A DNA stretch of 35,695 bases from positions 1 through 35,695 of the forward strand of contig NZ_SWJZ01000156.1 in the NCBI RefSeq assembly GCF_005144475.1, read 5' to 3'. The notes below the pieces were generated by a model that saw nothing but the letters and a program-made list of their open reading frames with translations, searched no databases and was not told the origin of the DNA. A program made the translations under genes and the position numbers. The stretch is from Rhodobacter capsulatus (GTDB taxonomy: Bacteria; Pseudomonadota; Alphaproteobacteria; Rhodobacterales; Rhodobacteraceae). Below, one piece after another: positions 1 to 35,695 of the stretch (the first letter of the stretch is position 1; every line of letters begins with the position of its first letter).

Positions 1-2
1 AC

Positions 3-65
3 GAGCGCCCCAACATGGGCATCGGTGGCATTACACCCGCCCAGAAACTGAAGATGGCTGCCTGA
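3..65 (+). pseudogene. IS3-family transposase (OrfB), C-terminal end only
   Basis: The window opens inside a reading frame whose last 20 residues are ERPNMGIGGITPAQKLKMAA, followed by TGA. This matches the usual end of the DDE integrase-type transposase of IS3-family elements, where an ERPN-x-G-x-x-P-x-x-K segment follows the catalytic core. The rest of the gene lies outside the window, so intactness cannot be judged. The T-G-rich sequence just after it (about 74-105, with ACGGGGGACA-like and GGGGAGGATTACCC blocks) could be the right end of the element, but its partner end is not visible. Confidence 0.65.
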
Positions 66-169
66 AGTATACGTCTGTCCCCCGTTAAAATGGGGAGGAT
101 TACCCACTGATCTTGCACGCGGATCTTGTCTGTTTGTTGACCTATTGTTGACCTGCCTGATTGCGCAGC

Positions 170-194
170 AAAAAGCCCCGCGGTTCGGAGGGGC
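170..194 (-). terminator. Rho-independent terminator (minus strand)
   Basis: Read on the minus strand, GCCCC, a 10-base loop and GGGGC are followed at once by TTTTT. This is a classic stem plus U-run. It lies about 30 bp downstream of the tRNA 3'-end fragment at 223-240 and in the same direction, as expected for the terminator of the original tRNA gene. Confidence 0.55.
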
Positions 195-222
195 GTAAGG
201 CATTGATCTATCTAGATGATTT

Positions 223-240
223 TGGTTGCGGGGGCAGGAT
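223..240 (-). other. tRNA 3'-end fragment, probable relict attachment site
   Basis: On the minus strand this reads ATCCTGCCCCCGCAACCA. CCCCGCA-A-CCA is the 3' acceptor strand of bacterial initiator tRNA(fMet), whose position 72 is an unpaired A. The rest of a tRNA body should continue to about 299, but the sequence diverges immediately after the T-arm remnant. A lone 3' end next to a terminator is the usual scar of site-specific integration into a tRNA gene. The intact copy would lie at the other end of the element, outside what can be seen here. This is inference from a short match. Confidence 0.45.
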
Positions 241-436
241 CACAACACTGTTTTACACTCTCAAGGGCACTCAACATCCGGAAGGTGGAAAAAGCAGCAT
301 AACCGTTCCCGCAAGTATTCTATACCTAGACTCGCAGCCGACAAAGGCAACTCCATGGCAGCTGAAACCCTGCCCGAGATCGAGGCGGTGATGGTGCGCA
401 GGTTCAAAGAACAGATCGCCGCGCAGGCGGGGGACA

Positions 437-817
437 TCAGACTTTGATCTTCTCGATCAGCGTGACCCCCGGCAGCCCCTTGAAATGCGCGTCGCAGGTC
501 AGAAGGCTCGCCCCCGCCACACGCGCGGTCGCGAAGACGATCGCATCCGCCGTGGCGAGCTTGTGGGCGCGACACGCCTCGGCTGCGGCAAGGGCCGTTT
601 CGGTGTCGAGCGGCGCAAGCTGGCAGACCTGCGTGAAGGCGATCACCTGATCGGCCTTGTCCTCGCCCACCTCGCGTGTGAGCCATTTCGCAAGCTCAAG
701 CTGCACGATCGTCGGCACCAACCAGTCCTGCTGCTCGGGCAGATGCTCTGCCACCTTGTCACCGGTGGCAGAGCCGATCAGCCATTCGATCCAAGCGGAA
801 GTGTCGACGAGCACCAT
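437..817 (-). CDS. vapC: VapC-type PIN-domain ribonuclease toxin
   Basis: This 126-aa protein has the size and motif order of a PIN-domain toxin. D5 sits in VDTSAW, E41 in LELAKW, D91 in TADAIVFATA and D109 in TCDAHF; together these make the acidic Mg-binding pocket used to cut RNA. VapC toxins usually stop growth by cleaving specific tRNAs or rRNA until the partner antitoxin is restored. The gene starts inside the antitoxin stop codon (TGATG), so the two are translationally coupled. No residue of the active site is missing, so it is likely functional. Its location among mobile-element debris suggests horizontal acquisition or a stabilising role. Its target cannot be told from sequence. Confidence 0.9.
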   Translation of the reverse strand: MVLVDTSAWIEWLIGSATGDKVAEHLPEQQDWLVPTIVQLELAKWLTREVGEDKADQVIAFTQVCQLAPLDTETALAAAEACRAHKLATADAIVFATARVAGASLLTCDAHFKGLPGVTLIEKIKV

Positions 818-1029
818 CAGAAGCGGTCTGCCCGGTCACGGTAATCGGTGGCGGACGCCCCGCGCGCGAGGCCTTTCAATGCGTCGCGCTTTGGGACCGG
901 TACCAGCAGCACCCCCTTGCCCTTGGGGATAAAGGCGAAGGTGAGCCCGGCATCCCAGTTCTGCGCCGCCCGGATCGCCTTCGGGATCGAGATCTGGAAC
1001 TTCGAGGACAGGGTTGCGGTCTCGGACAT
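817..1029 (-). CDS. vapB: VapB-type antitoxin, AbrB/SpoVT fold
   Basis: This 70-aa protein has an N-terminal swapped-hairpin AbrB domain: residues about 3-45 include TLSSKFQISIPKAIR, the typical S-x-K-x-Q-I-x-I-P-K-x-I-R signature. The C-terminal tail, rich in Arg and Asp, should wrap the toxin. The start was set at 1029 because a GAGG lies about 7 bases upstream of that ATG. An ATG six bases earlier would sit directly on the ribosome site. VapB-VapC complexes normally bind their own promoter, so the 1030-1098 gap, which also faces the phage-gene remnant, is the expected operator. Confidence 0.88.
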   Translation of the reverse strand: MSETATLSSKFQISIPKAIRAAQNWDAGLTFAFIPKGKGVLLVPVPKRDALKGLARGASATDYRDRADRF

Positions 1030-1098
1030 GGTCATACCTCAGACTGATCGATAGCCAAAACGTAAGACAATCCCGCCCGAATTTCAAGGAGCCTCACA

Positions 1099-1206
1099 AT
1101 GGCTGAAAAACGCGTGTCTGTCCGCCTCGTGGCGGAGGGCGGGCGCCAGGTGCGCGCCGAGCTGGAAGGGATCGGCGAGGCCGGGGCCCATGGCGTCGGG
1201 CGGGAC
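1099..1206 (+). pseudogene. Truncated 5' end of a phage tail tape-measure-like gene
   Basis: A good ribosome site (AAGGAG) precedes ATG at 1099. The first 36 or so residues begin MAEKRVSVRLVAEGG and continue RQVRAELEGIGEAG. To me this resembles the N-terminus of tape-measure proteins in alphaproteobacterial prophages, which start by scanning for the same VRL...GG..V.AEL..IG.AG pattern. The similarity stops near 1206 and the frame then enters the CRISPR repeats, so everything beyond is read-through of the array and not protein. The gene has lost nearly all its length. The family call is from memory and is moderate; that this is a gene remnant is more secure. Confidence 0.5.
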
Positions 1207-1224
1207 CGAGTAGCAAAAATTCCG

Positions 1225-4121
1225 AGGTTCATCCCCGCGTGGGCGGGGAACAGGCATCTGTCTCCCCTCTCATGGGCTTCAACGTCGGTTCATCCCCGCG
1301 TGGGCGGGGAACAGCGGGCCAGCTCGACATTCCCGCGCCGCACGGCCGGTTCATCCCCGCGTGGGCGGGGAACAGCCGCCCTGCAGCGCCCATGTGATGG
1401 CGGTGTGCGGTTCATCCCCGCGTGGGCGGGGAACAGATGTGGTGCTGATCGAGATCACCCATCCGGATCGGTTCATCCCCGCGTGGGCGGGGAACAGGAA
1501 CAGCGCCTCAGCCATGCTATCGCGGTCGTCGGTTCATCCCCGCGTGGGCGGGGAACAGGCACCCCAGGGCTGCGACGGCAGCAGGGTCAGCGGTTCATCC
1601 CCGCGTGGGCGGGGAACAGGCTCCTCGGTCACGACAAAGCGCAGCACTGCGCGGTTCATCCCCGCGTGGGCGGGGAACAGGACCCGTTTGGCGCCGCACA
1701 GGGCTACATCGGCGGTTCATCCCCGCGTGGGCGGGGAACAGCAGCTCGTCGCAGATCAGCGACCAGACAAACCCGGTTCATCCCCGCGTGGGCGGGGAAC
1801 AGTTCTGGGCTTCGGCCTGCTGGTCGAGGTGTCGCGGTTCATCCCCGCGTGGGCGGGGAACAGGCCCTGATCGCGGAGGCGCGCCGGGGATGAAGCGGTT
1901 CATCCCCGCGTGGGCGGGGAACAGACCGGCTGCACCGACCGCGGAATGGTCGTCGCCGGTTCATCCCCGCGTGGGCGGGGAACAGCAGGCGCCCCATCGT
2001 GCCGCAGATGTTGCGCACGGTTCATCCCCGCGTGGGCGGGGAACAGACGGGCAGCACATTCCGCCCGGTCTGCGCCAGCGGTTCATCCCCGCGTGGGCGG
2101 GGAACAGCGGGTTGGCGTGGTGCTCCGTGGTTCCGTATTCGGTTCATCCCCGCGTGGGCGGGGAACAGCCATCGCCGATCTTGATCAGGAGCAGACGCCC
2201 CGGTTCATCCCCGCGTGGGCGGGGAACAGGTATTGGAAATTGTCAGCCATGGTGGATCCTCACGGTTCATCCCCGCGTGGGCGGGGAACAGTGCGCTACC
2301 AGTCGGACACCACAACGCCCACCCGGTTCATCCCCGCGTGGGCGGGGAACAGTCGCGTCCTGTCGGCCGGAGTGGGCACAGTGACGGTTCATCCCCGCGT
2401 GGGCGGGGAACAGGCGCGGCAGTTCGATCTGCTGCACGACGCGACCGGTTCATCCCCGCGTGGGCGGGGAACAGGGCGACAGTGGCGCAATAGGCGCGCT
2501 GATCGCTGGTTCATCCCCGCGTGGGCGGGGAACAGCTCGGGCGGATCTGCCTATGATATCGCCACGCCGGTTCATCCCCGCGTGGGCGGGGAACAGCGTG
2601 GCGTCAAACTCGTATTCCTCGACCTCGACGGTTCATCCCCGCGTGGGCGGGGAACAGGTCTGGGACCCGGACGCCTGCCCGGAGGAAATCGGTTCATCCC
2701 CGCGTGGGCGGGGAACAGGTGTCCATGCCGGTTCAGGGCGAGGGCGACGCCGGTTCATCCCCGCGTGGGCGGGGAACAGAGGATCTTCAGGGCCTGCAGG
2801 CAGGGTTTAAGCGGTTCATCCCCGCGTGGGCGGGGAACAGCGAGTAATTTTACATTCTCCGGTGTGAAATGTCGGTTCATCCCCGCGTGGGCGGGGAACA
2901 GGCGTTGAACGCCGCCGCCGAAGTGCCGATGGCCGGTTCATCCCCGCGTGGGCGGGGAACAGGCCGGCCTGGCCGCGACGGCCGAGGGCGGGACCGGTTC
3001 ATCCCCGCGTGGGCGGGGAACAGGCTATTTCAAGGATGAAGTCAACGAGGCGCGGCGGTTCATCCCCGCGTGGGCGGGGAACAGGTCTTGTCCTCGTCAT
3101 CGATCACGATGAAGACCGGTTCATCCCCGCGTGGGCGGGGAACAGGTTCACCGATCCGAACATGTCGCTGTCCGCGTCGGTTCATCCCCGCGTGGGCGGG
3201 GAACAGTAGGCTTCCTGACATTTCGGATGCGCGATCAGCGGTTCATCCCCGCGTGGGCGGGGAACAGTTCTTGGCCGCGGCCACGATGGGGCTTTCCTTC
3301 GGTTCATCCCCGCGTGGGCGGGGAACAGTTACAGGGTTAGTGTGCAAAATTTGCACACGGCGGTTCATCCCCGCGTGGGCGGGGAACAGCACCTCCCCAA
3401 CCAGCTGCGGGGCGGTGTCGCCGGTTCATCCCCGCGTGGGCGGGGAACAGGCGGTTGGGTCAGGGCAGCCATTGCCGTTGTCCGGTTCATCCCCGCGTGG
3501 GCGGGGAACAGTCCGGAAGCGCCTCATAGGGGTTGCCATCGACCGGTTCATCCCCGCGTGGGCGGGGAACAGCAGGAACGCACGCGCCATCGCAAGCGGG
3601 GCCCCGGTTCATCCCCGCGTGGGCGGGGAACAGTGCCGCAAGTAAAAATGCCGAAGAAGCTAGATCGGTTCATCCCCGCGTGGGCGGGGAACAGTTGTTC
3701 GGGCTGGCGCTCGGTTTCCGGCTCATCGGTTCATCCCCGCGTGGGCGGGGAACAGGACGCGCCGCCCGATCAGGTCGAACTCGATCCCGGTTCATCCCCG
3801 CGTGGGCGGGGAACAGGCCGCCGACGTAGTTGGTCACGGCGTCTCCCACGGTTCATCCCCGCGTGGGCGGGGAACAGTACCAGAGGCCTCGTCGAGGTCG
3901 TTGCGGCGGCGGTTCATCCCCGCGTGGGCGGGGAACAGGAACGCGCTGAAAGCGGCGCGCAGCTCGGAAACGGTTCATCCCCGCGTGGGCGGGGAACAGC
4001 GCCACGGTGTTCGGAAACTCCCGCGTGTCGACGGTTCATCCCCGCGTGGGCGGGGAACAGGCCGGAATCGGCCGGGTCCGCGACCGTGACCTCGGTTCAT
4101 CCCCGCGTGGGCGGGGAACAG
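1225..4121 (-). CRISPR. Type I-E CRISPR array, 48 repeats and 47 spacers
   Basis: Forty-eight 29-bp repeats recur every 61 bp from 1225 to 4121. Spacers are 32 bp except one of 33 bp at 2230-2262. On the transcribed (minus) strand the repeat begins CTGTTCCCCGCCCACG and ends CGGGGATGAACCG. The CCCCGC/GCGGGG stem and the 8-nt ATGAACCG handle match the type I-E pattern (E. coli handle ATAAACCG), which fixes the direction: the leader is at the right, next to cas2, and the oldest unit is at 1225. Repeats are almost identical throughout. Only the terminal base differs at 1225 (A for C on the plus strand) and at 2507 (T for C). I saw no duplicated spacers. The long open frames here on the plus strand (RFIPAWAGN, VHPRVGGEQ, GSSPRGRGT) are translated repeats. 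Confidence 0.99.
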
Positions 4122-4208
4122 TCTTCCTGCAGACCATTGATCCACCAAGATTTTCACAATGTCAAAGAGCGCACCGAATTCTTGCGAGATTTTCGCCTTG
4201 GATCGGCC
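4122..4208 (-). promoter_or_regulatory. CRISPR leader with probable pre-crRNA promoter
   Basis: These 87 bp separate the cas2 stop from the first repeat and are more A/T-rich than the surroundings. On the minus strand a perfect -35 box TTGACA (4160-4165) is followed after 17 bases by GATCAA (4137-4142), a weak -10, placing the start close to the first repeat. ATCAATGGTCTG nearby is only a partial match to the IHF consensus (WATCAANNNNTTR), so IHF-guided integration, known for E. coli I-E, is possible but not shown. Confidence 0.6.
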
Positions 4209-5466
<1,258 letters not shown>

Positions 5467-5470
<4 letters not shown>

Positions 5471-6138
5471 TCCCCCCGCCGGATCAACATCAGCCCGCAG
5501 CCAAAGGCCTTGGCGCGGCCGAACCCCTGCGCCAGCTGCGCCAGAAAGGCCGCCGGATCGGAAACCTCGATCTGCCCGCTCAGATCGAGGATGCCGAATT
5601 GCGGCTGTCCCTTGCGCGGGCCGCGATGGCCGGGCAACACCTCGGCCGAGTAATCCTCGGCCGTGGCATGGATCAGCCGGAACCCGGCTTTTTCCCCCTG
5701 CCGCGCGAGCCAGGCGGCGCCCTCGCGTTGCGCAATCTCCATGCGCTCCGCCGCCCGGGCCTCGCCTGGCAAGCCGTGCAGCGCATCCATCACCACATCG
5801 ACCCGCGCGCCGCCGCGCTTCATCCGCGTGGCATTGGCACGCAGCTGGATCACCAGCCGATCCCCTGCCACCAGCGTCGGCGCAAACTCTTTCACCTGAT
5901 GAGGGTCAAACAGATCGGTCTGCAGCGGCGGGCGGGCCGAGAGGGCCAGGAACACGCCCTCGCCCGCCTCGCGCCACAGAAAATCGCGCTTGCGCTCGGG
6001 GCCGTCGGAAAAGATCGACCAGAGCAGATTGTGCGCGGCCGAGCGGCGGTGCCCGGCCTCGCTGGGCAGCAGGAGCGGGGCCAGCGCCTGGGCGGCGGGG
6101 GACCGCGCCAGCCGGATGCGCGAAAGATAAAGGCTCAT
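5467..6138 (-). CDS. cas6e: Cascade subunit Cas6e, pre-crRNA endoribonuclease
   Basis: The protein is 223 aa and starts MSLYLSRIRLAR. This ATG overlaps the cas5e stop (ATGA), which is why the longer upstream in-frame start was rejected. H36 in AAHNLLW is the expected catalytic histidine, and the C-terminal GFGRAKAFGCGLMLIRRG is the Gly-rich loop typical of Cas6/RAMP proteins. It cuts each repeat at the 3' base of the hairpin, leaving the 8-nt ATGAACCG handle, and stays bound to the crRNA in Cascade. It is somewhat longer than E. coli CasE (199 aa). Confidence 0.96.
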
Positions 6139-6817
6139 GCCAGCCCCCCAAGCGCGATCTCGACCGGACGGCGGGCGATGGTGCGGGGGGCGAAGTGCCA
6201 CAGCGCCCGGTCGACGGGGCGGTCGTGGACGATCTCGCCCTGATCTGCGTCGACGATCAGCGTGCGGGCGATCACGCCACCGCGCGCCGCCAGCCAGGGC
6301 GGCGGGGTCAGCTGCGCCAGCGCGGCCTCGGGCGTTGCGGCGGTGACGATCTTCGCGCCGGGCGGGGCTGAGAGCGGGCAGGATTTGCGCCCGAGGTAAA
6401 GCGTGAAACGCGGGGTGGTCAGCGCCGCTTGCAATGCGTCAAGCCCCGCGCCGGTGACGGCCACGCCGTAAAACACCCCCGCGCGATAGTCGCGCAGGGT
6501 GATCGTCGTGGTGGTGCGCCCGCGCGCCTCGCGCAGCGCCTCGGGGCGGGAATTCGGGCGTTTCGCCGCCGCCGAGGGCACGGTCTCGATGGTGTGATAG
6601 TCGCGCAAGGGGGCGCCCGCGTCGAAGATCGCAACCGAGACGCCCAGCGCATCAAGCGCGGAAAAGTCGCCCTCGCGCCGGATGCCGAGTGCTGCCCCCA
6701 GAAACCCGAGGATGGCCGAGCGGGCGGGCCAGATCAGCGAGCCACGCCGCTCGTGCCCGGCCAGCTCGCCCATTGCGGCAAGGCTGGCCGAAAGGCCAAA
6801 GATCAGAACGGGTTGCA

Positions 6818-6818
<1 letters not shown>
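6135..6818 (-). CDS. cas5e: Cascade subunit Cas5e
   Basis: This protein is about 227 aa. It begins MQPVLIFGLSASLAAMGE, with the hydrophobic first RAMP strand and then GHERRGSLIWPARSAILGFLGAALG, the Cas5e core that binds the 5' crRNA handle. Length is close to E. coli CasD (224 aa). I chose ATG at 6818, which shares bases with the cas7e stop (TGATG); an adjacent GTG at 6821 would add one residue. In Cascade it caps the crRNA 5' end and contacts Cse1. The stop overlaps the cas6e start. Confidence 0.95.
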
Positions 6819-8390
<1,572 letters not shown>

Positions 8391-8394
<4 letters not shown>

Positions 8395-9860
8395 GCCGCT
8401 TTTCCTTTCTTCTTCTCGGGCAGGGGGAGGTTCAATGCATCGAAGATCGCCTTGCCCTGCTTGCCGTAACCGGCAAAGGCGAGACCCAGAAACTTCCACT
8501 GCTCGAAGATCTCCTGCATCCGGTCGGTCTCGCGCGTCTCGATTCCCGCGAAGGCGAGCTTTTCAAACTGCCCCATCGCCTGAGTGCGCAGATCAGCCAG
8601 CCAGTTCGCCGCCGGATCGCCACCGGCCCGGATCATGTCGAGATGCGTCAGAAACCGGGCCTCGGTCTGGGCAAAGAAGGTCTCGCGTTCCGCCTCGCGC
8701 GCCTCGCCCGCCGCCAGCACGGGCTCCAACGCCCCGCGCAAGGCCAGTGCCGCCGCCTCGGCCGCCTCGATCAGCGCGGCTAGGCGCATCCAGCCTTCGT
8801 CGACAAGATCAAGCACCGGCTGCACCGACAGGATGAAATCGCGCGGCTTCATGTTGTCCATCGCCCAGCCCGCGACAATCACCGACCCGCCCCCCTGCCG
8901 CCCGTTCCAGTCGCGCAAGCAAAGCGCCAGTTCCGACAGATCGTCCTTTTTCTGTTCGGCAATGATGCCAAGCCAGTTGCGATAGCCGAACCGCCCCGCG
9001 CGGGGGTGCTTGGGCAGCCATTCCGTGCCCGGTTTCATCCGGTAATAGGGGCTGAGCGGGTGCTTCCAAAGCGCGTAATTCGTCCCATGCTTGCGTTGGA
9101 TTACCCCGCTCACCCGGTCGCCTTCGGCCACCAGCCGCAAGCGGCGCGGCTGGCCAAAGAACGCCTCGGGGGCAAACAACGCGCCCTCGGGCGGCAGGCT
9201 CTGCTGGCCAGTGTCAGAAACGCGGGTGGGCCGCATCCAGGGCAGATCCTCGGCCCGGCCGGGCTGACCGCAAGGCACATTGGCCCAGATCAGATCCCAC
9301 AGGCTGCCCTGCCCCTCGCGCGGATCGAGAAGCGTCACCAAGGGCCCGCCGCCGCGCATCGAGGTGCGGATGCCCGCGCCCCCCGCCGGGGCGAAATCCT
9401 GCAACGTGTAAAGCGCCATCGCCGCCATGGGCAGATCAAGGCTGTCGTAACGGTCGCGGTGCATCATCACGTCGGAATTCTTGCCCACGGCACTTTCGCC
9501 CGCGCTGTCGATGAACAGCGTGTCGACCGGACGCGCGGCGCCCTCGAGCGGGGCGAAATCCTGCAAGAAGCACGGCCCCTCGCCCAGCAGGTTGAACGCC
9601 GGGGCAAAGGCGGCCAGCCTCTCGCGCAGCCGCGCGGGATCAGCGGACCGACGGCGCTTCCAGTCAGTCACATCGGCGGGCGGATCGGCCAGAAAGACCA
9701 GCCCGATCAGCAGCTCGAGGCAGGCAATATCGAAATCGGGGCGGTGCCAATCGGGCGCGACGATCTCGGGCAAGGCCATCTGCCAGGGCGTAATGGTGCG
9801 CCGCGACCCATCGCGACACCGCACCGCAATCCATGGGTCTTCAATCAAGTTGAGCGTCAT
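8391..9860 (-). CDS. cse1: Cascade large subunit Cse1 (Cas8e/CasA)
   Basis: This 489-aa protein begins MTLNLIEDPWIAVRCRDG, the standard CasA opening (NLI-x-x-P-W-I-x-V), and has size similar to E. coli CasA (502 aa). Other family features are the FNLLGEGPCFLQDF segment and an R-x-S-M-R-G-G-G-P-L-x-T-L stretch near residue 170. A four-helix C-terminal half ends in Lys-rich EKKKGKAA. Cse1 recognises the PAM, opens the target DNA and recruits Cas3. A strong GGAGGTG ribosome site lies just upstream, and a 79-bp gap separates it from cas3, so it may also be initiated independently of cas3. Confidence 0.97.
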
Positions 9861-9939
9861 TCACACCTCCGCTCAGAACAACTGCGGGCAGTGAAGCACC
9901 CGCAACAACACCCGTAAAGAGGGTTAATTTCATGGGGTG

Positions 9940-12444
9940 TCAGGAAGTGACGCCCTCAAAGACAAGCCCGCAGTAACGGTCATACCGCAAGCCCGCGCAG
10001 ATCGTGCCGTCGTCACTCACCGGGCAGAGCCGGACCTCGGCGCGTTTCCACTCGGGCCAGTCGCGGGTGACAGCGACGATCTGCGGCAAGGTCTGATCGG
10101 GCAAGGGCAGCGCATCCAGCCGCGCCGCGCGGGCCGAAACCTCGGAGAGCGCCCAGGCCTCGGCTGGGGACAGATCGGCGCCCTCGGCCCAAGGGACCAG
10201 CCCCGCAGCCGTCTGCCGCGCCAGAACAAGGGTGCGGGTCGGACCGCCCAACCGGGTCGGATAGCTGGTGTCGGGGCTGCCGCCGCCGCCGTCGCGGTAG
10301 CCGCGCGCCAGATCGACAAGGTTGTGAAGCGCCTGCGTCCGGGCCGCGGCAGCCTTGCCCAGAGCCTCGGTTTCGGCGCGGATCAGCGCCTCGGGCACCG
10401 CTTCGGCCTCTGGCCCATGCACCGCCTCGATCAGGGCGCGCAGGCCATGCGGCGCCTCGATCCGGCCCGCGGCAAACAGCACCTTTGCCGTGCGCCATTG
10501 ATCGGCCAGATCATAGACCCAGGCCCCCCGCCCCAACGTGCCCCGCAGCCAGCGGTCATCGGTGACAACGGCAGAGTCGGGGGAAAGAACATGAAGCATC
10601 GGCGTGGCCACCGGGCGGTTGGCGGCCGGGCGTTCGCTCATGTGCCGCCAAAGCCTGCCTGCGCGCTGGATCAGCGCGGCGATCGGGGCAAGGTCCGAGA
10701 TCATCACGTCGAAATCGAGATCGAGCGAGGATTCCAGCACCTGCGTGCCCACCAGCACGAAGCTCGCCCGCCCCTGCCCCGCCTTGCCAACCGTCGCCAG
10801 AACCTCGGCCTCGATCCGCTTGCGGTCACAAAGCGCGAAACGGGCGTGCAACAGCCGCGCCGGAATACCCCTTGCTCGCAGATCGGCCCAAGCCGCAATC
10901 GCCTCGTCGACCGAGTTGCGCACGAACACGCAGGCCGCACCCTGCCCCGCCAACGCGACCAGCTGCTCCACCGCAGCCTCGACCGTTTCGATCCGGGCAA
11001 CCGTGACCGGCCCCTTGACCGGGCGCGGATCGGGGGCAAAGTCGCTGCGCGCCGCGCCCCCCGCCACCGTCAACGCCGGATAGGCCGGGCTGTCGTTCCT
11101 GCCGCCATAGATGGCCAACAACTTTTCGCGCAGCGAAAGCGGCAAGGTCGCCGTGAGCAGGATGGCAGAACCGCCAGACGCACGATGCATCTGCAACAGC
11201 CGCTCCAGTTCCTTGGCGATATAGGCCTCGCCCATCTCGTGGACCTCGTCGACGATCAGGATTTTCGACGAAAGGCCAAAGTGGCGCAAAGCCTGATGCT
11301 TGACCGGCAGCACCGCCATCAGCGCCTGATCGATCGTGCCCACGCCGACATCGGCCAAAAGCGCGCGGCGGCGGCTTTCGGCCAGCCAGTCGGTGCAGGA
11401 GGGCTCATCCTCGCCACCTGCGCCGCCCGAAACCAGATCGCGGAAATCGGCCGACAGCCCCGCCCGCCCATGCGCCAACGTCAACGTAGGCGTGGCAAAG
11501 ATCTTGCCGACGATCTGCGCGGAACGGCGAAACATCGCATCCGCCGTCGCCATCGTGGGCAGGGCGACGTAAAGCCCCCGCCCCTTGCCTGCCTGCGCCA
11601 TCCGCTGCGCGAGGATCAGCGCAGCCTCGGTCTTGCCCGCCCCGGTCTCGTCCTCGATCACCGCCAGCATCGGACCATCGGGCAGGGGCAGATCGGCGCA
11701 GGCGGCCTGCATCGGGCGCAGCGCGAAATCGAAAAGCGGGCCGGGTTGCGCCACGGTGCCGCCCAGCCCCGCCTCGGCCACCGCAATCGCCGCAACCCGC
11801 CGCGCCTGCGTCAGATACTCGGCCAGACCCGGTCCCGGCGCCTGTGCCGAAAACCAGCGGGTGTTCGAGCCGATCCAGTCCGCCGCGGCGCAAAGCCCGG
11901 GCAGCCACCACGACAGCCGCACTGCCTCGGCCAGATCGAGCCCCTCGAGCGACGCGCGGGGCCAAAGGTCGCAAAAGGCAGCGATCACCTCGGCGGCAGG
12001 GTCGGCACCCGAGCCGACATGACGCAGCGCCGACAGATAATCCCGTATCCGCGGAGGTTTCGGCAACGTCCCCAAGGCGAGGCTCGGCGGCTTGCCGTGA
12101 TGCCCGGCAACGGCGGCGTAAAGTTGCAGCCGCAGATCCGGGTCGCCCCCGATCCGGCCTGCAAGACACGCATCGTTTTGGTGCAGAAGAACCTCGGTCA
12201 ACTCCCAGTGGCGCGGACCCTGAGCCGGCGCCCCTGCCAGCATGGCGCGAAAGCTGTCGCTGATCTTGCCCAGATCGTGCAGCGCGACAAGCAGAACGAG
12301 CGCCTCGCAGAGCGGCGGGGCAAAGCCGAAGGGCGCGACCAACCGCTCGGCCACCGCCGCAACATCCAGCATGTGATAGACCGCAGGATGGGCGGGCAGG
12401 CCCGTCTCGGCGGGGCTTTTGCCGGGCCAGTCAAGAACACGCAT
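9940..12444 (-). CDS. cas3: CRISPR-associated helicase-nuclease Cas3, type I-E
   Basis: This 834-aa protein has the usual Cas3 order. An N-terminal HD nuclease carries an upstream H in YHMLD, H56-D57 in LHDLGK and AGHH near residue 120. The SF2 helicase follows with Walker A DETGAGKT, Walker B/motif II DEVHEMG, motif III LLTATLP and motif VI QRAGRLWRH. A C-terminal domain completes it. Cas3 is recruited by Cse1 and unwinds and degrades the non-target strand. Length is near E. coli Cas3 (888 aa) and nothing critical is missing. A GAGGTG site precedes ATG at 12444. It is the first cas gene, 45 bp downstream of the WYL gene. Confidence 0.97.
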   Translation of the reverse strand: MRVLDWPGKSPAETGLPAHPAVYHMLDVAAVAERLVAPFGFAPPLCEALVLLVALHDLGKISDSFRAMLAGAPAQGPRHWELTEVLLHQNDACLAGRIGGDPDLRLQLYAAVAGHHGKPPSLALGTLPKPPRIRDYLSALRHVGSGADPAAEVIAAFCDLWPRASLEGLDLAEAVRLSWWLPGLCAAADWIGSNTRWFSAQAPGPGLAEYLTQARRVAAIAVAEAGLGGTVAQPGPLFDFALRPMQAACADLPLPDGPMLAVIEDETGAGKTEAALILAQRMAQAGKGRGLYVALPTMATADAMFRRSAQIVGKIFATPTLTLAHGRAGLSADFRDLVSGGAGGEDEPSCTDWLAESRRRALLADVGVGTIDQALMAVLPVKHQALRHFGLSSKILIVDEVHEMGEAYIAKELERLLQMHRASGGSAILLTATLPLSLREKLLAIYGGRNDSPAYPALTVAGGAARSDFAPDPRPVKGPVTVARIETVEAAVEQLVALAGQGAACVFVRNSVDEAIAAWADLRARGIPARLLHARFALCDRKRIEAEVLATVGKAGQGRASFVLVGTQVLESSLDLDFDVMISDLAPIAALIQRAGRLWRHMSERPAANRPVATPMLHVLSPDSAVVTDDRWLRGTLGRGAWVYDLADQWRTAKVLFAAGRIEAPHGLRALIEAVHGPEAEAVPEALIRAETEALGKAAAARTQALHNLVDLARGYRDGGGGSPDTSYPTRLGGPTRTLVLARQTAAGLVPWAEGADLSPAEAWALSEVSARAARLDALPLPDQTLPQIVAVTRDWPEWKRAEVRLCPVSDDGTICAGLRYDRYCGLVFEGVTS

Positions 12445-12463
12445 CGCACCTCGCTTGCGAGCA

Positions 12464-12482
12464 GGCCGAACCCTGTTCGGCC
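12464..12482 (-). promoter_or_regulatory. Perfect hairpin between WYL gene and cas3
   Basis: GGCCGAAC, a 3-nt loop and GTTCGGCC form a perfect 8-bp inverted repeat in the 45-bp gap between the WYL stop and the cas3 start. There is no T-run on the minus strand, so it is not a classic terminator. It could be an attenuator, an mRNA stability element or a binding site. Confidence 0.5.
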
Positions 12483-12489
12483 CCGCCCG

Positions 12490-13107
12490 TCACAGATCAC
12501 CACCTTCTTCCTTCTCCAGCAAGCCTTGCAGCAAGGCCATGCGGTCGGCGCGGAAATCCCCCGATTGCAGGCTCAGCCCCGCCATCGCGCGCACGAAGAA
12601 CTGCCGAAAGCCTTCCCGGGTCTCGCACCAGGCAAGCAGCTTCACCCCCTGCGCCGGATGCACCAGCACCAGCGGCAGCACCCGCCGCGCAGTCGTGGTG
12701 CCCGAAAGGTCGGTATACTCGAAGCTGACAGGCTGACAGGCGCCGATCGCCCCGTGCAGCACCGCCAGATCCTGCGCATCGGCGCGGGCCGAAGCCTCGC
12801 CCGCCCAATAAGCGGCGGGACGCACGTCGAGCAGCTGATAGAGGCGGCCCAGAATCCCCGCCTCGGGGTCGGTCTCGGCCAGCCGCGACAGCGCCGCCCG
12901 GGCCGCAGCGGCCGTCACCGGATCGCCGCGATGCCCCGCCAGCGCAAGGCCGCGCAGCGCCGCATCGCGCAGATCAGGATCAAGCGCGGGCGCGGGGATG
13001 GGCGCCCCGACGCCAAGCCCGCTCGCGGCGGCCGCGCCCAAAAGGCGGCCCGCAAGTGCGCGGCGGGTCAGCCCCTGCGACGCGGCATGCTTGTCGAGAT
13101 CCCCCAT
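12490..13107 (-). CDS. WYL-domain protein with Tat-like N-terminus, upstream of cas3
   Basis: The product is 205 aa. The start at 13107 was chosen for its AGGAG site about 9 bases upstream; in-frame starts further up lack one. Residues 1-45 contain LTRRALAGRLLGAAAASG and then GVGAPIPAPA: a twin-arginine followed by an Ala/Gly/Leu-rich stretch and a possible A-x-A cleavage site, like a Tat signal. The C-terminal half (about 128-195: CQPVSFEYTDLSG, ARRVLPLVLVH, KLLAWCETREGFRQF) is a WYL domain, a family that binds nucleic acid or nucleotide ligands and often regulates phage-defence loci. There is no HTH. It is oriented with and just ahead of cas3, so it is probably co-transcribed. A secreted WYL protein would be odd; the N-terminus may simply be a hydrophobic helix. 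Confidence 0.75.
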   Translation of the reverse strand: MGDLDKHAASQGLTRRALAGRLLGAAAASGLGVGAPIPAPALDPDLRDAALRGLALAGHRGDPVTAAAARAALSRLAETDPEAGILGRLYQLLDVRPAAYWAGEASARADAQDLAVLHGAIGACQPVSFEYTDLSGTTTARRVLPLVLVHPAQGVKLLAWCETREGFRQFFVRAMAGLSLQSGDFRADRMALLQGLLEKEEGGDL

Positions 13108-13206
13108 GACCAAGGCTCCTTTTGACACCGACCCCGAGGGAATCGCCTCGACAGATCGCAGGATCATTCCTAACGTCACAGGGTGTCAATTGCTGTCGGG
13201 GTGGTG
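13108..13206. promoter_or_regulatory. Divergent promoter region for the WYL-cas operon and HTH-WYL gene
   Basis: This is the only intergenic gap between the two divergently transcribed WYL genes. On the minus strand a perfect TTGACA (13184-13189) could be the -35 of the cas operon, although no good -10 follows at 17 bases. GTCACA-GGG-TGTCAA and CGAGG-GAATCG-CCTCG are short imperfect dyads that could bind a regulator. Confidence 0.4.
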
Positions 13207-14189
13207 ATGTCCTTTGCCAAGGCCCAGGATCTGATCCGGCTCGCGCAGATGGCGGCGTCGCGGCGCACGGGGGTCAGCCTCGATGAGATCGTTGAGGAAT
13301 TTGCGATTTCTCACCGCACCGCGCAACGGATGACGCAGGCGCTCGAGACCACCTTCGCCAATGTCGCCGCCGAGGATGGCGCGGATCGCAAGCGGCGCTG
13401 GCGGATCGACCCGGGCACGCTCGAGCGGCTGCAATTGCGCCCCGAAACCGCGATCGAGGCGCTGGATTATGCCGCGCGCGAGGCCGGGACAGAGGGGCGG
13501 CTGCGCCATGCCCAGGTGCTTTCGGACCTGCGCGAGGGGCTTTTGTCGCGGCTGTCGCGGCGCGATGCCGCCCGCGCCGAAGCCGATGCCGAAGCGGTGC
13601 TTTCGGCATTGGCCGAGGTGACCCGCCCCGGCCCGCGCGTCTCGATCCGGCCCGAAATCCTCGACGCGGTGACCGAGGCTTTGCGCGGCCCGTTCCGGCT
13701 GCGGGTGCGCTACAAATCCCACCACGCGCCCGAACGGGTGCTGGAACCGCATGGGGTGCTGCTTGGCCATCGCACTTATCTCGTGGCCCGCGACCCGGCC
13801 AAGGGCGATCTGATCCGCACCTTCCGGCTGGATCAGATCCTTTCGGCCGAGGTGCTTGACGAAAGTTTCGTAATGGACCTGGCATTCTCGATGGAGCGGT
13901 TCGCGACGCGCTCCTTCGGCGTCTGGCAGAACCCGGCGCAGTTCGGCCCGGTGGTCTGGCACTTTGCCCCGCACGCCGCCGAACGCGCGGCGGGGTTCCG
14001 CTTCCCCCCTCGCAGCGGCTGGAGCGGCAGGAAGACGGCAGCCTGATCGTGCGCTTCGAGGCGGCGGGATGGCTGGAAATGGCGTGGCACCTCTATCACT
14101 GGGGCGATGCGGTCGAGGTGCTGGAACCCGAGGGCCTGCGCGCGCTGGTCGAGGGCCACCGGCGCGGCGATTTCGGCTCGATGCCCTGA
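13207..14189 (+). pseudogene. HTH-WYL transcriptional regulator, frameshifted near its C-terminus
   Basis: An N-terminal helix-turn-helix (MSFAKAQDLIRLAQMAASRR, VSLDEIVEEFAISHRTAQRM) is followed by a WYL domain (RLRVRYKSHHAPERVLEPHGVLLGHRTYLVA in pieces) and a WCX-like tail. In the current frame translation ends at 14046 after FPPRSGWSGRKTAA. The natural ending lies one frame over, from about 14013: QRLERQEDGSLIV, GWLEMAWHLYHWGDAVEVL, stop at 14187-14189. The switch falls at TTCCCCCCTCGC (about 14002-14011), where one base is missing compared with an expected F-H-P-S-Q-R. This is either a real mutation or a C-run sequencing error. If error, it encodes an intact regulator of about 327 aa. ATG 13207 was preferred over upstream GTG codons because family members begin there. 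Confidence 0.85.
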
Positions 14190-15089
14190 AGCTGGGAGAA
14201 ACGGCGGTTGACCACCGCAATACCATCTGCGGTCCTGTCGCGCGAAGGCCCGAAGGCGCCCCGAACCAAGGGCCCGAGCAAGGGAATTACGCCTCGTTTC
14301 CCGCTGTTCGACGTCGGGGGATCATGTCCGACCGGCCTCGGCCTGCCCCTTCCGCCAGACCGAATTCGCATTTGCTGAAACGCAATAGCCCTCGCACGCC
14401 CGACGGCGTTCGGGAAAAGGGGATCGGGTTGATCGGCGGGCCTGAGGGGGGCCGCGCGCGGAGTGAGATCTTGGAGTCTTCGGTGGTGCCCTTGCCGTGA
14501 TGCAGGTCGAATGGGTCGGACCACAGAATGCGCAACCGATCCGGAGCATCCTGAACAGCGTCAGATCCGGCACGGAACCGGAAGCGTCCCTGCCGGCATT
14601 GTCCTCTGAAGCGGTTGCGGATGGATCGCATGGCGACAGCTGATCCGGAGCGCCAGCGTGGACAGGAGCCTCCGACGCGCACTCCGGATCGGCCGTGCCC
14701 CCCGGCAAGAACGTCACGGCACGAATATCATCGAACAGACGCGCGGCGATGTCCTCGCCATCAGTTTTTTCGGTCGCGGATCGCGCGGGCTGATCACCAA
14801 CACCGGCAACAGCCCGCCAGCGATCGACGAGGTGAATATCTGTAAACAAGTCGCTCTGTTCGTCGTGCATGACGGGCTCCCGGGCTCTCTGCCAACATCG
14901 TCCGGCGACCGACAGAAAAACTCAAACAGACCGACAAAGATTCTTGGCCCTTCAATTAAGAAAATTGGCTTCTGGTGCGCCGCCGCTGTGGAAAACCTCG
15001 AAATCCGGCCTGTCCGACGGCCGATCATGATATACTCGCAAGAGATCATCTCTCTGAAAATACATGAAATTCTTGTCCCGGAGAGAGAC
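14190..15089. other. 900-bp region without a convincing gene
   Basis: No frame here shows sustained coding bias or a recognisable family. The best candidate is a minus-strand frame at 14322-14870 (start MHDEQSDLFTDIHLVDRWR, with GGGAG upstream). It looks protein-like for its first 80 residues and then degenerates into Pro/Arg/Ser-rich sequence typical of an off-frame read. It may be a decayed gene. A/T-rich stretches at about 14925-15090 precede the next gene and could hold its promoter. Confidence 0.4.
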
Positions 15090-16178
15090 ATGCCCAATTC
15101 GACCCAAGCCCAACGCAAACCCGCTGGAAAACCGAAGTTGGGCGATTATTTCACTGTCGACTTGCTGACGATTGAGGCGCTGATCGCGCGAGGAATGACC
15201 CCCACCGAACTCCTCGCCTACCTCGTCCTTGGCGCCGGAACAGATGAAGGCAACACCGTCACCCGCTCCGGCAGGCTGGCAATCTCGCGCACCCTTGCCT
15301 GCAGCAGATATGAAGCCGGCCAGATCGTCGAGCGCCTGATCGCGCTTGGCGCGGTGGTCTCGTTCGAGGACGACCTTGAGGACCGCCGCGACCCTACGGC
15401 TGCGCGGTTCCGGCTGCTGCGCCTAGAGGGCGAAAGCACGCCCGCGGTCACCGCGATCCTCCCGAACCGGCTGCTGCGAGATGGGGCCAGCACGTCGGCG
15501 CTGACGGTCGCGGCTCGGGTCGGAGGCGCGGGCGCGCTGAGGGCGCTGATCGAGATTGCCCGCATGCCCGCCGGTACAGTGGAACCCGAGATGATCGGCA
15601 CCCTGTCAACCCCGACCCTTCGGCGGTTCGGAAGCACTCACATCGCGCGGTTCGATCTTTTTCCGATGGAAGGCCAACCGATCCATCACCCGATCCGGTT
15701 TTCACAGTTCGGTTCGGAAATCGCCCTGCTTTCCGGGACTGGCCTGATCGTGCATGATCTCTGGACAACCGTTGCCGATCCCGATGGCGGAACGCCAGCC
15801 CTGTTGCACCCGATCGGCAGCCTGTTGCGCGGGATGCCCGCAGGCTCAGGCGTGATGACCCGATACCGGTTGCTGGCTTGGGCTCTTCATCGGCTTTCTG
15901 GATTGGAACCGGGGACGATTTCGCAGGCGGAACTGATGGCGGAATGGCGGCAGGAGGAGGCCGTGATCGCGGTGCTGCCGCTCGGATGGCCTACGACCAC
16001 GGTGGTGGCAGTGCCACGCCTTGCCCTGCGCCCCGACGATGCCGCGACCCGCGCGAGGGCCCACTCCGATGCCCTCGCGACGCAGGCGGCCACACAGGGC
16101 GTGGCCGATATCGTGGAACGCCATCTTCCGCGCGCATTGCCCATCGTCCGCGACCTGCTTCGCGCCCTTGACCCCTGA
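15090..16178 (+). CDS. Hypothetical protein with a possible winged-helix N-terminus
   Basis: I do not recognise this 362-aa protein. The ATG at 15090 has GGAGAG about 7 bases upstream; the longer open frame before it lacks coding character. Residues about 28-95 (MTPTELLAYLVLGAG, then ISRTLACSRYEAGQIVERL and IALGAVV) look like a winged helix in which a second helix inserts into DNA, similar in layout to replication-initiator or MarR-like domains. The rest is alpha/beta with no motif known to me. Codon use is less G/C-biased than the cas genes or DUF429, suggesting transfer. It stands alone, with repeats and poor sequence on both sides. Confidence 0.7.
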   Translation: MPNSTQAQRKPAGKPKLGDYFTVDLLTIEALIARGMTPTELLAYLVLGAGTDEGNTVTRSGRLAISRTLACSRYEAGQIVERLIALGAVVSFEDDLEDRRDPTAARFRLLRLEGESTPAVTAILPNRLLRDGASTSALTVAARVGGAGALRALIEIARMPAGTVEPEMIGTLSTPTLRRFGSTHIARFDLFPMEGQPIHHPIRFSQFGSEIALLSGTGLIVHDLWTTVADPDGGTPALLHPIGSLLRGMPAGSGVMTRYRLLAWALHRLSGLEPGTISQAELMAEWRQEEAVIAVLPLGWPTTTVVAVPRLALRPDDAATRARAHSDALATQAATQGVADIVERHLPRALPIVRDLLRALDP

Positions 16179-16213
16179 GAAACGGCGATTTCGGTATATC
16201 AAGACTGATCAAG

Positions 16214-16228
16214 CTTTCTTCAAGAAAG
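16214..16228. repeat. Inverted repeat in the gap after the hypothetical gene
   Basis: CTTTCTT-C-AAGAAAG is a perfect 7-bp dyad with a one-base centre, followed by purine-rich near-repeats (AAGGACAAGAAAGGGCAAAG, 16225-16250). The 16179-16407 gap otherwise holds nothing I can name. The dyad may be a protein site; its one-base centre makes a full RNA hairpin unlikely. Confidence 0.4.
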
Positions 16229-16407
16229 GACAAGAAAGGGCAAAGGGGTCAAGCAAGGCCAAGCACCCTCGCGGGGGATCGTTCTTTCTGTCCTGCGGGC
16301 GGCGGGACGCACACCGGACGATCCTCCGAGCCGATGGTATCGGCCGCTTGCAAGCCCGCCCGCCGCATGTTTACCTCGTCCCAAGGGATCGCGCGGGGGA
16401 GCAGGCG

Positions 16408-17280
16408 ATGGGGGAAGCGGTCTGTCTTTCAGCGACGCAACGGGAGGCGCGGCGCGGGCTCATCGTGGTCGGATTCGATTCCGCCTGGATGGACAACCCC
16501 AAAGCCCCCGGTGCGATCTGCGCCATCCGCTTCGACGAGGCCGCCGTGCCGCAATTCGTGCAGCCGTTGCTCGTGGGGTTCGACGGTGCCCTCGCCTTCA
16601 TCGCAGCCGAAAGGCAAGGGCATCGGCTTTGCCTTGTCGCCCTCGATCAGCCCTCGATCGTGCCGAATGACACCGGCTGCCGCCCGGCCGAGCGGGTCGC
16701 CGCCTCGGTGATGTCCTTCATCGGCGGCGGCGTGCAGCCGGCCAATCGCTCGAAAGCGGCGATGTTCGGCGATGCGGCCCCGGTCTGGCGGTTTCTCAAG
16801 GCTTTGGGCGCGGTGCAGGACCCGATGGCCCTGCCCGCGGTCGAGGCGGGGCTGTTCCTGATCGAGGTCTTTCCCGCCCTCGCCCTGCCCGGTTTCGAGC
16901 CCGCCTTCGCCACCCGTCTTGGCGCGCCGAAATACAATCCGGGCCATCGGCGGCGCTTCCGGATCGCCGATTGGCGGGCGGTTTGCGCCACGCTCACACG
17001 GGTGGCGGCGGGCTTGGGCATTGCGCCGATGGTCGCCTGGGCCGAGGCGATGGGCGCCCTCGAGACGCCGAGGAAAGCCGATCAGGACCGCCTCGATGCC
17101 GCGATCTGCGCGCTCGTCGGGCTGATCTGGCGCGACGGCGGCTGGCCCGCGGCTATGATCGGCGATCCGCGGCAGGGTTTCATCGTGACGCCGGTGTCCG
17201 AGCCGACGGGGGCAAGGCTGGAGCGGGCCGCGCGGGAGCGGCAGGTGCCGTTCGAACTGCGACCGGCTTCGGAAGGCTGA
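16408..17280 (+). CDS. DUF429 family protein
   Basis: This 290-aa protein begins with VVGFDSAWMDNPKAPGA, the RNase H-like GxDxAW opening of DUF429. Later it carries LVALDQPSIVPNDTGCRPAE, IEVFPALALPGFEP and KADQDRLDAAICALVG, the acidic residues of the same fold. DUF429 proteins are predicted nucleases of unknown substrate. GGGGGAG lies about 7 bases upstream of the ATG. High G/C at third positions resembles the host core. Its stop is followed, in the same frame, by a LysR remnant, so it sits at a recombination boundary. Confidence 0.85.
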   Translation: MGEAVCLSATQREARRGLIVVGFDSAWMDNPKAPGAICAIRFDEAAVPQFVQPLLVGFDGALAFIAAERQGHRLCLVALDQPSIVPNDTGCRPAERVAASVMSFIGGGVQPANRSKAAMFGDAAPVWRFLKALGAVQDPMALPAVEAGLFLIEVFPALALPGFEPAFATRLGAPKYNPGHRRRFRIADWRAVCATLTRVAAGLGIAPMVAWAEAMGALETPRKADQDRLDAAICALVGLIWRDGGWPAAMIGDPRQGFIVTPVSEPTGARLERAARERQVPFELRPASEG

Positions 17281-17403
17281 CGCGAACGCCCCCGCTGTGG
17301 CTTCCTGCCCTCGGGGCTTTCCTATGTGGCCCTGCGCCGCGAGGAGGCGCCGAAAAAGGCGCGTGCTTTTTGCGACTGGATCGGCCGCGAGGCGGCGGTC
17401 TGA
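17281..17403 (+). pseudogene. LysR-family regulator, C-terminal remnant
   Basis: Directly after the DUF429 stop and in the same frame, 40 codons read ...CGFLPSGLSYVALRREEAP and then KKARAFCDWIGREAAV before TGA. G-L-S-Y...(10)...K-A-R-A-F-x-D-W-I is the typical last strand and helix of a LysR substrate-binding domain. No start, HTH or earlier domain exists, so this is a stump left after deletion or insertion. Confidence 0.6.
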
Positions 17404-17485
17404 GGGCGAAACTCGTGCCAAGCTTGACCGCCGCAAGACCCGGCCCATGTCTCAACCGATCCCCTTTGGCAATACGAGGCCCGGC

Positions 17486-17833
17486 ATGGCACCTTCTCTG
17501 ACGGTCTGGTTCGACAGCGGCTGTCCGCTCTGCCAACGCGAAATCGCGCTGATGCGGCGGCTCGACCGGCGCGGGGCGATCCGCTTCGTCGATCTGCGCA
17601 GCATTGACGTCCCCTGCCCGATCGACCGCGCCGAGTTGCTCGCCCGCTTTCACGCCGAGGAAAACGGCCGCCTGCTTTCGGGCGCGGCGGCCTTTGGCGC
17701 GATGTGGCGGGCGGTTCCGATCCTGCGCCCGCTTGGGCTTCTGGCCGGATGGCCGCCCCTCGCCCCGGCGTTCGAGGCCGCCTATCGCCGCTTCCTGCGC
17801 CTGCGCCCCCGGCTGCAGAAGCTGTTCCGGTGA
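17486..17833 (+). CDS. DCC-family thiol-disulfide oxidoreductase-like protein (DUF393)
   Basis: This 115-aa protein starts MAPSLTVWFDSGCPLCQRE. The D-S-G-C-P-L-C motif (a variant of DxxCxxC) within residues 10-16 defines the DCC family of thioredoxin-fold proteins. The C-terminal part contains LLSGAAAFGAMWRAVPILRPLG, as in relatives. I chose ATG 17486 because GAGG lies about 7 bases upstream and because family members begin just before the LTVWFD strand; an in-frame ATG at 17447 would add 13 residues. The substrate is unknown. It is a single gene, downstream of the LysR stump. Confidence 0.85.
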   Translation: MAPSLTVWFDSGCPLCQREIALMRRLDRRGAIRFVDLRSIDVPCPIDRAELLARFHAEENGRLLSGAAAFGAMWRAVPILRPLGLLAGWPPLAPAFEAAYRRFLRLRPRLQKLFR

Positions 17834-17895
17834 CGCCCGGCTTTCGGCGCGCGTAGGGATGTCCTATGGCTTGGGAAAACAGGTCAGGACAGATC

Positions 17896-18165
17896 ATGCG
17901 CCCCGCCCTCCTCGCCCTGCTGATCGCCGCCGGCTGCGCCTCTGGCAACGGCGCCGTGGTCAAGGGGGCCGGGCCTGACGATCTTCTGAAACTGCGCGAC
18001 GGCCCGGGCCTCGATCACAAGATCATCATAGGCCTGCCCGATGGCACCCGCCTCACCCGCGGCGCCTGTGTGACACGGGCGGGCAAAGTCTGGTGCCGGG
18101 TCTCCCTCACCGACAGGCCAAACGTCTCGGGCTATGTCGCGGCCGAGTATCTGGCGCATCGCTGA
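17896..18165 (+). CDS. SH3-domain lipoprotein
   Basis: This 89-aa precursor starts MRPALLALLIAAGCASGNG. It has a short signal peptide with lipobox IAAG-C19, so the mature protein should be lipid-anchored. The remainder (DLLKLRDGPGLDHKIIIGLPDG, CVTRAGKVWCRV, VSGYVAAEYL) is a bacterial SH3 domain with two conserved cysteines that may pair. Such domains bind peptidoglycan or act as periplasmic modules. A related SH3 protein is at 28873-29526. Confidence 0.8.
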   Translation: MRPALLALLIAAGCASGNGAVVKGAGPDDLLKLRDGPGLDHKIIIGLPDGTRLTRGACVTRAGKVWCRVSLTDRPNVSGYVAAEYLAHR

Positions 18166-18593
18166 CAGGGGGGCGAGCCCCGAACCGCAGATAGCCCGTC
18201 TTGGCGCAGTCATCCGAAGCTGCTGCTGATGCATGTCACAGCGAGAGGCCTGTGCAGGTCATTCCGACACCTTGTGCGGGCGCTGCGCGAAACTTCGCCC
18301 CGTCGCAGAGGACGGGGAGCCGACTGTGAGGTCGCGGCATTGCACACGCAGAAACCGGCGATAGCCGCCGTTCGCTGGCTTCATGGGGAACGCCGCACTG
18401 CGCAGTTTGCGGACACTGACGCTGGGAATGCGCGCCTTACGTTATCGACATTCCCGGCCTGGAAACGCTGGTCGGGACTACGCCATCGCCGCAGCGCGGC
18501 TTCCCCGAAGCGGCCGCCGATCACGTCGCACATAAAATACGAGCCAGATGTCAGCTGGGCGGCGAGATCTTCTCTCAGCCTTGAGAACTGACA
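18166..18593. other. Intergenic region with no gene
   Basis: Open frames here have no coding bias or start signals. It contains one copy (18359-18414) of a degenerate sequence also seen at 19466-19520. I see no RNA gene or terminator. Confidence 0.5.
18359..18414. repeat. Degenerate dispersed repeat, copy 1
   Basis: GATAGCCGCCGTTCGCTGG... resembles the copy at 19466-19520 (GATAGCCGCCGCTCATGCG...). Both continue through a GCGCACTGCG-like block (here GCCGCACTGCGCAG) and end in GCGGAC or GCGGGC. Identity is partial, so these are old copies of a non-coding or pseudogene-derived repeat on both sides of the VOC gene. Confidence 0.45.
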
Positions 18594-19019
18594 TCACCTC
18601 TGCAGAGGTCGCGAACCAAGGTCCTCGAAGAACCGCAGGAGGTAACCGTCCGGGTCAGCCACAACGAACTGTCGGTTCCCGACCTCTTCACAATCGACGC
18701 GATACCACCTGTCCTCGACAGGCAGGAAAAGAGGGTGCTTGATGCTGGCGAGAGCCTCGACGAGCGGCGCGATCGAGGGCACACGGATCTGAACATTCAA
18801 CCCCTTTCCAAAGGGATAGTCGGCAGGCAGATGACCCGCATCGAAGGTGCGGCCTCGTCCGATCTGGTCGATCATCACCTCCGCCTCCCCAAGGCGAAGA
18901 TAACAAAACCCTTCCTCCGCGCGCTCATAGACGCAGTCGAAACCGAGCACGTCACAGTAAAACCACTTCGACTTATGCCAGTCGGAGACGGCGAACTCGG
19001 GGACCAGCGCGTTGTTCAA
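18594..19019 (-). CDS. VOC-family bleomycin resistance protein-like
   Basis: This 141-aa protein begins NALVPEFAVSDWHKSKWFY, followed by CDVLGFDCVYERAEEGFCYLR and the C-terminal VVADPDGYLLRFFEDLG. This is the paired beta-alpha-beta-beta-beta layout of the vicinal oxygen chelate superfamily, closest in pattern to bleomycin-binding proteins (ADPDGYLLRF). These sequester the drug as dimers instead of catalysing. The start is TTG at 19019 with AGGGA about 7 bases upstream; no ATG fits. It is isolated, with degenerate DNA on both sides. Substrate is unproven. Confidence 0.85.
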   Translation of the reverse strand: MNNALVPEFAVSDWHKSKWFYCDVLGFDCVYERAEEGFCYLRLGEAEVMIDQIGRGRTFDAGHLPADYPFGKGLNVQIRVPSIAPLVEALASIKHPLFLPVEDRWYRVDCEEVGNRQFVVADPDGYLLRFFEDLGSRPLQR

Positions 19020-19696
19020 TCTTTATCCCTGCGGATTTGATGACCTGTCTTTATCAAAGCGAACTGCGGGCGACAGCGCGTTCGCGCCACGTTACAGCGC
19101 GAGATAGGATGATGCCAATGTCGCGGCATGCGTGTTTGGTCAATGATGTCCTGTCAGCCTAAATTTTTCCTTTTTACACTCCATATTTTTCCTTTCGTCA
19201 GGCAGCATCTGGCCTTTCAGGGAAAACGGGCGGAAATGCTCCGATTGGGCGGGTGAAACGGCTCGATACGAGGTGACGGTGTGTCTCCAGCCACCTTCCA
19301 GGCTCTCTCGACGTAATCCTCCAATGCGGCCACCCAAGCGCGACACAGCGAGTGAGAGAGCAGCGTTCACCACCGATCATGTGGAGCGCAGCTAGACTCT
19401 TGGCACCGACGTGACGGGCGGTTTGGCGACGGTGAGGTTGCAGCATCGCACCCGCGGCAATCAGTGATAGCCGCCGCTCATGCGCGCCATGGCGAACTGC
19501 GCACTGCGGAGATAGCGGGCTCAGAGGTTGTGGCATCCGTTGGCGAGACCTCAAGACCTTTGGACTGTTCCCGCCATTCGCATCCACCTGGGCCATTCCT
19601 CGAAGAAGACCTCGAGGGCGCCGCCCGTACCCGCACGTACTTCCGCAGCGGTCGGCCTCGCGCCAGACCGACCCGGTCGATAACCAGTTTGGGGGA
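19020..19696. other. Intergenic region with no gene
   Basis: No open frame in this 677-bp stretch shows coding character; the long minus-strand frames are shadows. A relatively A/T-rich patch (19140-19200) may contain the VOC promoter. The second copy of the degenerate repeat lies at 19466-19520. Confidence 0.5.
19466..19520. repeat. Degenerate dispersed repeat, copy 2
   Basis: See copy 1 at 18359-18414. This copy reads GATAGCCGCCGCTCATGCG, then CCATGGCGAACTGCGCACTG, then a GCGGGC end. Confidence 0.45.
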
Positions 19697-20061
19697 ATGA
19701 CCGTGGACGACCGGGAGGGGGACGAAGAAACGCCGATGGCAGCGGCAGGCGGGCAGACTCGGCAGGTGGCGCAGGGGGGGCCAAGATTACCCGCATCCGG
19801 GTGCTCAAGGCGGATGTCGCGGCACAGATGGCGGCGCTTCCCCGTGCGGCCGATGCCGATGCACGGCTGGTGGCGCGGATGATCGCGCTGCTGGAAGAGG
19901 CGATGGAGATCGCCCGCAGCCGCAGCGGCGCCGAGGGGCAGGCGATGATCGACACGCTTGCGGTCGATATCTTTCGTGTGATTTCGAACAACCCGACGCC
20001 GGGGGCGGCCGAGGTGGAGGCCCGGGGCCGTCGCGCGGCGCGGCGTGGCCCCAAGGACTGA
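19697..20061 (+). pseudogene. Small hypothetical protein, frameshifted in a G run
   Basis: Two frames join into one plausible product. The ATG-started frame reads MTVDDREGDEETPMAAAGG...TRQVAQGG to a run of seven G (19774-19780). The next frame continues AKITRIRVLKADVAAQMAAL and ends NNPTPGAAEVEARG...RRGPKD at 20061. One extra G would restore a continuous protein of about 121 aa, helical and Ala/Arg-rich. I do not recognise the family. Alternatively only the GTG-started 86-codon part (19801-20061) is translated. Mutation and sequencing error cannot be separated here. Confidence 0.55.
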
Positions 20062-20132
20062 GCGCTTTTGCTTGTTGCGCCGCACTGCCATCCGGGGAAT
20101 GCTTCGGGGCAGGTAGGGCAAGTGCGGCGCAG

Positions 20133-21823
20133 ATGGAGCAGGAAACCGGGCAGCAGGGACATGCACCAACCTCGGCGCAAGGCGGCGAGTTTGTGTCCAT
20201 CGCGGTCGATGTCGCCCAAACGCAGGCGGCGGTGCAGCGGCTTTTGGCGGCGGGGCTGTTCAGTGCGGGCAGCCGGGCGCATGTCTTGCTGGATTACCTG
20301 ATCGTCGAGGCGCATCGGCACGGGCCGGTCCCGGTCAAGGCCTATGCGATCGCGCTGGATGTGCTGGGGCGGAGCGCAGAATTCGACCCCGGCACTGACA
20401 GCATCGTGCGGGTCGAACTGGGCCGGCTGCGCAAACTGCTGGATCTTTATTATGCCGGTCAGGGGGCGCAGGACCCGATCCGCCTGTCGATCCCGAGGGG
20501 GCAAAGCCGGGTCGAGATTCTGGCCGCGCCGCTCCTGCGGCCGCTCCCGCGCCATCCCGGCCCGATCCGCGCCAACGGCGTTGGGCGGGGAGGATGCTTG
20601 CGGTCGCTCTGGCTTTGGCGGTGGTTCTGGCGACGGCGGGGCTGGCGCTCTCGGGGCTGGGCCCGCTGGTGCATCCGCCCCGCGTGGTGATTGCCGAGAC
20701 ACAACTCGAAAGCGACGATCCGGCGCTGGCGACGCTGGCCGAGGGGATGGCGCTGCATCTGGCGGCGGACCTGTCGCATTTCCCCACCTTTCAGGTGGTG
20801 CTGGCGCCGCAAACGCTGCCCGCGCTGCTCAATCGCGCCAGTTACCGGATCGAAAGCCGGATCGGTGGCCAGATGTCCCGGGCCCGGCTGATGCTGGTGC
20901 TGATCCGCAAGGCCGATGGCGCGGTGGTTCTGTCGCAAGAGCGGCAGGTGGATCTGACGCGGGACAATGGCGGCACGGCGGTCGCGGCGATGCTCGGCCC
21001 TTTGACGGCGCAGATCGTCGGTCCGCGCGGGGCGCTCGAGGCGGATGGCCGGGCGCGGCTGACCGAAATCGAGGCGATGTGGCTGGGCCGCCCGCCCGAG
21101 GAATTCCTGTGCCTGTTGCGCTTTCAGGGCTAAGATCAAGGCAAGGACGAAAGCCAGCGGGGCCGGGTCCGCGACTGCCTCGTGCGGCTGACCGAGGCGC
21201 GCACACCGGTGGGGGCGATCTGGGCGGCGCGAGCCTCGATGGCGCTTCTGGACTGGAGCGAAGCCCCCGCGGCGCGGCCCGAAGGGCTGGCGGTGGCGCA
21301 GGCCTTTGCCCATCGGGCGGCGCAGCTTGATCCGGGCGGGGCAGACGGTCCGGCGGCGCTGGGGGCGGCGCTGACCGTCGCAGGCGCGTTTGCGGCCGCC
21401 GAGACGGCGCTGCAGGCGGCCCGGGCGCTGTCGCCCTCCGATCCCGAGGCGGAGATCCGGTTGGGATGGCTGGATTGCCTGCGCGGCGACTGGGCCGGGG
21501 GACAGGCGCGGATCACGGCGGCGCTGGCCGATCAGGCGGCGGTGCCGGGCTGGTATTGCCTGCCACTGGCGCTGGCGGCGCTGCGGGCGGAGGATGCGGC
21601 GGCGCTGGCGCGGGAGGGGCAGGCGATCAGCGCCTCGGGGGATCGCGGTCTGGTGCTGGAGCGCATCGCGGCAGGGATGCGGGGCGATGCGGCGGCGGTT
21701 GCGGCCCTTTCGGCGCGGATCGTGGCGGCGGGCAGCACCCCCGCGCAGCTGGCACTGGCGATTGCCCGGCTGTTTCCCGATCCTGACCTGTCGGATCGGC
21801 TGATACAGCTTACCCCGCGCTGA
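20133..21823 (+). pseudogene. Adenylate-cyclase-like/TPR regulatory protein, broken by frameshift and stop
   Basis: Three pieces make one protein. Part 1 (20133 to about 20560) has LLDYLIVEAHRHG, VKAYAIALDVLGRSAEFDP and DSIVRVELGRLRKLLDLYY: the conserved N-terminal domain of a large alphaproteobacterial family often annotated as adenylate cyclase-like TPR proteins. Part 2 (about 20560-21130, another frame) has a transmembrane helix (MLAVALALAVVLATAGLAL) and the following alpha/beta domain. TAA at 21131-21133 is in frame with part 3 (DQGKDESQRGRVRDCLVRL, then Ala-rich TPR-like repeats to 21823), where family proteins continue through. At least two lesions exist, so it is non-functional as sequenced. 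Confidence 0.8.
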
Positions 21824-21880
21824 GTTGGGGCATGAAGGCACGTGGTCCCGGTTCGGGCCGGGAGGAGCTCGACGGGGCGT

Positions 21881-21976
21881 GAAGTGCTTGCCGAAGGGAT
21901 CGAGACCGAGGCGCAAAACGATTGGCTCCATCGCCACGGTCACGCGCCGGGTAAGGGCCATCGCTTCGGCAAGCTG
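21881..21976 (+). pseudogene. EAL-domain (c-di-GMP phosphodiesterase) remnant
   Basis: The frame reads EVLAEGIETEAQNDWLHRHG, then APGKGHRFGKL. AEG-I-E-T-x-x-Q ... L-x-x-x-G ... G-x-x-F-x-x-x is the last motif block of EAL domains; the usual Q-G-Y before F is here K-G-H. No upstream EAL, catalytic loop or start codon is present and the following codons are not EAL-like. It is a short relict immediately before the hydrolase gene. Confidence 0.5.
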
Positions 21977-22137
21977 CGCGAGGGCTGCGCGCTCGACAGC
22001 CGCGATGCGAGCGAACACGTCCTGCGCGCCGCCGATGGCTCGCCAACTGCCAGCCTTCGCTTTCCGGATAGCCGCCGCGTCGAAATCGCCCCAGCATGGC
22101 CGGGCCGCGGGAATGCGGTGAAGCGCAAGGAGGGCGC

Positions 22138-24111
22138 ATGAGCCCGGACCAGATCGTTGCCCTTGTCCTTGCCCTGACCGGCCCGCCCGCCACCGATCCG
22201 TTGTTTGACGTGATCGCGGCCGGGGGGGCCGATCCGCGCTATCCCGTTCACGCAGCCGCCTGTCCGCGCCCGCTTGCGCCCTTCGAGATCGAGGGCAAGA
22301 CGGTCGCTTGCGGCAGCGTCGATGTGCCCGAAGATCACGATCACCCCGAAGGCCGGCGGCTGGCCTTGAGTTTCATGATCTTCAAGTCGCGCTCGCTGGC
22401 GCCTGCCCCGGATGCGGTGGTGCATCTGCATGGCGGCCCCGGTTCGGGGATCGTCGAACGGGTGGCGCTGACCGCGACGATGTTCGAGCAGATCCGGGCG
22501 CGGCGCGATGTGGTGGCCTTTGACCAGCGCGGTGTCGATACCTCGGCGGGGGCGCAATCGCGGTGCTGGGACACCCTGGCCTCTGACCCCAAGGGTTTGG
22601 CCGAGGCCGCGAAAGGGTCCGCCGTTCCGGGGTTGCAGGATCGGCTGACCCGCGCCTGCCTTGCGGAAATCGCCGCCTCGGGCGCGGATATCGCGCAGAT
22701 CAACACCGCGCAGAACGCTCGCGACGTGGCGGCGGTGATGCACACGCTGGGCTATCCGGTCTACAACGCCTACGGGATTTCCTATGGCACGAAACTGGCG
22801 CAGGAGGTGATGCGTTCGGCGCCCGAGGGGCTGCGGGCGGTGGTGCTTGACAGTGTCGCCCCGGTGCAGGAACCGATCTACGACACCCTCGCGCTGCCCC
22901 ATGCCGAAGCGATCCAGAATATCTTTGACGCCTGCACCGCCGATCCCCGCTGTGCTGCCGCCTATCCCGATCTGCGCGCCCGGTTCTGGGCGCTGATGAC
23001 GCGGCTTGAAACTGATCCCGTCGCCTCGCCCGCAGGGCCGGTGACGCAGGATGTGCTGTTCACGCTTGTCGATGGCCGCAACGATTACAAGGCGCAGTTG
23101 CAGGGGCTGACCGGCTATCTGCCGCAAATCGTGGCCGAGTTGGAGCGGGGCGAGACGAAGACGCTGATGGCCGTGCAAGAGGGGCGGATCGCGCTGCATC
23201 CGACGCCCGAGAGCGCCTTGGCCGGGCTGACGGGGCGAGAGGACGAGGCCATGGTGCAGGCCCGCGCCGCGCTGCGCATCGCGCAGATGCAGGCGCTGTC
23301 CGATGCCAATCTGACCGAGGCGCTGACCGCGCTCGAGGCCGCCCGACGCGCCGAAGACCTGCACACCGGCCCAGTCGAGGCCTTCGAGGCGGCACTGACC
23401 GAGGCGGCGCAGGCGCTGCCAGATGCGCAAGCCAAGGTCGCCTTCGGCGCCGCGTATCTGCGCCTGCGCAAGGGCGATGCCACGCTTCCCCCGATCCTTG
23501 CACTCATCAGCACGCATTTCCCCGCGCCCGAGGCGGCGCGGCTGCGCGCCTTGGCCGAGGAGCTTTCGCCCGCGCAGCTGGCGCAGGTCTTTGCCCGGAT
23601 CGGCGCTGACAACCGCGCACTGGATCGGGTGTTGCTGAGCGGCTTTCAGACCCAGATGTTCGCCTGTCAGGAGGATAGGGACATCAATTCCCCCGCCGGG
23701 GCGGCGGTGGTCAGCGCGCGGCTGCAGCGCGACTTCGGCTGGCCCGCAAGCCTGACCGCGGCCTTCGAGGGGATCGTGACCGAGGGCTTTTACAAACCCT
23801 GCGCCGCCTTCACCCCCCATCCGCGCAAGGGGTTTCACGACCCCGTCACCGCCGCGATTCCAACGCTGGTGCTGCAGGGTTTGATGGATACCCAGACCGC
23901 GCCAAGCTGGGGGGCAGAGATGGTCGCCTCGCTGCCGAAGGGGCGGCTTGTCGTGCTGCCCGAGAGCGGCCACGGGACGCTGGCCTTTTCGCAATGCGCC
24001 CGCGATCTGGGTGTGGCATTCTTTGAGGCCCTCGAAGCCCCGCTTGATACCCGCTGCGCCGCAACGCTGGCGCCCGCCTTCCTTTTGCCCGATGGGAGTT
24101 TCTCGAAATGA
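22138..24111 (+). CDS. S33-family alpha/beta hydrolase (aminopeptidase-like), paralog 1
   Basis: This 657-aa protein starts MSPDQIVALVLALTG with AAGGAGG 6-7 bases upstream. The fold is marked by LHGGPGSG (oxyanion region), VAFDQRG, the nucleophile elbow YGISYGT with S215, the acid in LQGLMDTQT and the histidine in PESGHGT. A long inserted helical cap lies between about 260 and 520, as in tripeptidyl-aminopeptidase/TAP-like members. Several cysteines (C..PRPL, RLTRACLA, MFACQED, CAAFTP) suggest an extracytoplasmic protein, yet there is no clear signal peptide. Its stop overlaps the CPBP protease start (ATGA), so the two are coupled. A paralog is at 25465-27402. Confidence 0.85.
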   Translation: MSPDQIVALVLALTGPPATDPLFDVIAAGGADPRYPVHAAACPRPLAPFEIEGKTVACGSVDVPEDHDHPEGRRLALSFMIFKSRSLAPAPDAVVHLHGGPGSGIVERVALTATMFEQIRARRDVVAFDQRGVDTSAGAQSRCWDTLASDPKGLAEAAKGSAVPGLQDRLTRACLAEIAASGADIAQINTAQNARDVAAVMHTLGYPVYNAYGISYGTKLAQEVMRSAPEGLRAVVLDSVAPVQEPIYDTLALPHAEAIQNIFDACTADPRCAAAYPDLRARFWALMTRLETDPVASPAGPVTQDVLFTLVDGRNDYKAQLQGLTGYLPQIVAELERGETKTLMAVQEGRIALHPTPESALAGLTGREDEAMVQARAALRIAQMQALSDANLTEALTALEAARRAEDLHTGPVEAFEAALTEAAQALPDAQAKVAFGAAYLRLRKGDATLPPILALISTHFPAPEAARLRALAEELSPAQLAQVFARIGADNRALDRVLLSGFQTQMFACQEDRDINSPAGAAVVSARLQRDFGWPASLTAAFEGIVTEGFYKPCAAFTPHPRKGFHDPVTAAIPTLVLQGLMDTQTAPSWGAEMVASLPKGRLVVLPESGHGTLAFSQCARDLGVAFFEALEAPLDTRCAATLAPAFLLPDGSFSK

Positions 24112-24863
24112 TCCTTTCCCCGATCTCTGCGCTTCTGATCTATCTGTGCTGGCAGGCGATCACGATTGGCCTGATGTGGGTGGGCAAATCGGGGGCCGAG
24201 ATCGACCTGTTCGATCTGGTGGGGCACGGCATCAGCCCCGCGCTTGGGGCCGCGAGCCTTTTCCTTGTTGCGGTGCTGTGGCGGTTTGGCTGGACGCGAG
24301 CGGTGGGGCTGCGCAATTGGCCCGCAAGCAACAGCCTCAAGATCGTCTGGCCGTGGCTCGTTTGCCTCGCCTTTCTCGGGCTGTCCGCCGTCGTCAACGG
24401 GTTGCCGCCCGGGCCCATCATGGCGTTTCTGGCGCTCAACACCGCCTTGGTGGGCTTTTCCGAGGAGGTGATGTTTCGCGGCATCGTCGCGCAGGGGTTT
24501 TACGCACGGCTTGGCCTTTGGCCCGCCGTGATCGGCTCGACCGCGCTTTTCGGCGCGATGCATCTTTTCAACGTGGTTCTGACCGGCGATATGATGGCGG
24601 CGGAGGCGCAGGCCGCGGCCGCGTTCCTCTCGGGGCTGTTCCTGATGGCGGTGCGGCTGCGCACCGGCTCGCTCTGGACCGGGATCGTGCTGCACGGGCT
24701 TTGGGATTTCGCCACCTTTCTCGTCGGATACGGGGCCACGCCGCTGCCCGGGGCCGCCGCCCCCTCGATCTGGATGGCGGCGGGACTGGCGGCTCCCTTC
24801 GCACTGATCGCCCTCTTCCTGCTGCGCCCGAAGGGCCGGGCGGGAATGCGGGGGTTCGACTGA
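24108..24863 (+). CDS. CPBP-family intramembrane glutamic protease
   Basis: This 251-aa protein has about six to seven hydrophobic helices. The family motifs are complete: E119-E120-x-x-x-R124 in SEEVMFRG, F-x-x-x-H152 in FGAMHL and H196-x-x-x-D200 in HGLWD. These residues form the active site of the Rce1/CPBP fold, which cleaves substrates inside the membrane; bacterial members are often linked to bacteriocin maturation or immunity, though many have no known target. Start ATG lies in the upstream hydrolase stop (ATGA), which implies a shared operon and possibly joint action. Confidence 0.92.
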   Translation: MILSPISALLIYLCWQAITIGLMWVGKSGAEIDLFDLVGHGISPALGAASLFLVAVLWRFGWTRAVGLRNWPASNSLKIVWPWLVCLAFLGLSAVVNGLPPGPIMAFLALNTALVGFSEEVMFRGIVAQGFYARLGLWPAVIGSTALFGAMHLFNVVLTGDMMAAEAQAAAAFLSGLFLMAVRLRTGSLWTGIVLHGLWDFATFLVGYGATPLPGAAAPSIWMAAGLAAPFALIALFLLRPKGRAGMRGFD

Positions 24864-24936
24864 TGCGGTAACGCCTTTGCCCCGCCCTTCCATCCCGTGA
24901 ACTTTCCCGCTCCATCCAACCCTGACGGAGGTATCC

Positions 24937-25449
24937 ATGACGTTTGCCCCCCTGACCCGCTCGGCGCTCGCGCTCAGCCTGGCCACGCTGGCCCTTGCGC
25001 CCGGCGTCGCGCTGGCCGAAATCGTGGCCGAGCCGCAACTGGCCAAGACCTGCCTTGGCGCGGCGGCGGAAAAACTCGGCACCCGGCCGGGCAATCTGAT
25101 GACGCTGCCGGTCGAGCGCAGCCGGGGCACCTTCACCGTCAACGGCCAGAGCGATGGCGGCGCGGTGCGGATGTTCAGCTGCACCTTTGACAAACACCGC
25201 AAGATGACGGGCATGACCATCGACGGGGTGGCCGAGGCGGCGGCGAATGCCGATGTGGGCGGTGCCCCCCGCGCGGCCATCGACAAATGTCTCGAGATGA
25301 TCGGCGTGCCCGCGAAAATCGAAACCGTCAGCGCGCTCAAACCCGGCTATTTCGAGATCATCCTGCGCGAAAGCGCCTCGAAACGCCGCGTCGCCTGCAC
25401 CGTGCCCGGTGACGGACACGAGATCAGCGACTGGGTTGAATTGAACTGA
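24937..25449 (+). CDS. Secreted protein of unknown function
   Basis: This 170-aa precursor starts MTFAPLTRSALALSLATLA and has a Sec signal with probable cleavage after GVALA (residue about 27). The mature part has cysteines near TCLGAAAEKLG, MFSCTFDKHRKM, IDKCLEMIG and RRVACTVPG, likely two periplasmic disulfides. ACGGAGG precedes the ATG. I do not recognise the family. It lies between the CPBP protease and the second hydrolase, 15 bp before the latter, so it is probably in the same transcript. Confidence 0.8.
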   Translation: MTFAPLTRSALALSLATLALAPGVALAEIVAEPQLAKTCLGAAAEKLGTRPGNLMTLPVERSRGTFTVNGQSDGGAVRMFSCTFDKHRKMTGMTIDGVAEAAANADVGGAPRAAIDKCLEMIGVPAKIETVSALKPGYFEIILRESASKRRVACTVPGDGHEISDWVELN

Positions 25450-25464
25450 GGAAAGGGCCGCGCC

Positions 25465-27402
25465 ATGACACCCGATCAGATCATCGCCACCGTCATGGCG
25501 CTGCTGAGCGCCGCGCCGCAAGCGGCACCCAGCCTGGCCCTTCCCGGTGCCGATCCGCGCTATCCGGTCACGCTTGACGCCTGTCCGCGGCCGCTGCCCG
25601 CGGGCGAGGTCGAGGGCAAGACAGTGATCTGCGGCCATGTCTCGGTGCCGGAAAACCATGCAAAGCCCGAGGGAAAAAAGATTTCTCTGGCTTTCGCCGT
25701 GCTCAAGGCGCGCTCGCTCTCGCCCGCGCCCGATCCGCTGGTCTATCTGCACGGCGGGCCGGGGGGCGGCGCGGTGAAGGATCTGTGGTCGATTGTCGTG
25801 CCGATCTTCGATCGCCACCGGGCGCGGCGCGACGTGGTGACGTTCGATCAGCGTGCGGCGGGGATTTCCTCGGACATGGTGACCTGTTTCGACACGCTTG
25901 GCGCCAATATCGTCTCGCTGATGGCACCGGGCAAAAGCGGGCAAGACCCGGAGATGCCGGCGCTTGTGGCCGATTGTCTGGCCGAACTGAAGGCCAAGGG
26001 CACCGACATCACACAATACAACACCACCCAGAACGCCCATGACACGCAGGCGCTGATGCGGGGCCTCGGCTATGCGGATTGGAACCTTTACGGCATTTCC
26101 TACGGCACGCAACTGGCGCTCGAGGTGATGCGATCGGCGCCCGAGGGGACGCGGTCGGTGGTGATCGACTCTGTCTTTCCGCCCGATGTGCGCGGCTATG
26201 ATGAAAACGTCAAACCGCTGCAGGAATCGTTGCAGGCGGTGCTTGACCAATGCGCGGCTGATGCCGCCTGCGCCAAGGCCTATCCAGATCTGCCCGCGAC
26301 GCTCGACCGGGTGGCGGCGAAGCTGCAAGCGGCCCCGATCCCGGCGGCGCGGGGGCGGGCGGCCATCGACATCAGGGCCCTCGCCGACCTGCTCGACAGC
26401 CGCAATGGCTCGCGTGCCACTCCCGGCATCACCGCGCATCTGCCGCTGATCCTGACCGAGCTTGACCGGGGCGAGACGACGACCTGGGATCTGCTGGCCT
26501 CGGGCGGAACGGTGAAGCCCCCCAGCACCGCCGAGCGCCTCGCCCCCTTTGCCGCGCGGCTGACGCCCGAGCAAAAGGCGCTTGCCGCCCTGCTTCTGGA
26601 ACAGGCCAGCGCCGCCAAAACCACCGATCTGGCGCGCGACGGCGCGCTCTCGGCGCTGTCGGATTCGCTCGCCCGCAGCGCCGCGGGCGGCACCGATCTC
26701 GCCAAGCGGCTCGATGCCGAGATGACCCGCGCGATCATCGCCACCGGCTCGCGCGAGGCGATGCTGAATTTCGTGCGCGCCTATGCGGCGCTCGCCACCC
26801 GGCCCGCCAGCCGCGACGCCTTTGCAACGCTCGTGCGCGATCACCTGCCCGCCGCCGATCAGGCCCCGATCCTCGCGCTCCTTGATCTGATGAACGATGC
26901 CGACATCCGCGCCGCCCATGCGGCGGTGTCCAGCGAGGCGCGGACCGCCTATTCCAGCATCGTGTTCCTGCTCGATCTGATGGTGATCGCCTGTCAGGAG
27001 GATTTCCCCTTCAACAGCCGGGCCGGGTTCGACGCCTATAATGCGACGCTGAAATGGCCCTGGCTCATGGCCTCGGCCAAGGCCGACACCAGCGCCTATG
27101 CGATCTGCCCGATGTTCACGCCGGCCCCCCGCGCGGGCTTTCTGGAACCCGTCCACAGCGACATCCCGACGCTTGTGCTTTACGGACTGAACGACACCCA
27201 GACCTCCTCCGCCGATGCCCGCCATGCCGCCGAAACGCTGAGCCACGCCACCGCGCTTGCTGTGCCCGAGGCGGGCCACGGCGCGGTGATCTTTTCCGAT
27301 TGCGTCAAGGATATCGGTCTGGCCTTCGTCGAGCGCCCCGAAACGGCCCCCGATGCCCGCTGTCTGGCCGATCTGCGCCCGGCCTTTGTGCTGCCGAAAT
27401 AG
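25465..27402 (+). CDS. S33-family alpha/beta hydrolase (aminopeptidase-like), paralog 2
   Basis: This 645-aa protein is clearly homologous to the one at 22138: MTPDQIIATVMALL matches the first paralog's start, as do DPRYPV, CPRPL, EGKTV, LHGGPGGG and VTFDQRA. S212 in YGISYGT, the acid in LYGLNDTQT and the histidine in PEAGHGA complete the triad. It also lacks an obvious signal peptide despite paired cysteines. The cap domain (about 260-510) is the least similar part, suggesting different substrates. GAGGAAAGGG lies upstream. The gene ends five bases from the convergent AraC remnant. Confidence 0.85.
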   Translation: MTPDQIIATVMALLSAAPQAAPSLALPGADPRYPVTLDACPRPLPAGEVEGKTVICGHVSVPENHAKPEGKKISLAFAVLKARSLSPAPDPLVYLHGGPGGGAVKDLWSIVVPIFDRHRARRDVVTFDQRAAGISSDMVTCFDTLGANIVSLMAPGKSGQDPEMPALVADCLAELKAKGTDITQYNTTQNAHDTQALMRGLGYADWNLYGISYGTQLALEVMRSAPEGTRSVVIDSVFPPDVRGYDENVKPLQESLQAVLDQCAADAACAKAYPDLPATLDRVAAKLQAAPIPAARGRAAIDIRALADLLDSRNGSRATPGITAHLPLILTELDRGETTTWDLLASGGTVKPPSTAERLAPFAARLTPEQKALAALLLEQASAAKTTDLARDGALSALSDSLARSAAGGTDLAKRLDAEMTRAIIATGSREAMLNFVRAYAALATRPASRDAFATLVRDHLPAADQAPILALLDLMNDADIRAAHAAVSSEARTAYSSIVFLLDLMVIACQEDFPFNSRAGFDAYNATLKWPWLMASAKADTSAYAICPMFTPAPRAGFLEPVHSDIPTLVLYGLNDTQTSSADARHAAETLSHATALAVPEAGHGAVIFSDCVKDIGLAFVERPETAPDARCLADLRPAFVLPK

Positions 27403-27406
27403 CGGG

Positions 27407-27793
27407 TCACTCGGGCGCGGCGCAGCCCCGCGCGCGCTTCAGCGTTTGCGACGGCAACTCGCCGAAGGCCCGCAGATAGGCCCCGGGAAAGCGGCCCAGA
27501 TGGGTGAAGCCGCAGTCAAGCGCGATCGAGGTGACGGTCTCTCCGGGTGCGGGGTCCAAAAGACGCGCCCGCGCCTGATCAAGCCGGATCTGCGCCAGTC
27601 GTCGTCGCGGGCTTACCCCGAGAGTGGCGCGAAAGACGATCTGCAGGCTGCGCAGCCCGAGCCCCACGCCAGCCGCCACGGCGCCAAGCGAAACCGTTTC
27701 GCCTGCCTGCGCGTTCAGAATCGCTTCGGCCCGCTGCACCCGATCCGGGCTGCGCCGAGGGGCGACTTCTGCCAGCCCGCCAAATTCCTTCAT
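27407..27793 (-). CDS. AraC-family DNA-binding domain, probably truncated regulator
   Basis: The protein is about 128 aa and holds only the two-HTH AraC domain: AILNAQAGETVSLGAVAAGVG, RSLQIVFRATLGVSPRRRLAQIRL and VTSIALDCGFTHLGRFPGAYLRAFGELPS in pieces. Full-length relatives carry a ligand-binding domain of 150-200 residues first. Here the frame begins (ATG 27793, or TTG 27805) right beside a run of nine C on the plus strand (27795-27803), and no frame beyond it encodes such a domain. It is either a natural stand-alone domain or a remnant. Its tail faces the hydrolase gene. Confidence 0.7.
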   Translation of the reverse strand: MKEFGGLAEVAPRRSPDRVQRAEAILNAQAGETVSLGAVAAGVGLGLRSLQIVFRATLGVSPRRRLAQIRLDQARARLLDPAPGETVTSIALDCGFTHLGRFPGAYLRAFGELPSQTLKRARGCAAPE

Positions 27794-27986
27794 GCCCCCC
27801 CCCAACAGGCCCCAGTGCCCCGCCGAGCACCTTTGGACCCGGTCACCGATACTCCGCCACGACCAAGGATTAACAACCTGAAGCGGAAAGGAAAGAAGAA
27901 CCTGATCGGGCTTTGCGATCCTGCGATCCCGAGCCGGACTTCGCTTACTGGATAGTCAGACCCGCGTTTGAGGAGGAACCTGAACC

Positions 27987-28001
27987 ATCCCGTGTCGGGA
28001 T
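27987..28001 (+). promoter_or_regulatory. Short hairpin ahead of a secreted-protein gene
   Basis: ATCCCG-TGT-CGGGAT is a perfect 6-bp stem with a 3-base loop, 27 bp before ATG 28028. It overlaps the alternative palindrome CGGGATCCCG. Its role is unknown, and chance is possible in GC-rich DNA. Confidence 0.35.
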
Positions 28002-28027
28002 CCCGTTTCAGACCAGAGGAACTTTTC

Positions 28028-28318
28028 ATGCGTGTTCTCTCCGTCCTCCTCGCGACGGCCATGGCGCTGACGCCCATGGCCACACAACCGGCGCGTGCCA
28101 ACGACAAATCCGATGCGGTGGTGGCCGGGGCGATCCTTGGCGCGCTGATCGCCGGTGCCGCCGCCAAGAACGCCCGCAAGTCGCAGCGCTTCGATTATGC
28201 CAATGACACGATCTTCTTTCCGCCGGGGCGGCAGGGCTGGATGTGCTACGTCAACGCCCGCCAATGCTATGTGAAGGGGCATTATTCCGCCTCGGCCACC
28301 CGCGAAATCTTTCATTGA
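28028..28318 (+). CDS. Small exported protein with glycine-zipper helix
   Basis: This 96-aa protein starts MRVLSVLLATAMALTPMA and has a signal peptide ending near QPARA. A G-A-x-L-x-x-G-A helix follows (AVVAGAILGALIAGAAA), resembling glycine-zipper segments that associate with membranes. Then comes a hydrophilic tail with two cysteines (WMCYVNARQCYVKG). AGAGGA lies about 7 bases upstream. Function is unknown. It is the first of three consecutive genes for exported proteins. Confidence 0.75.
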   Translation: MRVLSVLLATAMALTPMATQPARANDKSDAVVAGAILGALIAGAAAKNARKSQRFDYANDTIFFPPGRQGWMCYVNARQCYVKGHYSASATREIFH

Positions 28319-28323
28319 GGCCC

Positions 28324-28812
28324 ATGATGAAACCCCAAGTCCTTATCCCTGTCGCGCTGATGCTTGGTCTTTCGGCGCCGCTTGCGCTGGCCGAAACCGC
28401 CACCTCGCCCGAAACCGCCACCCCCGCCGCCCAGACCCAGGTGCCCGCTTCGGTCACCATCGACGGCGCGATCAGCGCGCAGGCGGAAAAGATCGTCGCG
28501 GGCACGCTCGATGCGGCGAAATTCGACCAACTCAAGGTGATCGCGCATCAAAAGGCGGTGGTGATGCAATGCGAGGCCTTCAATCTCGATCCGACGAAAT
28601 ACAGCCTGATCCTCGCCGGGGTCTATCCGACGGCGAAGGAATTCGACGCACTCGAAGAGGCTGCGCAGTTCCGCTATCAGTCGGTGGTGATGCTGAGCAT
28701 GGGGATGCTGATCGGGGGCGACCTGGCCGGGGCGGCGACCGCTCCGGATGCCTATTGCGCCGCCGCCGAGGAAGAACGCGGGCAGGATGACACGATCTGG
28801 GCGAAGCCCTGA
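28324..28812 (+). CDS. Exported protein of unknown function
   Basis: This 162-aa protein starts MMKPQVLIPVALMLGLSAP, with a signal peptide and AxA site near LALA-ETA. The mature part is helical and has two cysteines (MQCEAFNLD and DAYCAAAEE). It starts 5 bp after the previous stop with GAGG in front, so the two form an operon. ATG 28327 is equally possible. I do not recognise the family. Confidence 0.75.
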   Translation: MMKPQVLIPVALMLGLSAPLALAETATSPETATPAAQTQVPASVTIDGAISAQAEKIVAGTLDAAKFDQLKVIAHQKAVVMQCEAFNLDPTKYSLILAGVYPTAKEFDALEEAAQFRYQSVVMLSMGMLIGGDLAGAATAPDAYCAAAEEERGQDDTIWAKP

Positions 28813-28819
28813 GCCTTTG

Positions 28820-28846
28820 CCCCCGTCCCGGCCTCCGGGCGCGGGG
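28820..28846 (+). terminator. Possible GC-rich terminator hairpin
   Basis: CCCCCGTCCCGG, loop CCT, CCGGGCGCGGGG forms a strong stem with a small internal loop just after the 28324-28812 stop. It lacks a T-run, so termination would be partial or Rho-assisted. Confidence 0.35.
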
Positions 28847-28872
28847 AACCTAGCGGAATGAAGGAGTGCAGG

Positions 28873-29526
28873 ATGCGACGGATCTGGGCAGGGCCGCTTC
28901 TGGCGGCGCTGGGTGCCTCCCCGGCGCTGGCTGATTTTGCCGATGGCCTGTCGGGCGGGCCGGATTTCTGGGCGGTGACCGGGCTTGGGGCGGGCGAGAC
29001 ACTTGATCTGCGCGCCGAGGCCTCGGCCCGTGCCCGCGCGCTTGGCCAGCTTGCACCGGACGAGGTGGTGCGCAACAAGGGCTGCGCGATGGTGGCGGGG
29101 GGCCGGTGGTGCCTGGTCGATACGCCAATTGGCCCGGGCTGGGTCGAAGGCCGCTTTCTGCGCGAATCCGCGCCGCCGGGCCTGGATGACAGCCTGCCCG
29201 AACCGCCCCTGCTGACAGCGCCCCCGGGCCTGCCCGCAGGCAATGGCGAGCCCTTCACCGCCTTCGGCACGATACCCTGCGCAACGCATCGCGGCCAGCC
29301 AAGCAGCTCTTGCGCTTTCGGCGTGATCCGCACCGGGCCGGGGGGCGCCAGCCTGTGGGTCGCGCTGCCTGCGGGCGGGCAGCGCTATATCCTGTTTGAA
29401 ACGGGCAAACCGGTTTTCACCGACGGCGAGGGCCGCCCCGCCTTCACGATCGAAGACGATCTCTTCCTCATCCGCATCGGGCCCGAACGGTTCGAAGTTC
29501 CGAGGGCCGTGATCGACGGAGGCTGA
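28873..29526 (+). CDS. Exported SH3-domain protein
   Basis: This 217-aa protein starts MRRIWAGPLLAALGASPALA, a clean Sec signal, with AAGGAG about 8 bases before ATG 28873. An SH3 domain follows at about 30-95: LDLRAEASARARALGQLAPDE, KGCAMVAGGRWCLVD and PGWVEGRFL, with the two cysteines placed as in the lipoprotein at 17896-18165. The second half (from about 125) is a separate beta-rich domain with CATHRGQPSSSCAFG. A periplasmic or envelope role is likely; no enzyme signature is visible. Confidence 0.8.
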   Translation: MRRIWAGPLLAALGASPALADFADGLSGGPDFWAVTGLGAGETLDLRAEASARARALGQLAPDEVVRNKGCAMVAGGRWCLVDTPIGPGWVEGRFLRESAPPGLDDSLPEPPLLTAPPGLPAGNGEPFTAFGTIPCATHRGQPSSSCAFGVIRTGPGGASLWVALPAGGQRYILFETGKPVFTDGEGRPAFTIEDDLFLIRIGPERFEVPRAVIDGG

Positions 29527-29876
29527 GAGCGCAGGCCTATTGGTGGCCCGTCGGCGGGGGAAACCTTGCGCTGCACTTTGCACAGGGGGCCGATTGGCCC
29601 AGTCGCTGCGCCGTGTCTGAACGGCTGGTTTGACGGCCTGCGCCGGGAGCGCCGACCGGCGGCTAAGGGCCGTGTACGTCGATCCACACTGCTTGGTGCC
29701 GGGGATTTGCAAGTCTGTAAAATACTCGGTACGGCATTCCTCGTGCCCTACCCGCGAATGACGGCTGTCGTCGATTTGTTGCGGCTGCGATGCAGTGGCC
29801 TCGCAGCCCACCTATCGCTCTCTTTTGCCGATCGAGGTCGTTCGAGGCCAACTGCGAAGCCCCAAGCGGGCGCCAT
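29527..29876. other. Boundary region without a gene
   Basis: No frame is convincing in these 350 bp. Codon style changes here from the G/C-rich core to the looser element on the right, so an insertion boundary probably lies inside. I found no clear att repeat or tRNA. Confidence 0.45.
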
Positions 29877-30038
29877 TCACCCCTTCATGTAGCCCTTCTC
29901 ACGCAAATAATCCGCCAGCAGCTTTTCAATCAAGGACGTGAGAGAGCGATGATCGTCTTGCGCGGCCTGATCTGCAGCCTGCTTCAGTGTCGGCGTTATC
30001 CGGAGGTTCACCTGCGCAGATTTGGTTTCCCGTGACAT
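29877..30038 (-). CDS. Ribbon-helix-helix DNA-binding protein
   Basis: This is a short gene of 53 codons: MSRETKSAQVNLRITPTLK, QAADQAAQDDHRSLTSL, IEKLLADYLREKGYMKG. The first strand (SAQVNLRIT) and the two helices with S-L-T-S-L-I-E-K-L-L are typical of the CopG/Arc ribbon-helix-helix fold. AGAGGAAA precedes the ATG. It faces away from the 172-aa gene across a gap with a GTATA/TATAC dyad, so it is a likely local repressor of the element. Confidence 0.85.
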   Translation of the reverse strand: MSRETKSAQVNLRITPTLKQAADQAAQDDHRSLTSLIEKLLADYLREKGYMKG

Positions 30039-30073
30039 TGTGTAGATTTCCTCTTTACAATTCAGGAATCAAT

Positions 30074-30087
30074 GTATAGATATATAC
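30074..30087. promoter_or_regulatory. Candidate RHH operator
   Basis: GTATA-GATA-TATAC is a 5-bp dyad in an unusually A/T-rich stretch between the divergent RHH gene and the 172-aa gene. It overlaps the likely promoters of both, a common place for autoregulation by ribbon-helix-helix proteins. Confidence 0.45.
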
Positions 30088-30166
30088 TACAAAAAGCAAG
30101 CGGACCGCTGCGATGCTGGAACATCGCAGCAGCCCTGATCACAGGCAATCTGTTAGGAGATCAGCC

Positions 30167-30685
30167 ATGACTACCTCGTCTATTATCATCGGCATCAACG
30201 TCTCGGAACCCCGTTTTTCGACCGCTATCACGCCCTGTGGCGATGCGTTTGCCGCTCTTCTAGCGGCTCTCCCTGGCTATTACGAGGCGGAGCGGGACCT
30301 TGACGGGATCGACCCGCACGACTTCGCCTGTGACGCGTGGATTACGGCCGCCGAGCGCGCCAGGAGCGAAGTTATCGCGGCCCTCGATGCAGTGATCGAT
30401 GCGAAGCCGCAGGTTCAAAGCGATTTGCACTTGCGGCGTGTCGCTCTGTTGTTCTCGACGGCGCTGCGGACTATTGACCCGCTGGTTTATTCCCGCATCC
30501 ACGGGGCGATGCGCGACCTGCCGTGGCTTTATCGCGTTCCCGGGCGCAATCTGAGCGCGCAGCATGCAACGCTCCAGTTGCGGGCGCTCCGCGCTCACCT
30601 GCTTGCGCTGATGAGGCTCGGAGAATTCCAACCGGAATTCGAGGTCATCGATCAGGACAGCGAGTTTCCGGTTCCTGCCTTCTGA
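30167..30685 (+). CDS. Hypothetical protein, 172 aa
   Basis: The protein begins MTTSSIIIGINVSEPRFSTA after a good TTAGGAG site; an earlier in-frame start was rejected for lacking one. It is mostly helical (LAALPGYYEAERDLDG, ITAAERARSEVIAALDAVID, QLRALRAHLLALMRLGEF). I see no domain, metal site or signal peptide. Less biased codon use fits an accessory element. It is the first gene of the rightward module that contains the GIY-YIG and AAA-protease genes. Confidence 0.65.
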   Translation: MTTSSIIIGINVSEPRFSTAITPCGDAFAALLAALPGYYEAERDLDGIDPHDFACDAWITAAERARSEVIAALDAVIDAKPQVQSDLHLRRVALLFSTALRTIDPLVYSRIHGAMRDLPWLYRVPGRNLSAQHATLQLRALRAHLLALMRLGEFQPEFEVIDQDSEFPVPAF

Positions 30686-30775
30686 TTTCCCTTGAACGTT
30701 TTGAGGCCGACGAGGGCTCCCTGCATAGCAAGGAGCTTCGTCGAAGACGATCTGCGGTTTGATAAGGGGGTGCTC

Positions 30776-31723
30776 ATGACCCATCCGATTACCGAGTTTT
30801 CCGAGAAGCCTGTCGTAATCGACGGAGTTTCCGTTCCGCGCCACCTTGGCCCGCTTCATGCTCACTGGCAGATTGCAGCGCGCGCGCGGGGGGCGACGAT
30901 CGTCGCGCGCGTCAGGGATCGCCTTCACGTAGCGCTGCGGTGTGAGATTTGCGGCGGGCTGTGGATTTCGCGTGTTTCGGTGGTGCTGGGCTAGCAGCCA
31001 CAGTGCCCTCATTGCCTCGATGATGCGCGGCTGAATAATGCGGCGCAGGCCGAGGTTGATTTTCAGCGGCGTGACCCTGACGATCGGCACTATGCCTATT
31101 ATCGTTCTGCCTGCGGACACGAGATCCGGCGGCAGATCCACCGCGTTGCGCGAGTCGCGTCGGAGCCGCAAAACCTCCGGTGTGAGACCTGTCTCGCCGA
31201 GCGCGATGCGGAAGTCGCGGCGCAACGGGGTTGGGAGCTACTCGGGCCTGATCCCGATAGGGGGGCGAACTATCGCCGCTATCGCCATGGCGCGTGCGGT
31301 CACAAGCAGTCGATTGCCAGAGTTAACGTAGAGACAGGGCGTGTCACCTGCCATGACTGTGGGGAGTCCTGGATCACAGCGCCGAACTCGATCTATCTTC
31401 TGGAGATCATCCTGCGGGACGGGACCAAGGTGCTCAAGCTGGGGCATTCTCGCGATCCTGATTCAAGGCTGAATCACCAATTGATCGCCGACGATACCGT
31501 CCAGGGCGCGGTGCGGCGGGTCTTACCGATGCCGAACGGTCTTGATGCGCAACGCGCAGAACGCAGGTTGCATGTGATCATACGCAACACTTTGCCGATC
31601 GCGGTGGTGCCGCACGAGGTCTACGACGGTGCATTGCGGGTCAAATCGGAGATCTATTACCCAGCGGCGTCGGAACTGATCCACGATCTTCTGGACGCGA
31701 CAGCGCGTCGTTACGCGGCCTAA
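30776..31723 (+). pseudogene. Zinc-ribbon/GIY-YIG nuclease-like protein with in-frame TAG at codon 73
   Basis: ATG 30776 (GGGGG upstream) opens a frame that stops at TAG 30992-30994 after 72 aa. The same frame then stays open for another 242 codons to 31723. C56-x-x-C59 lies before the TAG and C77-x-x-C80 just after it, so the stop splits one zinc ribbon. Two more follow: ACGH at 112-115 with CETC at 136-139, and ACGH at 173-176 with CHDC at 192-195. A GIY-YIG-like domain begins at about 205: SIYLLEI then KVLKLGHSRDPDSRLNHQL. There is no ATG, GTG or TTG in frame from the TAG until GTG at codon 219, so the second part could not start on its own. It is a nonsense mutant or an amber read-through gene. 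Confidence 0.75.
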
Positions 31724-31796
31724 GTCTCTCACATTTCAACCGATTTTTCCCGGCGGGAGACTGCCGGGCCCCCTCTTTTTGCCGATGGAGGCCGCC

Positions 31797-33959
31797 ATGA
31801 TTCCCACTGATGTTCAACAACTTGCGCCATGGCACGCGGTTGCCGATGCTATTTTTGCGCGGATCGATGTGCCCCCGGATCTGCCTGGACCGGCAGAAGC
31901 TGCCGCGACGGCCGCTGTTTCCGATTCAATTGAGGCGCAAAGTGACCCTCGCCAGATGACTCGGGAGGAGTTGGATGCGTGGATTGACGAGCCGCTCGTC
32001 CCGGCCCCCAAAGCGCCTGCGCCGCCGCCGGTCCGACCGCAGATGGGGCTGCGCGCGCGGTTGCTGCTTTTGCGGCTCGCGGCGGGGATCGGAACGATGG
32101 ATCAACTCGCGGCATTCTCAGCGCCGGCGGCACTGACGGTGATCGAGGGCACATCTTGGGATCAGGCGCGCGACACTGTCGGCCTCCTGACCGATCATGT
32201 CCTGCCCGCATCCTGCGTGGCTGCAGGCTCCGGCGCGCGCGCGAACCATCGGGTGCTTCGGCCCGAGACGTCGAGTCGCCCGCCGCTCTCAGCGGCAGAT
32301 GCGGAACGGTTTGCGGAGGCGATCCGCTCCTCCCTCACCCACCCGGACCCGGTCGTGATCTTGCTGCCCATTGGCGTTACACTCGACCCGTCGATCATGG
32401 CGTGCGCGCCGATGCGTATCCGGGCCGCACCGATTTCTTCGGCGATCCTCGCCGTGTTCTGGCGCGCGACGGTGACGGATCTTGCGCCCGAGCACCTTGC
32501 CGACGCTGTGGCGATCCTGCCGCCTGATGGGCATCTCGCGGGCCTTCCCGAGACTGTCGTGCTGCACGCGTTGCGCGCAGGCGATCCTGTCACCGCGGCG
32601 CGCCGACTAGCAGCGGCCTGCGCGCAGGCTCCGGGCGGCCCCTGCCTTTCGGACCTTTCGCCGTGCCCTGCCGTCGAGGCTGCTCGAGGCCTAATTGACG
32701 GGGTGCGCGCATGGCAATCGGGCAGCGCCGCTTGGAGCGAGATCGAGCATTCCCTCCTGTTCTATGGTCCGCCCGGCACCGGCAAAACGTGGCTTGCGCG
32801 TGCGCTCGGGAGCGAGCCGGGCGTCCGGTTTGTGCAGTCGTCGTTTGCTGAATGGCAATCAGCCGGGCATCTGGGCAACATGCTTGCCGCGATGCGGGCG
32901 TCGTTTGCTGAAGCCGTTGCTGCTCGTCCCTGCGTGCTGTTCATCGACGAGATCGATGCGGCGGGATCGCGCGACGACCATGACTCGCACAACGCTGGTT
33001 ACCGCAGGCAAGTTATCAACGGTTTTCTGGAGCAGATCGACCAACTCAACAAATCCGGAGGCGTGCTGCTGGTGGGAGCGTGTAACAACCCTGATGCGCT
33101 TGATCCCGCAATCCGGCGCGCCGGTCGGTTCGACCGCAGCATTGAAGTACCGCTGCCCGATCGGGGAGCCATTATGACGATGCTCACGGCGGCGCTCGGA
33201 TCGTATCTGTCTCCCGCCGAGATCGAGACGTTGGCACGGCGCGGCACTGGACTTAGCGCCGCGGCGGTCGACGCGATGATCCGCGCCGGGCGGTCCCGCG
33301 CGCGCGCTGCGGGTCGAGACCTGACCATCGACGACCTCGTTGCACATGCCCCTGGAGACGCCCCCGACCCCGCGGTCGACTGGCGTGTGGCTGTTCACGA
33401 AGCGGGCCACGCGCTTGTGGCAAAAGCTCTTGGCCTCGGGCGGGTCAACCGGGTCTCGATCACTGGAGCCGGAGGCCTGACAGAGCGGACGCGCGCGCTC
33501 ACACAAGGGCGGCTCGAAGATCTGGAGCGTGAACTCACAGCGATGATGGCGGGGCGAGCGGCGGAACGTCTGGTTTTGGGCGACGTGACGGCTGGGTCGG
33601 GTGGCGACGAGACGTCTGATCTCGCCCACGCAACACGCCTCGCCACCGCGATCGAGGCGCAGCTGGGCCTCGGTGAGATGGGGCCGGTCTGGTACGGCGA
33701 GGCCGATGCGCTGCTGCTCCGCTCTCCACAATTCTTTTCGCGCGTGCGTGCGCGCTTGGAGGCAGCTGAGGTACAAGCCCTTCAGACTTTGCGGCCTCAT
33801 GTGGGGTCGTTGCGGGCTCTGGCCGCACGCTTGGTCGTTGAGCGCGAGCTTGGCGGCGAGGAGTTGCGCCAGGCCCTTTTTCTTCCCTCGGCGCCATCGG
33901 GCGTTACGCTGATCGTTGCCGAAGGTGAGGAGGCCGCATCATGCCCGCACCCGATCTGA
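31797..33959 (+). CDS. Soluble FtsH-like AAA+ protease (AAA domain plus M41 peptidase)
   Basis: The protein is 720 aa. ATG 31797 has GGAGG 6 bases upstream. Residues 1 to about 285 are an unrecognised Ala/Pro-rich domain without the transmembrane helices of FtsH. The AAA domain follows: Walker A GPPGTGKT (325-332), Walker B LFIDEID with D384-E385, and second-region-of-homology arginines RRAGRFDR. The M41 zinc protease comes next: H534-E-x-x-H538 and the third ligand D608 in DETSDLAHAT. All catalytic residues are present. FtsH proteins unfold and degrade proteins with ATP; this one should act in the cytoplasm. A small gene overlaps its end. Such a protease on a recombinase element could clear a repressor, toxin or phage protein. 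Confidence 0.9.
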   Translation: MIPTDVQQLAPWHAVADAIFARIDVPPDLPGPAEAAATAAVSDSIEAQSDPRQMTREELDAWIDEPLVPAPKAPAPPPVRPQMGLRARLLLLRLAAGIGTMDQLAAFSAPAALTVIEGTSWDQARDTVGLLTDHVLPASCVAAGSGARANHRVLRPETSSRPPLSAADAERFAEAIRSSLTHPDPVVILLPIGVTLDPSIMACAPMRIRAAPISSAILAVFWRATVTDLAPEHLADAVAILPPDGHLAGLPETVVLHALRAGDPVTAARRLAAACAQAPGGPCLSDLSPCPAVEAARGLIDGVRAWQSGSAAWSEIEHSLLFYGPPGTGKTWLARALGSEPGVRFVQSSFAEWQSAGHLGNMLAAMRASFAEAVAARPCVLFIDEIDAAGSRDDHDSHNAGYRRQVINGFLEQIDQLNKSGGVLLVGACNNPDALDPAIRRAGRFDRSIEVPLPDRGAIMTMLTAALGSYLSPAEIETLARRGTGLSAAAVDAMIRAGRSRARAAGRDLTIDDLVAHAPGDAPDPAVDWRVAVHEAGHALVAKALGLGRVNRVSITGAGGLTERTRALTQGRLEDLERELTAMMAGRAAERLVLGDVTAGSGGDETSDLAHATRLATAIEAQLGLGEMGPVWYGEADALLLRSPQFFSRVRARLEAAEVQALQTLRPHVGSLRALAARLVVERELGGEELRQALFLPSAPSGVTLIVAEGEEAASCPHPI

Positions 33960-34330
33960 TCGAACGGCTGGATGGAGCGCTGCGGGACATCTCTGAGGGG
34001 ATCGACCCCGAAGCATGGTATTCAATTCCGCTCATCGACGCGTGGGCATGTCTTCGTGATGGTCAGATTCCGCGGATCTGGGGGCACTCGAACAGAGCGC
34101 CGGGATCGGTGAGTATCCTGACCGGCCCGATCCTTCACATAACATGGGATTCGGCTGCGGTGCGCGCCCTCGAGGGCTGGTACCGGCTCGGACGCCGTGC
34201 CGAAGGTGACACGCCGCTCACGCCACCCTCTGCGCCGCGCGCACTCCTCTCGGGGCCTGCGTTTCGGGCTCGGGTCCATGGTTTTGCGGCGAAGGTCGAT
34301 CGCGTGGTCAAAGACGCAGACCACTGCTAG
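33941..34330 (+). CDS. Small protein overlapping the AAA protease gene
   Basis: This 129-aa protein starts MPAPDLIERLDGALRDISEG; its ATG lies 19 bases inside the protease gene, with GGTGAGGAGG in front, so translation is coupled. It contains WYSIPLIDAWACLRDGQIPRIW and TGPILHITWDSAAVRALEGWYRLG. I recognise no domain. Tight overlap suggests an adaptor, inhibitor or substrate of the protease. The stop is TAG. Confidence 0.75.
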   Translation: MPAPDLIERLDGALRDISEGIDPEAWYSIPLIDAWACLRDGQIPRIWGHSNRAPGSVSILTGPILHITWDSAAVRALEGWYRLGRRAEGDTPLTPPSAPRALLSGPAFRARVHGFAAKVDRVVKDADHC

Positions 34331-34340
34331 GTAAGGCCGC

Positions 34341-34585
34341 ACCACCTTCTCTTTTCTTCTTTCCAGGGGCACCGCGCGATGTGTCTCTTCCGCTTTTGCT
34401 TCTTTTTCGAGGTGCGCCACGATGCCCCTTCTTTCTTCTCCCCTCTCCCCTTTTCTTTCTTCTTCCCCTTCTCTTCTCTCTTCACATCCCGCTTGCGCGT
34501 CTTTTTCGTCTTTTTGTTTTGCTGTGCGATTTGCACCTCGCCTGTCGGCGCCTCTTTGCCTGCTTTTTCTGTTGACTTTTTCTCG
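34341..34585. other. Polypyrimidine-rich tract with a 59-nt pure C/T run
   Basis: The plus strand is mostly C and T across about 245 bp, and 34425-34483 contains no purine at all. This is highly unusual in this GC-rich, unskewed DNA. Frames through it encode Phe/Ser-rich (plus) or Lys/Glu-rich (minus, 34327-34614) low-complexity peptides with no good start signals, so I do not call a gene. It may be a structural element (triplex-forming DNA, Rho loading or pausing on RNA). Confidence 0.7.
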
Positions 34586-34812
34586 GAATAGAAGACGCAG
34601 CGCCCCGTCATCATTTTTCAAGTTCCGGATTTTGCCGAGCCCGCCCTCACGCGGGAGGACGGATGTTCTCAATTTTTGCCCGCGCCCCTTGACGTTTCGC
34701 GTGTCAGCGCTGATGCAACAGCGCCAAACCGGGAGGTTTTCCACAATTTCGCGCAGGGATCACCGCGCTGCGCCGCAAATCCGACTCGGTAGAGTGATTC
34801 GTTCCGGCTATA

Positions 34813-34851
34813 TTGATCTCCACGCCGCCGCAGAGGCGGGACCGAGATCAA
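34813..34851. promoter_or_regulatory. 39-bp nested dyad upstream of the recombinase genes
   Basis: TTGATCTC (34813-34820) pairs perfectly with GAGATCAA (34844-34851). Inside, CCGCC (34825-34829) pairs with GGCGG (34835-34839) around a 5-base loop, with 4-base symmetric internal loops. This can fold as a strong RNA hairpin or be a dimer binding site. It lies 49 bp before the small ORF at 34900. Confidence 0.6.
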
Positions 34852-34899
34852 CCATCATTGACGCATCGGGCCAAGGCCCGGTGCGGGGAGCACCCTGCG

Positions 34900-35079
34900 A
34901 TGTCGCGGGCACGGATCATTTTGGCGAAGAGCAGCGATGCCGGTCCTCCGGGGGGCGGCGCCATGCGACCGGCCGTCTTGGAACTGACGCCCCCACATCC
35001 CGGCCTTGTCGCGCTGGCGCGGCTTTTGGCGAGACAAGCTGCGCGCGAAGCGCGCGCGTGCCATACTGATGCAAGCTGA
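34900..35079 (+). CDS. Small protein encoded just before the recombinase
   Basis: The product is 59 aa, starting MSRARIILAKSSDAGPPGG. The C-terminal helix HPGLVALARLLARQAAREAR has good coding bias, and GGGGAG lies upstream at a longish spacing. It ends 11 bp before the recombinase start, whose GGAGGTGAGC ribosome site follows directly. Small helical ORFs of this type commonly precede serine recombinases on alphaproteobacterial elements and may act with them, but its function is unknown to me. Confidence 0.6.
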   Translation: MSRARIILAKSSDAGPPGGGAMRPAVLELTPPHPGLVALARLLARQAAREARACHTDAS

Positions 35080-35090
35080 CGGAGGTGAGC

Positions 35091-35695
35091 ATGACGACTC
35101 GGACTGCCCCCCTGCGCGCGGCGATCTACGCGCGCTATTCTTCGGATCTTCAGTCGGCGGCCTCGATCCCGGATCAAATCCGCCTTTGTCGGCGGCTCTG
35201 CGAGGAGCGCGGCTGGACCGTGGTTGAGATCTTCGCTGACGAGGCAATGAGCGGAGCGTCTCACCTGCGCCCGGATTTTCAACGCCTGCAGCAGGCGGCG
35301 ATGGCCGGGCAGTTCGATGTTCTGGTCGCCGAGGCGCTCGACCGGCTGTCGCGCGATCAAGAACACATCGCCGGGCTGCATAAGCGGATGCGCTATCTCG
35401 GAGTGGAGATATTCACCAAGGCGGAAGGCGCGATCAGCGAGATGCACATCGGGTTGGGCGGCACGATGTCTGCGCTCTTCCTGCGCAATTTGGCTGAGAA
35501 GACGCACCGCGGCCTCGAGGGGCGGGTCAAGGCCGGCAAGTCGGCTGGAGGTATCAGCTACGGGTATCGGCTTGACCGCCAGCCGCTGCCTGACGGGTCG
35601 TTCACGACCGGAGACCGGGTGATCGACGAGGCGGAGGCCGCGATCATTCGGCGGATTTTCACGGAATATGACCGGGGGCGCAGTGCGCGGGCGAT
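35091..35695 (+). CDS. Large serine recombinase, 5' part (runs off the window)
   Basis: After GGAGGTGAGC, ATG 35091 begins MTTRTAPLRAAIYARYSSDL. The R-Y-S-S holds the catalytic serine of the resolvase domain, followed by SIPDQIRLCRRLCEERGW, FADEAMSGASHLRPDFQRL, VLVAEALDRLSRDQEH, then the long helix and the start of the recombinase domain (GGISYGYRLDRQPLPDG). At least 201 codons are open to the end. Large serine recombinases integrate and excise phages and integrative elements, so this marks 29.9-35.7 kb as part of such an element. Confidence 0.95.
   Translation, partial: MTTRTAPLRAAIYARYSSDLQSAASIPDQIRLCRRLCEERGWTVVEIFADEAMSGASHLRPDFQRLQQAAMAGQFDVLVAEALDRLSRDQEHIAGLHKRMRYLGVEIFTKAEGAISEMHIGLGGTMSALFLRNLAEKTHRGLEGRVKAGKSAGGISYGYRLDRQPLPDGSFTTGDRVIDEAEAAIIRRIFTEYDRGRSARA

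Follow-up and report, generated by a model that had tools for sequence, protein, structure and literature searches.

A recurring mobile cassette in Rhodobacter capsulatus and related genomes pairs DNA nuclease genes with AAA+ machines

The locus in Rhodobacter capsulatus

We analyzed a 35,695-nucleotide stretch of Rhodobacter capsulatus DNA (contig NZ_SWJZ01000156.1; hereafter the window) and found that it carries one slightly damaged copy of a recurring mobile four-gene cassette. Its genes encode, in order, an RHH repressor (divergent from the others), p172, preceded by a structured leader, a DNA nuclease and an AAA+ machine (Table 1). Synteny with the sister genome G408 ends at position 29592, where G408 continues with other DNA; at the opposite side the contig extends past the window to 36508, with the recombinase frame still open at the contig end. 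Reading frames and Pfam matches bear out the RHH gene, the 172-aa gene, the AAA+/M41 gene, the overlapping 129-aa ORF and the serine recombinase that a first-pass annotation of this DNA had listed. The GIY-YIG gene that it also listed is present but is not an intact ORF, as an in-frame TAG at 30992-30994 divides it into 72 + 242 codons.

Table 1. Features of the cassette and its surroundings, in window coordinates
Feature	Position	Strand	Remarks
Left edge of foreign DNA	29593..29876		synteny break
RHH (Arc/CopG-like) repressor, 53 aa	29877..30038	-	divergent from operon
Structured RNA leader of p172	30096..30169	+	hairpin, conserved CTRAYC stretch, RBS region, AUG
p172, 172 aa, predicted all-helical, without known family	30167..30685	+	
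GIY-YIG nuclease (T5orf172/MUG113-like), several Cys pairs	30776..31723	+	split by in-frame TAG
Tandem-AAA FtsH-like M41 protease, 720 aa	31797..33959	+	
D1, predicted degenerate AAA+ domain without Walker A (residues 82-315)	32040..32741	+	
D2, AAA+ domain with Walker motifs (Pfam AAA, residues 320-453)	32754..33155	+	
Peptidase M41 domain (residues 531-689)	33387..33863	+	HEAGH at H534
129-aa DUF6634-like protein, optional	33941..34330	+	19-nt overlap with protease gene
Small ORF directly 5' of recombinase	34900..35079	+	likeness to relatives judged by eye
Large serine recombinase	35085..35695	+	start 35085/35091; Resolvase 1.3e-25

Recurrence in related genomes

With the protease as bait, 33 of 394 family genomes gave strong profile matches, at 42 places in all, and we fetched the flanks of 39. 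p172, the nuclease and the AAA gene occurred together in 26 of these flanks, with the divergent RHH gene as well in 22. The nuclease bait identified 33 places in 25 of the 394 family genomes, and 53 places in 39 of the 292 genomes of an order-wide sample; among the 22 of the latter that were examined, p172 was found in 20, RHH in 19 and the protease in 19, with two of the three places lacking the protease being cut by contig ends. The protease relatives came from a plasmid tblastn and a genome search, and a scan of genome contigs with the protease yielded no confirmed relative. Gene order was identical across dozens of loci, which is more than chance would produce. At the level of a recurring gene set, these data uphold the proposal that a nuclease and a protease, encoded together under a divergent RHH gene and often on mobile elements, belong to a conserved module not described before; the nuclease-protease association is conserved from either bait. 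The 129-aa gene does overlap the protease gene as described but is not a fixed partner, being found in 2 of 39 loci of the family sample.

The set is not always complete. p172 plus nuclease went undetected at 13 of the 39 protease loci, eight of which lack an evident excuse. Two loci (L137 and L138) have p172 with RHH and neither nuclease nor AAA gene, with a transposase gene next to the pair in L137; GIY-YIG genes also occur without a detected AAA gene (L130, L131) or without p172 (L135).

A tandem-AAA protease with an exchangeable motor

The protease matches Pfam AAA (7.4e-33) and Peptidase_M41 (2.1e-13). Its catalytic residues are complete, as had been claimed: Walker A, D384-E385 and H534-E535/H538 are invariant in 13 aligned rows including the window, and Walker A and HExGH are kept in all 55 full-length frames, window included. 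Between close pairs, 27 of 34 dN/dS values did not exceed 0.351; the values ranged from 0.10 to 0.79, and six comparisons gave none.

The N-terminal domain had been described as novel. Structure prediction and fold search point instead to a degenerate AAA+ domain. The fold search returned no match at E <= 1e-3 and its TM-scores were low; all 50 among the matches listed were AAA+ by entry title, with chains unchecked individually. Based on these matches together with the topology, a top probability of 0.99 and the absence of Walker A from D1 in 28 of 28 rows, we predict that D1 is a dead AAA+ domain.

FtsH and the window protein have in common the order of AAA and M41 domains, the Walker A and B motifs and HExxH, whereas the window protein has no evident FtsH-type anchor, an extra, predicted dead AAA domain in front and a patchy occurrence. 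Its 19-residue hydropathy maximum is 1.94, within a domain predicted to be globular, and 18 of 55 relatives reach 1.6. The maximum is 2.69 in L004, a separate FtsH-type gene of the same genome whose product has a clear hydrophobic segment at its N-terminus; its presence speaks against a housekeeping chromosomal use of the cassette protease.

The motor is interchangeable: it is tandem-AAA plus M41 in some cassettes and a protease-free Lon-type AAA in others. L127 carries the latter (TIGR00763, 3.8e-26), and the motors of L128 and L125 are Lon-type by likeness to L127, so that the protease is not the obligatory part it had been taken for. These variant cassettes recall BrxL of BREX, a Lon-like AAA+ protein, in idea only.

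Interchangeable nucleases

The nuclease slot is likewise interchangeable and holds non-homologous enzymes: GIY-YIG, PD-(D/E)XK and perhaps CoiA-like. The window GIY-YIG fragment lies under the Pfam gathering scores (13.6 vs 20 bits for T5orf172 and 16.3 vs 22.3 bits for MUG113), and Y, K..G.S, R, E, H and E, which we take to be the catalytic-type positions of the class, are invariant in 18 of 18 rows including the window. The other rows of the alignment read through the position of the window's TAG. An internal TAG at another place interrupts the GIY-YIG gene of L186, and the TAGs in L063, L064 and L162 stand at the end of the nuclease gene. The slot contains a PDDEXK_5 match barely above cut-off in L096 (7.5e-6) and a perhaps CoiA-like protein in L065 (E 0.11); the nuclease of L057 had no Pfam match at E <= 0.1.

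p172 and its leader

A fold search with p172 gave no informative match (best E 0.35). Its RNA leader is conserved and structured, and all 24 strong matches to the leader model in 248 searched genomes lie at p172 starts. RNAalifold predicted zero pairs on the MAFFT leader alignment because the outer stem is unaligned by sequence; leader model R1 is therefore sequence-only, and the stem was examined by script instead. As five-of-five compensation at the RBS hairpin showed no excess (9 vs 11.9 in shuffles), that hairpin rests on single-sequence folds.

The minus strand of the leader, over the p172 RBS and AUG, matches the full SymR model (RF01809) at 44.1 bits (E 1.4e-7), below the 61-bit gathering score. 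The R1162-like antisense RNA (RF00043) scores 26.6 bits in the window and 41.9 in L127, below its gathering score of 55. Such SymR or R1162-like matches occur in 4 of 13 leader sources (the window, L057, L072 and L127), and the R1162 consensus and many leaders have CCUAACCA..GGAG..AUGGCUAC in common. The layout of hairpin, unpaired stretch, RBS and AUG is the same as in the SymE-SymR and R1162 regions, but the leader reaches neither cut-off, SymE and Rep genes were not seen, and the antisense transcript is putative. A candidate antisense sigma-70 promoter within p172 was rejected, its mean score being 6.61 vs 6.60 in codon-shuffled controls.

Carriers and mobility

Many relatives adjoin serine recombinases, which often run into an initiator tRNA-Met gene; a serine recombinase lies within 5 kb at 16 of 39 family loci and, in the order sample, at 6 of the first 20. 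Copies for which no serine recombinase was detected lie on plasmids and elsewhere in chromosomes, and the cassette also moves without these enzymes. Genome G470 holds an intragenomic pair of 4275-bp copies at 99.8% identity with no serine recombinase detected, and in G506 a 4657-bp pair at 99.98% stands beside two recombinase genes that differ in length and flank. L055 and L056 have the cassette in common and divergent recombinases (dN 0.59). The ends of the duplicated cassettes displayed no evident terminal inverted repeats or target duplications.

The window recombinase has a Resolvase domain and a C-terminal end beyond the contig; a full relative has three recombinase domains. Integrative mobilizable elements offer a likeness, since relatives pair a relaxase with a large serine recombinase (L055 and L057 have relaxases that pass the Pfam cut-off, that of L083 is weak, and those of L054, L058 and L090 are assigned by likeness to it), but from the synteny break (29593) up to RHH no relaxase was seen in the window, and the cassette also occurs on plasmids and apart from recombinases. 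No displaced initiator tRNA half was found, at up to 4 mismatches, at the left end of the elements or in the window, in a search that extended about 50 kb at most into the L057 contig and less far for others. The small ORF before the recombinase resembles, by eye, 44-75 aa ORFs (..LVRLLARQAA..) in the same position in relatives; that it might be a directionality factor is a guess.

Comparison with known systems

Each protein domain taken singly, except p172, belongs to a known superfamily; no known system that we tested fits the cassette, and the literature searched held no description of it. PADLOC matches within the module were to AAA domains only, with IetA of the anti-phage system IetAS the best (4.7e-30). 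The IetA match spans residues 314-502 of the protease and positions 119-301 of the 374-position model; the window protease scored 95 vs 510 bits with NCBIfam IteA. No match to S8 or to IetS, the subtilisin-like partner of IetA, was found among the six module proteins scanned; a nuclease stands in place of that partner. Separately, an S8 peptidase gene lies some kilobases from one distant relative (L093).

A possible role in conflict between genetic elements

The role we regard as most likely, and favor at somewhat under an even chance, is that of a motor-gated nuclease in conflict with phages or other mobile elements. Judging from sequence, RHH and the leader would keep expression low, and the AAA machine would sense or handle some partner protein, which might be p172 or a DNA-bound complex, with D1 perhaps serving as the substrate gate. 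This action may license the nuclease, which would then cut competing or invading DNA. We favor this role based on the recurrence, the non-homologous nucleases in one slot, the motor exchange, the kept Walker A and HExGH, and the dN/dS values. Conflict systems are usually scattered in their distribution, use several carriers and exchange catalytic parts, and the cassette does all three.

Other observations weigh against it. Within the module PADLOC recognized only AAA domains, the nuclease is broken in the window and L186, a third of the protease loci lack detected p172 plus nuclease, and p172-RHH pairs and GIY-YIG genes occur without partners. Proteins from the near flanks matched 113 defence families and the same number of proteins from farther regions of the same contigs matched 120 (25 among the matches listed), in a comparison covering 120 of 322 near and 120 of 124 far eligible proteins whose far regions may be islands themselves. 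The flanks near the cassette are thus not enriched as a defence-island setting would suggest, and with no near/far difference we did not use this comparison as support.

An alternative that we consider rather unlikely is that the cassette works for its own element, in excision or transfer, with the AAA+ protease removing the RHH repressor or a relaxosome- or recombinase-bound protein and the nuclease processing element DNA. The nearby serine recombinases, the relaxases of several relatives, the divergent RHH gene and the leaders resembling R1162/SymR antisense-RNA regions fit this idea, whereas carriage on plasmids and at recombinase-free sites, movement alone (G470, G506) and the divergent recombinases of L055/L056 argue against it. 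Improbable in our view is an addiction module that kills upon element loss, in which the nuclease would be the toxin, p172 or the putative antisense leader RNA the antitoxin, and the protease would set antitoxin lifetime. The swappable nuclease, the mobile carriers and the SymR match are consistent with addiction, as is the limitation of SymE by Lon. That match, however, misses its cut-off and has counterparts in few leaders, the antisense promoter signal equals that of the controls, and a cognate antitoxin would not be expected to pair, as one p172 family does, with different nucleases. A housekeeping or stress FtsH paralogue placed beside mobile genes by accident is very improbable: M41 and AAA domains are present and a relative is annotated as 'ATP-dependent Zn protease' in one plasmid record, but the window protein scores 160.7 bits with the FtsH_fam equivalog (TIGR01241, cut-off 600), the genome has L004 besides, and strong profile matches occur in just 33 of 394 genomes, with recurring neighbors.

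Returning to the conflict role, we propose more tentatively a fuller scheme. A double AAA+ machine, with dead D1, live D2 and optional M41 and exchangeable with a Lon-type ATPase, may gate interchangeable DNA nucleases via p172 as adaptor, under RHH and leader-RNA control, in a new kind of mobile conflict system that forms an autonomous cassette moving between serine-recombinase elements. If true, the switching of a DNA nuclease on a mobile element would be coupled directly to AAA+ protein remodelling or proteolysis, a pairing for which our searches of papers and of the defence library gave no example. The tandem-AAA plus M41 design would constitute a soluble double-AAA relative of FtsH, and the swapped nucleases and motors around a p172/RHH/leader core make the logic testable by part exchange. 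Even if the cassette serves element control, it links initiator-tRNA serine-recombinase elements, plasmids and relaxases in this family.

A recurrent four-gene cassette

The region carries a cassette of four genes, in the order RHH on the minus strand, p172 (a 172-aa protein predicted to be all-helical), GIY-YIG nuclease and AAA/M41 protease, and this architecture recurs in Rhodobacterales. Public annotation and HMM searches place the same order on plasmids of Paracoccus alcaliphilus (locus L009; L numbers denote loci with relatives, G numbers genomes), P. yeei (L012, L016), P. aestuarii (L019), P. marcusii (L017) and Antarctobacter (L021), with the RHH gene undetected in some of these loci. 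Among 15 Rhodobacterales plasmid loci examined, nine carry p172, nuclease and AAA gene together, six of them with RHH as well.

Features of the cassette region in the window
Feature	Position	Strand	Remark
RHH	30038-29877	-	
p172	30167-30685	+	
GIY-YIG	30776-31723	+	frame interrupted by TAG 30992-30994
AAA/M41 protein	31797-33959	+	
129-aa ORF (p129)	33941-34330	+	
small ORF	34900-35079	+	
serine recombinase	from 35085	+	frame open until contig end

A protease profile (E <= 1e-100) identified 42 places in 33 of 394 Rhodobacteraceae genomes, and flanks were retrieved for 39, to which the following counts refer. RHH lies in 24 flanks, p172 in 27 and a nuclease in 28 (21 GIY-YIG, 7 PD-(D/E)XK). 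In 16 flanks a serine recombinase is no more than 5 kb away, and in 5 there is a relaxase of the single type with a model. The first-pass annotation had proposed these genes as a module, and the association was kept in other genomes: p172, nuclease and AAA gene co-occur in 26/39 flanks and all four genes in 22/39. Its suggestion that the 129-aa, DUF6634-like p129 is the partner of the protease was not supported, as p129 is present in only 2/39. Of the 13 flanks without the p172-nuclease pair, three (L059, L066, L085) lie at a contig end or close to one; in L065 p172 is accompanied by a slot gene that is perhaps CoiA-like, and L079 has GIY-YIG and RHH; L067, L068, L070, L077, L078, L084, L087 and L089 do not fit the pattern, and L068, L084 and L089 among them have a DUF6634-like gene (6.5 kb away in L089).

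Nuclease and p172 baits were also used. GIY-YIG found 33 places in 25 of the same 394 genomes, and 53 places in 39 of 292 Rhodobacterales genomes, a sample that shares genomes with the first. We examined 22 of these 53 places, in 18 genomes (20 picked for long contigs and novelty, 2 for a stop-codon check), and found p172 in 20, RHH in 19 and the protease in 19, the places lacking the protease being L166 and L174, both at a contig edge, and L186. With p172 as bait, matches were obtained in 23/394 genomes. At L138 and L082, two p172-like genes stand in tandem behind a single RHH.

A probable tandem-AAA protease and exchangeable parts

Walker A and HExGH motifs are kept in all 55 full-length protease frames, bearing out the earlier statement that the catalytic residues are present. 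The N-terminal domain had been called novel; structure prediction instead gave an AAA+-like alpha/beta order (window residues 82-315, 20 rows; mean pLDDT 87.5, pTM 0.77), and all 50 matches listed in a fold search were AAA+ PDB entries by title. The best of those listed was a TRIP13 complex (6p8v; E 3.1e-3, probability 0.99, TM 0.40), with none at E <= 1e-3. Walker A is absent from this domain in 28/28 aligned rows. In our reading this is a dead AAA domain, which would make the protein a tandem-AAA protease. In five protease relatives from other Alphaproteobacterial orders, p172 is absent from all, and nearby genes are DUF6634-like in 3, metallophosphoesterase in 4 and 3'-5' exonuclease in 1. 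Three such loci (L093, L094, L097) combine DUF6634-like and metallophosphoesterase genes, one also with the exonuclease gene, and are perhaps a sister system.

Slot 2 is occupied by alternative nucleases. The first type, GIY-YIG with Cys pairs, has Y205, K219, G221, S223, R229, E266, H270 and E296 (L057 numbering) invariant in 18 aligned rows including the window. The second is unrelated to GIY-YIG, carries E, D and QVK motifs, and matches PDDEXK_5 just above the cut-off in L096 (7.5e-6) and below it in L076 (1.6e-3), L080 (7.6e-3) and L022 (0.24); the L055 nuclease gave no PDDEXK_5 match at E 0.1. In L065 the slot encodes a 448-aa protein with weak likeness to CoiA/DUF6035 (0.11 and 0.21). 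Slot 3 is AAA/M41 in most loci, and in L127 and L128 comprises a separate N-domain-like gene (profile match 1.4e-9 and 1.6e-14, respectively) plus a Lon-type AAA ATPase without protease (in L127, TIGR00763 at 3.8e-26, ATPase part only), which the slot-3 ATPase of L125 resembles. Close locus pairs are mosaic: L069 and L072 have protease and recombinase in common (dS 0.36 and 0.17), with RHH, nuclease and p172b (a p172-type gene) far apart; L072 and L075 have p172b and nuclease in common but not RHH; and L055 and L056 have p172 through protease in common but not the recombinase.

A structured leader precedes p172

Between the promoter region and p172 lies a conserved stretch comprising a hairpin, CTRAYC(ACAA), GATC..AGGAGATC and often ATGGCT. 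Word patterns served to locate the leaders; of the 77 p172-type frames tried, 24 yielded none by this route, in part because the frame is a fragment. At least five of the outer six pairs of the hairpin form in 36 of 51 unique leaders; when the 3' arms were shuffled 500 times, this count averaged 14.75 and never exceeded 24. Pair types include GC, AT, TA and CG. Another hairpin, located in the first 50 nt of p172, forms at least five Watson-Crick pairs in 28/51 (200 codon shuffles: mean 6.3, maximum 14; further downstream: 9/51); in the window itself it is not apparent. In many of the 51 loci, for example L130, L131 and L157, the hairpin in this part of the coding sequence is compensated despite varying amino acids. 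Folds of six leaders gave z from -1.9 to -2.7.

With a sequence-only leader model, 21 of the 248 family genomes searched gave a match at E <= 0.01. The 24 matches that reached E <= 1e-5 are all located where p172 or p172b begins; since the model was built from such leaders, these matches are not independent, and the absence of strong matches elsewhere is the informative part. In Rfam searches the window leader resembles SymR on the minus strand (44.1 bits, cut-off 61) and an R1162-like antisense RNA on the plus strand (26.6 bits, cut-off 55), both below cut-off; one or other likeness occurred at the leader in 4/13 sources overall.

Carriers and mobility

The cassette is followed in many relatives by a serine recombinase gene, which can reach about 600 codons in length. 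Its frame ends in initiator tRNA-Met sequence on the opposite strand in 11 of 16 loci viewed, the others being L013, L014, L055, L061 and L076. An intact tRNA-Met gene was called at the recombinase end in L054, L056, L057, L058, L071, L072, L075, L085, L086, L130, L157 and L165, and only half a gene in L081, L083 and at a second recombinase piece in L068. Initiator tRNA-Met appears to be an uncommon site for recombinases of this class. Many contigs end at this junction because the tRNA adjoins rRNA genes; tRNA-Ala and tRNA-Ile lie beyond tRNA-Met in L086, and we take a sequence near the site to be 5S rRNA. The window's contig and contig C4 of the same genome both terminate inside the recombinase gene, which would fit this site, but neither the end of the gene nor a tRNA is present in the sequence at hand. 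No tRNA remnant was found at the window's left edge. L068 and L081 share a sequence word after the half tRNA, which may represent the element's left arm (a tandem copy or circle junction). A CRISPR-like repeat array lies directly behind the recombinase gene in L061.

To the left of RHH, L055 and L057 encode relaxases that score above the Pfam cut-off (Relaxase and Mob_Pre, respectively); the match in L083 is weak, and L054, L058 and L090 are assigned a relaxase gene on their likeness to L083. Genome G470 holds two copies of the cassette, which agree at 99.8% over 4275 bp that extend only from RHH to the protease. The two copies in G506 agree at 99.98% over 4657 bp and lie beside recombinase genes whose flanks differ. 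These near-identical pairs indicate that the cassette itself, not only the element, moved recently. Terminal repeats or target duplications were not evident in the near-identical copies L155/L156 and L157/L158.

The window copy and its relatives

The full contig is 36508 long, the window being its initial 35695 bases. From 24001, where the comparison starts, to 29592, the window is collinear with sister genome G408 at 91-92% identity; beyond this break the window has the cassette region and G408 other DNA, which looks terminase-like by eye and gave no RNA in Rfam searches. The TAG in the window's GIY-YIG gene sits between two Cys-pair segments. All other alignment rows covering the place have a sense codon, so the window cassette is probably nuclease-dead, unless the TAG base is a sequencing error. 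In L186 (genome G540), a locus in which no cassette partners were detected, the gene is broken by an internal TAG at another position (3223-3225), as if nuclease loss were recurrent.

Two further close protease relatives occur in the window's genome. The C4 copy (L007, 2511-4571) keeps the protease from residue 190 on (78% identical), fused in frame behind another gene, presumably carboxymuconolactone-decarboxylase-like, that replaces the first part; p129 (60%) and a broken recombinase (92.5%) follow, a layout pointing to a left-end deletion. On contig C29 (L008, 8865-11268) a 524-aa protease copy has transposase ORFs, which we take to be IS5-like, just upstream.

Possible function

Listings and abstract openings of literature on M41/FtsH-like proteases and mobile elements, DUF6634, and GIY-YIG/anti-phage contained no description of the cassette, nor did those on serine recombinases and initiator tRNA, Rhodobacteraceae elements, and AAA+ proteins with nuclease and M41; SymE/SymR listings include reviews. 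In the passages seen of a Sulfitobacter plasmid study that counted serine recombinases and MobQ relaxases (PMC13386836), FtsH, GIY-YIG and ribbon-helix-helix are absent.

Single loci have SAVED/nucleotidyltransferase genes (L011), a BsuBI/PstI-type restriction gene (L096) or, by eye, an HsdM-like gene (L126) nearby; these defence-type neighbours are anecdotal, and a counted flank comparison gave no enrichment. That the cassette serves control of its element seems rather unlikely, and that it is an addiction module somewhat more doubtful still. The predicted biochemical roles of the proteins follow from their families, and, ahead of these two readings, we tentatively favour a role of the cassette in conflict with phages or other mobile elements.
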